Below are positions 1 through 64,000 of a DNA stretch of 64,000 bases, one piece after another. The stretch covers positions 10,044,001 through 10,108,000 of the forward strand of contig NZ_CP022098.1 in assembly GCF_002305875.1 (NCBI RefSeq). Reading direction: 5' to 3'. Source of the DNA: Cystobacter fuscus (GTDB taxonomy: Bacteria; Myxococcota; Myxococcia; Myxococcales; Myxococcaceae). A model generated the notes under the pieces. That model searched no databases and was not told where the DNA came from. It worked only from the letters and a program-made list of their open reading frames with translations. The position numbers and the translations under genes were made by a program. Numbering within the stretch: position 1 is the first letter of the stretch; every line of letters begins with the position of its first letter.

Positions 1-515
1 TGCTTCAGCCCCAGCTTCACTGGGTTGTAGACCACCCGCTCCGGCGTGGTGATGGTCTCGGTGACGACCACCTCATCCCGGAGGATCTGCGTGACCTTGC
101 CACCCGAGCGGCCCACCCGGCTGTTGCGGCGCACGATGTGACCGCGCCCCATCGGGTCCTCCACCATGGCCATCGGGTTGGCATCCCCCGACACCACGGC
201 CACCAGCTTGAGCTGGTCGATGTCCCACTGACAGAGCGCCTCGGTGCAGGCCGTCAGCAGCTGCGCGCCCACGGGCGTGTCAGCGGCCTTGATGTCCTCG
301 ACGGGGCTGCGGAACGGATCGCGCTTGCCCACCGGGTTGTAGTTGTAGACATACAACGGAGCGGCCACCGCGGGCTCCGCGGGTTTCTCCGGGGCGGGCT
401 CTTCCTGAGCCGCCGGCCTGGCCGCTACTGGCGGGGGCGGCGGCTCTTCCTCGCCGCAACCCACCAGGGAGAGGGCCAGCGCCCCCGAAATGAACATGGA
501 GTGGAACGTCTTCAT
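1..515 (-). CDS. pilP: PilP, type IV pilus inner-membrane lipoprotein (3' end beyond window)
   Basis: PilP is a periplasmic lipoprotein linking the PilN/PilO inner-membrane complex to the PilQ secretin. The ATG at 515 begins a signal peptide ending in the lipobox LVGC, followed by a Pro/Glu-rich linker and then the compact beta domain typical of PilP (YNPVGKRDPFRSP, ending VVYNPVKLGLK at the window edge). About 171 codons are visible and no stop is reached, but the protein looks nearly complete. It is the last visible gene of pilM-N-O-P; pilQ is expected to the left, outside the window. It lies 76 bases after pilO. Identity rests on the DPFR motif, lipobox and gene order. Confidence 0.88.
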   Translation of the reverse strand, partial: MKTFHSMFISGALALSLVGCGEEEPPPPPVAARPAAQEEPAPEKPAEPAVAAPLYVYNYNPVGKRDPFRSPVEDIKAADTPVGAQLLTACTEALCQWDIDQLKLVAVVSGDANPMAMVEDPMGRGHIVRRNSRVGRSGGKVTQILRDEVVVTETITTPERVVYNPVKLGLK

Positions 516-591
516 CCTCTGGACCCCTTGTCGCCCCAATTCCAGGACCGATCAAGTTTCTGCGACGACATTGGTTTTCGGTGGGCCTCGC

Positions 592-1164
592 CTATTTGAC
601 GAAGCGGAAGGTCGTGGCCATGAACGAACTGCTGAGCACCACCTTTTCGTTCTTCACCCGGGCGCCCTCGAGCTTGATGTTGTTGACGTTCACGATGCGC
701 CGCATGTTCGACACCTCCTGCAGGAACATGGCGATCTCGTGGTAGTTGCCACTCACCACCATGCGCACGGGGATGCGCGAGAAGAACTCGTCGCCCACCA
801 CCGACTCGGGACCCGGCTCCACGCGGGAAATCTCCAGCCCCGACTTCTTGCCGATGTCGTTGAGCTGCGCGAGCAGCTCCTCGACGTCCTTGTTCTGGGG
901 CAGCTCGGTGAGCGCCTCGGCGAGCTTCTGCTCCAGCACGTCCATCTCACGCCGACGCTCGTTGAGGTTCTGGGCGATCTCGCTCTTCTCCGCCAGATCC
1001 AGATCCAGCTTGCGCTGCTGCGCGCGCAACGAGACCGACTCGTTCTCCAACGGCTCGATGACGAGGAAATAGTTGGCGGCGGTCATGAGGACCACCAGTG
1101 CCGCCAGGCCACCGAACTTCGCCGCGGGCGGCGCCTTCACGATCCTGTCGAGATACTTGTCCAT
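592..1164 (-). CDS. pilO: PilO, type IV pilus alignment protein
   Basis: PilO is a bitopic inner-membrane protein that dimerises with PilN and binds PilP to align the pilus motor with the secretin. The 190-residue product has a short cytoplasmic N-terminus, one membrane segment (about residues 18-36), a long coiled coil (about 40-95) rich in Glu, Arg and Leu, and a ferredoxin-like periplasmic domain ending in FMATTFRFVK. The ATG at 1164 has an AAGGGA ribosome site upstream. It follows pilN by 14 bases, so the two are almost certainly co-transcribed. The size matches the family. Confidence 0.92.
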   Translation of the reverse strand: MDKYLDRIVKAPPAAKFGGLAALVVLMTAANYFLVIEPLENESVSLRAQQRKLDLDLAEKSEIAQNLNERRREMDVLEQKLAEALTELPQNKDVEELLAQLNDIGKKSGLEISRVEPGPESVVGDEFFSRIPVRMVVSGNYHEIAMFLQEVSNMRRIVNVNNIKLEGARVKNEKVVLSSSFMATTFRFVK

Positions 1165-1178
1165 CGCGATGCGTCCCT

Positions 1179-1859
1179 TCAGATGGCGTAGTTGGAGGAG
1201 AGGGAGATGTCGAATTCCACCGTCGACACATCACCCGGCTTGGAGTTCTGGTTCTGCTGCTGGGTGCTCCTGAGGTCCACGTTGGTGAAGAAGGGCTTGA
1301 TGTCCCCCACCGGGAACTCCTCGATGGAGACCTCGGCCGACAGCAGCTCGACACGCGAGGTCTTCGCATCGCGGCGCTGCTCCACCAGGCGGCCAATGCC
1401 CTTGGGCGTCCACACCATGCCGTTGAGGTTGCGCATCAGCTCGGCCACGTCGTCATGGCTGACGGCGGAGCCGAGCAGGCTCACCGCGCCTCGCTCCTCG
1501 TTGAAGCTCTTGATCCAGGCCTTCTTCGGGATGGAATTGGCCAGCGCGTCCAGCATCCGCACGGGACCGGAGCGGCCGCGACGCAGCTCGTCCAGCACCG
1601 CGAGCTTCTTCTCCACCTCGGCCTTGCGAGCATTGATGTGCTGCACCTCGCCGATCGTCTTCTCCAGGTCGGCGATGCGCTTGCGGGTCTGCGCGAGACC
1701 TTCCCTCTGCTTGACCACGACGCCTTCACGGTCGGAGTACCAGAAGAAGTTGCCCGCGCCCGCGCCCAGCAGGACGAGCGCGAAGAGGGCCAGGATCTGC
1801 CGGCCCGCCTCCTGCTTGACTTTCTTGCGGACGGGCAAAAGGTTGATGCGGATCATCAT
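1179..1859 (-). CDS. pilN: PilN, type IV pilus assembly protein
   Basis: PilN pairs with PilO and contacts PilM through its cytoplasmic N-terminal peptide. The sequence starts MMIRINLLPVRKK; the INLLP motif is the conserved PilM-binding element. One membrane segment (about residues 22-42) follows, then a coiled coil (about 48-95) and a periplasmic domain. The 226 residues fit the family (about 180-230). Two ATG codons lie in tandem at 1859 and 1856; either could be used. It is 30 bases downstream of pilM and 14 bases upstream of pilO, in the same operon. Confidence 0.92.
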   Translation of the reverse strand: MMIRINLLPVRKKVKQEAGRQILALFALVLLGAGAGNFFWYSDREGVVVKQREGLAQTRKRIADLEKTIGEVQHINARKAEVEKKLAVLDELRRGRSGPVRMLDALANSIPKKAWIKSFNEERGAVSLLGSAVSHDDVAELMRNLNGMVWTPKGIGRLVEQRRDAKTSRVELLSAEVSIEEFPVGDIKPFFTNVDLRSTQQQNQNSKPGDVSTVEFDISLSSNYAI

Positions 1860-1889
1860 GTGAGTCGGTCCTTCGGAAAGGGAGGGAGA

Positions 1890-2972
1890 TCAGGCCAGCT
1901 TGTCGCCAGGACGCCGGAGAGCCAGACCCACGGCCACCGCGGCCATCGGCGCCACCTCCATGATGAAGGCGGGGTCGAACTTGCGGTTGTCCACGTCGAT
2001 CTTCCGGAAGGGATTGAGGATCTCCACGGGCACGCCCACGCGCGTCTCGATCGTCTTGAACAGGGCCGGAATCTTGGCGGTTCCGCCCGACAGGTAGACC
2101 TTGGTGAAGTTGGCGTCCACGGCGGTGCCCGCGTAGAAGTCCAGCGAGCGCTGGATCTCACCGGCCACCTGCTCCGCCACGCTCAGGAGCACGCGCTCGA
2201 CCTCCTGGGGGACGACCGCGTCCGCGTCGCTGCGGGTGCCGCCGATCTTCAGCGTCTCCGCCTCCTCGTAGGAGACGTTGAGCTGCTTCTGGATCTCCTC
2301 GGTGAACTGGTTGCCCCCGATGGTCACGTCGCGGGTGAACACCGTGATGCCGTTGGAGATGATGTTGATGTTCACCACCGAGGCGCCCGCGTTGATGAGC
2401 ACCACGGTCTCCTTGTCGGGGATGTCGTAGTTGGCGGCGAACATGTTCTGGACGGCGAAGGCGTCCACGTCCACCACCACCGGCAGGAGCCCGGACTCGG
2501 ACACCACCGTGGTGTAGTCGTTGATCATGTCCTTCTTGGCCGCCACGAGCAGCACGTCCATCTGACCGGTGGCGTCATTGCCCCCCGCGTCGAGGATCTG
2601 CGTGTCGATGTTCACGTCCTTGACGTCGAAGGGGATGTACTGCTCGGCCTCCCACTGGATGCTCTCCTCGAGCTCTTCCTGGCTCATGCGGGGCATCTGG
2701 ATCTTCTTGATGATGACCGAGTGGCCCGACACGCCGATGGCGACGTCCTTGCTCTTGATCTTCAGCTCGGTGAGCAGCTCCTGCAGCGCCTGGACGATGG
2801 CGGTGGAGTTCATGAGGGCGCCATCCACGATGGCCTCGGGAGGCAGCGGCTTCATTCCGAAGCTCTGCAGCGCGTAGCTCACCTGGCCACGCTTGCGCTG
2901 CTCCTTGAGGAGGATCATCTTCACCGAGGTCGATCCGATATCCAGACCGAGAGCCAGCTTTCCCTTCGCCAT
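1890..2972 (-). CDS. pilM: PilM, actin-like pilus assembly ATPase
   Basis: PilM is a cytoplasmic FtsA/actin-like ATPase that recruits PilN to the pilus base and talks to the motor ATPases. The ATG at 2972 gives 360 residues starting MAKGKLALGLDIGSTSVK, which carries the actin-fold phosphate-1 motif DIGSTSVK. The adenosine-side motif VYLSGGTAKIP is near the C-terminus. An in-frame start at 3020 would add 16 residues with no family similarity and was rejected. First gene of pilM-N-O-P(-Q). Confidence in family assignment is very high. Confidence 0.94.
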   Translation of the reverse strand: MAKGKLALGLDIGSTSVKMILLKEQRKRGQVSYALQSFGMKPLPPEAIVDGALMNSTAIVQALQELLTELKIKSKDVAIGVSGHSVIIKKIQMPRMSQEELEESIQWEAEQYIPFDVKDVNIDTQILDAGGNDATGQMDVLLVAAKKDMINDYTTVVSESGLLPVVVDVDAFAVQNMFAANYDIPDKETVVLINAGASVVNINIISNGITVFTRDVTIGGNQFTEEIQKQLNVSYEEAETLKIGGTRSDADAVVPQEVERVLLSVAEQVAGEIQRSLDFYAGTAVDANFTKVYLSGGTAKIPALFKTIETRVGVPVEILNPFRKIDVDNRKFDPAFIMEVAPMAAVAVGLALRRPGDKLA

Positions 2973-3119
2973 ACAGTCGTCGCTCCGTGGAGGGGCCGCC
3001 AGGGTAGCATCGGCTGGCAAGCCCTCCTAAAAAGTGCTTCGTGACAGCCCGCCCAGCAGGCGGCCACCCTGTCCCCCGAAGTCCCACGGCGGTGCACCCA
3101 CGCCGCTCTGCGAGGGCCG

Positions 3120-3148
3120 ATTTTCCGGCCTGGGGCGCGTTTCGTCAA
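3120..3148 (-). promoter_or_regulatory. Possible sigma-70 promoter for pilMNOP
   Basis: Read on the minus strand, TTGACG (3148-3143) and GAAAAT (3125-3120) are separated by 17 bases, matching -35 and -10 elements at 5/6 and 4/6 positions. Transcription would begin near 3113, about 140 bases before the pilM start. It lies in the 296-base stretch between pilD and pilM (2973-3268), which otherwise holds no gene I can support. No terminator for pilD was found there, so read-through from pilD is also possible. Confidence 0.38.
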
Positions 3149-3268
3149 ATCCCACCGGCCGCCGCCTCCTCCCTCTTGGGGCGGGCTGTCGACCACATGG
3201 GAGCCCGGGGTGCGCGGCGATACCGCGCTCCTTGCTTTTCTACAGCGGGGCGCGACGGCTCCCGCACC

Positions 3269-4318
3269 TCAGCGCACGCCGGTCACCAACACGTTCATGG
3301 GAACCGGCAGGATCGCGCTGAGCCAGGGACCCAGCAGCATCACCTCGAGTGCCGCGATCGACAGCCAGGGGCCAAAGGGAAGGTTGGTGGGGCCCGGCAC
3401 CCAGTCGTCCTCCTCGTCTTCCCCCATTTCTCCCTCTTCACCCTTTTCTCCCTCTTCACCCTTTTCTCCCTCGACCACCCCCTCCGCCCCCCGGGCCGGT
3501 TGCGCCATCGCCCCCTCGGGGTGGGCTTCCCCCTCGGGCGGCGGCGCGGAAGCCGCGTCGGATGCCTCCGGGGAAGGAGCGTCGGTATCAGGGGAAGCGG
3601 GCGTGGGCGGCGATTCGTCGGGCGCGGGAGCGGGTCCCGCCCGGCCATGGAGGAGCAACATCACCGAGCCCACCACGGCCCCTTGAAGCGACGAGAGGAA
3701 GATGATGCCGAGCAGCGGCTTCCAGGTGAGGAAGGCGCCGATGAGCGCGAGCAGATCCTTGTCCCCCGCCCCCAGCGCCTCCTTCTTGAAGATCTTCTCT
3801 CCCAGCCACTCCATCGCCCAGAAGACGAAGAAGCCCACCAACGCGCCGAGGATGGAGTCGCGCAGCCGCACCAGCCCCATGGGAGCCGACAGCACCACGC
3901 CCGCGGCGATGCCCGGCCAGGTCAGCTCGTGCGGGAGGATCCAATGCTCCAGATCGATGAAGGACAGCGGCACCAGCACCAACACCAGCACCAGCGCGGA
4001 GACGAGCTCCGGGGTCCAGCCGAAGCGGCGCTGGCAGGCGAAGAAGAGCGCCCCGGTGAGCAGCTCGATCAAAGGATAGCGCCAGGAGATGGGCTGGCCG
4101 CACGAGCGGCAGCGCCCGCGCAGCACGAGCCAGGAGAGCACCGGCACGTTGTCGAACCAGGCCAGGGTGTGGCCACACTTGGGACAGCGCGAGCGGGGCC
4201 GCACGATGCTCTCACCCGTGGGAACGCGGGCGATCACGACATTCAAGAAACTACCGAAGACCAGGCCCAGGACGACCACCCACGCCACGGCCATGCCTTC
4301 CACCCACTGAGGAGTCAC
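3269..4318 (-). CDS. pilD: PilD, prepilin peptidase / N-methyltransferase with acidic insert
   Basis: PilD cleaves the class III leader of PilA and minor pilins and methylates the new N-terminal Phe, in the inner membrane. The two CxxC pairs (CPKC about residue 45, CRSC about 70) form the zinc site of the methyltransferase domain. The aspartyl protease residues are in FIDLEHWILP and GAGDKD. At 349 residues it is longer than the usual 260-290. The excess is a low-complexity Pro/Glu/Asp-rich stretch (about residues 228-318, with GEKGEE repeats) inserted before the last membrane segments. It is divergent from pilA, whose product is its main substrate. Confidence 0.93.
   Translation of the reverse strand: MTPQWVEGMAVAWVVVLGLVFGSFLNVVIARVPTGESIVRPRSRCPKCGHTLAWFDNVPVLSWLVLRGRCRSCGQPISWRYPLIELLTGALFFACQRRFGWTPELVSALVLVLVLVPLSFIDLEHWILPHELTWPGIAAGVVLSAPMGLVRLRDSILGALVGFFVFWAMEWLGEKIFKKEALGAGDKDLLALIGAFLTWKPLLGIIFLSSLQGAVVGSVMLLLHGRAGPAPAPDESPPTPASPDTDAPSPEASDAASAPPPEGEAHPEGAMAQPARGAEGVVEGEKGEEGEKGEEGEMGEDEEDDWVPGPTNLPFGPWLSIAALEVMLLGPWLSAILPVPMNVLVTGVR
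3428..3472. repeat. 18-base tandem repeat inside pilD
   Basis: Two complete copies and one half copy of an 18-base pyrimidine-rich unit (starts ttctccctcttc) lie in frame in pilD and encode repeated Gly-Glu-Lys-Gly-Glu-Glu. The length is a multiple of three, so copy-number change would lengthen or shorten the acidic loop without breaking the frame. Confidence 0.85.
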
Positions 4319-4401
4319 TGTGATCGCGTCCCTTCTTGTCGCGCCAACACCCCGAGCCCCACAGCATAGGACCCGGGCGATGCCCGGGGGCAGACGATTC
4401 C

Positions 4402-4417
4402 TGTCACCCCAGTGACA
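4402..4417. promoter_or_regulatory. TGTCAC palindrome upstream of pilA; possible PilR site
   Basis: TGTCAC and GTGACA form a perfect inverted repeat with a 4-base centre, 87 bases upstream of the sigma-54 -24 element of pilA. PilR of Pseudomonas is known to recognise TGTC-containing elements, and enhancer-binding proteins usually act 80-150 bases upstream. Assignment to PilR is inference from position and motif. The site is also in the leader region of divergent pilD. Confidence 0.4.
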
Positions 4418-4503
4418 AAAATGGGCACCCGTTTTCCAGCTTCCGCCTTCCGTTGTCCGCTCATGCGCCTGGGGAGCGGCCTCGGCCCGCGTGTTTTGAC
4501 GCT

Positions 4504-4517
4504 GGCATTGATCATGC
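4504..4517 (+). promoter_or_regulatory. Sigma-54 (-24/-12) promoter of pilA
   Basis: The sequence TGGCATTGATCATGC has GG at 4504-4505 and GC at 4516-4517, separated by exactly 10 bases, as required for sigma-54 promoters (consensus TGGCAC-N5-TTGC). Transcription would start near 4528, giving a leader of about 48 bases before the pilA ATG. PilR, encoded in this window, is a sigma-54 activator, and pilA of M. xanthus is known to depend on it, so site and regulator agree. Confidence 0.75.
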
Positions 4518-4575
4518 TATCCATTCTCGACGGCTTCGGCCGTCATCCCCCCTGCCGTTCCGAGAAAGAAACCCC

Positions 4576-5217
4576 ATGAACCGTCTCTTCGTTCGCAAGA
4601 ACCGCGGCTTCACGCTCATCGAGCTCATGATCGTGGTGGCCATCATCGGCATCCTCGCCGCCATCGCCATCCCGAACTTCATCAAGTTCCAGGCCCGCTC
4701 CAAGCAGGGTGAGGCCAAGGCCAACCTGAAGGCCTGGTTCACCTCGCAGCGCGCCTACCTGCAGGAGAAGGACAAGTACTCGGAGAACGTGCAGACGGTG
4801 GGCTTCTCGCCCGAGCGTGGCAACCGCTACGCCTACTACTTCGCGACGGCCAACACCTGCATCCTCCGTGAGCAGAAGGGCGTGACCGACACCAAGGGCG
4901 CCAACTGCATCACCGTGGACAGCGCGAAGTTCGCGGGCTCGGCCACGCCCAAGTACGCCGCCCCGCAGAGCCCGGGTTACACGGGCGCGGGCGCGGACCC
5001 GGGCATGCCCGGCCTCGCCGGCTGCGCCACCGGCATCGGCTGCAACATCTCCGGTCTGGCCGCCGGTAACGTCGACAACGACTCCGTGGGCATCGACACC
5101 TGGTGGATCTCGACCAAGGACACCACCACCATCACCGCGGCCTGCGGCAACGACGAGGTGGTGACCGTCGCCGGTGCCCCCTTCCTCTCCTACAACGACG
5201 TCGACTGCGACACCTGA
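4576..5217 (+). CDS. pilA: PilA, major type IV pilin
   Basis: PilA is the structural subunit of the pilus used for social (twitching) motility. The ATG at 4576 gives 213 residues with a short basic leader (MNRLFVRKNRG) cleaved before Phe. The class III signature FTLIELMIVVAIIGILAAIA includes Glu5 of the mature pilin. A globular head follows with several cysteines, including a pair near the C-terminus (ACGND and DCDT) that could form the D-region disulfide. Size matches myxobacterial pilins. An in-frame start at 4336 lies upstream of the sigma-54 promoter and is rejected. PilD, PilS/R and PilG-I are all adjacent. Confidence 0.97.
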   Translation: MNRLFVRKNRGFTLIELMIVVAIIGILAAIAIPNFIKFQARSKQGEAKANLKAWFTSQRAYLQEKDKYSENVQTVGFSPERGNRYAYYFATANTCILREQKGVTDTKGANCITVDSAKFAGSATPKYAAPQSPGYTGAGADPGMPGLAGCATGIGCNISGLAAGNVDNDSVGIDTWWISTKDTTTITAACGNDEVVTVAGAPFLSYNDVDCDT

Positions 5218-5267
5218 TGCTCGTCCGAGCACGGGACTGACCCAGCTCGGCCAGTCCTGACAGTGCC

Positions 5268-5306
5268 AAGGACATCTGGACACCCTCCAGATGTCCTTTC
5301 TATTTT
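5268..5306 (+). terminator. Intrinsic terminator after pilA
   Basis: A perfect 13-bp stem (5268-5280 with 5286-5298), a CACCC loop and a T-rich tail (tctatttt) lie 50 bases after the pilA stop and 12 bases before the pilG start. It should end most pilA transcripts and allow a high pilin-to-accessory ratio, leaving pilGHI to read-through or to an unseen promoter. Confidence 0.85.
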
Positions 5307-5318
5307 GCGTCCCTCACC

Positions 5319-6200
5319 ATGAAGTCACGCCCCTTCCTTTTCCCTGTCGTGACGATCCTGTGCGGTCTGATCGCGCTCCTGCTGCTGGCGGATCCGCCGC
5401 GCAAGCCCCCGCGTGGTCCGCATCAGGAGGTCCTCCTGCCCCGGGAAGATGTGCTGCGCGTGGTGGGACGTGGCTACATCCAGCTGATCGCCGATTACCT
5501 CTGGATCCAGCTCGTCCAGACCGCGGGCCGAGCCCGCACGGCCGAGGAGTACCGCGACCTCTACCCCTACGCGGAACTCATCACCGATCTGGATCCCCAT
5601 TTCGACATGGTCTACAGGTTCGCCGCAGGGGCGCTGCCCACCAACCTCGGACGCGAGACCTGGGTCAACACGGAGGAGTCCACCCGGCTGCTGCGCAAGG
5701 GCCTGCAACTCTTCCCCGATGATCTCAAGATGAACATGTTGCTCGCCTACAACCTGAGCACCTTCGAGAAGAACTATCGGGAAGCGGCCCAGGTGGCCGA
5801 GCGGGCCTCACGGCTGCCGGGCGCGCCCCCCTACCTTTCCCAGCTGGCCACGCGGCTGTACGCCCAGTCGGGCTCGGTGGATGCCGGTCTCGCGCTGGCC
5901 CAGTCCCTGTTGGACTCGGCCGAGGACGAAGCCACGCGGCAGTTGTTCGAACAACGCATCCGGGACCTGGAAATGGAAGCGGAGCTGCAGCGCGTGGATG
6001 CCGCCATCGAGCGCTTCCGCGAGACATTCGGCACGACTCCTCCGGACGTGGACACCCTGTCCTGGCTGGGCTTCCTGTCCGAGCCCCCACAGGACCCCCA
6101 GGGAGGTGGCTTCTTCATCGGTTCCGACGGGCGCGCCTACTCGACAACCCAACAGCGACGCTTGGAGATCTTCACCCCCTTCAACCGAGGCCGCGGTTGA
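5319..6200 (+). CDS. pilG: PilG, pilus biogenesis accessory protein with TPR-like repeats
   Basis: This is the first gene after pilA, the position of pilG in the M. xanthus pil locus, where pilG-H-I are needed for pilus assembly. The 293-residue product has one N-terminal membrane anchor (about residues 7-24) and no lipobox. A soluble region follows with helical, TPR-like repeats (YAELITDLDPHFDMVYRFA, then repeats between 115 and 220). It overlaps the beginning of the pilH coding region closely (TTGA at 6197). The pilG name is from synteny and length; the biochemical role is unknown to me. No strong ribosome site precedes the ATG. Confidence 0.75.
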   Translation: MKSRPFLFPVVTILCGLIALLLLADPPRKPPRGPHQEVLLPREDVLRVVGRGYIQLIADYLWIQLVQTAGRARTAEEYRDLYPYAELITDLDPHFDMVYRFAAGALPTNLGRETWVNTEESTRLLRKGLQLFPDDLKMNMLLAYNLSTFEKNYREAAQVAERASRLPGAPPYLSQLATRLYAQSGSVDAGLALAQSLLDSAEDEATRQLFEQRIRDLEMEAELQRVDAAIERFRETFGTTPPDVDTLSWLGFLSEPPQDPQGGGFFIGSDGRAYSTTQQRRLEIFTPFNRGRG

Positions 6201-6220
6201 GCAGCGCGCGCGGAGCCCTG

Positions 6221-7189
6221 ATGTCCATGGATGCGCCCATCCCCATCGAAATCCGAGAGTTGTCCAAGACGTACCGGCTCGGCTTCTTCATGAACCGGCA
6301 GGTCCGTGCCCTGCAGTCGCTCGACCTGAAGATCCTGCCCGGCCAGGTGTATGGCCTGCTCGGTCCCAACGGAGCCGGCAAGTCCACCACCATCAAGATC
6401 CTGCTGAACCTGGTGCAGGCCACCAGTGGAGAAGCACGGCTCTTCGGCCTGCCGCCCCGGGACCGGGAGGCCCGCCGCCGCGTGGGCTACGTGCCCGAGA
6501 ACCCCGCGCCCTACGAGTACCTCACCGGCCGCGAGTTCGTCACGCTGGCGGGCCGGCTGACGGGAATGAGCGGCAAGGAGCTGGACTCCCGGGTCGAGCA
6601 GGTGCTGGGCATGGTGCAGATGACCCGCGCCGCCTCCCTGCAGATCCGCCGCTACAGCAAGGGCATGGTGCAGCGCGTGGCGCTGGCCCAGGCCCTGGTG
6701 TCCAAGCCCTCGCTGCTCATCCTGGATGAGCCCACCTCGGGATTGGATCCCGTGGGCCGCCGGCAGATCCGCGACCTCATCCTCGAGGAGCGCCACCGGG
6801 GCACGACGGTGCTCTTCTGCACGCACATCATCCCGGACGTGGAGACGCTCTGCGACCGCGTGGCCGTGCTGGTCGGAGGCCGGCGCGTGCGCGAGGGCAG
6901 TGTGTCCGAGCTGGTGAGCGCACAGGCCACGCACATGGAGATCACGGTGGAGGGAGTGCCGCTCGAGCGCATCCAGACGCTGGGCTTCGAGCTGGAGCGG
7001 GCCCAGACCCTGGAGCAGCGAGTGCTCCTGCGCGTGCGCGACGTGGACAGCCAGCCCCTGCTCAAGCGGCTGCTCGAGCTCAATGGGCGAATCACCCAGC
7101 TACAACCCACCCGGTTCTCGTTGGAGGACCTGTTCCTGCGCGCCCTCGAGGAGGCACGCCAGGGCCCCGTGGGAGGAGAGATTTCATGA
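6221..7189 (+). CDS. pilH: PilH, ABC transporter ATP-binding protein
   Basis: PilH is the ATPase of an ABC-type complex reported to be needed for pili in M. xanthus; PilI is the likely membrane partner. Motifs in order: Walker A LLGPNGAGKSTT (about residue 40), Q-loop region YVPENPAPYEY, signature RYSKGMVQRVALAQ, Walker B LLILDEPTSGLDP and switch His in FCTHIIPDVE. The ATG at 6221 follows a GGAG site by 5 bases; a TTG at 6197 overlapping the pilG stop is an alternative. It overlaps pilI by an ATGA, so the two are translationally coupled. Confidence 0.85.
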   Translation: MSMDAPIPIEIRELSKTYRLGFFMNRQVRALQSLDLKILPGQVYGLLGPNGAGKSTTIKILLNLVQATSGEARLFGLPPRDREARRRVGYVPENPAPYEYLTGREFVTLAGRLTGMSGKELDSRVEQVLGMVQMTRAASLQIRRYSKGMVQRVALAQALVSKPSLLILDEPTSGLDPVGRRQIRDLILEERHRGTTVLFCTHIIPDVETLCDRVAVLVGGRRVREGSVSELVSAQATHMEITVEGVPLERIQTLGFELERAQTLEQRVLLRVRDVDSQPLLKRLLELNGRITQLQPTRFSLEDLFLRALEEARQGPVGGEIS

Positions 7190-7959
7190 TGGGTCCGTTC
7201 ATCGCCCTCACGCTCAATGGCTTCCGGGAAGCCCGGCGCAACCGCGTCACGCTGCTCGTGGCCCTCTTCGCGCTGAGTCTGCTGCTGTCCTCCTCGCTCG
7301 TGGTGGAGGTCACCGTCGGGGTGTTCGATCGGGTCCTCACCGACATGGGCCTGGGCTCGATGAGCCTGATGCTGGTGCTGCTCACCATCTTCCTGTCCAG
7401 TGGGCTCATCTCGCGGGAAATCGAGCGGCGCACCATCTTCCTCATGGTGTCCAAGCCCCTGTCGCGAGGCGCCTTCCTGGTGGGCCGGCTGTTCGGCAAC
7501 ATGCTCACCGTGACGGTGCTGCTGCTGGCCATGGCCGCGCTCTTCTTCCTGCTGATGGTCTTCTACGCCGTCCCCATCACCCCCGCGCACATGGCGGCGG
7601 TGGGAATGCTGTGGTTCGAGCTCTGGGTGCTCAGCGGCGTGGGCTTCCTGATGTCCAGCTTCTCCCACCACCAGACGGTGTCCGCCTTCGTCACCGTGAG
7701 CATCTACGCCGCGGGAAACCTGTCCTCGGACATCTACTCCCTGGCGCGCAAGTCCAAGAGCGACGCCCTCCAGGCGCTGGGCGAAGCCGTGTACTACGTG
7801 CTGCCCAACCTCTCCCGCTTCAACTACCGGCCCCAGGCGTCGTACGCCACCGCCATCTCCTCCTCCCAGTTGCTGTCCGACATGGCCTATGGCGCGGCCT
7901 ATACCGCCGTGCTGGTGTCGCTGGCCGTGCTGCTCTTCAACCGGCGCGACTTCCGCTGA
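7186..7959 (+). CDS. pilI: PilI, ABC-2 type permease
   Basis: The 257-residue product is an ABC-2 type integral membrane protein with about six hydrophobic segments (about residues 18-40, 55-75, 100-135, 145-165, 170-190 and 230-252). The loop SREIERRTIFLMVSKPLSR is typical of ABC-2 permeases paired with PilH-like ATPases. The start overlaps the pilH stop (ATGA), and a GGAGGAG ribosome site precedes it. Position and partner match pilI of M. xanthus. It is convergent with pilR. Confidence 0.82.
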   Translation: MMGPFIALTLNGFREARRNRVTLLVALFALSLLLSSSLVVEVTVGVFDRVLTDMGLGSMSLMLVLLTIFLSSGLISREIERRTIFLMVSKPLSRGAFLVGRLFGNMLTVTVLLLAMAALFFLLMVFYAVPITPAHMAAVGMLWFELWVLSGVGFLMSSFSHHQTVSAFVTVSIYAAGNLSSDIYSLARKSKSDALQALGEAVYYVLPNLSRFNYRPQASYATAISSSQLLSDMAYGAAYTAVLVSLAVLLFNRRDFR

Positions 7960-7988
7960 CACGCCCTCCGAGCCCTCCGGGGGGCGTG
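7960..7988. terminator. Hairpin between convergent pilI and pilR
   Basis: A 10-bp GC-rich stem (7960-7969 with 7979-7988, one G-T pair) with a 9-base loop begins immediately after the pilI stop. There is no T tract, so it may be a transcription pause or bidirectional barrier rather than a full intrinsic terminator. Confidence 0.45.
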
Positions 7989-8004
7989 CCCGCCACGGAC
8001 GAGC

Positions 8005-9393
<1,389 letters not shown>

Positions 9394-9415
9394 GGCGCCG
9401 AACCCTCCTTCCCCG

Positions 9416-11017
9416 TCAGTCCCGCATGGGCAATTGGATGAGGAACCCAGTGCCCTCCTGGGGGGAGGAGGACACGCGGATGTTGCCACCATGTGAGCGC
9501 ACGATGGAATGCGCCGTGGACAACCCCAGGCCGGTGCCGCCCTGCCGGGTGCTGAAAAAAGGCTCGAAAATGCGCGAGAGGTGTGCCGGGGGAATGCGGC
9601 CCCCCGAGTCCCAGATGAGCAGCTCCGCCCAGGAGTCCTCGGGCCGCAGCGTCACGCGCACCACTCCCCCCTCCTCCGCCGCCTGGAAGGCATTGCGCAG
9701 CAGGTTGATGAGCACCTGCCGGAGCTGATCCGCGTCCACGAGAATGCGCAGGGGAAGCAGCGCCGTCTCCACGCGCACCTGACGGGCGAGCGGATCCGCG
9801 CGCAGCATGTCCACCGTCTCCGCCACCAACGCTCCCAGGTCCACCTCCTGCTTGAGTGGAGGCGGAGGGCGGGCGAAGCGCAGGAAGTCCTCCACCAGAT
9901 GGGAGAGCCGATCCGATTCGCGCAGGAGCACGTCCACGAGCCTCGCCGACAGCGGATCCCCGGAGGACTCCTGCACGAGCAACTGGGCCGAGCCGCGCAT
10001 GGCGGCCAGGGGATTGCGGATTTCGTGCGCGAGCTGGGCGGCCAGGGTGCCCAGCGCGGCCAGCCTGTCGGCGCGCCGCAGATCCTCCTCGGTACGGCGC
10101 AGCTCGGTCAGATCCTGGAAGACGATGAGCATGCCCTCGCTCCCGGTGTCACCCAGGCCCGTCACCGTCAACCCAAGCGTGCGCGCGCCCTCGCGCGTCT
10201 GCACGGACAGCTCCCGGCGGCGCACGTGGGCTTCCATTCCGAGCGCCCCCGGCAGGAGCGACTCCACGGGCAGGCCCGCCACCACCGCCGCCGCGTCCAG
10301 CCCCAGGATGGCGCTGGCGGCACGGTTGACGAAGGTGACGCGGCCCTCCGCGTCACACGTGATGAGGCCCGAGGGCATGCAGGTGAGGATCTGCTGCTGC
10401 AGGGTGCCCAGCTTCTTGAGGTCCGCCTCGCGCGCGGACAGCCGCCCACCCGTGGCCGAGAGCTGACGCGACAGATAGCCCGCGAGCACCGCGATGAGCA
10501 CGAGCGCGAGCAGGTTGCTGCCGATGAGGAAGGCGACCCGCTGCAGGCTCAAATCCCCCCCTCCCGTGGGAGACACCAGCCAGCGCGACCGTACCGCCAC
10601 CAGCAGCAACGAATAGGTGAGCGCGCTGGCGAGCGCGGCCAGGAGCGCGCCGCGGCCATCCAGCAGGATGCTCGCGCCGATGACGGCCAGCAGGTACAGG
10701 AAGGTGAAGGGACTGTCTCCCACGCCGGTGAGGAAGACGAGCACCGAGGCGATGAGCAGGTCGCCCACCACCTGTACCACCGCCGCCAGACGGTCCGCCC
10801 AGCCCCCTCGGAGCATGAGGCCGTAGACGAGCGTGAAGAGGTAGACGAGCCCGATGACCGCGAAGGACAGCATGTCGCCGTGGCTGGGCTCCTGCACGGG
10901 CTGCAGGAACACGCGGGCCGCGAAGGCCACGAGCGACAGACTGACGGCCACCGTGCGGAACACGGTGAGCCACGTCAGCCGGTTGCGCAGCGTGTGCGGC
11001 TGCGGCGAACCGGCCAA
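9416..11017 (-). CDS. pilS: PilS, sensor histidine kinase
   Basis: PilS is the membrane kinase controlling PilR. It has about six membrane segments (first 180 residues), a PAS domain (LTCMPSGLITCDAEGRV and on), the HisKA H-box LAHEIRNPLAAM and the HATPase N-box NLLRNAFQA with DSGGRIPP and GGTGLGLS. The start is uncertain: a TTG at 11017 lies 17 bases after the pilC stop and is the first start outside pilC. Starts further upstream (to 11104) would overlap pilC by up to 70 bases and add a Ser/Pro-rich tail. The gene order pilC-pilS-pilR is as expected. Confidence 0.88.
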   Translation of the reverse strand: MAGSPQPHTLRNRLTWLTVFRTVAVSLSLVAFAARVFLQPVQEPSHGDMLSFAVIGLVYLFTLVYGLMLRGGWADRLAAVVQVVGDLLIASVLVFLTGVGDSPFTFLYLLAVIGASILLDGRGALLAALASALTYSLLLVAVRSRWLVSPTGGGDLSLQRVAFLIGSNLLALVLIAVLAGYLSRQLSATGGRLSAREADLKKLGTLQQQILTCMPSGLITCDAEGRVTFVNRAASAILGLDAAAVVAGLPVESLLPGALGMEAHVRRRELSVQTREGARTLGLTVTGLGDTGSEGMLIVFQDLTELRRTEEDLRRADRLAALGTLAAQLAHEIRNPLAAMRGSAQLLVQESSGDPLSARLVDVLLRESDRLSHLVEDFLRFARPPPPLKQEVDLGALVAETVDMLRADPLARQVRVETALLPLRILVDADQLRQVLINLLRNAFQAAEEGGVVRVTLRPEDSWAELLIWDSGGRIPPAHLSRIFEPFFSTRQGGTGLGLSTAHSIVRSHGGNIRVSSSPQEGTGFLIQLPMRD

Positions 11018-11033
11018 CGACGAACGGCCGCTG

Positions 11034-12287
11034 TTACTTGACGGCACCGGCGATGGAGAAGATGGGCAGGTACATGGCGATGAGGAAGCCACCGACCACG
11101 CCACCCAGGAACACCATCATCAACGGTTCGATCATCGCCGTGAGGCCCGCGACCGCCGTGTCCACCTCGTCGTCGTAGAAGTCGGCGATCTTGTTGAGCA
11201 TGGTGTCCATGGCGCCCGTGGCCTCACCCACGCCGATCATCTGCACCACCATGGGCGGGAACACCTTCGTCTCCAGGAGCGGTCCCGCGATGTTCTTGCC
11301 CTCGGCGATCTTCCCGCGCACGAAGAAGATGGCCTCTTCCACGGACCGGTTACCGGCCGTCTTGGCGGTGACGTCCAGCGCATCCAGGATGGGCACACCC
11401 GAGGAGATCATCGTGCCCAGCGTGCGGGTGAAGCGCGCCACCGCCACCTTGCGGATGACGGGCCCGAAGATGGGGGCCATCAGGAACGCCCTGTCCAGCA
11501 GACGCCGCCCCTGGGGGTTGCGGTAGACGTAGCCGAAGATGACCGAGAAGGCGGCCAGGCCGGCGAACACCCAGAGCAGGTAGTTCTGGCACCACTCGGA
11601 CAGGTCCACCACGAACTGGGTGGGCGCGGGCAGCGCCTGACCGAAGTCCGCGAACATCTTCGCGAACACCGGCGTCACCTTGAGCATCAGCACCGCCGTC
11701 ACCGCGATGGCCACCAACACGACGATGACCGGGTAGGTCATCGCGCTCTTGACCTTGCGCTTGAGCTTCTCGTTCTTCTCGCGGTAGTTGGCGAGCCGGT
11801 TGAGGATGTTGTCGAGGATACCGCCCACCTCGCCCGCGGCGCACAGCTGCACGAAGAGTTCGTCGAAGACCTTGGGGTGGTCCGCCAGGGCGTCGGCGAA
11901 GGTGGAGCCCTGCTCCACCTTGTTCTTGATGGCGAACACGACCTTGCGGAAGGCCGGGTTGTCCATCTGCGTGCCGAGGATGTCGAGGCACTGCACGAGC
12001 GGCAGGCCGGCGTCGATCATCGTGGCGAACTGACGGGTGAAGATGAGGATGTCCTTGCCCGTCACCGCCGAACCGATGGTCAGGTTCAGGTCGGAGTCGA
12101 GCAGGCCCTTGCGGCGCACCTTGACCGGATTGAGGCCGAGCGACTTCAGACGGGCATTGACGGCCTCGATGTCCGAGGCCTCCATCTCGCCCTTCTTGGT
12201 CTCGCCAGACTTGGTCTTGGCTTCCCAGAGGAACTGGGCCGTGTTCTTCGATTTTTGGGGAGTGGACTTGGTCGCCGTTGCAGCCAT
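11034..12287 (-). CDS. pilC: PilC, inner-membrane platform protein
   Basis: PilC is the inner-membrane platform on which PilB and PilT act. The 417-residue product has an N-terminal Ala/Lys-rich tail (FLWEAKTKSGETKKGEMEA), two repeated cytoplasmic helical domains and three membrane segments (about residues 170-195, 225-245 and 380-400). The T2SF signature FTRQFATMIDAGLPL is repeated as FTRTLGTMISSGVPI. Length is typical. It lies 50 bases after pilT and directly upstream of pilS. Confidence 0.95.
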   Translation of the reverse strand: MAATATKSTPQKSKNTAQFLWEAKTKSGETKKGEMEASDIEAVNARLKSLGLNPVKVRRKGLLDSDLNLTIGSAVTGKDILIFTRQFATMIDAGLPLVQCLDILGTQMDNPAFRKVVFAIKNKVEQGSTFADALADHPKVFDELFVQLCAAGEVGGILDNILNRLANYREKNEKLKRKVKSAMTYPVIVVLVAIAVTAVLMLKVTPVFAKMFADFGQALPAPTQFVVDLSEWCQNYLLWVFAGLAAFSVIFGYVYRNPQGRRLLDRAFLMAPIFGPVIRKVAVARFTRTLGTMISSGVPILDALDVTAKTAGNRSVEEAIFFVRGKIAEGKNIAGPLLETKVFPPMVVQMIGVGEATGAMDTMLNKIADFYDDEVDTAVAGLTAMIEPLMMVFLGGVVGGFLIAMYLPIFSIAGAVK

Positions 12288-12337
12288 CAGGCCTCCGAGA
12301 GGGACAGCAGTCTATCCCACCGGTTGGAATTCACGAA

Positions 12338-13447
<1,110 letters not shown>

Positions 13448-13490
13448 GAAGACCGTCCTTCGGAGGTTTTGGGTAGGGGATGAGGCGAGG

Positions 13491-15194
<1,704 letters not shown>

Positions 15195-15230
15195 TCAAAA
15201 AGCCTCGAGCGTGGGGATGACAATCATGGG

Positions 15231-15282
15231 GTCCGCCGTGGAAGCGGCGGACACCAAAAGATGCGCGGGGTTACGGGCGCAT
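15231..15282 (-). promoter_or_regulatory. Two hairpins in the pilB leader
   Basis: An 8-bp perfect stem (GTCCGCCG with CGGCGGAC, 15231-15252) and a 6-bp stem (ATGCGC with GCGCAT, 15261-15282) lie in the predicted 92-base pilB leader. They could affect translation or message stability. No known riboswitch class was recognised. Confidence 0.4.
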
Positions 15283-15292
15283 GAGCCCCAAG

Positions 15293-15322
15293 ATTAAAGA
15301 GAGGGAGACGCGAACCTGTCAA
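15293..15322 (-). promoter_or_regulatory. Sigma-70-type promoter of pilBTCSR
   Basis: On the minus strand TTGACA (15322-15317) and TTTAAT (15298-15293) are separated by 18 bases: a full-consensus -35 and a 5/6 -10. Transcription would begin near 15286. It is the best sigma-70 match I found in the pil region and fits constitutive expression of the motor and regulator genes, in contrast to the sigma-54 promoter of pilA. Confidence 0.62.
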
Positions 15323-15377
15323 GGCGCCGTCCCTGGCTCCCTCGCCGACCAAGCCATTGAAAGCGCTCGGGAAACCT

Positions 15378-16304
15378 TCAGTCGGATGCCCGGGCGATCA
15401 CCACCCGGGCGGCCTCCACGTCCCGCTTGATTTGTCCCACGAGTTCGGCCACGGAACCGAAGCGGTGCTCGGGACGCAGCCGCTCGAGGAACTCCACCCG
15501 CAGCTCGCGGCCATAGAGGTCCGCGCTGTAGTCGAGCAGGTGCGCCTCGATCGTGACCTCGTTGATGCCGAAGGTGGGCTTGACACCGATGTTGGCCACG
15601 CCCGGCAGCCAGGGAGCCTGGAGGGCCTCGCGGAAGCGCACGCGGATGGCGTACACGCCGGCGGCCGGCCGCAGCTCGTTCTGGGTGTCCACGTTGGCGG
15701 TGGGAAAGCCGATGCCCCGGCCGCGCCCCTGGCCCCGCACGACCGTGCCCTCCAGGTCGAAGGGACGGCCGAGCAGGCGCTGCGCCGCGCTCACCCGGCC
15801 CTCGAGGATGTACTCGCGAATCTTGGAGGAGGAGGCCACGAGTCCATCCACCGTGACGGGCTCCACGCAGTGCACCTGGGCGCCCCGGGCCGCCGCGGCC
15901 TCGCGCAGGGTGTCCACGCTGCCCGCGCGCGCCGCCCCGTAGGTGAAGTCATGGCCCACCACGAGGTGGCGCGCGCCCAGCCCATCCAGCAGCGAGACCT
16001 CGAAGTCGCGCGGCGACAGGCGGGCGTACTCGCGCGTGAAGGGCTGCACCACCGCCGCGTCCAGCCCGAACGACTCGAAGAGCTCCAGCTTGCGCGGCAG
16101 GAGGGTGATGAGCTTGGGCGCCATCTCCGGCTGGAGCACCTTGCCCGGATGCGGCTGGAACGTCAGCGCGGCGACGAGCGCGCCGTGGCGCCGCGCCTCG
16201 GCGAAGAGCGCCTGGTGGCCCAGGTGCACGCCATCGAAGTTGCCCAGCGCGAGCGCACAACCCGAGAGCTCGCGCGCCTCCGTCACCCCGTGGAAGACCT
16301 TCAT
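15378..16304 (-). CDS. ribF: RibF, bifunctional riboflavin kinase / FAD synthetase
   Basis: RibF turns riboflavin into FMN and then FAD in the cytoplasm. The N-terminal nucleotidyltransferase domain has ALGNFDGVHLGHQALF, and the C-terminal kinase domain has GRPFDLEGTVVRGQG with GIGFPTANV. The ATG at 16304 gives 308 residues, a normal length. In-frame starts up to 17102 only add sequence antisense to trmB and are rejected. It is divergent from trmB. A TATATG hexamer 8 bases before the ATG suggests a very short or absent leader. Confidence 0.95.
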   Translation of the reverse strand: MKVFHGVTEARELSGCALALGNFDGVHLGHQALFAEARRHGALVAALTFQPHPGKVLQPEMAPKLITLLPRKLELFESFGLDAAVVQPFTREYARLSPRDFEVSLLDGLGARHLVVGHDFTYGAARAGSVDTLREAAAARGAQVHCVEPVTVDGLVASSSKIREYILEGRVSAAQRLLGRPFDLEGTVVRGQGRGRGIGFPTANVDTQNELRPAAGVYAIRVRFREALQAPWLPGVANIGVKPTFGINEVTIEAHLLDYSADLYGRELRVEFLERLRPEHRFGSVAELVGQIKRDVEAARVVIARASD

Positions 16305-16394
16305 GGAGCGCCCATATAGCGCCAAACCCGTCGCTTTGCCCTGGCCAGACCGCCCCGCCCCGTGCGAAGAGGCCCGGAGCCTCCCGCATCCTTC

Positions 16395-17015
16395 ATGGCC
16401 CGTCCTCCCCTGCTCCCCGACCCCGTGGGCCTGCACCTGGCCCGCCTCGACGCTCCCCCCGACTGGGACGCCGAGTTCGGCTTCCCCGGCCCCCTGGAAC
16501 TGGAAATCGGCTCCGGCGCGGGCGGCCACGCCCTCGAGTACTGCCGCCGCAACCCCGGAGCGCGCCTCGTCGCCTTCGAGTGGCGCAAGAAGTACGCGCG
16601 CGACACCCAGGACCGCGGCAACAAGCTGGGCCTGAAGAACCTGCGCGTGCTCGAGGCCGATGCCCGCGCCCACGTGCCTCGCCTGTTCGCCGCGGGCTCG
16701 CTCGACGCCATCCACCTGCAGTTCCCCGACCCCTGGTGGAAGCGCGCCCACTTCAAGCGCGCCGTCATCCAGCCCGACTTCGCCCGGCTGCTGCTCGACA
16801 AGCTCAAGCCCGGCGGCCTCTTCGACATGCGCACCGACGTGCAGGACCGCGCCATCGCCATGCTCTCCATCCTGGAGGAGGCCGGCTTCGTCAACCCGCT
16901 GGGCCAGGGCGTGTTCCACCCCTATGACCCGGAGGAAGTCCCCTCCACGCGCGAGCGGCGCTACCTGGCGAGCGGCGAGCCCGTCTACCGTGCCCGCCTG
17001 CGCAAGCCCGCCTGA
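16395..17015 (+). CDS. trmB: TrmB, tRNA (guanine-N7-)-methyltransferase
   Basis: TrmB methylates G46 of the tRNA variable loop using S-adenosylmethionine. The SAM-binding motif is LELEIGSGAGGHALEYCR, and the family-specific catalytic segment is LQFPDPWWKRAHFKRAVIQ. The C-terminal T-x-x-E recognition element appears as PSTRERRYL. The ATG at 16395 gives 206 residues. It is divergent from ribF, from which it is separated by 90 bases. Confidence 0.94.
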   Translation: MARPPLLPDPVGLHLARLDAPPDWDAEFGFPGPLELEIGSGAGGHALEYCRRNPGARLVAFEWRKKYARDTQDRGNKLGLKNLRVLEADARAHVPRLFAAGSLDAIHLQFPDPWWKRAHFKRAVIQPDFARLLLDKLKPGGLFDMRTDVQDRAIAMLSILEEAGFVNPLGQGVFHPYDPEEVPSTRERRYLASGEPVYRARLRKPA

Positions 17016-17095
17016 GTGCCCACACCCCCGGCACCCCCGACCGTGTCGTGCCGTGTGCGAGGAGGGCGCTTCCTCCCGCCCGGAGGGAGGACGGC

Positions 17096-17125
17096 TTGGC
17101 ATCCCCCCCTCGTTCGGGGAACAAT
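17096..17125 (+). promoter_or_regulatory. Possible promoter of the response regulator-diguanylate cyclase
   Basis: TTGGCA and AACAAT are separated by 18 bases, 50 bases before the start codon at 17175. They match sigma-70 elements at 5/6 and 4/6 positions. It is the only credible promoter in the 159-base gap after trmB. Confidence 0.35.
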
Positions 17126-17174
17126 CCCTTCCTCACGGCGGTCCGAAGAACTCCGAGGCACGAACGGCAGCGAC

Positions 17175-18248
17175 ATGGCGGACAGCGCGAAGAAGACGGC
17201 AGAAGCGGCACGCCGGGCCCCACCCCCCAACCCCCTGGCCGACCGCACCATCCTGATCGTCGACGATGATCCGGCCAACATCCAGCACGTGCGCGAGGGG
17301 CTCGCCGGCCCGGGCTACCGCTTCCGCGAGGCCCATGACGGCACCGAGGCCCTGCGCTCGCTGCGCGAGGCGCGGCCGGACCTCATCATCATGGACGTGG
17401 AGATGCCGCGGCTGGGTGGCGTCGAGGTGTGCCGCATCATCAAGGCCAACGGCGGCGAGGGGGGCTTCGGCTTCATTCCCGTCATCCTCGTGACGGCGCG
17501 GCAGGCGGCCGGCAAGGTGGAGGGGCTGGAGCTCGGCGCGGACGACTACCTCGTCAAACCCTTCGACATGCTGGAGCTGTCCGCGCGCGTGAAGTCCATG
17601 CTGCGGCTCAAGGTGCTGCAGGACGCCCTGGTGGAGAAGAACCGGGAGCTGGACTCCAAGAACCAGGCGCTGGACCGGGCCAACAAGGAGCTCGATCAGA
17701 AGCGCGAGGAGCTGCTGCGGCTCACGCGCGTGGACGGACTCACCGGCCTGTACAACCGGCGCTACTTCGAGGAGCGCCTGGGCGAGGAGTTCGCCCGCTC
17801 CGCGCGCTACCGCTCGCCCCTGTCGCTGGTGATGATGGACATCGATCACTTCAAGCGGCTCAACGACACCTACGGCCACCCCTTCGGCGACCAGGTGCTG
17901 CGCGCGGTGGCGCAGGCGGTGCGCGGCCGGCTGCGCGAGGTGGACTTCGTGGCGCGCTACGGAGGCGAGGAGTTCATCGCCCTGCTGCCCGAGACCGGTC
18001 CCAAGGAGGCCATGGGGGCGTGCGAGCGCATCCGCGAGGCCGTGGCCTCCGTGCGTCTGGAGTACCGGCCCCCGTCGGGAGACGCACTGGAGGTGCGCTG
18101 CACGGCCTCACTGGGTGTGGCCAGCGTGCCCTCCCCGACCCTGTTGGGCGCCGAGGATCTCAAGAAGCAGGCCGACACCTGCCTCTACGCCGCCAAGGCG
18201 GCCGGCCGCAATTGCGTTCGCCAGTACAAGGACACACCACCCGAGTGA
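17175..18248 (+). CDS. Response regulator with diguanylate cyclase (GGDEF) output, PleD-like
   Basis: The protein should make cyclic di-GMP when its receiver is phosphorylated. The receiver domain (about residues 27-145) has the acidic pocket IVDDD, phosphoacceptor Asp in LIIMDVEMPR and Lys in DDYLVKPFD. A coiled-coil linker (about 150-185) leads to a GGDEF domain with active-site GGEEF and the inhibitory I-site REVD five residues before it. Both are intact, so the enzyme is probably active and product-inhibited. The start ATGGCGGAC at 17175 was chosen because the 53 codons before it are proline-rich noise. The partner kinase is not in the window. Confidence 0.9.
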   Translation: MADSAKKTAEAARRAPPPNPLADRTILIVDDDPANIQHVREGLAGPGYRFREAHDGTEALRSLREARPDLIIMDVEMPRLGGVEVCRIIKANGGEGGFGFIPVILVTARQAAGKVEGLELGADDYLVKPFDMLELSARVKSMLRLKVLQDALVEKNRELDSKNQALDRANKELDQKREELLRLTRVDGLTGLYNRRYFEERLGEEFARSARYRSPLSLVMMDIDHFKRLNDTYGHPFGDQVLRAVAQAVRGRLREVDFVARYGGEEFIALLPETGPKEAMGACERIREAVASVRLEYRPPSGDALEVRCTASLGVASVPSPTLLGAEDLKKQADTCLYAAKAAGRNCVRQYKDTPPE

Positions 18249-18294
18249 CGCTGCCTCTTGGCGAGCGCGGCTCTTTGGCCTACATGACAAGACC

Positions 18295-18711
18295 ATGCGC
18301 CTGTTTTTCGTGATCTCCCTGCTCCTGCTGTCCGTGCTGCCCCTCGGGGGCTGCAACCGGCCCAGCTACGAGACACCGGTGCGCGCCTACCAGACGTTCC
18401 TCCGGGCCGTGCAGCGGGGAGATGGGAAAACCGCCTACTCCGCCCTCTCACAACCTACCCAGGAGGCCCTCAAGCAGAAGGCCCAGACGGTGGCCAACGC
18501 CTCCGCGGGCGCGGTGAAGGCGGACCCCGTCGCCTTCTTCTTCGCGAATGTCGCTCCTCCACCGGATGTTGCTGAAGTCACGCTCGCGGGCGAGACAGGC
18601 GACACGGCGCAGGTGAACGTGGTGTTCTCCCAGGTCCAGAGACAGGTCCGGATGGTCCGTGAGACGTCCGGATGGAAGATAGACCTTACGCAGTCCCTCC
18701 AGCAGCCGTGA
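18295..18711 (+). CDS. Small lipoprotein, DUF4878/nuclear-transport-factor-like fold possible
   Basis: The 138-residue product has a lipoprotein signal (MRLFFVISLLLLSVLPLGGC), so it is exported and lipid-anchored. The mature part begins with a helix pattern (PVRAYQTFLRAVQRGDGKTAYSAL) and ends with VRMVRETSGWKIDL. This layout resembles small NTF2-like/DUF4878 lipoproteins. Function is unknown. It follows the diguanylate cyclase by 46 bases on the same strand; co-transcription is likely but no functional link is evident. Confidence 0.75.
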   Translation: MRLFFVISLLLLSVLPLGGCNRPSYETPVRAYQTFLRAVQRGDGKTAYSALSQPTQEALKQKAQTVANASAGAVKADPVAFFFANVAPPPDVAEVTLAGETGDTAQVNVVFSQVQRQVRMVRETSGWKIDLTQSLQQP

Positions 18712-18757
18712 GGACAGGGACCCCCCAGGTCTCTCACGCATCAGGTAGCCTACGAAC

Positions 18758-19968
18758 GTGAACGATCGGAAGACACGGCGGGCAGTGCCCGCAGTCGAGG
18801 TCATCCGCCGCCCGGTGGCCAACCCCGGCACCGTCGCGCCCACCCCGACGCCCACGGCCTCGGTGACCCCCCGCCCCACTCCCCGCCCCACCGCGCCCTC
18901 GTCGACGTCTCCCACGCCCTCGGCGGGACCGGCCGTCAACGTGACGCCCCGGCCCATACCCCGGCCCTCGCCCACACCGAGTGCCCCCGCGGTCCCGACT
19001 CCCTCGGCCCCGGAGCCGGCCACCGCCAGCGCCCCCGGCCCAGCCCCACGCCCGTCTCGCCCCGGCCCGCTCCGGCGCCCTCGTCCGTCTCGCCCCGGCC
19101 CGCCTTCACCCCGAGCCGAGCACCCGGCGCGGGTGGACCGCCCGGTGCCCGGCCCGGCGGCTTCGCGCGACCCCGGACGCCTCGGCCCCCGCCCACCAAC
19201 GAGCAGATCCTCGCCCTGGCCGCCAAGGAGCACGTGCCCGCGCGCATCGCCAAGGGCGAGCTCGAGGGCAAGATGAAGTGCCGCATCTGGCGCAAGCTGC
19301 ACGCCGAGGAAGCCAAGCGCTTCGATCAGGTGTACGCGCTGATGGGCCAGAACCCGGGCCTGTCGCTCGCGGACGGCTTCGGCGTGCTGCAGAGCGGCCT
19401 GACGGTGGCCGAGTTCCTCGCGCGCAAGGAGCGCACCCAGCGCAAGGCCGCCGTGAAGACGGCCCGCGGCGAGGTGGATGACAGCTCCATCAGCGCCTTC
19501 ATCCAGGGACTCGTCGAGGCGAAGACGGAGATGGCCATGGTGCTCGGCGAGCGCACCGTGCTCGACACCGTGGCGAGCGTGGAGCCCATCTCCTTCGTGA
19601 TGGGCCGCAGCGGCCGGCAGGAGAAGCTCCAGGTCGTCATGATGACGCGCCGCTCGGACTGGGAGCAGCTCATGCCCCACCTGGAGCGCGACCCGAAGCT
19701 CACCCAGAAGCCCGCCAACGTCGCGCGCCAGCCCGACAAGCGCCCCTTCTCCGACCCCCGCCCCTTCCTCGCCCACCAGGGCCAGTCCGTGCGGCTGACG
19801 CTGCGCAACGGCATCCAGCTCGTCATGCCCCTGCGCGTGGTGGGCCGCTTCGACCTGCTGCTCGGCGAGGACGGACACGAGGTGTTCATTCCCCTGCACG
19901 CCCTGGTGCGCTTCTCGGCCGAGGACTCGCTGGACGACCCCGGCGCCGAGCCCGGCGAGAACACCTAG
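18758..19968 (+). CDS. Pro-rich protein with two Sm/Hfq-like segments; apparent -1 frameshift
   Basis: Not a family I can name. A GTG at 18758 opens a Thr/Pro/Ala-rich segment. Near 19040-19060 the sensible reading moves to the frame one base back, which stays open from 18712 to 19968 but has no start codon before 19234. A one-base loss, real or a sequencing error, in the C-rich linker best explains this. The rest holds a helical region (19201-19490) and two stretches resembling Sm folds. The first begins FIQGLVEAKTEM (19498 on). The second begins FLAHQGQSVRLTLRNGIQL and ends VFIPLHALVRF (19765-19917), comparable with Hfq VNGIKL and YKHAIST. RNA binding is inference only. The gene sits between a lipoprotein and a cupredoxin gene. 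Confidence 0.6.
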
Positions 19969-19983
19969 CCCCCAAGGAACCCG

Positions 19984-20376
19984 ATGCCGTTCTTCTCCAA
20001 GATCATCAAGCCCCTGCTCGCGCTCGCCCTGTCCGCGGCGGTCCTCGGCGCCGAGCAGGGTTGCACGAAGGACAACGCGCCCGCCGCTCCGGCGGCGAAG
20101 CCGGGTGAGCCGCGCACCATCGCCCTCACCATCACCGAGAAGGGCTACGAGCCCAGCCCCATCACCCTCCAGCAGGGCCAGCCGGTGAAGCTCGTGCTCA
20201 CGCGCACCACGGAGCAGACCTGCGCGACGGAGATCGTCCTCGACGAGTACAACATCAACACGCCCGTGCCCCTCAACCAGCCGGTGGAGGTGGCCTTCAC
20301 CCCCACGAAGACGGGCAAGCTCGTCTATGGCTGTGCGATGGGGAAGATGATCAGCGGCGTGTTCATGGTGGAGTGA
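19984..20376 (+). CDS. Cupredoxin-like exported protein
   Basis: The 130-residue product has an N-terminal signal (SKIIKPLLALALSAAVLGAEQGC), possibly a lipoprotein with EQGC as an imperfect lipobox. A cupredoxin_1-type beta sandwich follows: TIALTITEKGYEPSPITLQQ, TCATEIVLDEY and a C-terminal VYGCAMGKMISGVFMV. The CAMGKM segment supplies candidate Cys and Met copper ligands, but the usual His ligands are not visible. It may therefore bind copper weakly or serve in copper handling rather than electron transfer. It lies 15 bases after the Sm-like gene and is convergent with the DUF4153 gene. Confidence 0.78.
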   Translation: MPFFSKIIKPLLALALSAAVLGAEQGCTKDNAPAAPAAKPGEPRTIALTITEKGYEPSPITLQQGQPVKLVLTRTTEQTCATEIVLDEYNINTPVPLNQPVEVAFTPTKTGKLVYGCAMGKMISGVFMVE

Positions 20377-20379
20377 CGC

Positions 20380-21906
20380 TCACCCCTCCGGGCACGAGCC
20401 AGGAGGCGCGAGCGCCGCGGCCCGGTGGCGCGCGAGATGGAAGGCGGGCCAGCTCCCCTGGTCCCGCGCGGAAAAGCGGCAGAACATCCCGCGAATCTCC
20501 GGCGAGAACACGCTGTCGGGCGCCTGGGCCAGGTGCGCGGCCATCTCGGGCGCGGCGTCCTCGGAGAGTGACCAGGCCAGGTAGGACACGTCCCAGGACA
20601 CGCCCTCGGAGGAGCGCGCCAGGTTGGCCCGCGCGATGAAGGCATCCGGGTTGAGCACGTTGAGCGCCACGAGGCCGACGAGCGCCCCCGCGAAGGCGCC
20701 AATGGCGAAGCGCTCCGGCCGCCACCACAGTGTCACCATGCGCCAGACGAGCACCCCCGCCAGCGCCAGCATGAAGACGTGCGTGTACACGCGCAGGTGC
20801 GTGTAGCCATAGGCGGACTCGTAGAGCGCCATGCGCTTGACGGCCGAGGCGAGCAGCACGAGCACCAGCCCCACCATCGCCGAGCACGCCGCCCGGAAGG
20901 CGGTGACCTGCCCCGCCCCGTTCAGCCGCGTCCAGCGCTCCAGCACCAGGCTCAGCCCCAGCGTCATCACCGACACCGCGAGCAGCTCGAAGAAGCCCCG
21001 CCGGGCGTACTCGGAATAGGTGAGGCCCAGGGGCAGCCGGGCCCCGCCCCACATGAAGGCGAGCTGGAGGGAGACAAAGGCCAGGAAGAGCACGTCCACC
21101 GCGCCCAGCAGCGTGAGGCTCTCGATGAAGCCCAGACGACCCACGGCCGGAGCCGCCTCGAGCACCCCCGCCTCCCGCTCCCGCCGCCGCCGCAGCGCAT
21201 GCGTGAGCAGGCCCAGCACCCCGAAGGCACTGCCCGCGGCGAACACCCCTCGCGCCAACGTGTCCACCGAGAAGATGTTCCACACGAAGGCAAACCCCCG
21301 CCCCACCGCCACCGAGAAGACCTCGTCCGCCGAGGAGAGCAGCGCGGTGAAGAGGATCAGGATCGGCAGGGAGAGCAGGGCACCCCGCGCCACCGGCAGC
21401 AGCTTCGGGAGCTGGCCGCGCAGCGGAATGCGCTCCACCTCCGCGCGCACCACCGCCGGAGGAAGGAACAGGGCCTGCCACACGCCACCCAGCACGGTGG
21501 AGGCATAGTCGCCCAGCCCGAGCCGCTCCACGCGTCCCGCCGCCCAGAAGTGCACCAGCAGCATGAGCAGCAGGCCCGAGGCCAGGACGTTGAGCGCCGT
21601 GAGCAGGGGGCTCGCGCGCACGAACACCATCCCGGAGAAGAACAGCCAGGGCACGATCAGCCACGCATTGGGACGAGCCCGCTGCCAGCCCTCGCGGCCG
21701 CCCAGCGCGAGGAGCGCCCCCAGCAGCAGCAGTGCGAACAGGGGGAAGGAGACTCCCAGCGCGGGGCCATCGAAGAACACCTCGGCGCACAGGCCCAGGC
21801 CGAGCGCCGCGAGCAGGGTCGCGCGTGGCCGCCGCGGACGGGGAACGGCCTGGGGCGAGGGTGGAGACACGACGGGCAGGGACAGTCCGGTGGCGGAGAT
21901 CGGCAT
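20380..21906 (-). CDS. Multi-pass membrane protein, DUF4153/DUF4173 family
   Basis: The 508-residue product has about twelve to thirteen hydrophobic segments and the DUF4153/DUF4173 pattern: a central loop SSADEVFSVAVGRGF, later YSEYARRGFFELLAVS and AYGYTHLRVYTHVFM. The C-terminus holds NVLNPDAFIARANLAR. Proteins with these motifs are widespread inner-membrane proteins of unknown function. The ATG at 21906 was chosen because the family begins close to the first membrane segment; an in-frame start at 22032 adds 42 basic residues. It is convergent with the cupredoxin gene, three bases between stops. Confidence 0.8.
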   Translation of the reverse strand: MPISATGLSLPVVSPPSPQAVPRPRRPRATLLAALGLGLCAEVFFDGPALGVSFPLFALLLLGALLALGGREGWQRARPNAWLIVPWLFFSGMVFVRASPLLTALNVLASGLLLMLLVHFWAAGRVERLGLGDYASTVLGGVWQALFLPPAVVRAEVERIPLRGQLPKLLPVARGALLSLPILILFTALLSSADEVFSVAVGRGFAFVWNIFSVDTLARGVFAAGSAFGVLGLLTHALRRRREREAGVLEAAPAVGRLGFIESLTLLGAVDVLFLAFVSLQLAFMWGGARLPLGLTYSEYARRGFFELLAVSVMTLGLSLVLERWTRLNGAGQVTAFRAACSAMVGLVLVLLASAVKRMALYESAYGYTHLRVYTHVFMLALAGVLVWRMVTLWWRPERFAIGAFAGALVGLVALNVLNPDAFIARANLARSSEGVSWDVSYLAWSLSEDAAPEMAAHLAQAPDSVFSPEIRGMFCRFSARDQGSWPAFHLARHRAAALAPPGSCPEG

Positions 21907-22085
21907 GCGAGGGCTCCAGACAGGCAATCGAGCGAGAGTCCCCAAGATGGACTCCTGGCGGGCCGCCGTGCGGATCTTCACGGCGAGTGGTCGCATCCCG
22001 GCCGCCAACGGTCGCTCCGCCGGACCCCACACGCCCGGTTTCTCGGCATCACCCCCGAAGGCGGGTAGGCTAGGCGCTTCTTCCC

Positions 22086-25037
22086 ATGAACGGCGCGGCG
22101 GAACTCTTCACCCGGCACGTGTTCCTGGACCTCGAGACCACGGGATTGGATCCCCGCGTCGATGAGGTCATCGAACTCGGGGCCCTCTTCATCGAGAACG
22201 GCCGGATCACCGACCGCTACGCCCAGTTCTTCGCCGCCTCGCGTCCCCTGCCCCTCACCATCCGCCGGCTCACCGGCATCGAGGACGCGCAGCTCGCCGG
22301 ACAACCCCGCCTCGCCCACAAGGCCGCCGAGCTGCGCGAGCGGCTCGCGGGCTGGACGGTGGTCGCCCACAACGCCTCCTTCGAGAAGGGCTTCCTCCCC
22401 GACATCCTCGGCCCCCTGCGTGCCCCGGTGCTCGACTCGTGCGAGCTCATGCACTACCTGCACCCGGAGCTGCCCAGCCACTCGCTGGAGTCGCTGCTGC
22501 GCTGGGCCGGCAAGAGCCCTCGCGAGCGGCACCGCGCCATGACGGACTGCGAGGCCACCCACGCCGTGCTCGTGCATGCCCTGGAGGGCTGCGTGCGCGA
22601 CGGGCGCGCCGAGGACATCGCCGATCTGCTGGAGACGCTCGATCCCCGCGCCGCGCTGCGGCTGGCGCAGATCGAGGCGGGTGAGGCGGGCGGAGAACTG
22701 GAGGGCTCGCTCGACGCGGACGCGGCGCCGCTCGTGTCGCTGCTCACCGGACTGTGGACGCTGTGCCGCTCGCGTCCCGCCGCCCTGAAGCTCTCGGCCT
22801 CGGGCTTCCTGCCCGGACGGCCCGAGCGCCAGCGCGCCAATGGCTCCAAGCCCCCGGACGAGCCCCCCGGCGAGGACACGCCCGTACAACCCGTGCGTCC
22901 CGAGGAGGTGACGGCCCTGCTCGGCCCCGACGGCGCCCTGCAACACGCCCAGGAGGGCTTCGCGGTGCGCCCCGCCCAACTGGAGATGGCCCAGGCCGTG
23001 GCACGCACCCTGTCCGAGGGCGGGCAGCTCGCGGTGGAGGCCGGTACCGGCACCGGCAAGTCGCTCGCGTACCTCACGCCCGCCGCCCTCTTCACCGTGC
23101 GCAACGGCCACAAGGTGGGCGTGGCCCCTCACACCAAGACGCTCCAGGATCAGCTCATCGAGAAGGACCTGCCCCGGCTGCACCGCGCCACCGGCGGCGC
23201 CTTCTCCTACGCGCTGCTCAAGGGCCAGACGAACTACCTCTGCCGCCGCCGCGCGCTCGACGTCACCCGCGTGGAGCCCGGCATGAGCCACGCCGCGCGC
23301 GCGCCCCGCGCCTACCTGCGCGCCCTCCTGCGCCGCGGCCCCGACGGAGACCTGGACCGGCTCAGCCACTGGTTCCGCGACCGCTTCCCCGTGCTGCTCG
23401 CGCTCGCCCCGGCGGTGCGCTCGGAGGCGGCCACCACGCTCGGCGAGCGCTGCCCGCACTACCACCGCTGCTACTACCACTCGGCCGTGGCCCAGGCGCG
23501 CGAGGCGGACGTGCTCGTCATCAACCAGTCGCTCGCCTTCGCCTGGCCCGCGCGCTACCCGAAGTTGGATCACCTGGTGCTCGACGAGGCGCACGAGGTG
23601 GAGGACGTCGCCACCACCGCGCTCTCCTCGGAGCTGTCGGACATGGCCTTCACCCGGCTCGCCGAGCGGCTGCACGGGCGCGACGGGCGGCGCGGTCTCT
23701 TCGCCGAGCTGCGACGCGCCCTCTTCGCCTCCCGGCGCGGGGAAGCCCGCGTGCTGATGAGCGAGATTGAAGGCGCCCTGACGGCGGTGGGCACGGCCGT
23801 GAGCAAGCTCGGTGAGAGCGTGGTGCACCTGTGCGAGCCGGCCGCCGCGAATGCCTCCGAGGCCGACGACGAGTCCTCCTACGCCCCGGAGCTGCGCATC
23901 ACCCCCGAGGTCCGCTCGAGCGCGCCCTGGATGCCCGTGCGCGAGGGACTGCTCGAGGTGCGCGAGTGCCTCCAGGCGCTGCACAAGCGGCTCACGGTGG
24001 GCGTGGCGGAGGTGCTGCCGGACCTGGGCGTGAAGATGCCGCCGCTGGAGCGAGAGCTGGCGGGGGGCGTGGCGGAGGTGCAGGAGCTGGCCACGCTGAC
24101 CTCGGAGCTGTCCGACGATCCCGCCGAGGGCCGGTGCTACGCGGCCACGGCGGTGCCCCGCAAGCAACGCTGGACGCTCATCGCCCAGCCGGTGAACGTG
24201 GCGGCCTACGTGTCGCGGGACTTCGCGCAGCACAAGCGGGCGCTCGTGCTCGCCTCGGCCACGCTGAGCACGGGCACCGAGCGCATGCCCTATGTGCTCG
24301 GACGGCTGGGGCTGGACGGACGCAACGAGGGGATTTCCGCCCCCCGGATGATGCGCGCGCCCACGCCCTTCGATCTGCGCACGCAGGCGCTGGTGGTGCT
24401 GGTGACGGACGCGCCGCGCGCGCACGAGCCGGCGTTCATCGACTGGGCGGCGATGCGCATCGCCGGCATGGCCAAGGTGATGGGGGGCCGGGTGCTGGGC
24501 CTGTTCGCCTCCACGCGGCGCATGGAGCGCGTGGCGGATGAGCTGCGCCTGAAGCTGGAGCCCCAGGGCATCGAGGTGATGCGGCAGTCGCGCGGGCACG
24601 GCCGCTCGCTCGCAGCCCGGCAGGAGAAGGACACCGGCACGGTGCTGCTCGGGACCAAGAGCTTCTGGCAGGGCGTGGACATCCCCGGCCGGGGCGTGGG
24701 CTGCGTCTTCATCGACAAGCTGCCCCTGGAGCCCGCCAGCCGTCCGCTGGTGGCCTCTCGCGAGGAGACGCTCGCCCGGGGACGCCACACGCACCTGGGC
24801 TTCCTCTCCTACCGCCTGCCCCGGGCACTGCTGCAACTGCGCCAGGGCGTGGGCCGGCTCATCCGCTCGCATGGGGACCGGGGCGTGGTCATCATCGCCG
24901 ACCCGGGGCACCCCAGCTACCGTCAGGCCCTGCTCGACGCGCTCGCGGGCTATCGCGTGGTGATGCTCCCCTGGAGCGAGGCCCGCGTGCGCCTGTTCTC
25001 CGCCATGGACGAGATGGGACTCATCCGCGGGCCGTGA
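22086..25037 (+). CDS. DinG-type XPD-like helicase fused to a DEDDh 3'-5' exonuclease domain
   Basis: The 983-residue protein has an epsilon-like exonuclease (residues 1-170: FLDLETTGLDP, HNASFEKGFL, HRAMTDCEATH) followed by a superfamily 2 helicase with Walker A EAGTGTGKS, the DEAH box LVLDEAHEVED and late motifs LFASTRRMERVAD and GVGRLIRSHGDRGVV. This is the Gram-positive-type DinG architecture. Of the four iron-sulfur cysteines expected in DinG, I see three (NYLC, ERCPH, HRCYY); the position of the remaining one appears to be Thr. It probably acts in DNA repair. TAGGCT lies 14 bases before the ATG and no Shine-Dalgarno is seen. Confidence 0.88.
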   Translation: MNGAAELFTRHVFLDLETTGLDPRVDEVIELGALFIENGRITDRYAQFFAASRPLPLTIRRLTGIEDAQLAGQPRLAHKAAELRERLAGWTVVAHNASFEKGFLPDILGPLRAPVLDSCELMHYLHPELPSHSLESLLRWAGKSPRERHRAMTDCEATHAVLVHALEGCVRDGRAEDIADLLETLDPRAALRLAQIEAGEAGGELEGSLDADAAPLVSLLTGLWTLCRSRPAALKLSASGFLPGRPERQRANGSKPPDEPPGEDTPVQPVRPEEVTALLGPDGALQHAQEGFAVRPAQLEMAQAVARTLSEGGQLAVEAGTGTGKSLAYLTPAALFTVRNGHKVGVAPHTKTLQDQLIEKDLPRLHRATGGAFSYALLKGQTNYLCRRRALDVTRVEPGMSHAARAPRAYLRALLRRGPDGDLDRLSHWFRDRFPVLLALAPAVRSEAATTLGERCPHYHRCYYHSAVAQAREADVLVINQSLAFAWPARYPKLDHLVLDEAHEVEDVATTALSSELSDMAFTRLAERLHGRDGRRGLFAELRRALFASRRGEARVLMSEIEGALTAVGTAVSKLGESVVHLCEPAAANASEADDESSYAPELRITPEVRSSAPWMPVREGLLEVRECLQALHKRLTVGVAEVLPDLGVKMPPLERELAGGVAEVQELATLTSELSDDPAEGRCYAATAVPRKQRWTLIAQPVNVAAYVSRDFAQHKRALVLASATLSTGTERMPYVLGRLGLDGRNEGISAPRMMRAPTPFDLRTQALVVLVTDAPRAHEPAFIDWAAMRIAGMAKVMGGRVLGLFASTRRMERVADELRLKLEPQGIEVMRQSRGHGRSLAARQEKDTGTVLLGTKSFWQGVDIPGRGVGCVFIDKLPLEPASRPLVASREETLARGRHTHLGFLSYRLPRALLQLRQGVGRLIRSHGDRGVVIIADPGHPSYRQALLDALAGYRVVMLPWSEARVRLFSAMDEMGLIRGP

Positions 25038-25058
25038 CGCCTCCAGCCAACCCCGCGC

Positions 25059-26021
25059 TCACGCCTTGTCCAACACGCCGTTCTGGTAGTCCTCGATGGC
25101 CTGGCGGATCTCCTCCCGGGTGTTCATGACGAAGGGGCCGTGCTGGACGATGGGCTCGCGCAAGGGTCTGCCCGCGGCGACGAGCACCGCGCTGCGCTGA
25201 TTCGTCGCGCGCAGTCGCAGCCGCTTGCCCGTGCCCAGCAGGGCGAGGCTCCCCGCGCGCACCGTCTTCGGCTTGCCCTCGGGACCCAGGTCCACCTCGC
25301 CCTCGTGGACGAACGCGAACGCCGTGTGCTCGGGCGGTAGCTCCACGTCGAACGGTTGATCATCCTCCAGGCGCAGCGTGAAGAGGATGGGCTCGGTCGG
25401 ACGCTCGCGCACGGGCCCCACCAGCCCGCTCACTCCGCCCGCGATGAGCCGCACGTGGCTGCCGGCGGCCGACAGCTTCGCCTCGCTCAGGCGCTCGGGC
25501 ACCAGGTCCTGGTAGTACGGCGGGCACATCTTCTCCTTCGCCGGCAGGTTGAGCCAGAGCTGGAAGCCGGACATCAATCCCCGGTCCTGCTCGGGCATCT
25601 CGGAGTGGATGATGCCGCGCCCCGCCGTCATCCACTGCGAGCCCGCCCCGAGGATGAGCCCCGAGTTGCCATGGCTGTCCCGGTGCCGCATGCGGCCCTC
25701 GAGCATCACCGTCACCGTCTCGAAACCCCGGTGTGGATGATCGGGGAAGCCGGCCAGGTACGCCCCCGGCTCGTCCGAGTGGAAGCGATCCAGCATCAGG
25801 AACGGATCGAGGTGGCGCAACGCGGGCTGGCCGATGACGCGGGTCAACCGCACGCCCGCGCCGTCACTCGTGGGCATGCCCTCCAGGGTCTGGAGCACAC
25901 TCCGGTCCGACGTGGCGATGAACGCGGGAGCCCGCGACTCACTTCCAGAACGGCATCCCGCCGCCACGGCCACCGTGGCCAGCATCGAGTCGACGAGGAA
26001 CCGTCGGCGCGTCATCGTCAT
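25059..26021 (-). CDS. Pirin-family protein with Tat/lipoprotein signal
   Basis: Pirins are bicupin proteins, some with quercetinase activity. The N-terminal cupin has the metal-ligand pattern FPDHPHRGFETVTVML with a later HSEMPE, and the C-terminal cupin has PFDVELPPEHTAFAFVHEGEV. Unusually for this family, it begins with a twin-arginine motif (TRRRFLVDSM) and a lipobox-like AAGC, so it may be folded in the cytoplasm and exported. Its ATG overlaps the stop of the DUF4276 gene (ATGA), so it is coupled to the AAA/DUF4276 pair. The product is 320 residues. Confidence 0.87.
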   Translation of the reverse strand: MTMTRRRFLVDSMLATVAVAAGCRSGSESRAPAFIATSDRSVLQTLEGMPTSDGAGVRLTRVIGQPALRHLDPFLMLDRFHSDEPGAYLAGFPDHPHRGFETVTVMLEGRMRHRDSHGNSGLILGAGSQWMTAGRGIIHSEMPEQDRGLMSGFQLWLNLPAKEKMCPPYYQDLVPERLSEAKLSAAGSHVRLIAGGVSGLVGPVRERPTEPILFTLRLEDDQPFDVELPPEHTAFAFVHEGEVDLGPEGKPKTVRAGSLALLGTGKRLRLRATNQRSAVLVAAGRPLREPIVQHGPFVMNTREEIRQAIEDYQNGVLDKA

Positions 26022-26632
26022 GGCGTGTCTCCCTGTCCATCCACGGACCCTGTCGTCACACAGAGCATCTCAATGGACCGGACGAACTTGTCAAACGACC
26101 TGGATTGCGAGCGGAGGAAGGCCACGTCAATGCCCCGAGTTTCACTCAACTGGTGGGTCGTAGGCAGATAACCGGGAACAAGGAGCCTCATGGCCTTCTT
26201 GGCGTCACGGATCTTCTCCGGCTTGTAGATGCCCAGGGACCCCAGGGCGATCATCCCCCGCGCGAGCAGCAACCAGGTTTCATACTCACGGACCACCATC
26301 ACCGCGAGGCTGTTGGGCAGCAGCTTCCGCATGCGTTCCGTGGCATCGGGACCCCACACCGCGGCGCAATCATCATCCTCGTCACAGAGCAGGAGCGCCG
26401 CCCGGGCCCCGCGCGAGCGGGCCAGCTTCATCGCCCGGAAGATTCCGTCGTCCCGGCCGGGCCGCTTCGGCCCCGGAAGCCGCCCATCCACGAGCGCCGA
26501 GCGTGGCTGCCGAATGGGCTCCTTGTCGACGAACCACCCCGTCACCCCGAGATGGCTCATCACCAGGTGGCACAGGCTCGGGATGGCCTCGACCTCACCG
26601 TGCCCCTCGACGATGCAGACGAGGCGGTTCAC
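26018..26632 (-). CDS. DUF4276 family, TOPRIM-like putative nuclease
   Basis: The 204-residue product has the DUF4276 layout: N-terminal CIVEGHGEVEAIPSL (TOPRIM-like first Glu), LLLCDEDDDC (acidic Asp cluster) and REYETWLLL (the conserved E-x-W). TOPRIM domains bind Mg and cut DNA or RNA in OLD, AbiL and related systems; activity here is inference. The start is a GTG at 26632 overlapping the stop of the AAA ATPase gene (GTGA), so the two proteins are made in coupled fashion. Co-occurrence of such genes with AAA_21 ATPases is typical of phage defence modules. Confidence 0.8.
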   Translation of the reverse strand: MNRLVCIVEGHGEVEAIPSLCHLVMSHLGVTGWFVDKEPIRQPRSALVDGRLPGPKRPGRDDGIFRAMKLARSRGARAALLLCDEDDDCAAVWGPDATERMRKLLPNSLAVMVVREYETWLLLARGMIALGSLGIYKPEKIRDAKKAMRLLVPGYLPTTHQLSETRGIDVAFLRSQSRSFDKFVRSIEMLCVTTGSVDGQGDTP

Positions 26633-27750
26633 GACTCGGTGCCGGGGGCGCCGACCACATCGGGAGGTTCGCCCTCGATGCGCAGGGGCTCGCTCCGGAT
26701 GAGCTCGGAGAGGCTGAAGAGCCCCTCGTTCACCACTTCGCGCTGAGCGTTCGCCAGCGGTCCTACCCGAGTCAGTCCATCCCGGTACCGGCAGACGAGG
26801 ATCTCTTCGTCGTGCGCGGCATCGAGGAACTCCGGGCTGTGTGTCGTCACCAGGATGGAACCTCGCTCGGAAGCTTCCTTGAGGACCTCGTAGAGCACCG
26901 CGGCCGCCGCCGGATGGACGGAAACCTCGGGCTCCTCGATGATCAGGCACCGCCCAGCGGGCATCGTCCGTGCGGCGACGATGATGCCCAGCGCGCGCAG
27001 AGCCCCATCCGACATCTCGCGGATTCCAAAGCGAGCGTCTCCACCCGATTGCCGCTGAACGAACTCCACGAACAGGAACTGCCCGGCCTCGGAAACGGAG
27101 AGATCCACCAACTCCGGAACCAGCCGCCTCATCGCGAGGAGCACTCCCTCGAAGGCAGCTCCTCCCTCGGCCTTCAACCGCCGTAGGACCCCCGCCACAT
27201 TGCTTCCATCCTCTTCGAGTTCCGTGCTGGAACTGACCAGATGGGGAGCCCGCATCTTGCTCAGATCCAGTTGGAGCCTGTGTGAAGGGTAGTACGGATA
27301 AGAGACAAGTCCGAGCTGCCGGGCGAAGAGGGATATGCTCGCTGTCGGTGCAAGCGCGTTGAAGTCTCCTCTCTGCAAGGGAAGTTCGGTCCCATCCACC
27401 CGCCTGACCATCCGCTCCGAACCAAATCGCCAGCCCGAGTCGGGACTTGGAAGCAGGGAGAAGGACTGCTCCGCGAACTCGAGGCCCAAGTCCGCGTTGG
27501 AACCCGCCCCACGAATCGTGACACTCGTCTCCTCGCTGTCGGGGATGCCCCACCGCCGGATCGAGGCGATGCCACCGCGCCGCTTGATGGCGGCCTCCGC
27601 GTCGAAGGAAATCTCGGTGGCGAGGAGCAGGGCGTCGGCGAAGTTGGACTTTCCGCTGCCGTTGGCGCCCACCAGGACCGTGAACGGAGCGAGCACCACG
27701 TCGGCCTTCTCGATGCTCCGGTAGTTCCTCAGCGAAACGCGTCGCCACAT
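26629..27750 (-). CDS. AAA_21/OLD-like SMC-type ATPase
   Basis: The 373-residue protein has the RecF/OLD-type ATPase layout: beta start VSLRNYRSIEKADV, Walker A GANGSGKS (residues 28-35), a degenerate ABC signature MSDGALRALG, Walker B CLIIEEPEVSVHP and H-loop VTTHSPEFLDAA. It has no own nuclease domain; the TOPRIM-like partner is the next, overlapping gene. Base composition is visibly less GC-rich than neighbours (33 of 60 bases in 27241-27300 by hand count), which suggests acquisition by transfer. The ATG at 27750 was chosen because upstream in-frame codons run into the next gene. Confidence 0.86.
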   Translation of the reverse strand: MWRRVSLRNYRSIEKADVVLAPFTVLVGANGSGKSNFADALLLATEISFDAEAAIKRRGGIASIRRWGIPDSEETSVTIRGAGSNADLGLEFAEQSFSLLPSPDSGWRFGSERMVRRVDGTELPLQRGDFNALAPTASISLFARQLGLVSYPYYPSHRLQLDLSKMRAPHLVSSSTELEEDGSNVAGVLRRLKAEGGAAFEGVLLAMRRLVPELVDLSVSEAGQFLFVEFVQRQSGGDARFGIREMSDGALRALGIIVAARTMPAGRCLIIEEPEVSVHPAAAAVLYEVLKEASERGSILVTTHSPEFLDAAHDEEILVCRYRDGLTRVGPLANAQREVVNEGLFSLSELIRSEPLRIEGEPPDVVGAPGTES

Positions 27751-27796
27751 GCGGCGTTCTTCGCCCCTCTCCCCCCACCGAGTCAATCCAACTTCT

Positions 27797-28558
27797 TCAC
27801 GTGTCCCACTCGAACGTGTCCGCGGCTTCCTCGATGATGCGGGGTGCCAGCACCTTGAGCAGATCCTCCGGCTTCGCCCCACCCGCATGGAGCTCCACGT
27901 CCCCGAGCAGCGTCTGGTCCGGATAGCTGATGCACGCCATCGTCACCTGCAGGCCCCCGCTCTCGGTGTCGTGGATCTCCGCCTGCAACCGGAAGCCACG
28001 CACGCCGTACTTGCGCAGCACCCCCTGCGCCGCCGACTTGTTCTCTCTCGCGGGGGCGACCATCGCGCCCAGCTGCGAGAGCTTGCGCCGCATCCGCGCC
28101 TCGGTGAAGCGCAGCACTTCCGGCGACAACTGGCCCGTCCTGTCCTTCACGTCGACCAGCTGCACGTAGAACCGGGGAGGCTGCTCCTTCAACGACTGCA
28201 GCGTCTTGATCGACGCCAGGATGGCCGCTCGTGCCGCCGAGTCCGGCTCGCCCTTGCGCGCCTTGAGGCACTCCACCCCGGCCACTTCCTTCAGCACTCC
28301 CAACGCCTGGGCCGCCGCCGCGCGCACCTGCTCGCTCGTGTCCTTCAAGCCCTCGCACAGGGGCCCGAGCGCCTCGGGATCATCCGACGCTCCCAGCCCC
28401 GACGCGGCCCGCGATCGCGCTCCCGGTTCCATCCCCTGCCCGAGCTGTCGGCTCAACGAGGCCGTCCGGGAATCCACCTGGGCCAGGGCCGTGGACGCGG
28501 CCCCCCAGGACAACAGCGCGATCAAAGACAGTGCACACCGCTTGACGGAATGACGCAT
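27797..28558 (-). CDS. Exported HEAT-repeat protein, copy 1
   Basis: The 253-residue product has a cleavable signal (ALSLIALLSWGAASTALAQ). A HEAT/armadillo-like stretch follows (ASDDPEALGPLCEGL, then VRAAAAQALGVL, ending LKARKGEPD). A C-terminal alpha/beta domain may be shared only with the next gene. Function is unknown; HEAT repeats usually bind proteins. It is a diverged tandem duplicate of the gene at 28608-29288, with the same order of domains and the shared peptide ARKGEPD. Confidence 0.72.
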   Translation of the reverse strand: MRHSVKRCALSLIALLSWGAASTALAQVDSRTASLSRQLGQGMEPGARSRAASGLGASDDPEALGPLCEGLKDTSEQVRAAAAQALGVLKEVAGVECLKARKGEPDSAARAAILASIKTLQSLKEQPPRFYVQLVDVKDRTGQLSPEVLRFTEARMRRKLSQLGAMVAPARENKSAAQGVLRKYGVRGFRLQAEIHDTESGGLQVTMACISYPDQTLLGDVELHAGGAKPEDLLKVLAPRIIEEAADTFEWDT

Positions 28559-28607
28559 TCGAGCCCTCCGTGCCCCGCGAGGTGCGGGGCCCCCCAGCTC
28601 GTCCAGT

Positions 28608-29288
28608 CTACCTCCATTTATACGCGGTGGCGGAATCAGCGATCACCCGCGGAACCAGCGCCGCGAGGAGTTCTCCCGACTCGCCCTCCGAGCCCTGGAC
28701 ATCCACGCTCCCCAGCAATTGCTTGCCCGGATAACGCAGGCACAACACCGCCAGCGTCAGCCCTCCTGTGGGGCCTGGACGCACCTCGGGGACGAGCCGG
28801 TAGCCGGACAGCTTGCGCTTGCGCAGCACGTCGCGCGCCTGGGCCTCGGTCAGCTTCACCAGCTCCGGCGACAACGCGCCCGTCTTGTCCTCGAGCGGCA
28901 TGAGCCTCACGTACAGCCGGGCGGGTCGTGCCTGGAGCGCTCGCAGCGCCTTCAAGGCGGACGTCAGGGCGGCCTGGACCTGGGGGTCCGGCTCCCCCTT
29001 GCGCGCCTCCAGACACCCCACCGCGCCGGGCTCCGCCAGCTTCTCCAGGGCCGAGGCCACCGCCGCCCGCACCTCGGGGCTCTCGTCCGCGAGCCCCGCG
29101 CACAGGGGCGGCATCGCCTCGGGGTCATCCGACTCGCCCAGCAGGCGCGCCGCCTGGACCCGGTGCGCCACCACCGCCCCCTGCTTCAGCGTCTTCGCCA
29201 GCGAGGAGGTCTGGGCATCCGCCTGCGCCAGCACGGAGGGGGGGAAGGCGAGCAGGAGGAGGGCGACAAGGTGGGAGGAGAAGCGCAT
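28608..29288 (-). CDS. Exported HEAT-repeat protein, copy 2
   Basis: The 226-residue paralogue of the gene at 27797-28558 has a signal (HLVALLLLAFPPSVLAQ), HEAT-like repeats (ESDDPEAMPPLCAGL, VRAAVASALEKL, LEARKGEPD) and a related C-terminal domain (LYVRLMPLEDKTGALSPELV). The ATG at 29288 was chosen at the signal peptide; the reading frame is open much further right but only antisense to alaS. The two copies are 49 bases apart on the same strand and probably co-transcribed from the gap shared with alaS. Confidence 0.74.
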   Translation of the reverse strand: MRFSSHLVALLLLAFPPSVLAQADAQTSSLAKTLKQGAVVAHRVQAARLLGESDDPEAMPPLCAGLADESPEVRAAVASALEKLAEPGAVGCLEARKGEPDPQVQAALTSALKALRALQARPARLYVRLMPLEDKTGALSPELVKLTEAQARDVLRKRKLSGYRLVPEVRPGPTGGLTLAVLCLRYPGKQLLGSVDVQGSEGESGELLAALVPRVIADSATAYKWR

Positions 29289-29360
29289 GGTGTGAAACCG
29301 AGCGTATCGCGGCCCGCAAGAAACACAGCGGCCCCGCCACTTGTGGCATATACCCTCACC

Positions 29361-32054
29361 ATGTCCTCTGCCCTGTCCGCCTCCCAGATCCGCGAGGCGT
29401 TCCTCCAGTTCTTCGAAGGGCGCGGTCATCGCCGCGTCGCGTCGTCGTCCCTCGTCCCCCAGAACGACCCCACCCTGCTGTTCACCAACGCGGGCATGGT
29501 GCAGTTCAAGGACGTGTTCACCGGCCGCGAGAAGCGCGACTACTCCCGCGCTACCACCTCGCAGAAGTGCGTGCGAGCAGGCGGCAAGCACAACGACCTC
29601 GACAACGTGGGCTACACGGCGCGCCACCACACGTTCTTCGAGATGCTCGGCAACTTCTCCTTCGGCGACTACTTCAAGGCCGACGCCATCGCGTACGGCT
29701 GGGAGTTCGTGACGAAGACGCTGGGGCTGGACAAGAGCCGGCTCGCCGTCACCGTGTTCAACGGCGAGGGGGGCATCCCCTGGGACGAGGAGGCGTTCGA
29801 GCTGTGGGCGAAGCAGGGCGTGCCCCGCGAGCGCATCTACAAGCTCGGCCTCAAGGACAACTTCTGGGCCATGGGCGACACGGGCCCGTGCGGTCCCTGC
29901 TCGGAGATCCACTTCCACCAGGGCGATGACATCCCCTGTGCCGAGGTGGCCGCGGGCCGCGCGTGTCAGGGCGTGGCGTGTGACTGCGACCGGTGGCTGG
30001 AGATCTGGAACCTCGTGTTCATGCAGTTCGAGCGCAAGGAGAAGGACGCGCCGCTCATCCCCCTGCCCAAGCCGTCCATCGACACGGGCGCGGGCCTGGA
30101 GCGCATCGCCTCGGTGGTGCAGGGCAAGCGCTCCAACTACGACACGGATCTCTTCCAGAGCATCATCTCGCGCGTGAGCGAGCTGGTGGGCAAGCGCTAC
30201 ACCCAGGAGGACGGTGCCTCCATGCGCGTCGTGGCCGACCACGCCCGCGCGGCCGCCTTCCTCATCGCCGATGGCGTGCAGCCCTCCAACGAGGGCCGCG
30301 GCTACGTCCTGCGCCGCATCATGCGCCGCGCCATCCGCCACGGCTCCATCCTCGGGCTCAACGAGCTGTTCTTCTTCAAGGTCGTCGATCGCGTCATCGA
30401 GCTGATGGGGGATGCCTACCCCGAGCTGCGCGACAGCCGCACCTTCCTCCTCGAGGTGTCGCGGCACGAGGAGGAGAGCTTCCGGCGCACGCTCGATCGC
30501 GGCATGAAGATGATCGACGAGAGCGTGGCGAAGCTGAAGCAGGCCGGCGAGAAGAAGCTGTCGGGCGCGGACATCTACTACCTGCACGGCACCTACGGCT
30601 TCCCGTGGGACCTGACGGAGATCATCCTGCGCGAGCGCGGCTTCGAGGCCGACGTCGAGGGCTTCTGGAAGGAGATCGAGAAGGAGGCCCAGAAGAACAA
30701 GTTCGCGGGCTCGGGCGACAAGGCGGTGGGCGCCGTCTACCAGCAGGTGCTCGAGCGCGTGGGCCAGAGCGAGTTCCTCGGCTACGAGGGCCTGGGCCAC
30801 GAGGGCGAGGGCTCGGTGCGCGCCATCCTCAAGGGCGGCGCCGAGGTGCCCGAGGCCCACGCGGGTGACGAAGTGGAGCTGGTGCTCGACCGCACGCCCT
30901 TCTACGGCGAGTCCGGCGGCCAGCAGGGCGACACCGGCCGCATCGTGGCCCATGGGGGCAAGACGGTGGCCCAGGTGTCCGACGCGCAGCGCCCGGTGCC
31001 CGGCCTCGTCGTCCACAAGGCGAAGGTGACCGAGGGCACCCTCAAGACGGGCGACATGGTGCAGGCGAGCGTGGACGGCGAGCGCCGCTCGTCCATCCGC
31101 GCCAACCACTCGGCCACGCACCTGCTGCACCGCGCGCTCAAGCTGGTGCTCGGCGAGCACGTGAAGCAGGCCGGCTCCGTGGTGGCGCCGGACTACCTGC
31201 GCTTCGACTTCTCGCACTTCTCGCCCATGACGCCCGAGCAGCAGGATCAGGTGGAAGACCTGGTCAACGGCTGGGTGCGCGAGAACACCGAGTCCCAGAC
31301 GCGCATCATGAGCCTGGAGGAGGCGAAGAAGTCGGGCGCCGTCGCCATGTTCGGCGAGAAGTACGGCGAGACGGTGCGTGTCGTCACCGTGCACCCGCAG
31401 ACCACCGAGCTGTGCGGCGGCACCCACGTGCGGCGCAGCGGGGACATCGGCCTGTTCAAGCTGGTGAGCGAGAGCGGCGTGGCCTCGGGCGTGCGGCGCA
31501 TCACCGCCGTCACGGGCCTGGGCGCCCTCCAGTACGTGCGCGAGACCGAGCGCGAGCTGAAGAAGGTCGCCGAGATGCTCAAGACCTCGCCCAAGGACCT
31601 GGTCAAGCGCGTGGAGGCCACGCAGAAGCGCGTGAAGGACCTGGAGCGCAAGGTCGAGGAGGTGTCCGTCAAGGCCCAGACGGGCTCCAGCAAGGATCTG
31701 CTCGAGCAGGCGCGCGACATCCACGGCATCAAGGTGCTCGCCACGCGCGTGGACCAGGCGGACGCGAACGTCATCCGCGGCATGGCCGACCAGTTGCGCG
31801 ACCGCATCAAGTCCGGCGTGGTGCTCATCGGCGGTGAGAAGGACGGCAAGGTCGTCCTGCTCGTGGCGGCCACCAAGGACGTGGTGGCCCGGGGCATCCA
31901 CGCGGGCAACCTGCTCAAGGAGCTCGCCAAGGAGGTCAACGGCCGCGGCGGAGGCAAGCCCGACCTGGCCCAGGGTGGTGGCGAGGATCCCTCGCGCATC
32001 CCCGCCGCCTTCGACAAGCTCTACGAGCTGGTCCAGGGAACCACCCTCGCATGA
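29361..32054 (+). CDS. alaS: Alanyl-tRNA synthetase
   Basis: AlaS charges tRNA-Ala and edits mischarged Ser and Gly. The class II core shows FLQFFEGRGHRRVASSSLVP, FTNAGMVQFKDVF, QKCVRAGGKHNDLDNVG and FFEMLGNFSFGDYFK. The editing domain has the zinc motifs HSATHLLH and CGGTHV, and the C-Ala domain ends the 897 residues. The ATG at 29361 is where the family begins; upstream codons in frame are antisense to the HEAT gene. A TATACC hexamer ends 6 bases before the ATG, suggesting a leaderless or near-leaderless message. Confidence 0.98.
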   Translation: MSSALSASQIREAFLQFFEGRGHRRVASSSLVPQNDPTLLFTNAGMVQFKDVFTGREKRDYSRATTSQKCVRAGGKHNDLDNVGYTARHHTFFEMLGNFSFGDYFKADAIAYGWEFVTKTLGLDKSRLAVTVFNGEGGIPWDEEAFELWAKQGVPRERIYKLGLKDNFWAMGDTGPCGPCSEIHFHQGDDIPCAEVAAGRACQGVACDCDRWLEIWNLVFMQFERKEKDAPLIPLPKPSIDTGAGLERIASVVQGKRSNYDTDLFQSIISRVSELVGKRYTQEDGASMRVVADHARAAAFLIADGVQPSNEGRGYVLRRIMRRAIRHGSILGLNELFFFKVVDRVIELMGDAYPELRDSRTFLLEVSRHEEESFRRTLDRGMKMIDESVAKLKQAGEKKLSGADIYYLHGTYGFPWDLTEIILRERGFEADVEGFWKEIEKEAQKNKFAGSGDKAVGAVYQQVLERVGQSEFLGYEGLGHEGEGSVRAILKGGAEVPEAHAGDEVELVLDRTPFYGESGGQQGDTGRIVAHGGKTVAQVSDAQRPVPGLVVHKAKVTEGTLKTGDMVQASVDGERRSSIRANHSATHLLHRALKLVLGEHVKQAGSVVAPDYLRFDFSHFSPMTPEQQDQVEDLVNGWVRENTESQTRIMSLEEAKKSGAVAMFGEKYGETVRVVTVHPQTTELCGGTHVRRSGDIGLFKLVSESGVASGVRRITAVTGLGALQYVRETERELKKVAEMLKTSPKDLVKRVEATQKRVKDLERKVEEVSVKAQTGSSKDLLEQARDIHGIKVLATRVDQADANVIRGMADQLRDRIKSGVVLIGGEKDGKVVLLVAATKDVVARGIHAGNLLKELAKEVNGRGGGKPDLAQGGGEDPSRIPAAFDKLYELVQGTTLA

Positions 32055-32686
32055 GAGCCCCCACCCAGGCGCTCCTCCTGCTGCTCTGTGCGGCCGCTCC
32101 GTTGGGCGGCTGCAAGGAGAAACCCGTGGACGGTCCCTCCGAGGACCGCACCCTGGAGAAGTTGCGCCTGGAAGTGGATCGCGTGAACCAGGGCGGTGCT
32201 CCCTCGGCCCCACCCGGCACACCCACCGATCCCCACGCGCAGCTCGCCGACCTCGCCGCCGCGCAGGACTCGGACGCGGTGAAGACGCTCGTGCTGGCCT
32301 CGCGCCAGCCCGTGAGCGTGGACACGCTCGAGCTCCAGCCCACGGGCCTGGAGTCGATGCACTCGCTGCGCGGCGCCGGCAAGGTGGCCCTCACCACCTC
32401 GGATCTCTTCGTGCGCGTGAAGCTCGAGGCGCGCAACACCGGCGCGAAGGCCGTGGACGTGCCACTCTCGGCGGCGAAGCTCGTGGACGCCGAGGGCCAG
32501 GAGTACCCCATCCCCCGCGATGCACAGGCCGTGGGCGGCACCCGAAGGCTGGACCACACCTGGGAACCGGGGCAGAGCGAGTCGCTCGCCCTCGTCTTCG
32601 AGGTGCCCCTGGCCGCCGTCACGCCCGGGCTGGTGCTCGTGTTTCCATCCCGCGGCGGCAAGGACACCCGCCTTCCGCTGCAATGA
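32051..32686 (+). CDS. Lipoprotein with DUF4352-like beta domain
   Basis: The 211-residue product has a lipoprotein signal (LLLLLCAAAPLGGC), a linker with a short helix and a beta domain (VSVDTLELQPTGLE, SDLFVRVKLEARNTGAKAVDVP, then QSESLALVFEVPL). This resembles the DUF4352/telomeric-repeat-factor-like immunoglobulin fold of exported lipoproteins, but the match is only by pattern. The ATG overlaps the alaS stop (ATGA), so it is translationally coupled to alaS. Function unknown. Confidence 0.72.
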   Translation: MRAPTQALLLLLCAAAPLGGCKEKPVDGPSEDRTLEKLRLEVDRVNQGGAPSAPPGTPTDPHAQLADLAAAQDSDAVKTLVLASRQPVSVDTLELQPTGLESMHSLRGAGKVALTTSDLFVRVKLEARNTGAKAVDVPLSAAKLVDAEGQEYPIPRDAQAVGGTRRLDHTWEPGQSESLALVFEVPLAAVTPGLVLVFPSRGGKDTRLPLQ

Positions 32687-32712
32687 AGCCCTCCGGGAGA
32701 CGGTGACGCACG

Positions 32713-35052
32713 GTGACGGTCGAGCCCAAGCTGCTCCCGCTGCGCATCCGCCTTCCGTACGCCACGGAGGAGGAGTTCATCGTCCGCTACGGCGCCTATG
32801 TCGCGCGGGGCGGCCTCTTCCTCGCCACGCGCGCGCCCAAGGCCGAGGGAACCAAACTCCTGTTCGAGCTGGTGCTGGCCGATGGCGGACGCCTCCTGCG
32901 AGGCGAGGGCGTGGTGGTGAAGTCCCAGGCCGACGGCCCTCGCGCGGGAATGACGGTGCGCTTCGTGCGCCTGGACGCGAACAGCAAGGCGCTCATCGAC
33001 CGTGTCATGGACCACAAGGGCCAGGGCCCGGCGACGGCGAAGTCACCCCTCTCCCCGGACTTCCCCACTCCGGAAGAAGCACCCGCCGCGCCAGCCCCAC
33101 CGCCCACCGAGACGACTCGGAAGGGACGCCCCGTCATCTCCGCGGAAGCCCTGCGTCGGCAAGCCGAGCGCATGCCCATCCCGGGCTCGTCCAGGACACC
33201 GTCCCGCGAGGGGATTCCCACCGTGGCTCCGGTCAGCGCGGAGCCACTCCCCGCCCCTGAACCGCCCGTTTCCTTCGCGCCCGAGCCTCCCGCTCTCGTG
33301 GCCCCCGAGCCACCTGTTCTCCTCGCGCCCGAGCCTCCCGCTCTCGTGGCCCCCGAGCCTCCTGTTCCCCTGGCGCCCGAGCCTCCCGCTCCCGTGGCTC
33401 CCGAACCGCCCGTGCCCGAATTCAAGGGCCGGCGGCGCGCCATCCTCGACGTGGTCCCCGTGGCTCCCGTCACGGCCGCGCCTCGCGACGTCGTGCTCGG
33501 CATCGATCTGGGCACCACATGGGCACGCGCCGCCGTTCACCACCAGGGCACGCTCCAGCTCATCCCCATCGGTGGAGCCCAGGCCCTCCCCTCGCTCCTC
33601 GCCGTGAACGAGGCGGGCCAGCTCCTCGTGGGGGAGGCGGCCCGGGCCGAAGCCGAGCGCACCCCGAGCCACGCGATCCCCGGGCTGCGCCGCCTCCTCG
33701 GAGTACGCGCCCGCTCGCCACTGATGCGCGCGCTGAGCGGCCCCCTACCCTTCGCCCTGGGCACCAGTCCCCAGGGCGACGCGAGCATCGACATCCGCGG
33801 CCGCCAGTTCCTCCTGCCCGAGCTCGCCGCCCAGCTCCTGCGCGAGCTCAAGTCCGCCGCCGCCTCCTTCCTCGGCCACGACGCCGCGCGCACCGTGCTG
33901 TGCGTTCCCGCCCACTTCGACGACCGGCAGCGCGCCGCCCTGCGCGAGACGGCCACGCTCGCCGGACTCGAGGTGCTGCGCATCCTCAACGCGCCCTCGG
34001 CCGCGGCGCTCGCCTTCGGGCACGGGCGGGGACTGGCACGCAAGCGGCTGCTGGTGGTGGAGTTCGGCGGAGGGGGGCTGGATGTGTCCGTCGTGCAGCT
34101 CACCGGCGACGACCTCGAGGTCATCACCACCGGAGGAGACCCCACTCTCGGCGGCATGGACTTCGACGCGCGCATCGCCGAGGCGCTCGCCACGGCCCGT
34201 CAGGCCCAGGGACTGCCCCGTCCCGAGCACCCCTCCGACTGGGTCGAGCTGTTGCTCGCCGCCGAGACCGCCAAGGTGGCCCTGAGCGAGCGGGAGGAGG
34301 TGTCCCTGCCCCTGCCCGGCGGCGCCCCGCCCTTCGTGCTCACCCGCCAGCGCCTGGACACCCTCACCGAGGATCTCGTGCAGCGCCTCACCCTCGTCGT
34401 GCGGCAGGTGCTCGAGTCCAGCGCGCTCACGCCCCAGGGGCTCGACGAGGTGCTGCTGCTGGGCAGCCAGGGCCGCGCGCCCCTGGTGCGTCGCGGGCTG
34501 GAGGAGGCCCTGGGCGTGCCCGTGCGCACGGACGTGGGGGCCGAGCACCCGGCGGCGCTCGGCGCGGCGCTGCTGGGCCAGGGGCTGCTCGACGCCGAGA
34601 AGGGCAAGCCGGGCGCCACCGTCTCCGAGGTGCTCTCCGTTCCCGTGGGCGTCGCCGAGCGCGGAGGCGGGTTGCGGCGCGTCCTCGAGCGCGACACGCG
34701 CCTGCCCGCGGAGAAGACGCTGGTGATTCCCGTCACCGCCGGCCCACTCGCCCTCGCGCTCTTCCAGGGGCCCTCGCTCGTGGCGGTGGAGAACGAGTAC
34801 CTCGGCACGCTCTCCCTCACCCTCGAGCGTCCGGGCGAGGCCGAGGTGCACTTCAGCCTGTCGCAGGACGGGCTCCTGTCGCTGGCCGTCACCCTGCCCG
34901 GCGTCAAACGCCAGCCGGTCACCCTCGCCGCGCAGCCGCCCGAGGACGCGGAGTGGGAGGCCCTGCTGTCGCGCTCCCCCTTCGAGGGCGAGCCCGGAAC
35001 GCGTCCGGGTGGACTCCTGTCGGGTCTGCGCAAGCTCTTCGGCCGCCGCTGA
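32713..35052 (+). CDS. PilZ-like domain fused to an Hsp70/DnaK-type ATPase
   Basis: The 779-residue product has three parts. Residues 1-100 resemble the PilZ-type repeat seen in myxobacteria (YVARGGLFL, then LRGEGVVV), but lack the canonical RxxxR and DxSxxG c-di-GMP residues. Residues 100-250 are a Pro-rich linker with tandem APEPP repeats. From about residue 258 an actin-like Hsp70 domain has GIDLGTTWARAAV, VVEFGGGGLDVSVV and LLLGSQGRAPLVRRGL, followed by a substrate-binding beta region. No C-terminal lid is seen. It starts at GTG 32713. The function may be in assembly or polarity of envelope machines, but that is guesswork. Confidence 0.82.
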   Translation: MTVEPKLLPLRIRLPYATEEEFIVRYGAYVARGGLFLATRAPKAEGTKLLFELVLADGGRLLRGEGVVVKSQADGPRAGMTVRFVRLDANSKALIDRVMDHKGQGPATAKSPLSPDFPTPEEAPAAPAPPPTETTRKGRPVISAEALRRQAERMPIPGSSRTPSREGIPTVAPVSAEPLPAPEPPVSFAPEPPALVAPEPPVLLAPEPPALVAPEPPVPLAPEPPAPVAPEPPVPEFKGRRRAILDVVPVAPVTAAPRDVVLGIDLGTTWARAAVHHQGTLQLIPIGGAQALPSLLAVNEAGQLLVGEAARAEAERTPSHAIPGLRRLLGVRARSPLMRALSGPLPFALGTSPQGDASIDIRGRQFLLPELAAQLLRELKSAAASFLGHDAARTVLCVPAHFDDRQRAALRETATLAGLEVLRILNAPSAAALAFGHGRGLARKRLLVVEFGGGGLDVSVVQLTGDDLEVITTGGDPTLGGMDFDARIAEALATARQAQGLPRPEHPSDWVELLLAAETAKVALSEREEVSLPLPGGAPPFVLTRQRLDTLTEDLVQRLTLVVRQVLESSALTPQGLDEVLLLGSQGRAPLVRRGLEEALGVPVRTDVGAEHPAALGAALLGQGLLDAEKGKPGATVSEVLSVPVGVAERGGGLRRVLERDTRLPAEKTLVIPVTAGPLALALFQGPSLVAVENEYLGTLSLTLERPGEAEVHFSLSQDGLLSLAVTLPGVKRQPVTLAAQPPEDAEWEALLSRSPFEGEPGTRPGGLLSGLRKLFGRR
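33283..33420. repeat. 48-base tandem repeat encoding APEPP linker
   Basis: About three imperfect copies of a 48-base unit (each with two cccgagcc cores) encode repeated Ala-Pro-Glu-Pro-Pro. The unit is a multiple of three, so changes in copy number alter only linker length between the PilZ-like and Hsp70 domains. Confidence 0.75.
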
Positions 35053-35219
35053 CGGCGCGCGAGGGCAGCCAGCCAGGCGAGGGCCCTGCGCCTGCCCCGG
35101 AGCAGGCGCGGCCATGGGGCCCAGCGCGTCTCGCCATCCTTCCCGTCCCGGACACGCGTGCAGATTTCACCTGGGAAACAGAAGTCGGCCTCGGTTGCCG
35201 ACATGACGGGGAGGATGAC

Positions 35220-35852
35220 GTGAAAGCTCGTTCCTGGATGGGTGGTGTCGCGCTGGTGTCCCTCTGCATGTCGGGTGTGGCGCTCGCGGCACCCAGCGCG
35301 GAGCGCGTCGCCGAGGATCTCAAGTTCAACGAGGAGACGACCCCGGTGGGCCTGGACGTCCGGCTGGGCGCGGGAGGACTGGCGGGCAGCGGCGGAGACG
35401 TCACCAAGGTGGGTCCGATGGTGGGCATCGCGGCGGGTGCCCAGCCCTGGCGCTTCATCGGCGTCGAGGCGGGAGTCGAGGGACAACGTCTGCCCATCGA
35501 CGACCCGCGCGTCGGGGAGGGCGAGGCCATGTACCGCTACAACGTCGGTCTGCTCGCCAAGGCGGGCCCCCTGCTCTCCCAGGACAGGCTGCGGCCCTAC
35601 GTGGGCGTGGGCGCGGGCGTGAGCTACCTCAACGCCACGAGTGGCGCGGAGAGCCTCTACCGCAACGACTTCATCACCGAGGTGCCGCTCGCGGCCGGTG
35701 TGGACTACCGCTTCGGCAACGGCATCTTCGCGGGCGCGCGGGCGTCCTACCGGGTGCTCTTCGGCGAGGAGTTCGCGGACGCGGCCACGCTCAGCGGTGA
35801 CTCGGGCGGCAACCTGCTCAACATCGCCGCCACCGTGGGGGGGCGCTTCTAG
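35220..35852 (+). CDS. Outer-membrane beta-barrel protein, OmpA/porin-like
   Basis: The 210-residue product has a signal (VALVSLCMSGVALAAPS), then alternating amphipathic strands typical of an eight-stranded barrel (VGLDVRLGAGGLAGS, GVEAGVEGQRLP, LRPYVGVGAGVSYLN, FAGARASYRVLFGEEF), and ends GGRF with a terminal aromatic residue as outer-membrane proteins do. The GTG at 35220 has GGGGAGG upstream. It follows the PilZ-like/Hsp70 gene by 167 bases, in which no gene was seen, and is convergent with gshA. Substrate unknown. Confidence 0.75.
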   Translation: MKARSWMGGVALVSLCMSGVALAAPSAERVAEDLKFNEETTPVGLDVRLGAGGLAGSGGDVTKVGPMVGIAAGAQPWRFIGVEAGVEGQRLPIDDPRVGEGEAMYRYNVGLLAKAGPLLSQDRLRPYVGVGAGVSYLNATSGAESLYRNDFITEVPLAAGVDYRFGNGIFAGARASYRVLFGEEFADAATLSGDSGGNLLNIAATVGGRF

Positions 35853-35874
35853 CGTCCCGCCCGGACGTCACCCC

Positions 35875-37212
35875 TCACAGGGTGAAGCGCGAGAGCAGCG
35901 CCTCGGGGGCCGGGTTCTTCTCCCAGGCCTCCAGCACCGCCTGCGCGGGCGAGCGTCCCGAGGCGGCCACCTCGGCGAGGGGCTCGAGCAGGGGAGCGTC
36001 CTGGGGGTCCAGGCGCTCCAGACCCCGGCGGGCGATGGCGACCATCTCCCCGGCCAGACGGTGCAGTTCCTGTCCATTCCACCGCCCCGCCAGTCCCTCG
36101 CGGCGCGCGGTGTCGTGGAAGGCGAGCTGCTGCTCGTAGGTGAGCGGCGGCAGCAGGCGCGAGGCCTCGTCCAGCGCCGTGCGGTCATACAGCAGCCCGC
36201 GCCACAGCGCCCCGAGCGCGCCCGTCATGGCCGCCGAACAACAGTCCGCGCCGCGCACCTCGACGACCTTCTTCAGCCGCGCCTCGGGAAAGAGCGTGGA
36301 AAGGTGGTCCGTCCAGTCCGACAGGTCGGCCGGAGCTCCCTCGAAGCCCTCGCGGATGAACTGCCGGAAGGTCATCTTCGGCCGGAGGTACTCCCCGCGC
36401 CGGCGCAGGAACAGGATGGGGGCATCCAGCGCCCACTCCGCGTAGGCCTTGTAGGAGAAGGAGCCATCGAAGAAGGAGCGCAGGTAGCCACAGCGCGTGG
36501 GATCCACCTCGTCCCAGACCCGGCTGCGGAAGGACATGTAGCCGGAGGGCTTGCCGTCGCGCAGCGGGCTGTTGGCGTAGAGCGCCACGAGCAGCGGGGT
36601 CAGCCGGGCGATGAGCACCGTCTTGCGCACGCAGTCGGCCTCGTCCTCCCAGTCGAGCGACACCTGACCGGTGGAGGTCATCAACATCATGTGGTGCGCG
36701 AGCGCCCCGCGCTCGGGCAGCACCTGGCGCATGGCCACGTAGCGCGACTTGGGCATCCACGACACGTCCTCGGTCGTCCCGAAGGGCCGGTAGCCCAGGG
36801 CCACCAGCTGCAAGCCCAGGGGGGCCGCGGCGGCCTTCACCTCGGAGAGGTGCGCGAGGTTCTCGGCATGGGCCTCGCGCGCGGTGACGAAGGGCGAGCC
36901 GGACAGCTCGAACTGGCCACCGGGCTCCAGGGAAATGGTGAGCATCCCCTTCTGCAGCGCGATGGCCGGGGAGGACGGGGTCTCCCGGAAGGGCTCATAG
37001 CCGCCCGGAGCCAGCTTCTCGAGCAGCGCGCCAATCCCCGAGGGCCCCTCGTAGGGCACGCTCCTCGCGGAGCGCACCGGGTAGACGAACTTCTCATGCT
37101 CGAGCCCCAGTCGATGTTGAGCGCGCGGCTTCTCGGCGGACCGGAAGCCGGCCAGGAGCATGTCGACGGAGGTAATGGGCTCGGAGGCAGTTCGCTGGAG
37201 GTCAAGGGACAT
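35875..37212 (-). CDS. gshA: Glutamate-cysteine ligase, plant-like GCS2 type
   Basis: This 445-residue ligase makes gamma-glutamylcysteine, the first step to glutathione. It shows the GCS2 pattern: LGLEHEKFVYP near the N-terminus, ITSLEPGGQFELSGSP-like (here ISLEPGGQFELSGSP), SWMPKSRY and a C-terminal VEVRGADCC. Alphaproteobacterial and plant enzymes have this layout; EgtA of ergothioneine synthesis is a possible alternative. TATATA lies 8 bases upstream of the ATG. It is divergent from the EI24 gene. Confidence 0.88.
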   Translation of the reverse strand: MSLDLQRTASEPITSVDMLLAGFRSAEKPRAQHRLGLEHEKFVYPVRSARSVPYEGPSGIGALLEKLAPGGYEPFRETPSSPAIALQKGMLTISLEPGGQFELSGSPFVTAREAHAENLAHLSEVKAAAAPLGLQLVALGYRPFGTTEDVSWMPKSRYVAMRQVLPERGALAHHMMLMTSTGQVSLDWEDEADCVRKTVLIARLTPLLVALYANSPLRDGKPSGYMSFRSRVWDEVDPTRCGYLRSFFDGSFSYKAYAEWALDAPILFLRRRGEYLRPKMTFRQFIREGFEGAPADLSDWTDHLSTLFPEARLKKVVEVRGADCCSAAMTGALGALWRGLLYDRTALDEASRLLPPLTYEQQLAFHDTARREGLAGRWNGQELHRLAGEMVAIARRGLERLDPQDAPLLEPLAEVAASGRSPAQAVLEAWEKNPAPEALLSRFTL

Positions 37213-37272
37213 GGCGGCCCTATATAACGGTCGTTGACCCTGCCGCTGCCATTTGCGCATGGTCTACCCCTC

Positions 37273-38073
37273 ATGAGTGCTTCTTCACCGGTGCCCTCCT
37301 TCTCCGCCCGGTCCAACCCGGCGGATTTCCTCCAGGGCATCGCCCTGATTGGCCGGGCCACGGGGCTCATCTTCCGGACCCCCCGCCTGCTGAGCCTGTC
37401 CCTCCTTTGTGGGCTCTTCACCCTGGTGGCGCTCGGAGGCCTCTTCGCCCTGCTCTGGGTGTATGCGCCCGACCTCCTGGGTATGGTGTGGACGAGGCCC
37501 GAGCCCTGGTGGGGCCGTGTGCTCTGGGGGCTCGTCTTCGTGCTCCTGTTCCTCGTGCTGTTCGTCGTGGGGGCCAGCGTGGTGGTCCCCCTGGTGCTCG
37601 CGCCCCTCCAGGATCCGCTCTCCGAGCTCACCGAGGAGCGCTGCGGCGACTACGGCTCGCCGCCCTTCCGGCTCGGCACCTTCTTCCGGGGACTGGTCCT
37701 CGGCGTGTCCCACACCCTGGCGCGCATCTTCTTCCTCCTGCTGGGCCTGGGGGTGCTCCTGCCGCTGCACCTGGTGCCGGGGGTGGGCAGCATCGCCTGG
37801 GCCGTGCTGGCCACGCTCTGGACGATGCTCTGGCTGGCGGGCGAGCACCTCGCCGCCCCCATGACCCGCCACCAGTACCCCTTTGGCGAGGTGCGCCGGG
37901 TACTGCGCCAGCGCTGGCCGCTCTGCCTGGGCTTCGGCGCCGGGGTCTACGCCCTGCTCTGGGTGCCCCTGCTCAACAACTTCTTCCTCCCCGTGGCGGT
38001 GGTTGGCGGCACGCTGCTCTACCGGGGACTGCTCGCCGTGGGCAATGTCCCCCCTCCCCCCGACGGGAAATAA
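37273..38073 (+). CDS. EI24/CysZ-like membrane protein
   Basis: The 266-residue product has about five to six membrane segments and the EI24 (CysZ) pattern LSELTEERCGDY with PLVLAPLQDP before it. CysZ proteins import sulfate in some bacteria, and divergence from glutamate-cysteine ligase could tie it to sulfur supply, but EI24 members have varied roles. The ATG at 37273 was chosen because the family starts here (FLQGIALIGRATGLIF). Confidence in family is good, function only suggestive. Confidence 0.8.
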   Translation: MSASSPVPSFSARSNPADFLQGIALIGRATGLIFRTPRLLSLSLLCGLFTLVALGGLFALLWVYAPDLLGMVWTRPEPWWGRVLWGLVFVLLFLVLFVVGASVVVPLVLAPLQDPLSELTEERCGDYGSPPFRLGTFFRGLVLGVSHTLARIFFLLLGLGVLLPLHLVPGVGSIAWAVLATLWTMLWLAGEHLAAPMTRHQYPFGEVRRVLRQRWPLCLGFGAGVYALLWVPLLNNFFLPVAVVGGTLLYRGLLAVGNVPPPPDGK

Positions 38074-38164
38074 TCCTCCCGGCCGGTTGTCACGGTCGGA
38101 AGCTCCGGCGCGGGAAGGAGTTCCCCGCAGGTGGCGTTCTCCAACGTTGCACGTGGGCACACGC

Positions 38165-38193
38165 TTGAAGCACCGGGAGTCCATGATTAGGCT
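38165..38193 (+). promoter_or_regulatory. Possible promoter of the S41 protease gene
   Basis: TTGAAG and TAGGCT are separated by 17 bases, matching sigma-70 elements at 4/6 and 3/6, about 105 bases before the ATG at 38299. It is the best candidate in the 225-base gap after the EI24 gene, which otherwise shows an AT-richer stretch (38218-38262) but no gene. Confidence 0.3.
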
Positions 38194-38298
38194 TGCCCGG
38201 CTGCTTCCGGCATCCCTCTTTTTACCCGATTCAAGATCTCGATTTCATTGGGTTTTCACGCATCACCCCGAGGCTCACGGGCCTCACCTGGATGAACC

Positions 38299-41200
38299 AT
38301 GCCGCGATTCTTTCGCCGGATCACCGCCGTCGCCGTTCTGCTGGGCGCCTGGGCCCTCGTTGGCAATGACCGCGCCCCCTTGCCCCTGACCCTGGGGGCC
38401 GCGGAGGCCGGCCAGGCGGGCTCGGATGCCGCCCGCGCCACCGGGGAGAAGAACGGTGGGCAGCAGCACGACCTGTCCTCCCTGCGCGTCTTCACCAAGG
38501 TCATCCTCTACGTGAAGGACAACTACGTCGACCCCAAGCGCGTGCGGCCCAAGGAGATGATGATCGCCGCGCTGGAGTACGTGGAGAAGAGCGTGCCGGA
38601 CGTGCTCGTGGACGGCAGCGCCGAGACGGGCAAGCTCAACGTGAACGTCAACGGCAAGCTGCGCGAGTTCGACCTGAGCCACGTGGACTCGCTCTGGAAG
38701 ATGTCCTTCACGCTCAAGGACGTCTTCGACTTCATCAACAAGAACATGCGTCCCATGGAGGACACGCGCGACATCGAGTACGCGGCCGTCAACGGGATGC
38801 TCTCCACGTTGGATCCGCACTCGGTGCTGCTGCGCCCCGAGGTGTACCGGGAGATGAAGCTGTCCACCAAGGGTGAGTTCGGTGGCCTGGGCTTCGTCAT
38901 CCAGATGCGCGAGGGCAACCTCACCGTGGTCAAGGTGCTGCCCAAGACGCCGGCGCAACGCGCGGGCATCCTCAAGGACGATCAGATCAAGAAGATCGGC
39001 GAGGAGTCCACGGTCAACATGGACCTCAACGAGGCCGTGTCCAAGCTGCGCGGCCCCGTGGACAGCCGCATCACCATCACCGTGGAGCGCAAGGGCTGGG
39101 ACAAGCCGCGCGCCATGACGCTCGCGCGCGGGATGATCTCCATTGACAGCGTGCAGCACAAGCTGCTGGCCGGCAACGTGGGCTACGTGCGGCTGAAGAA
39201 CTTCCAGGGCAACACCACGCGCGACCTGCAGGCGGCGCTCTCGGAGATGCGCAAGCAGAGCGAGGCCAAGGGCGGGCTCAAGGGCGTGGTGCTCGACATG
39301 CGCGGCAACCCGGGCGGTCTGCTCGAGCAGGCCATCCAGGTGTCCGACACCTTCGTGTCCAACGGCACCATCGTCTCCACGGTGGGCCTGTCGGACAAGC
39401 TGCGCGAGGAGAAGAAGGCCCACGCGGACGAGGGCGAGGAGGCCTATCCGGTGGCGGTGCTGGTCAACGCGGGCAGCGCCTCGGCCTCGGAGATCGTCGC
39501 CGGCGCGCTCAAGAACCTCAACCGCGCGGTCATCATCGGCCGCCAGACGTTCGGCAAGGGCAGCGTGCAGGTGCTCTATGACTTCCCGGACGACAGCGCG
39601 CTCAAGCTCACCATCGCCAAGTACCTCACCCCGGGCGACGTCTCCATCCAGGAGGTGGGCATCGTTCCGGACATCGAGCTCGTCCCCTCCGCCGTCACCG
39701 ACGAGCGCGTGGTGGTGTTCGCCCCCCGCAAGACGATTGGCGAGGCGGACCTGGATCAGCACTTCGGCAACCCCAACTCCGAGTCGGTGGCCAAGAAGCG
39801 CGAGGACGTGCTCGGCCGCGAGAAGCCGCTCGAGTCGGTGAAGTACCTCAAGGTGGACCAGAAGCAGTTGCAGGCCATCGCCAAGAAGCAGGAGGACGCG
39901 GCGAAGAACCCCGAGGGCGCCAAGGAGGACCCCAAGGCGCACGCGGGCAGCCACCTGCTGGACGTGGACTCGGTGGGCAGCAGCGAGGAGCTGGATGACC
40001 AGCTCGACGCGGAGAGCCAGGACGAGGTGAAGGAGGACTTCGAGGTGCAGTTCGCCCGCGACTACGTGCTCCAGGTGCCCTACACCGACCGCAAGCAGAT
40101 GCTGCAGAAGGGCAAGGACTACGTGGAGAAGAAGATCGCCGAGGAGGCGCAGCGCATCAACTCGGCCATCGCCGCCCTGGGCGTGGACTGGAGCGCCGGC
40201 CCGACGCCCAAGGACGTGAAGCTCGCCACCTCCTTCAGCCCCACCGTGGACCAGAAGATCACCGCGGGCGAGACGTTCGACATGGCCTTCACCGCGGAGA
40301 ACAAGGGCAGCGAGCCCCTCAAGCGCGTGCGCGCCTGGACCGAGAGCGACAACTACTACCTCGACCGCCGCGAGTTCCTCATCGGCAGCCTCGCCCCCGG
40401 GGAGAAGAAGACCTGGAAGGTGAAGGTGCGCCTGCCCAAGGATCTCACCTCGCGCCGCGATGACGTGACGGTGAAGGTGCTCGACGACAACGGCACGCTG
40501 CCCACCAACCTGGTGAGCGAGCTGAGCTTCGTGGAGCTGCCGCGCCCCGCCTTCGCCTTCAACTGGCAGGTGGTGGATGACTGCGACACGTGCAACCGCG
40601 ATGGCGTCGCCCAGCGCGGCGAGGACATCAGCGTCATCCTCGACGTGACGAACACCGGCAAGGGCAAGGCGCTCGACTCGTTCGCGCAGATCAAGAACGC
40701 GGGCGAGCCGAACATCTTCATCGAGAAGGGCCGCTTCAAGCTGGGCGAGCTGGCCCCGGGCGAGACGAAGACGGCGCGCTTCCAGCTCGCGGTGAAGAAG
40801 GCCCTCAAGGACGACCACTTCCAGCTCAAGCTGGCCGTCCTCGACGAGCCGCTCGAGGAGCTGGCCATGGAGAAGCTGGAGCTGCCGGTGACGGACGCCC
40901 CGGCCCTCAAGTTCGAGGCGAAGAAGGGCTCGGTGAAGGTGGCGGACAAGGCGGAGCTGCTGGCCGAGCCGCGCGCGGACGCCGCCGTGGTGGGCCGGCT
41001 GCCCAAGGCGGCCACGCTGGCCGTGGAGGCGGCGGCCAAGGGCTTCTACCGGGTGGCGCTCGACAAGGAGCGCTTCGTCTTCGTGCGCACCCAGGATGCC
41101 CGCGAGACGACGGCCAAGGCCGGCCCCACGCCCGAGTTCGCGCACCTGTCGCGCCGCTCGCCGCCGGAGATCAAGCTCGACGTGGATCCGAGCCAGGGCG

Positions 41201-41511
41201 GACTGGTGGCCACGGGCGACAAGTACACCTTGAGCGGTGAGGTGAGTGACGCGCAGGGGCTGCTGGACATGTACGTCCTGGTGAACGACCAGAAGGTCTA
41301 CTTCCAGGGAGCCGACACCAACGCCAAGGCGGGCACGCCGCACAAGATCAAGTTCTCCACCGAGTTCGCGCTCAAGGAGGGCAACAACAGCGTCCTGGTG
41401 GTGGCGCGCGAAAGCTCCGACTTCGCCAGCCGCCGCGCGGTGCTCATCCGCCGCCGTCCGGCCGAGGTGGCCCAGAAGCTCGCGACTCCGGGCACGGCCG
41501 CCAAGCAGTAG
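38299..41511 (+). CDS. C-terminal processing protease (S41) with long CARDB/SH3-like extension
   Basis: A periplasmic CtpA-type protease. Catalytic Ser393 is in VNAGSASASEIVAGALK and Lys420 in RQTFGKGSVQ. A PDZ domain (GEFGGLGFVIQMREGNLTVV) precedes the catalytic domain. At 1070 residues it is more than twice the usual 400-500. After the protease come two CARDB/immunoglobulin-like repeats (AGETFDMAFTAENKGSEPL; AQRGEDISVILDVTNTGKGK), an SH3b-like segment (KAELLAEPRADAAVVGRLP) and another immunoglobulin-like domain. Extra domains suggest recruitment to envelope partners. Signal at residues 4-22. No upstream neighbour is clearly linked. Confidence 0.88.
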   Translation: MPRFFRRITAVAVLLGAWALVGNDRAPLPLTLGAAEAGQAGSDAARATGEKNGGQQHDLSSLRVFTKVILYVKDNYVDPKRVRPKEMMIAALEYVEKSVPDVLVDGSAETGKLNVNVNGKLREFDLSHVDSLWKMSFTLKDVFDFINKNMRPMEDTRDIEYAAVNGMLSTLDPHSVLLRPEVYREMKLSTKGEFGGLGFVIQMREGNLTVVKVLPKTPAQRAGILKDDQIKKIGEESTVNMDLNEAVSKLRGPVDSRITITVERKGWDKPRAMTLARGMISIDSVQHKLLAGNVGYVRLKNFQGNTTRDLQAALSEMRKQSEAKGGLKGVVLDMRGNPGGLLEQAIQVSDTFVSNGTIVSTVGLSDKLREEKKAHADEGEEAYPVAVLVNAGSASASEIVAGALKNLNRAVIIGRQTFGKGSVQVLYDFPDDSALKLTIAKYLTPGDVSIQEVGIVPDIELVPSAVTDERVVVFAPRKTIGEADLDQHFGNPNSESVAKKREDVLGREKPLESVKYLKVDQKQLQAIAKKQEDAAKNPEGAKEDPKAHAGSHLLDVDSVGSSEELDDQLDAESQDEVKEDFEVQFARDYVLQVPYTDRKQMLQKGKDYVEKKIAEEAQRINSAIAALGVDWSAGPTPKDVKLATSFSPTVDQKITAGETFDMAFTAENKGSEPLKRVRAWTESDNYYLDRREFLIGSLAPGEKKTWKVKVRLPKDLTSRRDDVTVKVLDDNGTLPTNLVSELSFVELPRPAFAFNWQVVDDCDTCNRDGVAQRGEDISVILDVTNTGKGKALDSFAQIKNAGEPNIFIEKGRFKLGELAPGETKTARFQLAVKKALKDDHFQLKLAVLDEPLEELAMEKLELPVTDAPALKFEAKKGSVKVADKAELLAEPRADAAVVGRLPKAATLAVEAAAKGFYRVALDKERFVFVRTQDARETTAKAGPTPEFAHLSRRSPPEIKLDVDPSQGGLVATGDKYTLSGEVSDAQGLLDMYVLVNDQKVYFQGADTNAKAGTPHKIKFSTEFALKEGNNSVLVVARESSDFASRRAVLIRRRPAEVAQKLATPGTAAKQ

Positions 41512-41530
41512 GCCCTCCGTTGGCTGTCTC

Positions 41531-41583
41531 CGGGCGGCTTTCGGCGGAGTCCACGGACTCCGCGGGAAGCCGCCCGTTTTATT
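41531..41583 (+). terminator. Bipartite intrinsic terminator after the S41 protease
   Basis: An outer 10-bp stem (CGGGCGGCTT at 41531-41540 with AAGCCGCCCG at 41567-41576) encloses an inner 7-bp stem (GGAGTCC with GGACTCC) and is followed by TTTTATT. It is 20 bases after the stop codon. Confidence 0.85.
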
Positions 41584-41665
41584 GACGCTCCACTCTCGCG
41601 CACGCTAGCGTCGCCCCCGTTTGGCGCCGTCGGCCAGCACGTGCGCCTGGGAGGCGGTTCTGAGG

Positions 41666-42532
41666 ATGCGGACGTTCAGCCGGTGGATGGCTCTCGCGGT
41701 GCTGGTGGGCGGTCCCGCCGCGTACGCGGATCGCAACGACATCGAGCTGTCGAAGCTCGGCAATCCGGGTACGGATGAGTACTCGGCACCCAACACGAAC
41801 TTCCGCGCCTTCGCGCGCACGTTGGGCGCGATGATGACCGCGACCAACCTGACGCCTCCGGAGACACTCGGGCACGCGGGCTTCGCCGTGGGCTTGGAGT
41901 TGGGTGTCGTCAGCATGCCCGAGGAGGTGAAGCTGCCGATGGTGAACGCGCTGGAGGGTCCGGCCCTGGTGCCCTCCATCCACGTGCGCAAGGGACTCCC
42001 CTTCTCCATCGACCTGGGCGCGCGCGTGGGCTGGCTGGACCGCAGCAACCTGTTCGCCGCCACCGGCGAGGTGAAGTGGGCCGTCAACGAGGGTTTCATC
42101 CCGTGGCTGCCGGACATCGGCCTGCGCGCGCACGTGACGCACCTGCTCAACACGCGCGACTTCCACCTGACCGCGGGCGGCCTGGACGTGAACGTGGGCA
42201 AGCAGTTCCCGCTCGGCGGTATGATCAGCCTCACTCCCTACGGCGGCATCGACTTCGTGGGCGTGGCCGCCAAGTCGGAGCTGCTCGGCTTCGGGCCGCT
42301 AGATGCCACGGGCAAGCCGGCTGACATCGCCGCCTACACGCCAGTGAACGGCTGGGACAACATCAACACCCGCTTCTACGCCGGCGGACGCTTCATCGGC
42401 GGCGCGCTGCAGATCGGCGCCGAGGTGTCGCTGAGCAGCCAGGGCAGCATTCCCACCAACGCGGCAGGAACGGAGAACCGCGCCCTGGCCCCCGTGTTCG
42501 CCTTCAGCACCACGCTCGGCCTGGACTTCTAG
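41666..42532 (+). CDS. Predicted outer-membrane beta-barrel protein
   Basis: The 288-residue product has a signal peptide (MALAVLVGGPAAYA), a polar segment (NDIELSKLGNPGTDEY), then alternating strands (HAGFAVGLELGVVSMP, PFSIDLGARVGWLD, FHLTAGGLDVNVGKQFPLG, ISLTPYGGIDFVG) and ends LGLDF, a typical outer-membrane end. Family and cargo are unknown to me. GAGG lies just upstream of the ATG at 41666. Its stop codon overlaps the stop of the convergent GDPD gene. Confidence 0.72.
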   Translation: MRTFSRWMALAVLVGGPAAYADRNDIELSKLGNPGTDEYSAPNTNFRAFARTLGAMMTATNLTPPETLGHAGFAVGLELGVVSMPEEVKLPMVNALEGPALVPSIHVRKGLPFSIDLGARVGWLDRSNLFAATGEVKWAVNEGFIPWLPDIGLRAHVTHLLNTRDFHLTAGGLDVNVGKQFPLGGMISLTPYGGIDFVGVAAKSELLGFGPLDATGKPADIAAYTPVNGWDNINTRFYAGGRFIGGALQIGAEVSLSSQGSIPTNAAGTENRALAPVFAFSTTLGLDF

Positions 42533-43245
42533 CGCAGGGCCTCGCGCACGGCGTGCGGCCTGTTCGTGATGAGGTAGGAGACGCCCATCGCCTTCAGCTC
42601 GCGCGCGCGCCGGGCGTCATCCACCGTCCACACCGCCACGCGCAGCCCCCGCTCGCGCCACTCCTCCACGCGCTCCTGAGTGCACTGCTCGTGGAAGGGG
42701 TGCACCGAGTGCGAGGAGACGAGCGGCACCAGGCCGTGGGCCTGCGGACCCCAGCGTTTGTCCGGATCGATGAGGAAGCCACGGCGCAGCGAGGGCGCGG
42801 CGGCGGCGGTCCGGAACAGGCACACCGGGTTGAAGCTGGAGATGATGACCCGCTCGGCCAGCCGCCGCTCCGTGACGAGCCGAGCCACCTTCACGGCGAG
42901 CCCTCCATCGTCGAAGTGGTCGCACTTGAGCTCGATGTTGACGAGGAAGTGCGCGGGCAGCGCGTCCAGCACCTCCTCCAGCAGGGGGATGCGCGCGGGA
43001 GCGAAGCCGAGCCGGCTGCCCACGTCCGCGCCCTTCAGCTTCCACCAGGAGGTGGTGCGCACCTCCCAGGGCAGGCCGGCCAGCCGCTCCAGGTGCTCGT
43101 CGTGGCACACCACCACCTCGCCCGAGCCACACACCATGGCGTCCAGCTCCACGCCATCGGCCCCCTGGGTCACGGCCTCCTGGAAGGCGGCGAGGGTATT
43201 TTCCGGGGCATCGGCGCTGGCACCACGGTGGGCGAGCAGGAGCAT
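42529..43245 (-). CDS. Glycerophosphodiester phosphodiesterase
   Basis: The 238-residue enzyme hydrolyses glycerophosphodiesters to glycerol-3-phosphate and an alcohol. Hallmarks are LLAHRGASADAPENTLAAF at the N-terminus, the catalytic GVELDAMV and VVCHDEHLERLAG segments and a later VNIELKC. No signal peptide is seen, so it is cytoplasmic. The ATG at 43245 is chosen because the family always begins at AHRG. It is divergent from the TatA-like gene, 108 bases away. Confidence 0.93.
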   Translation of the reverse strand: MLLLAHRGASADAPENTLAAFQEAVTQGADGVELDAMVCGSGEVVVCHDEHLERLAGLPWEVRTTSWWKLKGADVGSRLGFAPARIPLLEEVLDALPAHFLVNIELKCDHFDDGGLAVKVARLVTERRLAERVIISSFNPVCLFRTAAAAPSLRRGFLIDPDKRWGPQAHGLVPLVSSHSVHPFHEQCTQERVEEWRERGLRVAVWTVDDARRARELKAMGVSYLITNRPHAVREALR

Positions 43246-43353
43246 GCCGTGGAGTGTGCGACAGCCCGGCCCCAGGCGCGAGCCCTCTGGTGGGCCATCC
43301 AGGCGCCGACACGTGGCTTGCCTCCCCCGGGGCATTGCTGCACTGTGCGGCTC

Positions 43354-43587
43354 ATGTTGGGACTGCGGCTCGGAGAACTGTTTTTCATCGGCTTCATCCT
43401 GGTGGTGGTGTTCTCCGCCGCGCGGATGGGTCAGCTCGGCAATGCCGTGGGCCGCTTCGTCTACTCCTTCAAGAAGGCCTCCAAGGGTGGAGACCTGGTG
43501 GACGCCAAGCCCCTGCCCCGCAACAAGCGGGGCCAGGACGTCACGGACGCCGACTACCACCACGACTCCGGCCCCAAGCGCGGTTAG
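43354..43587 (+). CDS. TatA/E-like twin-arginine translocase component
   Basis: The 77-residue product has one N-terminal membrane helix (LGELFFIGFILVVVF), the hinge and the amphipathic helix RMGQLGNAVGRFVYSFKKA, as in TatA/TatE, and a charged tail. TatA forms the pore-like channel for folded Tat substrates. The usual FG before the amphipathic helix is replaced, so it could also be a TatB-like or accessory variant. tatC is not in the window. Overlaps the stop of the convergent HEAT-like gene. Confidence 0.82.
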   Translation: MLGLRLGELFFIGFILVVVFSAARMGQLGNAVGRFVYSFKKASKGGDLVDAKPLPRNKRGQDVTDADYHHDSGPKRG

Positions 43588-44327
43588 CCGCCCTTGAGCA
43601 GACGCGCCGCCTGCTCGCGCAGGGAGGCATGCACGGAGGAGTCCGCGGCGAGTTCCGCCAGGTCACTCCCGTTGAGCAGGGGGACGATCTTCACCCCCAC
43701 CTCTGGCGGCAGGTAGGGGTTGAAGACGAGCGCGCGGCGCACCGCGTGGCGCGAGGACCAGCGCGTCGACTTCCAGATTTCCACCAGGGGCTCGGGCCGG
43801 GCGGGGCGGCGGGCCGCCATGCGCACCACGATCTCCTCGGTGAGCCGGGGGTTGAGCAGCGCGTTGCGGATCACCGACGGATTGCTCACCGCGGACAGCC
43901 GCGCGAGCACGTCCGGATCCCTCGTGAGACGGGCCTGCTGCTTGATGTGGCCCAGGGACTGGGTGAAGGCCTTGGCGTCCGCCCGGGCCGCCGCGCCCTC
44001 GTCGAACTCCTTGTGCGCGGGCGCCGTCTGGAACAAGTCCGCCACGGACTCCAGGGACTGCACCTCGGCCATGCGGCGCAGGGAGTCCGCGTAGGGGATG
44101 CTCGCGGACTCCCTGCCGAGCGCCGCCACGAAGGAGGAGAGCACGCAGGTGGCGGGCTCCCAGCCACCCCGGGCGAGCTGGATGACGTGGTGGATCAGCT
44201 CGTTGGCATCGAGCGGATCCAGCCGGGCGATCTCCCGGGCGGCCGCCTTGCGGACGATCTCCCCACCTCCCCCGCCCAGGGCATGGAGCCTGCGGACGAC
44301 GGCCTTGGCTTCCTCACGGCTGGCCAT
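43584..44327 (-). CDS. Alpha-helical HEAT-like repeat protein
   Basis: The 247-residue product is largely helical and Ala/Leu/Arg-rich, with HEAT-like repeats near the C-terminus (RLTEEIVVRMAARRPARPEPL, NGSDLAELAADSSVHASLR; the second is a common pattern of DUF2336/HEAT proteins). No signal or membrane segment is seen. Function unknown. The ATG at 44327 overlaps the end of the zinc-ribbon gene by 14 bases, so the two are co-translated. An upstream start at 44384 is possible but adds only residues antisense to nothing recognisable. Confidence 0.62.
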   Translation of the reverse strand: MASREEAKAVVRRLHALGGGGGEIVRKAAAREIARLDPLDANELIHHVIQLARGGWEPATCVLSSFVAALGRESASIPYADSLRRMAEVQSLESVADLFQTAPAHKEFDEGAAARADAKAFTQSLGHIKQQARLTRDPDVLARLSAVSNPSVIRNALLNPRLTEEIVVRMAARRPARPEPLVEIWKSTRWSSRHAVRRALVFNPYLPPEVGVKIVPLLNGSDLAELAADSSVHASLREQAARLLKGG

Positions 44328-46335
44328 TGCCCGCGCTTCCCTCCCGAACGCCTCCCGTGGTGGCCGCCACGTCCTGGGGTTCAAGCGTCACCTCCAACCG
44401 GAGGTCCGCCAGGTTCTCGGGGTACTCGAAGAAGAAGACGACGAAGGGCGTGTGCGAGCCGGGAGCCACCGCCTCCGCGGCCGAGTCCAGACGGGTCCGC
44501 AGCGCGGCGGCGTCCGCGGCGGTGCGCACCGAGTGCAGATCCTCGGGCGTCGGCGGCGGGCCCGCGAGCCCTTCCGACGACAACACCCGCTGTTCCCCAT
44601 CGAACAGCGAGACCCGGGCCTTCACCCGGATGGGCGTGGCGCCACGATTGACCACCTCGCCCCGGACGAAGAAGAGGGGCTTGCCACCCGTGACCTCATA
44701 GAGCCCATTGGAGACGTCACTGGCCACCAGCGGCGTCGTGGGCGACAACCACTCGCGAATGCGCGCGACGGACAGATCGGACAACTCCACCCGGCCCTCG
44801 TTGAGCGAGGCAAGGGTCACGGCGAGCAACCCGACCAGGAGCACCACGACCACCACGAACTGGACGGCCGCCGCCGCCAGCCACTGAACGAGCCCCCCGG
44901 GACCGGGGCGCTCCGCCGCTGCCGCCGGGGCCTCGGGCGGGGCCACCACCGGCGGCGCGGGCTTGGGCGCCGGCGGCTCGGCGAGAGCACCCCGGCCCGA
45001 GGGCGTGGCGTCCGGCCCGCGGAAGTCCTGGAACGGAGAAGGCCCGCCCGGGGCATTCCCCTGCCCGGCGGGAGCCCCCCAGTCCGGAATGCCCGAAGGC
45101 GCGCCCTGCTGCGCGGGAGCCCCCCAGTCCGGAATGCCCGAAGGCATGCCCTGCTGCGCGGGAGCCCCCCAATCCGGAATGCCCGAGGGCATGGACGGAG
45201 CGGGAGCCGCCGCGGCCGCCGGAGGCAGCGCGGACACGGGATCGAACGCGGCGAACGGGTTGTCGCTCTCGAACCCGCCCATGCTGGCGGGAGCCGGGGC
45301 CGCGACGGGCGCCGCGCTCCGGACCGGCACGGGCACCGGAGCGGGAGGAGGCGGCGCGGGTGGGGGTGGCGCAGCCACCGGAGGGGGGACGAACGACACG
45401 AACGGGTTGTTGCCCTCGAGCCCCTCCATCTCCTCGTACACGGGGGCCGCGGGCGCATTGTCCGACGGCAACGCGAACGGATCCGCCGCCGCGAACGACG
45501 CGGGGGCCTCCGCCGGGGCGGGATCCGGATCGAAAGTCGTCACGTCGGGTTCGTCGTCCGGAGGCAGCGAGAACGGATCCGGTTCCTCGACGGAAAGGGG
45601 AACCGGAGCGGCGCGCACGGGCGCTGGCGCCGGGCTCCTGGCGGGAACCTGGACCGGCGCGGGGCTCGGGGCGGGCTTCGGCGCCGGAGCGGCGCGCATG
45701 GCCACCGGCGTGGGACTCCGGGTGGGAACCTGGGCCGGCACCGGAGGCGCGAGCCCCGGGGCGGGCTTCGGCGCCGGAGCGGCGCGCACGGGCGCCGGCG
45801 GCCTGGCCACGGCCTGCTTCGGCGCGGGCGCATCCACCGTCGCGAACGGATTCTTCTCGTCGAACGACAGCGACAGCGCGGGAGTCAGTGGCCGAGCGGA
45901 CGCCGACGACGTCTCCCCCGCGAACTCCATCAGCGGATCCAGATCGAGCGTCGCGGGGGTCCGCGGCGGATCCATGGACGTGACACGAGGCAGCGCGGGA
46001 GCACCGCCGCGAGCAGCGGCGAGACCCGGCGGGGCGGCGGCGAGACCCGGCGGGGCGGCGGCCTGGGCCGGCTTCACGCCAGGCGGGACGGGCCTCGTCG
46101 CGGGAGTCGCGGCCCGTGGGACCTCGAGGGGCGTGCCCACACGGGCAGCCATCGCGGGCTTCGCCACCGGCGCGGGGGCGACCACGGCCGGTGCGGGCAC
46201 GGCGGGAGAAGCCTCCTCGCGCACCACCCGGAACGTATGCTGACACTTGGTGCAGCGGACCTTGACCCCCTTCTCCGTCACCTTCTCATCGGGGATCTTG
46301 AACCGCGTCTCGCACTGCTCACACTTGACGATCAT
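44314..46335 (-). CDS. MJ0042 zinc-ribbon protein with Pro-rich linker and DUF3426 domain
   Basis: The 673-residue protein begins with an MJ0042-type zinc ribbon (MIVKCEQCETRFKIPDEK and VRCTKCQHTFRV). A very long Pro/Ala-rich linker follows (residues 45-500, with three near-identical 15-residue repeats ending PSGIPDWGAPA), then one membrane segment (VVVVVLLVGLLAV) and a DUF3426-like beta domain (FFVRGEVVNRGATPIRVKARV). This is the architecture of myxobacterial membrane sensors with a cytoplasmic zinc ribbon and an outer domain. Function unknown. A TATACT motif (46361-46356) may be its -10 element. Confidence 0.82.
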   Translation of the reverse strand: MIVKCEQCETRFKIPDEKVTEKGVKVRCTKCQHTFRVVREEASPAVPAPAVVAPAPVAKPAMAARVGTPLEVPRAATPATRPVPPGVKPAQAAAPPGLAAAPPGLAAARGGAPALPRVTSMDPPRTPATLDLDPLMEFAGETSSASARPLTPALSLSFDEKNPFATVDAPAPKQAVARPPAPVRAAPAPKPAPGLAPPVPAQVPTRSPTPVAMRAAPAPKPAPSPAPVQVPARSPAPAPVRAAPVPLSVEEPDPFSLPPDDEPDVTTFDPDPAPAEAPASFAAADPFALPSDNAPAAPVYEEMEGLEGNNPFVSFVPPPVAAPPPPAPPPPAPVPVPVRSAAPVAAPAPASMGGFESDNPFAAFDPVSALPPAAAAAPAPSMPSGIPDWGAPAQQGMPSGIPDWGAPAQQGAPSGIPDWGAPAGQGNAPGGPSPFQDFRGPDATPSGRGALAEPPAPKPAPPVVAPPEAPAAAAERPGPGGLVQWLAAAAVQFVVVVVLLVGLLAVTLASLNEGRVELSDLSVARIREWLSPTTPLVASDVSNGLYEVTGGKPLFFVRGEVVNRGATPIRVKARVSLFDGEQRVLSSEGLAGPPPTPEDLHSVRTAADAAALRTRLDSAAEAVAPGSHTPFVVFFFEYPENLADLRLEVTLEPQDVAATTGGVREGSAGNGQP
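45070..45194. repeat. 45-base tandem repeat in the zinc-ribbon gene
   Basis: Almost three copies of a 45-base unit (starts gggagcccccc) lie in frame and encode repeated GMPSGIPDWGAPA-like peptides. Copies differ by only a few bases, which suggests recent expansion. Confidence 0.85.
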
Positions 46336-46401
46336 TAGGGCTCGGCCTGAGCCGAAGTATAGAGGCAGGAGCAGACCATCGCGAGCAACCCGTCGCGTGG
46401 C

Positions 46402-46430
46402 TTGCCCGCCCCCCCCCCCTCTGCTACAGG
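46402..46430 (+). promoter_or_regulatory. Candidate phaR promoter with an 11-base C run in its spacer
   Basis: TTGCCC and TACAGG are separated by 17 bases that include a run of 11 C (46409-46419). The elements match sigma-70 consensus only partly (4/6 and 3/6). The run could slip during replication and change spacing. It lies 56 bases upstream of the phaR-like start. Confidence 0.3.
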
Positions 46431-46485
46431 CTGGCGTCCCACCCGAGTACGCAAACGTCACGATGCGTCGCGGAGAAACCAAACT

Positions 46486-47130
46486 ATGAGCGAGCCAGAG
46501 CAGGCAGGCGTGCCGGCGAAGGAGCCCAAGGTCATCAAGCGCTACACGAACCGCAAGCTCTACGACACCGTCGAGAGCCGGTACGTGACCCTCGACGAGA
46601 TCGCCGCGATGATCAAGGAAGGCGTGGAGGTCCAGATTGTCGACAACAAGACAAAGGAAGACCTCACCTCGGTCACGCTCGCGCAGATCATCTTCGAGGA
46701 GGAGAAGAAGCGGAACCGGATGCCCCTGACGGTGCTCCGGGAGATCATCCGCCACCCGGGCGAGTCCCTCACGGACTTCATCCAGAAGGCCGTCACGCCC
46801 CGTGTGGCCTCCATCCGCGAGGAGGCCGAGTCCCGGCTCGACAAGCTGCTGCGCCGCGAGGAGACCACGCCGGGCGGCGAGCCCGCGGCTCCCCAGGAGG
46901 ACGCCAGCGGCGCCACGGCACCGGCCCCCAGCGGAGCGGCGGAGCTGCTCAAGGCCAGCCAGCGCGCGCTCGAGGACTGGCAGCGCCGGATCGACGAGCG
47001 GGTCAAGCAGGCCGTGGAGAACCTGGCCGGCAACCTGCCCGCGATGGGCCGCGACATGCAGGTGCTCACCCAGCGGCTCGAGGAGCTCGAGAAGAAGCTG
47101 GATGAGATGGACAAGAAGAAGCAGTCCTGA
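46486..47130 (+). CDS. PHA/PHB accumulation regulator-type protein (PhaR-like)
   Basis: The 214-residue protein has the N-terminal PHB_acc_N domain (IKRYTNRKLYDTVESRYVTL) followed by the polyhydroxyalkanoate-binding-like half (LTSVTLAQIIFEEEKK). A C-terminal coiled coil (about residues 150-214) ends in Lys-rich residues. PhaR represses phasin and PHA genes in other bacteria; the deltaproteobacterial members are often broader regulators. No PHA synthase is present here, but a phasin-like gene lies 4 kb to the right. Divergent from the zinc-ribbon gene. Confidence 0.82.
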   Translation: MSEPEQAGVPAKEPKVIKRYTNRKLYDTVESRYVTLDEIAAMIKEGVEVQIVDNKTKEDLTSVTLAQIIFEEEKKRNRMPLTVLREIIRHPGESLTDFIQKAVTPRVASIREEAESRLDKLLRREETTPGGEPAAPQEDASGATAPAPSGAAELLKASQRALEDWQRRIDERVKQAVENLAGNLPAMGRDMQVLTQRLEELEKKLDEMDKKKQS

Positions 47131-47198
47131 GCCGTGGAGGGGGCGATGCCCCCGCGCCCAAAAGGCACGGGGGCCTCCTCACCCAGTCCCGGGGGTCG

Positions 47199-49097
47199 TC
47201 AGATCGGCTCGAGCAGGAATTGCTGGCAGTCGTTGTTCGACCACGTCCACTGCTGGAGCTTCGTCCCATCCCCACTGCTCGTGCAGCTCGTCACGTCGAG
47301 CACCTTGCCGCTGTGGCGCGCCTCGATCCGGACGTAGCCGTTGCCCAGTGAGACGGTCTTGAACTGCTGATTGGAGCCGTTGGACCAGACCCACTGCTGC
47401 ACGGGCGCGCCGTCCGCGGTGCTCACGTCCGCCACGTCGAGCGCCTTGCCGCTGTAGCGCGAGACGATCTGGTAGTAGCCGCCGTCCGTCGGCTGGAGCG
47501 TCCACTGCTGGCTCGAGCCGGTGTGGCAGGCCCACTGGTGGATCTTCGCACCATCCGCGGTGCTCGGCCCCTCGATGTCCACGCACTTGCCGGTGGACTT
47601 GTTCACGATGCGGTAGGCGGTGGTGCTGCCCCCCGAGGAGCCCGCCTTCCACTTGAACGAGGCGATCGAGCGCGGCGGCAGCGAGTAGTCGAAGGACTGG
47701 CCGTTCCAGCGCACCTTGAAGGTGAGCGTCTGGCTGGCGTTGGAGTTGAGCGCCACCAGCGCCAGCGAGCCGTCCGGGTTCTTGAAGGCCACGGTCTCGA
47801 TGTTGCCATTGCCCAGGCTCGTCGAGCCGATGCGCACCGCGCCCGCGCGCGCCACCTTCCCGAAGTGCGCCCAGGAGTAGTAGTCCTCGTTCTTCGTGTA
47901 GGTGCCCGTGGAGTTGTTCACCGTCAGCATGCCGCGGCAGTCGTAGCAGCCGCCCGTGTAGGGGCCGTGGTTGGGGTCCAACGCGATGTTCCAGTACATG
48001 GAGCTGCGCGCCCAGTTGCGCAGCGGGCCGATGACGAGGTTGCGCACGTTCCACGTCAGGTTGGCCGCCGCGTCCTTCGCCCACTCGCCACCGGAGCACT
48101 CGGTGAAGTGGATCTCCTCGTTGGGGTAGGCGTTGTGGAAGTCGTTCTGGACGCTGAAGCTGCCCTCGGGGCCCTCGTAGCAGTGCCAGGCCACGCCCGC
48201 GATGGCCGACTGGGCCTGGCCGTTGTTGTAGGCCATGGTGTCGTAGGGGAAGCGCGCCGGGACGCCCCCGTCGTACCAGTTGTGATCCCAGGCGAAGATC
48301 TTCACCGAGCCGAAGCCCGCGTTGTCGAGCGCGGGCCGCAGGTTGTTGGCCGCGAAGTTGGATTGATCCGCCGGCTCCATCTGCATCGTCGCGTACGTGC
48401 TGTTGGCGTTGTGCGGCTCGTTCTGCATGCTCACCGAGTGGATGGACAAGCCCTGCGCCTTGTAGCCCTGGAGGAACTTGACGAAGTAATCGGCATACAT
48501 GCCGTACAGGTCATTGCGCAGGTAGCCGCCGCCGGTGAACGAGTTGTTGAACTTCATCCACCCGGGGGCGCTCCACGGCACGGCGGTGATCTTCAGCTCG
48601 GAGTTGAGCTGGAGCGCCTGCTTGAGCAGCGGGATGATGTAGGCCGTGTCGTGGTTGATGGAGAAGCCATTCAAGTCACAGCACGTGTCGTCGTAGCTGT
48701 AGTTGTTGCGCGCGAAGTCCGACGCCCCCATGGGCAGGCGGACCATGCCGTAGCCCCCGCCCGCCGACACGCTGAACAGATCGTTCATGATGGCGTTGCG
48801 CTGGGGTGAATTGTAGATGAGCCACGCGGACGAGTCCGTCAGGGCCCCCCCGAAGCCATCGATGGTCTGGTAGGTCGTCGACTCGGTGATGTCGATCGTC
48901 GTCGACGTGCCGCTCTGCGTTCCGAAGGTCTTGTTCGCCTCGGCGTTGAAGCGCTTGGAGAGGGAGCTGCCCGAGGTGGTGGTCAGCCAGACCTGGACGG
49001 ACTCACCCGCCGCCGCGGCGAGCGAGGGCACCAGCCCGCACAAGCCCCACAGCGCCATCGTGATACCCGTCCGCGTGTTCTTCTTGAAGGGAGTCAT
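47199..49097 (-). CDS. Secreted GH30 glycosidase with C-terminal ricin-type (CBM13) lectin
   Basis: The 632-residue enzyme has a signal peptide (ITMALWGLCGLVPSLAAAA), a GH30 domain with acid/base Glu227 in QNEPHN and nucleophile Glu333 in HFTECSGGEW, and a beta-trefoil lectin with QxW repeats (IHQWACHTGSSQQW; VQQWVWSNGSNQQF; LQQWTWSNNDCQQF). GH30 includes beta-1,6-glucanases and glucosylceramidases. The NEP and TECSG contexts fit the beta-1,6-glucanase-like subfamily but do not prove it. It lies downstream of the CBM6/thaumatin-like gene on the same strand. Confidence 0.9.
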   Translation of the reverse strand: MTPFKKNTRTGITMALWGLCGLVPSLAAAAGESVQVWLTTTSGSSLSKRFNAEANKTFGTQSGTSTTIDITESTTYQTIDGFGGALTDSSAWLIYNSPQRNAIMNDLFSVSAGGGYGMVRLPMGASDFARNNYSYDDTCCDLNGFSINHDTAYIIPLLKQALQLNSELKITAVPWSAPGWMKFNNSFTGGGYLRNDLYGMYADYFVKFLQGYKAQGLSIHSVSMQNEPHNANSTYATMQMEPADQSNFAANNLRPALDNAGFGSVKIFAWDHNWYDGGVPARFPYDTMAYNNGQAQSAIAGVAWHCYEGPEGSFSVQNDFHNAYPNEEIHFTECSGGEWAKDAAANLTWNVRNLVIGPLRNWARSSMYWNIALDPNHGPYTGGCYDCRGMLTVNNSTGTYTKNEDYYSWAHFGKVARAGAVRIGSTSLGNGNIETVAFKNPDGSLALVALNSNASQTLTFKVRWNGQSFDYSLPPRSIASFKWKAGSSGGSTTAYRIVNKSTGKCVDIEGPSTADGAKIHQWACHTGSSQQWTLQPTDGGYYQIVSRYSGKALDVADVSTADGAPVQQWVWSNGSNQQFKTVSLGNGYVRIEARHSGKVLDVTSCTSSGDGTKLQQWTWSNNDCQQFLLEPI

Positions 49098-49143
49098 GGG
49101 TCGATCGATCTCGTGTGATGAACCCCAGGGGGGAAGGAACGAC

Positions 49144-49174
49144 GACGCCCGGTCCCCTGGGAGGGCCGGGCGTC
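49144..49174 (-). terminator. Terminator hairpin after the CBM6/thaumatin-like gene
   Basis: A perfect 9-bp stem (GACGCCCGG with CCGGGCGTC) with a GC-rich loop lies 22 bases past the stop of the gene at 49196-50665 and before the GH30 start. It has no strong T run. It suggests that the two genes are separate transcripts or that the second is attenuated. Confidence 0.55.
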
Positions 49175-49195
49175 GAGGAAGAGGACGGATGGGTT

Positions 49196-50665
49196 TCAGC
49201 CCGCGGGGCAGAACGTCACGTTGAGCTGCCGGCCACCGTTGCAGGTGTAGAAGCCGGCCTGGTTGGCCGCCATGGGGTAGTCGTCGTAGGCGAACGAGTA
49301 CACCGCGCCGCACTGGTCATGCACCCACCTGGCGTACTGGTTGTAGGGCTTGCCGGTGTTGTAGTACTGGGCCACGTTCGTGCTGTCGGGGTTGTCCACC
49401 ATGCCGCGCGTGATGGCCGAGCACCACTTGGCGCTCTGGGAGAAGAAGTTGCCCGAGCAGGCGTACACCTGGGGCGTCTTCTCCGAGCCCGGGTTGCACT
49501 GGCCGGGGTACTTGCTCGCGCACCGGGCGATCTCGCTGTCCAGGCGGTTGCACACCGAGGCGCGGCGCGGGTCGCTCGCGTACTCCCCGTCGATGCAGAA
49601 GGAGCGCGGCGCGAGGCAGATGGTGCCGCCCCCCATGGTGTAGCGCAGCCCGTCCGGACACGCGTTGGCGATGGCCGTGCTCAGCGCGCTGTAGCTCTTG
49701 TTGCACTGGGCCATGTTGCAGCCGTTGTTGCCCACGGTGGAGATCTGCATGGGCAGGCCCACGTGGTCCACGTACGTGAGGTTGTAGTAGATGTTCTGCA
49801 CGCCGTTGCCGTCGGGTCCGAGCGTGAACTCGGCCTTCTCCAGCTCGCGCGGCGAGGAGGGCGAGGGCAGCGTGCGGTAGGCGCTCACGCGGCCGCTGGG
49901 GTAGTTGCCCGGCGGGTAGTAGGTGTAGCTGCCGCCGGTGCCGAGGTTGCGGTAGATCTTGTTGCCCGCCGAGTCCTTCTCCAGCGGGATGTCGCCCACG
50001 CCCGACAGGACGACGTTGAGGGCGAACGGGCACTTGTTCGTCACCACCACCGGCACCGTGCCCGTCGGAGGAGGATTCGTGCCCCCGCCCCCCGTCGTGT
50101 TGTGCAGCTCGAAGTAGTCGAGCTTGAACAACCAGTCACCGCCCGTCGCCACGCCCTTGAAGAACAGGTTGTGCGTGCCGCTGATGGCCGGCGTGGCGAT
50201 GGTCAGGGTGGTGAAGGTATTCCAATCACTGCCCGTGGCGGCGGAGATCGCCACCGTGCCGAGCTTCGTGCCACTGCCCACCGCGTCGGCCCAGATCTCC
50301 GCCTTGCCTCCCGCGTAGGGCGCGCCCACGCGAACCTGGATCTGGTTCACGCCACTGCCGAAGTTCACCCCGCTGTAGCCGATGACCTCGTTGACCTGGA
50401 GGCCGGCCACCGACTGCCCGTCACCGCCGCCCTCGTTGAACACGGCGCCGGCCGTCGTCAGCGAGGAGTTCCAACCTTCCGCCTGGATGCGGCTGCCCAC
50501 GATGACCTCCTGCGCCTTGCGCACCAGGTCCTCGTGGCTGTTGGTCTCCGGCATCTGGCCACAGCCCAGGGCCGTCGCCAGCATCAACCCCGCGCCACCC
50601 GCGAGCAGCGCGCTCCTGCTTCCCGTCCGAACAGCTCGATCATTCCGGAATACCGTGTGGGACAT
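49196..50665 (-). CDS. Secreted lipoprotein with CBM6 and thaumatin-like/GH64-type domain
   Basis: The 489-residue product has a lipobox (LMLATALGC), a CBM6 carbohydrate-binding domain (VGSRIQAEGWNSSLTTAGA, later LFKLDYFELHN) and a Gly/Pro linker. A Cys-rich thaumatin-like beta domain follows, starting VPVVVTNKCPFALNV and ending YSFAYDDYPMAANQAGF with NVTFCPAG. Thaumatin-like folds occur in glucan-binding and GH64 beta-1,3-glucanase proteins; which applies here is unclear. Together with the adjacent GH30 enzyme it suggests attack on fungal cell walls during predation. GAAGGAG precedes the ATG at 50665. Confidence 0.82.
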   Translation of the reverse strand: MSHTVFRNDRAVRTGSRSALLAGGAGLMLATALGCGQMPETNSHEDLVRKAQEVIVGSRIQAEGWNSSLTTAGAVFNEGGGDGQSVAGLQVNEVIGYSGVNFGSGVNQIQVRVGAPYAGGKAEIWADAVGSGTKLGTVAISAATGSDWNTFTTLTIATPAISGTHNLFFKGVATGGDWLFKLDYFELHNTTGGGGTNPPPTGTVPVVVTNKCPFALNVVLSGVGDIPLEKDSAGNKIYRNLGTGGSYTYYPPGNYPSGRVSAYRTLPSPSSPRELEKAEFTLGPDGNGVQNIYYNLTYVDHVGLPMQISTVGNNGCNMAQCNKSYSALSTAIANACPDGLRYTMGGGTICLAPRSFCIDGEYASDPRRASVCNRLDSEIARCASKYPGQCNPGSEKTPQVYACSGNFFSQSAKWCSAITRGMVDNPDSTNVAQYYNTGKPYNQYARWVHDQCGAVYSFAYDDYPMAANQAGFYTCNGGRQLNVTFCPAG

Positions 50666-50969
50666 GCCTTCTCCTTCAAATAGTGAAGACAAGAGAAGCC
50701 CACTTAATGATTCGGGTCAGAAAAACGAAGATTCGCGTGTGATTGCGTGAAGAGAAACAGCGCCCGGAGGCCATGACACGGGGCGTCCTCACCTGGTGTC
50801 AGGGCTCACGCCACACCGCGAGTTCATTTCCTTGCTGAAACCCCCGTTCAGCCAACCGCCGTGAACAACTCCGTGGAGTGCTCGAACCATGCGGTGGCTG
50901 GGGACCGCTCGGCGAGGTGTCCAGTGGGGTCTGGCCCGCCGAGCGGAGCTGCTCGAACCGCTTCTTCCG
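50666..50969. other. Intergenic stretch between the CBM6 gene and the phasin-like gene
   Basis: No gene was supported here. The left 100 bases are AT-richer and probably hold the promoter of the CBM6/thaumatin-like gene, but no clear -35/-10 pair was found. The right end holds the inverted repeat at 50905-50946. The direct repeat gctcgaacc occurs at 50880 and 50950. Confidence 0.5.
50905..50946 (-). terminator. Inverted repeat after the phasin-like gene
   Basis: Perfect 10-bp arms (CCGCTCGGCG and CGCCGAGCGG) with a 22-base loop lie 23 bases past the stop of the gene at 50970-51269. It may terminate that short transcript; there is no clear T tract. Confidence 0.45.
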
Positions 50970-51269
50970 CTACTTCTTCTTGGCGGCCGACAGCGCGTCC
51001 ACCTTGGACTCCACCGACGTGAGCAGGCGCTCCAGGTCATCCACCTTGGCGCGCAGCTGCTCCAGGTCCGCGGTGGACGGCAGGTTCATGGCAGACAGGG
51101 CCGTGCGCAGCGCGCTGTCCAGCGTGCCCTTGGCCGCCAGCGAGCGCGTCACCAGCGACTGCACCGCCGCGACGAACTTCTCGTTCGACATGAGCTGCTG
51201 GGTCAGCTTGCCCACGCGCTCCTCGCCCGTCTCGACGATCCTCTTCACCATCGGGTTGTTCATGATCAT
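50970..51269 (-). CDS. Small phasin-like coiled-coil protein
   Basis: The 99-residue product begins MIMNNPMVKRIVETGEERVGKL, is Ala/Leu/Lys-rich and mostly helical, with a predicted coiled coil over residues 65-95 (TADLEQLRAKVDDLERLL, then ESKVDAL) and a Lys-rich end. This resembles phasins and PHA-granule-associated proteins, and similar small proteins bind the ends of poly-acid granules or membranes. The AAGGAG site 5 bases before the ATG at 51269 fixes the start. It is divergent from the ArsA-like pair. Function is inference. Confidence 0.6.
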   Translation of the reverse strand: MIMNNPMVKRIVETGEERVGKLTQQLMSNEKFVAAVQSLVTRSLAAKGTLDSALRTALSAMNLPSTADLEQLRAKVDDLERLLTSVESKVDALSAAKKK

Positions 51270-51389
51270 GGGGTCTCCTTGAATCCGCGAATTGTCGGGG
51301 GACGCGGTAAGCCCCGGGTTCAATCGCGCGGACTCTGGAAGCATACGACGCGACGTGTCAAGTGTGTGTCGGACTCGCGACGGAGTGCG

Positions 51390-51418
51390 TTGACAGGTGG
51401 GGGGGCCATCCCTAGGGT
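51390..51418 (+). promoter_or_regulatory. Sigma-70-type promoter of the ArsA-like pair
   Basis: TTGACA (51390-51395) and TAGGGT (51413-51418) are separated by exactly 17 bases: a full-consensus -35 and a partial -10. Transcription would start near 51425, so the message begins only about 5 bases before the ATG at 51430 and has no ribosome site. Confidence 0.5.
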
Positions 51419-51429
51419 CCCCCCTCCCG

Positions 51430-52350
51430 ATGGGCGCGCTGTTCGACAAGCGGTTGTGGATCGTTTCCGGCAAGGGTGGCGTGGGCAAGAGCACCGTCGC
51501 CGCCGCCCTGGCCCTGCGCTCGGCACGTGCGGGCCGCCGCACCCTGGTGTGCGAGGTCAATACCCAGGAGCGCATCAGCGGCCTGCTCGGACATCGCCCC
51601 GTGGGCCCCCAGGTCACTCCCCTGGAAGACAACCTGTGGGCGGTGGACGTGCGCCCCCAGGAGGCCATGCGCGAGTACGCGCTCATGGTCCTGCGCTTCG
51701 AGACCCTCTACAAGACGGTCTTCGAGAACAAGGTGGTGCGCTACTTCCTGCGCTTCATCCCCTCGCTGCAGGAGCTGGTGCTGCTCGGGAAGATCCTCTT
51801 CCACGCCCAGGAGAAGCGCCCGGATGGCCAGCCGCTGTGGGACACGATCGTCATGGACGCTCCGGCCACGGGCCACGCCATCACCTTCCTCCGCGTGCCC
51901 CAGGTGCTCATGCAGACGGTGCCCCCCGGGCCCATGTCCCGCGAGGCCCTGAAGATGAAGGATCTCCTGGAGGATCCGGCGGTGACGGCCGCGGTGCTGG
52001 TGTCGCTGCCCGAGGAGATGCCGGTGAACGAGACGCTCGAGCTGCACGCCGCGCTGCGCGACCAGGTGCGGGTGCGCACCCACGCGGCGGTGCTCAACGC
52101 CACCTTCCCCGAGCGCTTCACCGAGGATGATCTGGAGGCCCTGGTGGACCAACCCGAGCTGTTCCAGCTCGCCCGCGCCCACCACGCCCGCGCGGCGCAG
52201 ACGGTACTCGCGCAGCTCAAGCTGGAGCGCAACCTGCACGTCCCCGTCCACTCCGTGCCCCGCATCTTCACCCCGTGCTTCGACCGCTCGGCCATCGAGC
52301 AGATCATCACCCACCTGGAGCCGCTGGTGACGGGGAAGGCGGCCCCATGA
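51430..52350 (+). CDS. ArsA/Get3-family ATPase, first of pair
   Basis: The 306-residue P-loop ATPase has the deviant Walker A IVSGKGGVGKSTV with the signature Lys, a switch-like MDAPATGHAITFL segment and a C-terminal half without a visible arsenite-binding cysteine set. ArsA/Get3 relatives target tail-anchored proteins or pump anions. Here no arsenic genes are present. It overlaps the next ATPase by an ATGA, so the two probably form a heterodimer, as proposed for actinobacterial Rv3679/Rv3680-type pairs. The ATG at 51430 lacks a Shine-Dalgarno; see promoter. Confidence 0.86.
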   Translation: MGALFDKRLWIVSGKGGVGKSTVAAALALRSARAGRRTLVCEVNTQERISGLLGHRPVGPQVTPLEDNLWAVDVRPQEAMREYALMVLRFETLYKTVFENKVVRYFLRFIPSLQELVLLGKILFHAQEKRPDGQPLWDTIVMDAPATGHAITFLRVPQVLMQTVPPGPMSREALKMKDLLEDPAVTAAVLVSLPEEMPVNETLELHAALRDQVRVRTHAAVLNATFPERFTEDDLEALVDQPELFQLARAHHARAAQTVLAQLKLERNLHVPVHSVPRIFTPCFDRSAIEQIITHLEPLVTGKAAP

Positions 52351-53492
52351 ACGCGCTGTCGGAAGCCCTCGCGTCCAAGCGCGTCCTGGTGTCCGTGGGT
52401 TCGGGGGGCGTGGGCAAGACGACCGTCTCCGCCACGCTCGCCCTGCGCGCCGCGGTGGATGGCCGCAGCAGCCTCGTGTGCACCATCGACCCGGCCAAGC
52501 GGCTGGCCAACTCGCTCGGGCTCAATGCCCTGGGCAACGTGGAGGCCGAGGTGCCCGCCAGCGCCCTGGCGCCGCTGGGCGTCACCGCCCGCGCCCGCCT
52601 GCACGCGATGATGCTGGACATGAAGCAGACGTGGGACGATCTCATCGTCAAGAACGCCCCCGCCGACAAGCGCGAGAAGATCCTCGCCAACCGCTTCTAC
52701 CAGTCGCTGTCCAGCGCGCTCGCCGGCAGCCAGGAGTACGTGGCGATGGAGAAGCTCTGGGAGCTGCGCACCCAGCGCGACTACGAGCTCATCGTGCTCG
52801 ACACGCCACCCACCGCGCACGCGCTCGACTTCCTGGAAGCCCCCAACCGGGTGCTGGACTTCCTGGACAACGAGGCCGCCCGGTGGCTGCTCACCCCGGC
52901 GCTCGCCGCGGGCAAGGTGGGCCTGTCGCTCTTCAACCTGGGCAGCAGCTACATGGCGAAGACCATCTCCCGCTTCACCGGCACGGAGACCCTGCAGGAG
53001 CTGGCCGCCTTCATGCTCTCCATCGCCCCCATGAACGAGAGCTTCCGGGTGCGGGCGCGCGGCGTGCGCGAGCTGCTGGAGGCGGAGCAGACGGGCTTCG
53101 TCCTGGTGACCAGCCCCGGCCGGGAGCGCCTGGACGAGGTGGTGCACTTCCACAAGCTGCTCAGGCAGAACGGGATGGAAATCGTGGCCGTGGTGGTCAA
53201 CCGCGTCCACCCGATGCCCCCTGCTTCCCTCTGGGAGGAGGCCCGGAGCCTCATTCCCGCCCGGCGCGCGAAGGTGGAGCAGACGCTGCGGGAGATGACG
53301 CTGCTGGCCGAGCAGGACGCCCGCGGCATCCTCGAGCTGCAAGCCGCCTGCGAGGGCACACCCCTGGTCCAGGTGCCACGCTTCGAGATGGACGTGCACG
53401 ACATCGGCGCCCTGTGGCGCACCGGGCGCTTCCTCATGGGCGAAGAGGTGATTGCCCTGCCGCCGCCCCAGCTCACGGCCGGCCAGGGCTGA
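52347..53492 (+). CDS. ArsA/Get3-family ATPase, second of pair
   Basis: The 381-residue partner has VSVGSGGVGKTTVSATLAL, where the first, signature Lys of the deviant Walker A is replaced by Ser, and a switch region LDTPPTAHALDFL. The Lys in GKTT is kept, so ATP is probably bound, but hydrolysis may depend on the partner's Lys. This split is as in Rv3680-like proteins. Longer helical C-terminus, no membrane segment. Convergent with the PAAR-like gene. Role in myxobacteria unknown. Confidence 0.84.
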   Translation: MNALSEALASKRVLVSVGSGGVGKTTVSATLALRAAVDGRSSLVCTIDPAKRLANSLGLNALGNVEAEVPASALAPLGVTARARLHAMMLDMKQTWDDLIVKNAPADKREKILANRFYQSLSSALAGSQEYVAMEKLWELRTQRDYELIVLDTPPTAHALDFLEAPNRVLDFLDNEAARWLLTPALAAGKVGLSLFNLGSSYMAKTISRFTGTETLQELAAFMLSIAPMNESFRVRARGVRELLEAEQTGFVLVTSPGRERLDEVVHFHKLLRQNGMEIVAVVVNRVHPMPPASLWEEARSLIPARRAKVEQTLREMTLLAEQDARGILELQAACEGTPLVQVPRFEMDVHDIGALWRTGRFLMGEEVIALPPPQLTAGQG

Positions 53493-53548
53493 CCCGACAA
53501 GCGCCGTTCACGGCGAGCCACATGGCAGGGGCACGGGTCGTGCCCCCA

Positions 53549-54571
53549 TCATGAGCAGGTCGCGCAATGCTGATGCCCCTGGGTGTGTCCGCCGCGATTC
53601 CCACCTCGCAGGCCTTTCACCAGCTTCATCAGCCCGCGCGCGACGTCGCCCCAAGGGGGCATGGGAAAGCCCCCAATCAGGACGTTCGGCTGCCCGGTGA
53701 CGAGGGCCCCCAAGCCAGGGATGAGCCCCGGGTCCTTTCCAACCAACAGGGACATGGCCATGGCGGCGGCATCGGCGGCGAGCTGGGCCGCGGCCATTCC
53801 CGCCGCCAGTGCCTGGCCGGAGGCCGCGGCGGCGTTGGCTGCCGCCGCGGCGGCGGACTCGGCGGGCGCGGCGCTTGAAGCCGCCGCGTCCTGCAGGTTG
53901 GTGACCACGCTCAACGCGCCCGCCGCCATTCCCGCGCCCATCATCACCTTCGACAGCTTGGACATCGGACCCGCCGATGGGGTGCAGTGCTTGGTGATGT
54001 CCCCCATCCGGGCGGCCCGCGCCCCGCCGATGAACACCTTGCTCGAGCCGGTGAAGATCTCCAGCGGTGGAGTGAAGGTCCCGCAGGTGACGGAGACGCC
54101 CACATCACCGGCGCGCGCCGCCGGAAGGCCATTGATGAGCACGGAGACACAGCCACTGAGCAGGACCGTGCCAATACTCGGCAGTGGAATGGGTGGGGCT
54201 GGCGGGATGAGGCTGGGCGGATGGGAGTGCGGATGCGGCAGCCCCACGTGCAGGGCCGTGAGCGTGGCCGCTGGCAGTGCGGGCAGCATGGCCGACACGG
54301 CGTTGGTGGCCAGCGCGAAGCCCGTGTTGAGCAACTCCACCGGCGCGCCAATGGCGCCCAGCACACCCGACAGGAGCTGATTGAGTTCACCGACCGAGCC
54401 CTGGTGGGCGGGAGGCGCGTTCTGGAAGGGCGCGGCCGTGCGGTTGACCACCGTCGCGAAGGAGTCGAGCGCGACGTTCTCTCCCGTGGGCTGCACCAGC
54501 GGCTTGGGAGGGCTGGGGGGATGCTGGGCTTGGCGCACCGCTTGGTGGGCCGCTGTCGAGCCTGGAATCAT
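53549..54571 (-). CDS. PAAR-like T6SS spike-tip protein
   Basis: PAAR proteins sharpen the VgrG spike and carry or adapt effectors. The 340-residue product has PAAR-type elements LINGLPAARAGDVGVS and VFIGGARAARMGDITKHC, and a third at NVLIGGFPMPPWGDVA. The PAAR halves are split by an Ala-rich hydrophobic helix stretch (about residues 225-300). Its ATG at 54571 follows GGAGG and overlaps the TPR stop (ATGA). It shares strand and style with the Rhs gene 4 kb to the right and probably carries it with the VgrG. Confidence 0.85.
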   Translation of the reverse strand: MIPGSTAAHQAVRQAQHPPSPPKPLVQPTGENVALDSFATVVNRTAAPFQNAPPAHQGSVGELNQLLSGVLGAIGAPVELLNTGFALATNAVSAMLPALPAATLTALHVGLPHPHSHPPSLIPPAPPIPLPSIGTVLLSGCVSVLINGLPAARAGDVGVSVTCGTFTPPLEIFTGSSKVFIGGARAARMGDITKHCTPSAGPMSKLSKVMMGAGMAAGALSVVTNLQDAAASSAAPAESAAAAAANAAAASGQALAAGMAAAQLAADAAAMAMSLLVGKDPGLIPGLGALVTGQPNVLIGGFPMPPWGDVARGLMKLVKGLRGGNRGGHTQGHQHCATCS

Positions 54572-55818
54572 CGTGCCTCCTCGCGCCCGGACAGGGCCCT
54601 CAGTTCCGCCAGACACTGCTGCCGCTGCTGCCGCATGCCCGCGTTCTCGTAGAGCCGCGCCATGCGCTCCAGCGCCGAGCGGAGTCTGTCCAGATACCCG
54701 ACGCTCCGGCAGAGCATCGCCGTGTCGTTCCAGGCACGCAGCGCTCCCGCCGTGTCCGACTGGTACTCCCGGGCCAGACCCAGTTTCTCCAGTGCATCCG
54801 CCTTGGCGTGCGCGTTGAGCGCCTTGGCGGCGACCCGGTCCGTGATGTCGAAATAGCCCTCGGCGTCCGGGTACTTCTTCAACTCCAGGCAGACCTCGCC
54901 CGCGGCCATGGAGAGGTTGAGCAGCACGGGCAGCGCTTGGGTCTGGATGGCCAGCGCGAGCCCCTGCTGGTAGCGCTCCCGGGCCTTCTCAGCCTGGCCG
55001 AGTTGCCGCAACACATCACCCGCGCCCTGCAGGCAGAGCGCCTGCATCGCCTTCGCGTCGTGCTCCGCGTAGTAGTCGTGCAGCAGGCCATACTTCTCCA
55101 GGGCCTGCGGGTAGCGCCGGTGGGAGTAGTCGAGCGCCGCGACCTGGAGTAGTGCTTGCATCCGCTGCGCCACGGGCCTGCTCTCATCCACCGCGTCCCG
55201 CGCGAGCCCATCGGTGAGCGCCGCCGTGCTCAGGTCCACCTCGTAGACCAGCACTCCCGGCGCCCGAAGCCTATGCAGCAGCGGCCCCAGGAAGGGCTCG
55301 GAGCGATCATCCCGGACGATGATGCGCAGCGAGCGCATCCACGGCTCGTAGCCGTCCACGGGGAGCAACTGGCTGACGAGCTCCGCGTAGCCGGAGCGAT
55401 CCTTCAACGTCGGCGGCAGCAGGCACCAGACGAGCCGATGGTCCGCCTCGATGGGAATCAGCGAGCGGACATGGATCATCGCCGCCTGGAGCCGCGTGTG
55501 CGGAGGAAGGCGCATGTCCTGGCATCGCGTGGGCAGCGGCGCCCAGCGGGGCCCGCCCTTCGCCGCTCGCGCGGTGTTGGCCATTTCGAGCTGGGCCGCG
55601 ACGCCCGCGTTCACCGCCGTCACGTACTGCGCCACCGGACCGGCTTCCGGATCGCATACCAGGAACAGATCCGCATCCATCTCCTCGTCCAGCCCCTGGA
55701 GCGTCTTGAACACCCACGCCATCTCGTCATCGCGAGCGCTCACCACCAGGATGAGCGAGTCGCGTTGATCGACGAAGTTCCGGAGGGTCGCCTGCAACTC
55801 CTGGAGTTTTCGTTGCAT
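54568..55818 (-). CDS. TPR-repeat protein linked to PAAR gene
   Basis: The 416-residue product has an N-terminal Rossmann-like segment (SLILVVSARDDEMAWVFK, HRLVWCLLPPTL) and C-terminal TPR repeats from about residue 230 (QALLQVAALDYSHRRYPQAL, then AQALCLQGAGDVLRQLGQAE and further). TPR proteins often chaperone or adapt T6SS effectors, and overlap with the PAAR gene supports that. Start uncertain: ATG at 55818 (chosen, no good ribosome site) or GTG at 55851. No family name is known to me. Confidence 0.7.
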   Translation of the reverse strand: MQRKLQELQATLRNFVDQRDSLILVVSARDDEMAWVFKTLQGLDEEMDADLFLVCDPEAGPVAQYVTAVNAGVAAQLEMANTARAAKGGPRWAPLPTRCQDMRLPPHTRLQAAMIHVRSLIPIEADHRLVWCLLPPTLKDRSGYAELVSQLLPVDGYEPWMRSLRIIVRDDRSEPFLGPLLHRLRAPGVLVYEVDLSTAALTDGLARDAVDESRPVAQRMQALLQVAALDYSHRRYPQALEKYGLLHDYYAEHDAKAMQALCLQGAGDVLRQLGQAEKARERYQQGLALAIQTQALPVLLNLSMAAGEVCLELKKYPDAEGYFDITDRVAAKALNAHAKADALEKLGLAREYQSDTAGALRAWNDTAMLCRSVGYLDRLRSALERMARLYENAGMRQQRQQCLAELRALSGREEAR

Positions 55819-55870
55819 GGTCGAAGGAATCGCTGAATGTAGTGTGGGCACAAGAGGGAGTCAAAAGCGG

Positions 55871-56980
55871 ATGATCTACCTGGACCATGCTTCCGCCACC
55901 CCCGTCATGGAGCCCGCGCTCGAGGCCATGATGCACGCCGCGCGTGAAAGCTGGGGCAACCCGGCCTCGGTACATGGGGCGGGCCGACGAGCCCGCGCCG
56001 CACTGGATCAGGCGCGCATCGCCGTGGCCGATTACCTGGGCTGCTCGCACGCGGAGCTGCGCTGGGAGCCGAGCGGGACGGCGGCGCTGGGACACGCGCT
56101 GCGCTTCGCGCTCCTCCACACGCGAGGGCCGATCGTCTCCAGCCACTTGGAGCACCCAGCCGTCCGCGGACCTCTCGAGGAGGTGGCCAAGCAGGGCCGG
56201 GAGGTGCGGTGGTTGCCACTCCCTGCGGGAGAGTGGGAGGAGGCACAGGCCACGAAGTACTTGGAGGGAGCGGAGGTGGTGGCGCTCTCCGCGATGAACC
56301 ACGAACTCGGCACCGCACCAGACCTCGCGCCGCTGCTGGCGCTCGCGCCACGGGCCTGGTGGGTGGTGGACGCGGTGCAGGCGGCGGCGTGGCGGGACGT
56401 GCGCCCATTGCTGGAGCCCCGCGTCTTCCTCGCCTGTGCCTCCCAGAAACTGGGGGGACCCCCCGGAGCGGCCGTGGTGCGTGTACCTCCGGAGTTGGCC
56501 TTCTCGCCCGCGGCTGGGGTGGCCGCGGCCTTCGAGCCCACGCCGGGTTCTCCTCCCTGGTTGGCGGCCATCGGCATGGGGGCCGCCTGCCGCGAGCGCA
56601 AAGCCCTGCTGCCCGAAGGGCTCCCCCAGGTGCGCGCACGCGCCCTGCGGCTGCTGGAGGTCATGGGACGGGCGTGTCCCGAACTCGTTCACAACGGGGG
56701 GAAGAGCTGGTTGGGCCCCATCCTGGATGTCTCCATTCCAGACATCGATGCCCGAACGATGGAGTCCGCACTGGACCTGCGGGGCATCTGCATCGCGCGC
56801 ACCTCCGCGTGCCTGCAGGCGCGCGTGGTGGCCTCACCGGTGGTGGCCGAGGCCTTTCCCGAGGAACCCTGGAGGGCAGACACGGCCCTGCGCTGGAGCC
56901 TGGGGCTCACCACCACGGACGAGGACATCCTCCAGGCGGTGGAGGCCTGGAGGTCCGCGCTCGGGGAGCTGCGTCCATGA
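55871..56980 (+). CDS. Cysteine desulfurase / class V aminotransferase homologue
   Basis: The 369-residue PLP enzyme starts MIYLDHASATPV as NifS/IscS proteins do. It keeps SAMNHELGTAP, the PLP Lys in ACASQKLGGPPGAA (the usual His before Lys replaced by Gln) and a SAC Cys (RTSACLQARVV), so it may release sulfur from cysteine. The Q-K and the SACLQA loop differ from typical SHK and SACSSG. It lies on the opposite strand within the T6SS/Rhs cargo cluster and is convergent with the immunity-like gene, a context I cannot explain. Start at ATG 55871. Confidence 0.8.
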   Translation: MIYLDHASATPVMEPALEAMMHAARESWGNPASVHGAGRRARAALDQARIAVADYLGCSHAELRWEPSGTAALGHALRFALLHTRGPIVSSHLEHPAVRGPLEEVAKQGREVRWLPLPAGEWEEAQATKYLEGAEVVALSAMNHELGTAPDLAPLLALAPRAWWVVDAVQAAAWRDVRPLLEPRVFLACASQKLGGPPGAAVVRVPPELAFSPAAGVAAAFEPTPGSPPWLAAIGMGAACRERKALLPEGLPQVRARALRLLEVMGRACPELVHNGGKSWLGPILDVSIPDIDARTMESALDLRGICIARTSACLQARVVASPVVAEAFPEEPWRADTALRWSLGLTTTDEDILQAVEAWRSALGELRP

Positions 56981-57010
56981 ACCGGAACATACCGGCCCCG
57001 GACTCGCCTC

Positions 57011-57955
57011 TCAGCGGGAGGAGAGCCACCCACGCGCACCCAGCACCTGCTCCAGGTGCCCGGCATGGCGGGCGTTGGCGGAGAGCCGCACGGAACCGGA
57101 GGGTGATGCGGCGAGGAGGATCCCCACCCCCTCCAACATTCCCACCCGGTAGTCCATGCCTTGCTCCAGGCCTCGCAGCTTCCGCAGATCGGGCAGGGCC
57201 GCATCCACGTGCTCGAGGGACACGGACAACGGCCAGACCCTGCCGGGCAGGTGCGGGACGTGGAGGGCCTCCAGGTCCCGGGCCGACGCGAGCCAGTCGA
57301 GCAGCGCCTCGAACCGGGCATGGCTCAGGGTGGGTTCGGGCGCTTCATCCAGGGCATTGAGGGGAAGCGCCCAGACCTCCTCGGACAGCCGCAACGCCGC
57401 GGGCACGAGGTGGGGATACGGACGGCTGACTCCCGCCAGGGCGGTGAGCGGGGGCTGGGTCTCGACCCGCGTCCGGTACCAGCCATCCAGCGCGAACGTG
57501 AGCACCCGGTGGCCCGCGAGCCGGAGATAGCCCGGGAGAGAGGGCCGCACGGTGCCCTCGTCCGCGGAGATGAAGAGCACCGGAGGATCCGCCTCGCCAC
57601 CGTCCTCGTTGGTGATGGAGAAGCCCACTCCCTGGTTGGGATCGGGCTCGGCCAGCCGGAAGTGCCGGGGCAGGTCCTTCAGTTCCAGCGCGAAGCCCTC
57701 GCCCCAGGAGCGCCACTCCGCCATGTAGCGCTCGGCCCTCTTCCGCCCGCTCTCGCGCTCGGGTTCACCCAGCAGCTCCGCCAGCAGGGGCGTCCAGCCG
57801 AGGGACTCCCAGAAGGCGCGGACGAGAGCAGGCTCCGTCTCGTCCAATCGCACGGGGCGCATTGAGTCGGCGACGCGCCTCGACTTGCGCACCACTTGCG
57901 CTCGCAGCGCGAGCGCCTCGGAGCGGATGAGTTCGGGAGTGGGAGCCGGGCTCAT
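57011..57955 (-). CDS. Putative immunity protein, paralogue B
   Basis: The 314-residue protein shares LVRAFWESLGWTPLL and GFALELKDLPRHFRL with the neighbour upstream (YVREFWEAVGW; FSAAWKRLPEKFRV), so the two are distant paralogues. The LP-x-x-[FY] region is suggestive of SMI1/KNR4-like immunity folds but the match is weak. It has no signal or membrane segment. It begins 4 bases inside the stop of the neighbour (ATGA). Position straight after an Rhs toxin gene argues for an immunity role; that is inference. Confidence 0.6.
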   Translation of the reverse strand: MSPAPTPELIRSEALALRAQVVRKSRRVADSMRPVRLDETEPALVRAFWESLGWTPLLAELLGEPERESGRKRAERYMAEWRSWGEGFALELKDLPRHFRLAEPDPNQGVGFSITNEDGGEADPPVLFISADEGTVRPSLPGYLRLAGHRVLTFALDGWYRTRVETQPPLTALAGVSRPYPHLVPAALRLSEEVWALPLNALDEAPEPTLSHARFEALLDWLASARDLEALHVPHLPGRVWPLSVSLEHVDAALPDLRKLRGLEQGMDYRVGMLEGVGILLAASPSGSVRLSANARHAGHLEQVLGARGWLSSR

Positions 57956-58980
57956 GACGCGTCACTAGCCCAGAGGTCGGGAGGCAGGGGCGTTGGGGGC
58001 TCTTGCAGTTCCAGCTTGTTATGCTTGATCCAATCTAGGGTGACCTTGAGGTTCTCGGGAGCCACGGTGAGCCAGAGCGTCGATGACTTGTTGTTGGTGG
58101 AGAGCCAGACGCCTCGGCCCTCGATGCGGCCCACGGCGTGCTTCACCTGACGCCTCAGCGGAGGGGGCGTGGTGGTCTCGAAACGCAGGAAGCCGGGCTC
58201 CGCGAGGCTGCCCGGATCGAACTTGCTGCTCGGCTCCAGGAGGAAGGTCTGGCCCGAAGGGGGGCCGAAACCCGGTAGCAGCTCAGAGGGTTGCTTCAGG
58301 ATGAAGTCGATGTAGCCCTCGAAGGACTCGTAGTAGATCATCTGCATGCCGTTGAGCAGATGGGCGGGGGCACGCGGACTTCTATCAACCCCCCAAATCC
58401 CCTCGGCCAGCTCCCGCAGTCCCGGAAAGGCCGCACCAAGAATGGGCTCCCCCCAGGGCTTCTGCACGTACGCGGCGGCCTTGCGCTTGCCCATCACCCG
58501 CTCCAACGTGGAGCGGATGACGTGGTCGAGGAAATGCTCCGGTTGTTTCACGAGCTGGGCCCGTGTCGGCTTGAGTTCATGCACGAGTGGATCATTCTCG
58601 CCCGTTGTTTCATCGATCAACGCGGAGCCGTACTCGCTCGGCGCGATGACGCGGAACTTCTCGGGCAAGCGTTTCCAGGCGGCGGAGAAGTCTCCCGGCT
58701 CCGCGCCCCAGGCATCACGGATCTCCGCGTTCTCGAACCAAGCCTCGAAACACTCCTGCATATAGGACCGGGAGGCCGCTCGCTCAGGCCGCAACGTCCG
58801 GGGCGAGTCTCCCCCTCCCCCCACCGCATCACTCCAGCCAACGGCCTCCCAGAACTCCCTCACGTACCGTGGTGCGTCCTTCTCAAGCTGGCAGTGTTGA
58901 CGCATCCGGCGATGCCGGGGGCAGAGCCGGTCGAGCAGCGTGGCGAATCGCCGCAGACCCGCCGAGATTTCATCAGTCAT
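57952..58980 (-). CDS. Putative immunity protein, paralogue A, next to Rhs toxin tip
   Basis: The 342-residue protein begins MTDEISAGLRRFATLLDRL, right after the Rhs stop codon (15 bases apart). It shares the WEAVGW and LPEKF motifs with the next gene. No signal peptide. First gene after a toxin-tipped Rhs is typically the cognate immunity gene, so this is the best candidate. AAAGGAC precedes the ATG at 58980. Note that the ribosome site falls inside the palindrome at 58983-58998. Confidence 0.62.
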   Translation of the reverse strand: MTDEISAGLRRFATLLDRLCPRHRRMRQHCQLEKDAPRYVREFWEAVGWSDAVGGGGDSPRTLRPERAASRSYMQECFEAWFENAEIRDAWGAEPGDFSAAWKRLPEKFRVIAPSEYGSALIDETTGENDPLVHELKPTRAQLVKQPEHFLDHVIRSTLERVMGKRKAAAYVQKPWGEPILGAAFPGLRELAEGIWGVDRSPRAPAHLLNGMQMIYYESFEGYIDFILKQPSELLPGFGPPSGQTFLLEPSSKFDPGSLAEPGFLRFETTTPPPLRRQVKHAVGRIEGRGVWLSTNNKSSTLWLTVAPENLKVTLDWIKHNKLELQEPPTPLPPDLWASDAS

Positions 58981-58982
58981 CC

Positions 58983-58998
58983 TAGAAAGTCCTTTCTA
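58983..58998. repeat. Inverted repeat at the Rhs stop / immunity start
   Basis: TAGAAAG and CTTTCTA form 7-bp arms with a 2-base centre, spanning the Rhs stop codon and the ribosome site of the immunity-like gene. In the message it could form a small hairpin that tunes immunity translation. Confidence 0.6.
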
Positions 58999-61900
58999 AG
59001 GGCATGAACCATCGCATGTACCGTGCGTTCTATCGATGTTCGAACCCAGGTCGAAGTCCCTATACATTTTTCTCTCATGGTCATAGAACAACACTTTATA
59101 ATTCCTACCACTGTCGGCCATCTTCTTCAATGTATCTGGCAAGGTATTCTGGCAGTGACTGCAAGGCGGACGGTCGACATAGATGGTCGCGGAGGTCACA
59201 TTATTCTTGTCCAAGTAATTGAGCGCCTGATTTTCCGAGTGGGTCCAATTCCCACTATCGCCCTTGGTATGTTTGATGGCGGCATTGGCCCGGACCGTGT
59301 TCTCCGTGGGATTACCGTGACCGCTGATGAAGGCCACCGGCTCGCTGGGGTCATCGGGGTCATTGAAAATGACGACGGCCATGCACTTGCCCCCTTTTCC
59401 GTCCTCATCGAAGGATCGAGCCTTGTAATCCTTGTAACCCTTTCCCATGTCTGTATTGACATAGCGATTCTGGGGGTTGGAGAGATCGGGAGTGCCATCA
59501 CTCAGGAAGGGATCTAAACCCTGGAAAGCCCAGGGATAGGGGCCTCCCGTGACGGGGGTCAGCCCCAGCACATCCATCCATTCCACCGGGCTGGGAACGT
59601 AGGCGTATTCGTTCAACCCGCCGCGCAGCCCGATGGGATCCGGGCTGATGTACCTGCCGAGTTCCGGATCGTAGTAGCGCGCATGATTGTAATAAAGGCC
59701 TGACTCGGTGTCGTAGCTCTGCCCGGGGAAGCCCGGTTCGCCCTCGCTGACCTGGGCAACTGGCTGGCCCCAGGTGCCACGCCGGGCCGCCCACACCACA
59801 TGTCCGTCCGGGGTGACACGCTCGCTCGCACTGCCAATCTGGTCTGGCAGCACGTAGTGAGTCACCCCCGCCCGCTGCTCCAACACCGGAATGGGCTGGT
59901 TCGGGTGGTGGAGGCGGGTGGTGAGCTCGCCCGAGGGCTCCATCTCGTGCAACAGCCTGAGGCCATCCCACACGTAGCGCCGGGTTCCCCGCGGCCCGTG
60001 TTTGGCGGTGCGGCGGCCGATGGCGTCGTACTCATAGGTCCACAGCTCGTCATCGGGACGGGTGAGAGTCACGAGCTGGCCGAGAGCGTTCCACGCATAG
60101 CTCCACGTCTCGACCTTGTCGTTGCGATGGACGTGCTTGCGTACCAACCGTCCCTGCCCGTCGTACTCGTAACGCAGGCTCCGGCCGGTGCATTGCAACT
60201 CCACCGTCTGGTTGCCTTTGGGGGAGATCGCCACGGACAGGTCGGCACCAGCATTGGACAGCTCGATGATGTCGAGCATGGGCAGGCCTTGCGCGCTCCG
60301 CCGGAGTGAGCCCTCCAGGATGGAGCTGGCCATGCCATCCGCCAGGGTCGCGGCGGTCTGCCGGTTTCCCGCAGCGTCGTAGTCGAAGAGTTCGAGTTCC
60401 CCCGTCGAGTGTTGCACCGACTGCAGCCGGCCCGCGAGGTCATGGGTGAAGCGCCTCCAGCCGCGCGACGAGTCGTCGATGAAGGCCACATGGCCCATGA
60501 CGTCGTAGCTGAAGCTGCGGCGCAAGGGGATGGGCAGCTCCAACTGCCCCGGTGACGTCCATCCCGCCTCGGCAACAGCGCCGGAGGGTTGCACGAGACG
60601 CTGCTCCACCAGGCGGCCCAGACGGTCATAGGCCTGCTCGAACACAGCTCCTCCGGGAAGGATGCGCTGCAACTCCTCACCCAGCAGCCCATGTCGGAAG
60701 CGCAAGGGTCCCTCGGAGTGGTGGATGGCCGAGCACAGGCCCTCCGGGCTCCAGTCGAAGCGGGCGTGCGCGCCCAGGTCCGAATTCAGCTCCAGCCGCC
60801 GCCCCATCGCGTCATAGGCGCTCCGCACGGCCACGCCATTGTGGAACTCCGCGACCGTCCGCCCGAGTGCATCGTGCTCGTAGACGATCTCCGAGCCAAG
60901 TGCCGAGACCTTCACCAGCCGGGAGTGCCCATTGTACTCGTAGCGCGTCCGAGCGCCGTCCGAAGTCCGGCGCTCGACGAGACGGTTCTCGGCATCGTAG
61001 TCGAACTCGTAGCGCTCGCCGGTCGGGGAGATGAGGGCGGTGAGGTTGGCGGCGAGATCGAACTCGTGGTGCGTCACCGAGCCATCCCAGTGGCGCCGGG
61101 AGACGGCCCGGCCCTGCGCGTCATAGGTCCACTCGGTTCGCTGACCCCGCGCGTTCTCGAGCGCGAGGAGGCGGCCAGGCTCGGTGTCCCATTCCAAGCG
61201 GCGGTGGGTCCCGTCCCGGGCGATGAGTTCCACCACCTGCCCACAGGCATTGTAGCGGGCCCGGCTCATGGTTCCGCCCGGCTCCTTCACGGCGGTACAC
61301 CGCCCGCCCCCGTCGTAGGTGTAACTCCAGGTGCGTCCGTCGGGCGACTCGACGCTCGCCAAGTTGCCAGCACGGTCATAGGTGTAGCGTGAGGTGCTGC
61401 CCTGGGGATCCGTCACGCTGACGCGCCGTCCGTATGAATCATGCCCGGCGCGCCAGACGCGGCCATCCCGGGTGACGAAGGCCGACAATTCACCGCGCGG
61501 CCCCCATTGCCGTTGATCCTCGTGGCCGAGTGGATCTCGGACCGTGACCAGTTCACCGTACTCGTTGTAGCGGTAGCTCCATTCCTGGCCCGCCGGATCG
61601 ATGAAATGGGTGCAGCAGCCCTCCTCGTCGAACCCATACGACCAGGCGTCGGCGCCAGACGTCACCCGGGTGGGTTGATGCCGCTCGTTGTATTGGATGG
61701 TGTAGCGCAGTGCGCTCCCCGGAGGGAGGATGGCGCACAACCGCCCAAGGTCATCGTACTCCAGCGTGCGCTGCTGCTTGTTCACGCCGCGGATGGAGAC
61801 CAGGCGAGCCTGGGCATCGTAGGAGTAATGGGCCTCGCCTCCCAGAGGGAAGAGGACGCGCGTCACCTGTCCGGCCTCGTTGTACGAGTAGGTTGTCACG

Positions 61901-62763
61901 TGGCCGTGGCTGTCGGTGACACAGGTGGTACGCCGGGCTGCGTCGTACTGCAGGGTCCGCTCCTCGTGGCGATTGGCCCCTGCGGCGTAGACACAGCGCC
62001 CCTCCACGTCATAGCGAAAGGAATACACAGCGCCGCTGCACCGCGCTTCCGACACCATTCGCCCACTGGCGTCGTACGCGAAGGCGGACACCTCGCCCAC
62101 CCGGTCGGTCACCCGTATCAGGTGGCGGTGCTCATCGAAGGTGAAGCGGGCGACCAGCTCCCGCCCCCCCGCCACCTCGAACCAGATGCTGGCCAACTGA
62201 TCGTTCGCCGTGTATTCCAGACGCAATGAACGATTCATCCGCGTCTGCGTCACGCGCACGAGGCGCTCGCGGATGTCGTATTCGAATGTCAGCTTTACCT
62301 TGGGATTGAGTTGAATGGAGGTAAGCAGATAATCCAGGGAAGATGGCTTGCGGGCGAATCCCAGCTTCCAGGTGGGCTGATCCGAGCCGTAGAGCTGCAA
62401 TTCAACGTGGTTGGGATCTCCACGCAGTTCCAGCTGGTTCTGGGGAGAGCGGAGCAGGCCGGTGCGAGCAAACTGCCCGCCAACGTCCTCGAGGGCCAGC
62501 TCCGCCCCGGTCGAGTCGACGTAGGCGAAGCCGTCCACCGTCTGCCGGAATTCGTGCTGGAAGCAGTGGCGCCAGCCTGGCCCGAGTGGCTCCCCGCGCT
62601 GTCCGCCGAGCAATCCGGTGCTGTAGAACCGGTCGAAGGACAGGGGCAGCGCTCCTGGCAGGGCGAAGTCCAGAAAAGTGTTGAACAGCACGCCCGAGGA
62701 AACGTCTACCGGGTGCCCGACCGCGATTCTGCCAGTTGCTCCCATGGTGACAGTGGAATCCAC
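58996..62763 (-). CDS. Rhs repeat protein with C-terminal cytidine-deaminase-like toxin
   Basis: The 1255-residue protein has an N-terminal DUF6531-like Rhs start (GHPVDVSSGVLFNTFLDF), many YD repeats and the hyperconserved core end YYDPELGRYISPDPIGLRGG with YAYVPSPVEWMDVLGL. The variable tip (from about residue 1065) carries H1175-x-E1177 (THSENQALNYL) and C1201-x2-C1204 (DRPPCSHCQNTL), the zinc deaminase pattern, with order and spacing like the SCP1.201/DddA DNA deaminases. The tip DNA is AT-rich (24 of 60 bases G+C in 59041-59100). Start at GTG 62763, preceded by GGGGA. Divergent from vgrG; likely delivered by the T6SS. Confidence 0.9.
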   Translation of the reverse strand: MDSTVTMGATGRIAVGHPVDVSSGVLFNTFLDFALPGALPLSFDRFYSTGLLGGQRGEPLGPGWRHCFQHEFRQTVDGFAYVDSTGAELALEDVGGQFARTGLLRSPQNQLELRGDPNHVELQLYGSDQPTWKLGFARKPSSLDYLLTSIQLNPKVKLTFEYDIRERLVRVTQTRMNRSLRLEYTANDQLASIWFEVAGGRELVARFTFDEHRHLIRVTDRVGEVSAFAYDASGRMVSEARCSGAVYSFRYDVEGRCVYAAGANRHEERTLQYDAARRTTCVTDSHGHVTTYSYNEAGQVTRVLFPLGGEAHYSYDAQARLVSIRGVNKQQRTLEYDDLGRLCAILPPGSALRYTIQYNERHQPTRVTSGADAWSYGFDEEGCCTHFIDPAGQEWSYRYNEYGELVTVRDPLGHEDQRQWGPRGELSAFVTRDGRVWRAGHDSYGRRVSVTDPQGSTSRYTYDRAGNLASVESPDGRTWSYTYDGGGRCTAVKEPGGTMSRARYNACGQVVELIARDGTHRRLEWDTEPGRLLALENARGQRTEWTYDAQGRAVSRRHWDGSVTHHEFDLAANLTALISPTGERYEFDYDAENRLVERRTSDGARTRYEYNGHSRLVKVSALGSEIVYEHDALGRTVAEFHNGVAVRSAYDAMGRRLELNSDLGAHARFDWSPEGLCSAIHHSEGPLRFRHGLLGEELQRILPGGAVFEQAYDRLGRLVEQRLVQPSGAVAEAGWTSPGQLELPIPLRRSFSYDVMGHVAFIDDSSRGWRRFTHDLAGRLQSVQHSTGELELFDYDAAGNRQTAATLADGMASSILEGSLRRSAQGLPMLDIIELSNAGADLSVAISPKGNQTVELQCTGRSLRYEYDGQGRLVRKHVHRNDKVETWSYAWNALGQLVTLTRPDDELWTYEYDAIGRRTAKHGPRGTRRYVWDGLRLLHEMEPSGELTTRLHHPNQPIPVLEQRAGVTHYVLPDQIGSASERVTPDGHVVWAARRGTWGQPVAQVSEGEPGFPGQSYDTESGLYYNHARYYDPELGRYISPDPIGLRGGLNEYAYVPSPVEWMDVLGLTPVTGGPYPWAFQGLDPFLSDGTPDLSNPQNRYVNTDMGKGYKDYKARSFDEDGKGGKCMAVVIFNDPDDPSEPVAFISGHGNPTENTVRANAAIKHTKGDSGNWTHSENQALNYLDKNNVTSATIYVDRPPCSHCQNTLPDTLKKMADSGRNYKVLFYDHERKMYRDFDLGSNIDRTHGTCDGSCP

Positions 62764-62863
62764 AATGTCCCCGCCACGTCAAGTACGCGCCTGCTGGCCT
62801 GGGTGTGCTACTTTTGGTTCGAGCCGTTCCGGATTCGCTTGATTGCTGACGTGCTCGCGACAT

Positions 62864-62882
62864 GAGTCTATCTTTGAGACTC
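62864..62882 (+). promoter_or_regulatory. Small hairpin in the vgrG leader
   Basis: GAGTCT and AGACTC pair across 7 bases, ending 3 bases before the GGGGGAGG ribosome site of vgrG. It may be a minor structure; no promoter in the 139-base divergent gap with Rhs was convincing. Confidence 0.3.
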
Positions 62883-62902
62883 CACGGGGGAGGAACAAAC
62901 CC

Positions 62903-64000
62903 ATGTCGGACTGGAAGAAGCTGCTGAGTGATGCCGGGCAGGCCGTCCAGGCGGCTCAGACCGTGACGGGAGCCGCGCGCGCCGTCACGGGCCCACACAC
63001 CGGACAGGCCATCCAGACGGTGCGGACCCTGGTGGGGGCCGCGAGCGCCGTCACGGGCTCGGAGGACCTGGACTTGTTGAGCCAGGCCACGAGCCTGCTC
63101 TCCGGAGCGCTCAGACTGGAGAGTGTCCGCTTCGCCTTCTCCTCCGGAGGGGACCCGGCCAATTCCTGGCGCGTGCTCACCTTCCGCACAAGCGAGGGCC
63201 TTTCCGAACTCTACGCGTGCGTGGTGGACCTGGCCAGCGAGAGCCTGTTCGCCGATCCGGACGCGATGCTCGGGACCTCGTGCTCCCTCGCCGTCTCCCG
63301 GGACTCCCGCACGCGCCAGCTCCATGGCATCGCCCACCGCGTGGAGCACCTGGGCAGCAAGGATGGCAACGCCCTGGCGCGCGTCCACATCGTCCCGGCG
63401 CTCTGGGCTCTTTCCCAGCGTGTCGACTCCTACATCTTCCAGGAGATGGCGGTTCCGGAGATCCTCTCCGAGGTGCTGAAGGAGAGCCTGACGCCGTTCA
63501 AGCGCAATGTCCGGCTCGCGCTGACCCAGCAGTACCCCAAGCGCGAGTACTGCGTGCAGTACCGCGAGAGCGACCTGGATTTCGTGCTGCGTCTCATGGA
63601 GGAGGAAGGCATTTCCTTCTACTTCGACCACTCGGGCGAGGCCGAGGAGCTGGTGCTCATCGATGCCAACGAGTGCTGCGTCCCGTTGAATACAATGGAC
63701 GGACTGCCTCTTGGCATCCGTGGACCGGAGGCGGACACCGCGGACACGGAGTCCATCCGCGCCTTCGACTTCTCCCACGAGCTTCGGACCAATCGCGTGG
63801 TGGTTCGCGATTTTGATTGGAGCCGGATTCCAGGAGACGCCGAGAAGCAGCCGCTTCACGAGGAGGACACCGGAGCGAGTTCCGAGCTCGTGCTCATGGA
63901 GCGTTACGAGCACCAGTCCCCCATGACCCTGAGCGGCTACGATGAAGGAGCTGGCGCCTACACGGAGGGAGATGGCAAACGCCAGAGCAAGCTGCGCCTG
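62903..64000 (+). CDS. VgrG-like T6SS spike protein (cut by window end)
   Basis: The visible 366 residues show an N-terminal extension with two similar segments (QAVQAAQTVTGAARAVTG and QAIQTVRTLVGAASAVTG), then the VgrG gp27-like domain: FRTSEGLSELYACVVDLAS, VHIVPALWALSQRVDSYIFQ, CVQYRESDLDFVLRLMEEEG and GISFYFDHS. The gp5-like needle lies beyond the window. The extension is not usual for VgrG and may dock an adaptor. The ATG at 62903 follows GGGGGAGG. It is divergent from the Rhs toxin gene; the two are likely loaded together with the PAAR protein. Confidence 0.88.
   Translation, partial: MSDWKKLLSDAGQAVQAAQTVTGAARAVTGPHTGQAIQTVRTLVGAASAVTGSEDLDLLSQATSLLSGALRLESVRFAFSSGGDPANSWRVLTFRTSEGLSELYACVVDLASESLFADPDAMLGTSCSLAVSRDSRTRQLHGIAHRVEHLGSKDGNALARVHIVPALWALSQRVDSYIFQEMAVPEILSEVLKESLTPFKRNVRLALTQQYPKREYCVQYRESDLDFVLRLMEEEGISFYFDHSGEAEELVLIDANECCVPLNTMDGLPLGIRGPEADTADTESIRAFDFSHELRTNRVVVRDFDWSRIPGDAEKQPLHEEDTGASSELVLMERYEHQSPMTLSGYDEGAGAYTEGDGKRQSKLRL

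Follow-up and report, generated by a model that had tools for sequence, protein, structure and literature searches.

A predicted type VI secretion Rhs effector of Cystobacter fuscus with a deaminase-superfamily tip and a linked family of probable immunity genes

In a 64,000-nucleotide stretch of DNA from Cystobacter fuscus (NZ_CP022098.1, positions 10,044,001 to 10,108,000; hereafter the window), we found a gene for an Rhs protein whose variable C-terminal tip is assigned to the deaminase superfamily. Sequence comparisons support the view that the protein is a vgrG-linked effector of the type VI secretion system (T6SS). Taken together, the results suggest that the locus probably encodes a nucleic-acid cytosine deaminase that is delivered by the T6SS and comes with an immunity family of its own.

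The Rhs gene and its secretion island

The Rhs gene and the surrounding secretion genes are arranged as follows.

58996 to 62763, minus strand: Rhs effector gene, 1255 aa, GTG start (Pfam RHS_repeat 1.6e-79, DUF6531 1.2e-14)
58999 to 59571, minus strand: putative toxin tip behind the Rhs core, residues 1065-1255, deaminase superfamily
62843 to 64000, plus strand: vgrG, continuing beyond the window to 65476 (window numbering), divergent from the Rhs gene and 79 bases apart from it
53549 to 54616, minus strand: PAAR protein of the T6SS island (PAAR_motif 2.5e-13)
54568 to 55851, minus strand: TPR protein encoded in the T6SS island; islands lacking the cassette described below have it too

The Rhs core domain (Rhs_assc_core) occupies residues 998-1068 of the protein (E 3.5e-24). 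Rhs repeats, core domain and variable tip, which are features of T6SS Rhs effectors, are thus all present, and no PAAR domain appeared among the Pfam matches of the 1255-aa protein. The vgrG and PAAR genes are linked to the Rhs gene, and the same genome encodes the T6SS sheath, with VipB genes at four places, three of them full length. The G+C content of the tip is about 0.53, compared with 0.66 for the Rhs scaffold and 0.64 and 0.71 for the two genes that follow it, P0003 and P0004. Beside the PAAR gene, at 51397-53492, two overlapping ORFs resemble paired ArsA/Get3-type ATPases, as judged from their translations.

In the accessible part of PMC10433427, the T6SS and Rhs proteins of myxobacteria are described as carrying toxins against fellow myxobacteria and as acting in kin discrimination; the word 'deaminase' does not occur in the main text of that article. 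By analogy with those toxins, competition among relatives is a likely use of the Rhs toxin in the window.

Relatives, catalytic motif and family of the tip

Three short features of the tip, all predicted from its residues, are referred to below.

59233 to 59241, minus strand: H1175-S-E1177, predicted zinc ligand His and predicted catalytic Glu
59152 to 59163, minus strand: C1201-S-H-C1204, predicted zinc ligand pair, in RPPCxxC
59002 to 59004, minus strand: C1254, second-last residue of the Rhs protein, the Cys pattern of short Rhs proteins

When the tip was used as a single query against 144 relatives and 195 genomes of the phylum, it was found, besides its own genome (G000), only in G084, a genome of the same family, which holds tips A, B and C. 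A further relative came from a DNA pattern scan of GTDB species genomes, which returned 41 stretches, 7 of them in frame, and a single true relative, located in a Deltaproteobacteria MAG (L047). As this pattern requires RPPC and one particular codon, further relatives may well have escaped it, and the window itself would go undetected. The Rhs frame of L047 is interrupted by an in-frame stop that leaves two frames (L141 7719/7720), and the split gene would be either a pseudogene or the product of a sequencing error. Identity to the window tip is 43% for tip A and 36% for the L047 tip, and tips B and C were tied to this group by profile (E 2.2e-12 and 1.3e-9 in the five-sequence set).

We then compiled the window tip, tips A, B and C and the L047 tip into a five-tip profile. 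Among 193 genomes of the phylum it found four strong places in two genomes (E 3e-42 or better), namely the window tip and tips A, B and C; since each of these is itself a query row, the profile gave no further strong member in the phylum. Weaker places numbered 23, comprising 18 that are TadA-like as judged from sequence, two that belong to an unnamed deaminase-like protein and three that lack the motif (L096, L099 and L114). In genomes G058 and G083 of a related genus, frames of 303 and 272 aa (L094 and L095) carry HAE and PCC-x2-C and are weakly tip-like, not TadA-like. Among the 377 genomes of the G195 phylum, the profile matched only the genome of L047 and one weak place (L091), which was judged spurious, its frame lacking the motif. 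Peptide patterns returned 8 stretches on genome contigs and 14 on viral contigs, none of which was confirmed, and the DNA pattern returned no stretch on viral contigs. A plasmid source of the tip was rejected, with no plasmid match at E 0.01, as was a phage source, with 21 phage records matching solely around the dCMP/cytidine deaminase motif (E about 0.003-0.01).

A sequence-only reading had proposed that the tip is a DddA-like deaminase with a zinc site formed by H1175, C1201 and C1204 and with E1177 as its glutamate. All four residues were located at these places in the Rhs ORF (62763-58996), with E1177 and C1201 24 positions apart; on the minus strand, their codons are 59241-59239 (H1175), 59235-59233 (E1177), 59163-59161 (C1201) and 59154-59152 (C1204). 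As that reading had noted, the tip contains no rival cluster of His and Cys, yet in all five tips the last or second-last residue is a Cys. Its 'NTLP' context did not hold: the relatives show TL or SL without NTLP, which also argues against a DddA-like assignment. When the 192-aa tip was shuffled, HxE followed by CxxC 13-43 residues on arose in 435 of 200,000 sequences, and HxE followed by PCxxC (with the C counted) in 11 of 50,000. A chance origin of the motif was rejected on these rates and on its conservation in relatives.

Nine columns are invariant across the five tips, among them W1173, H1175, E1177 and C1201, and the second motif Cys is aligned in four of the five; tip C has C-x3-C. Tip B (L005 5443-5991) keeps the first Cys of PCxxC, and the second is displaced, with a CC pair some way further on, so that its residues suggest a zinc site that may differ. 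The strict motif was present in two tips among the 34 Rhs cores of G000 and G084, the window tip and tip A.

The C-terminal Cys was also seen in other short Rhs proteins. In a length class picked after the pattern had been noticed (open frame 1150-1460), 9 of the 11 short Rhs proteins encoded in G000 and G084 end in Cys or have it as second-last residue (window 59002-59004; L056, L058-L061, L072, L074, L076 and L087), and their tips are mostly unrelated. Five of these nine tips have no other Cys. Among the other Rhs tips, Cys occurs within the last five residues in 1 of 22. About 5% is expected. In three relatives it was found in one of two distinct complete tip types, at the third-last residue, and in none of four plasmid Rhs proteins from other taxa.

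In Pfam searches, the isolated window tip matched MafB19-deam (PF14437; 6.1e-5, 23.4 bits, cut-off 27), XOO_2897-deam (PF14440; 2.7e-4, 21.4 bits, cut-off 27), DddA-like (PF14428; E 0.0014 over tip residues 75-149, 18.9 bits, cut-off 25), APOBEC_N (4.1e-3, below its cut-off) and Pput2613-deam (12.7 bits, cut-off 25), and it passed the gathering cut-off of no Pfam deaminase family tried. At E up to 1, PF00383 matched all but one of the five tips, and DYW and YwqJ were absent both from the 8 families matched by the window tip and from the 12 matched by the five tips. Against the PDB, the five-tip profile matched dCMP deaminases (E 0.0054 and 0.0088) and APOBEC3 chains. In its alignments with 1vq2, 2hvv and 5k81, HxE and PCxxC share columns with the catalytic motifs of known deaminases, T4 dCMP deaminase among them.

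The fold was predicted with AlphaFold2 from a two-sequence alignment, which gave a model of low confidence (mean pLDDT 45; ten-residue blocks of the core elements, 45-73). This model contains strands 65-70 and 79-84, helix 113-123, strand 128-134, helix 144-154 and strands 158-165 and 170-175, that is, five strands and two helices in the order of a deaminase, with HxE and PCxxC just ahead of both helices. According to the accessible part of PMC7901873, the deaminase core consists of five strands and three helices; the first of these helices is missing from our poor model. The final two strands of the model are linked by a brief turn, which suggests the C-terminal hairpin division in the sense described in the available portion of PMC3482391.

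The best rows of a Foldseek search of this model against the PDB were deaminases, the best at E 0.015 and DddA chains at ranks 2-5 (E 0.026-0.031), with no row reaching E 0.001. By title or label, 35 of the best 50 Foldseek rows were deaminases or deaminase constructs and 15 were other proteins; with VIA-align 2 the count was 49 of 50. The VIA-align 2 Z scores, of a size that may stem from a common arrangement, reached 7.1 for cytidine deaminases, 6.5 for TOD6 (which we take to be a deaminase construct), 6.0 for a DYW domain, 5.6 for DddB (BadTF3) and 5.4 for DddA, placing free cytidine deaminases slightly above DddA.

From the motif alignment together with the fold comparisons, membership of the deaminase superfamily is taken as established, and the family is left open; a deaminase fold is very likely. 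The DddA-like assignment thus stood at the level of the superfamily and fell at the level of the family. Two points speak for a true DddA-like (SCP1.201/PF14428) enzyme that deaminates cytosine in double-stranded DNA: the presence of PF14428 among the matched families and the ranks of the DddA chains, which came from a model with a mean pLDDT of 45. We rejected DddA family membership on the PF14428 score, with MafB19-like and XOO_2897-like models scoring higher, themselves below cut-off. The lead of free cytidine deaminases in VIA-align 2 also points away from it. Furthermore, the available text of PMC3482391 lists Imm1 and Imm4 for SCP1.201 deaminases, while the proteins encoded beside the window tip match no Pfam family at E 1. 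This assignment is therefore rather improbable, and the tip appears, from its scores, to belong to a small clade claimed by no curated family model.

The adjoining gene family and the cysteine desulfurase

Three genes follow the Rhs gene.

57952 to 58980, minus strand: P0003, 342 aa, probable cognate immunity gene, beginning 15 bases past the Rhs stop
57011 to 57955, minus strand: P0004, 314 aa, paralogue of P0003 with a 4-base overlap with its end, candidate second immunity protein or regulator
55871 to 56980 (longest ORF from 55817), plus strand: cysteine desulfurase, tail to tail with P0004 (Aminotran_5 9.3e-26)

P0003 and P0004 are paralogues (BLAST E about 8e-7), and neither matched any model in Pfam or NCBIfam at E 1 or in PADLOC at 0.01. 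The fold model of P0003 (mean pLDDT 54) had no convincing match, with a best Foldseek E of 0.25 and a best VIA Z of 5.3. In G084, both paralogues adjoin tip A, with 42% and 48% identity to P0003 and P0004, one family copy adjoins tip B, and a fused two-domain ORF (L014 8545-10590), whose open frame begins directly past the Rhs stop, adjoins tip C. Both paralogues are present beside the tip in L047 as well.

A profile search of 193 genomes of the phylum found seven family domains, of which five lie in G084 and two in G000. Every one adjoins one of the four tips, and five of the seven were rows of the query itself. We located 34 Rhs cores in the two genomes, 15 in G084 and 19 in G000, where one scores below the family cut-off, and found members of the P0003 family within 1.5 kb of exactly four cores, those with the tips. 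By simple arithmetic, random overlap would produce this coincidence with a probability of 1 in 46,376. Five sequences from three of the four positive loci, together with two of L047, went into the profile, so only the C locus and the 30 negative cores are independent. Near the other short Rhs genes of G000 and G084 the family was absent (0 of 7). One of the large Rhs genes of G084 (L063, G084:C1:5848765-5849028) carries HAE and Cys pairs in its tip, and the 1.5 kb around its core contain no gene of the P0003 family.

Linkage of the family to this tip type was strict, and the cassette was seen in three genomes only. Judging from this linkage, it is highly likely that P0003 or P0004 is the immunity protein for the tip. 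They might instead be adaptors or loading factors for this type of Rhs, a role that would fit the paralogue pairs at three of the five tips (with a fused pair at one and a single copy at one), the large size of the proteins (313-344 aa each) and the lack of any convincing known fold for the P0003 model. The absence of the family beside the seven other short Rhs genes argues against this role, since it indicates that P0003 and P0004 track the tip rather than the scaffold or the secretion island, and we consider it quite improbable. For immunity with two genes there is a precedent: in the part of PMC9990079 available, two immunity proteins are described next to nuclease effectors, and one of the two acts as a transcriptional repressor.

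The desulfurase scored far below the cut-offs of the NCBIfam NifS, DndA and IscS models and matched SspA (2.4e-43) and DndA (4e-41) in PADLOC, matches that we take as general desulfurase similarity. It retains a Lys and the Cys of 'SAC', taken as the PLP and sulfur-transfer residues. A desulfurase lies beside the window-type tip in all three cases (the window; tip A, L005 12842-13966; L047 1893-3641). Among 96 genomes of the family, with up to 20 candidates scored per genome, a close ortholog (67%) was found only in G084; the next five of the matches listed, from five other genomes, had 32-35% identity with E below 1e-30. Between L047 and the window, identity is 45% for the desulfurase, 41% for the TPR protein and 57% over 183 aa for the PAAR protein.

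The gene order was then compared between loci. In the window it is PAAR(-), TPR(-), desulfurase(+), P0004(-), P0003(-), Rhs(-) and vgrG(+). In G084 it is PAAR(-), TPR(-), vgrG(+), RhsB(+), one paralogue(+), RhsA(+), P0003-like(+), P0004-like(+), desulfurase(-) and vgrG(+). L047 follows the order of the window with PAAR, TPR, desulfurase, both paralogues and Rhs with the tip, and no vgrG match was found on the 1.2 kb that remain of its contig. The TPR protein occurs in 5 of the 96 family genomes. In G049, G060 and G072, PAAR, TPR and vgrG are present, with TPR adjoining vgrG, and the Rhs genes carry other tips; these 19.9-kb stretches yielded no match to the paralogues or the desulfurase. In this sample of three, Rhs, both paralogues and the desulfurase thus seem to keep together as one cassette, with its position and orientation varying between lineages.

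Whether the desulfurase contributes to the function of this cassette was weighed separately, and we lean somewhat towards a bystander. It lies on the opposite strand, it comes from a large enzyme superfamily, no desulfurase-matching ORF was found among the ORFs listed beside tip C, and we know of no mechanism for its role in the cassette. Its distribution points the other way: the close ortholog is confined to the other cassette genome of the family, the gene recurs in L047 and was not found in the three islands that share PAAR, TPR and vgrG and carry other Rhs tips, and it stays next to P0004 even though the cassette differs in position and orientation between G084 and the window. No paper on a cysteine desulfurase in Rhs or T6SS immunity was found in the literature searched, which covered few subscription journals.

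Proposed mechanism and comparison with known toxin deaminases

The tip is very probably an antibacterial toxin. After delivery, it would be freed from the Rhs shell inside a neighbouring cell, where H1175, C1201 and C1204 would bind zinc and E1177 would serve to deaminate cytosine in a nucleic acid, DNA being the likeliest; this deamination would kill or mutate the target cell. P0003, with or without P0004, would shield the producer by binding the tip. The Rhs gene, P0003, P0004 and the desulfurase would form a mobile cassette inside the more stable PAAR-TPR-vgrG island. It is also conceivable that thio-modification of the producer's tRNA or DNA, fed by the desulfurase, shields the bases (or the backbone) attacked by the tip, in which case immunity would consist of a protein antidote and a modified target, as in restriction-modification; we regard this coupled form of self-protection as highly improbable.

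Cytosine in nucleic acid is a likely substrate of the tip. An RNA deaminase acting on tRNA, rRNA or mRNA would be consistent with the two top-scoring Pfam families, MafB19 and XOO_2897, which need not be DNA deaminases, with the TadA-like enzymes matched by the tip profile and with the DYW structures among the fold rows. However, representatives of BaDTF1, 2 and 3 all mutated DNA, as stated in the available text of PMC7901873, and action on RNA instead of DNA is unlikely. With DNA as the favoured target, a preference for the double-stranded form is doubtful to a similar degree; the accessible part of a commentary on Huang et al. (PMC10847098) states that many assayed SCP1.201 proteins have single-stranded DNA as their substrate rather than the double-stranded form.

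The general kind of toxin is already known from DddA, SsdA and BaDTF3 (PMC7901873, in the part available). As far as seen, three things are new: a clade that stays below every Pfam deaminase cut-off tried, an immunity-like family, and a desulfurase in the cassette. Judged by title, none of the papers listed from the literature on myxobacteria and Myxococcus, which covered few subscription journals, deals with this Rhs deaminase cassette. Some DNA base-editing tools derive from deaminase toxins, and clades beyond the curated families could act on other substrates or prefer other sequences. Tips A, B and C, three divergent subtypes within G084, together with the immunity-like family make the specificity between toxin and immunity directly testable. 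The desulfurase is an unexpected element and, if functional, would represent a kind of self-protection for which we found no paper.

DddA (BaDTF1, SCP1.201, PF14428) from the T6SS of Burkholderia cenocepacia shares with the window tip the link to this secretion system, a deaminase toxin domain and the Foldseek similarity, whereas the window tip falls below the DddA family cut-off and its neighbouring immunity-like genes belong to no Pfam family. MafB19-like and XOO_2897-like deaminases gave the best Pfam scores, both under the cut-off. The tip of L063, presumably a YwqJ-like deaminase, resembles the window tip in its HAE and Cys pairs and differs in lacking the adjoining P0003-family gene. SsdA (BaDTF2, DYW-like) and BaDTF3 (Pput_2613-like) are likewise deaminase toxins of bacteria that come with a cognate immunity gene, and SsdA is placed in the C-terminal hairpin division (PMC7901873, in the part available), as the short turn between the last strands suggests for the window tip. 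In contrast to both, the window tip has no DYW match at E 1 and a Pput2613-deam score of about half the cut-off.

A last comparison is with the sce3516-like Tox-Deaminase group, whose prototype comes from the myxobacterium Sorangium cellulosum. As far as the accessible part of PMC3482391 describes it, this group consists of polymorphic toxins, usually has HAE, belongs to the C-terminal hairpin division and counts the T6SS among its delivery routes; its listed immunity protein is SUKH, unlike P0003 and P0004. On the basis of these descriptions, the clade of the window tip may be identical with the sce3516-like group or a neighbour of it.
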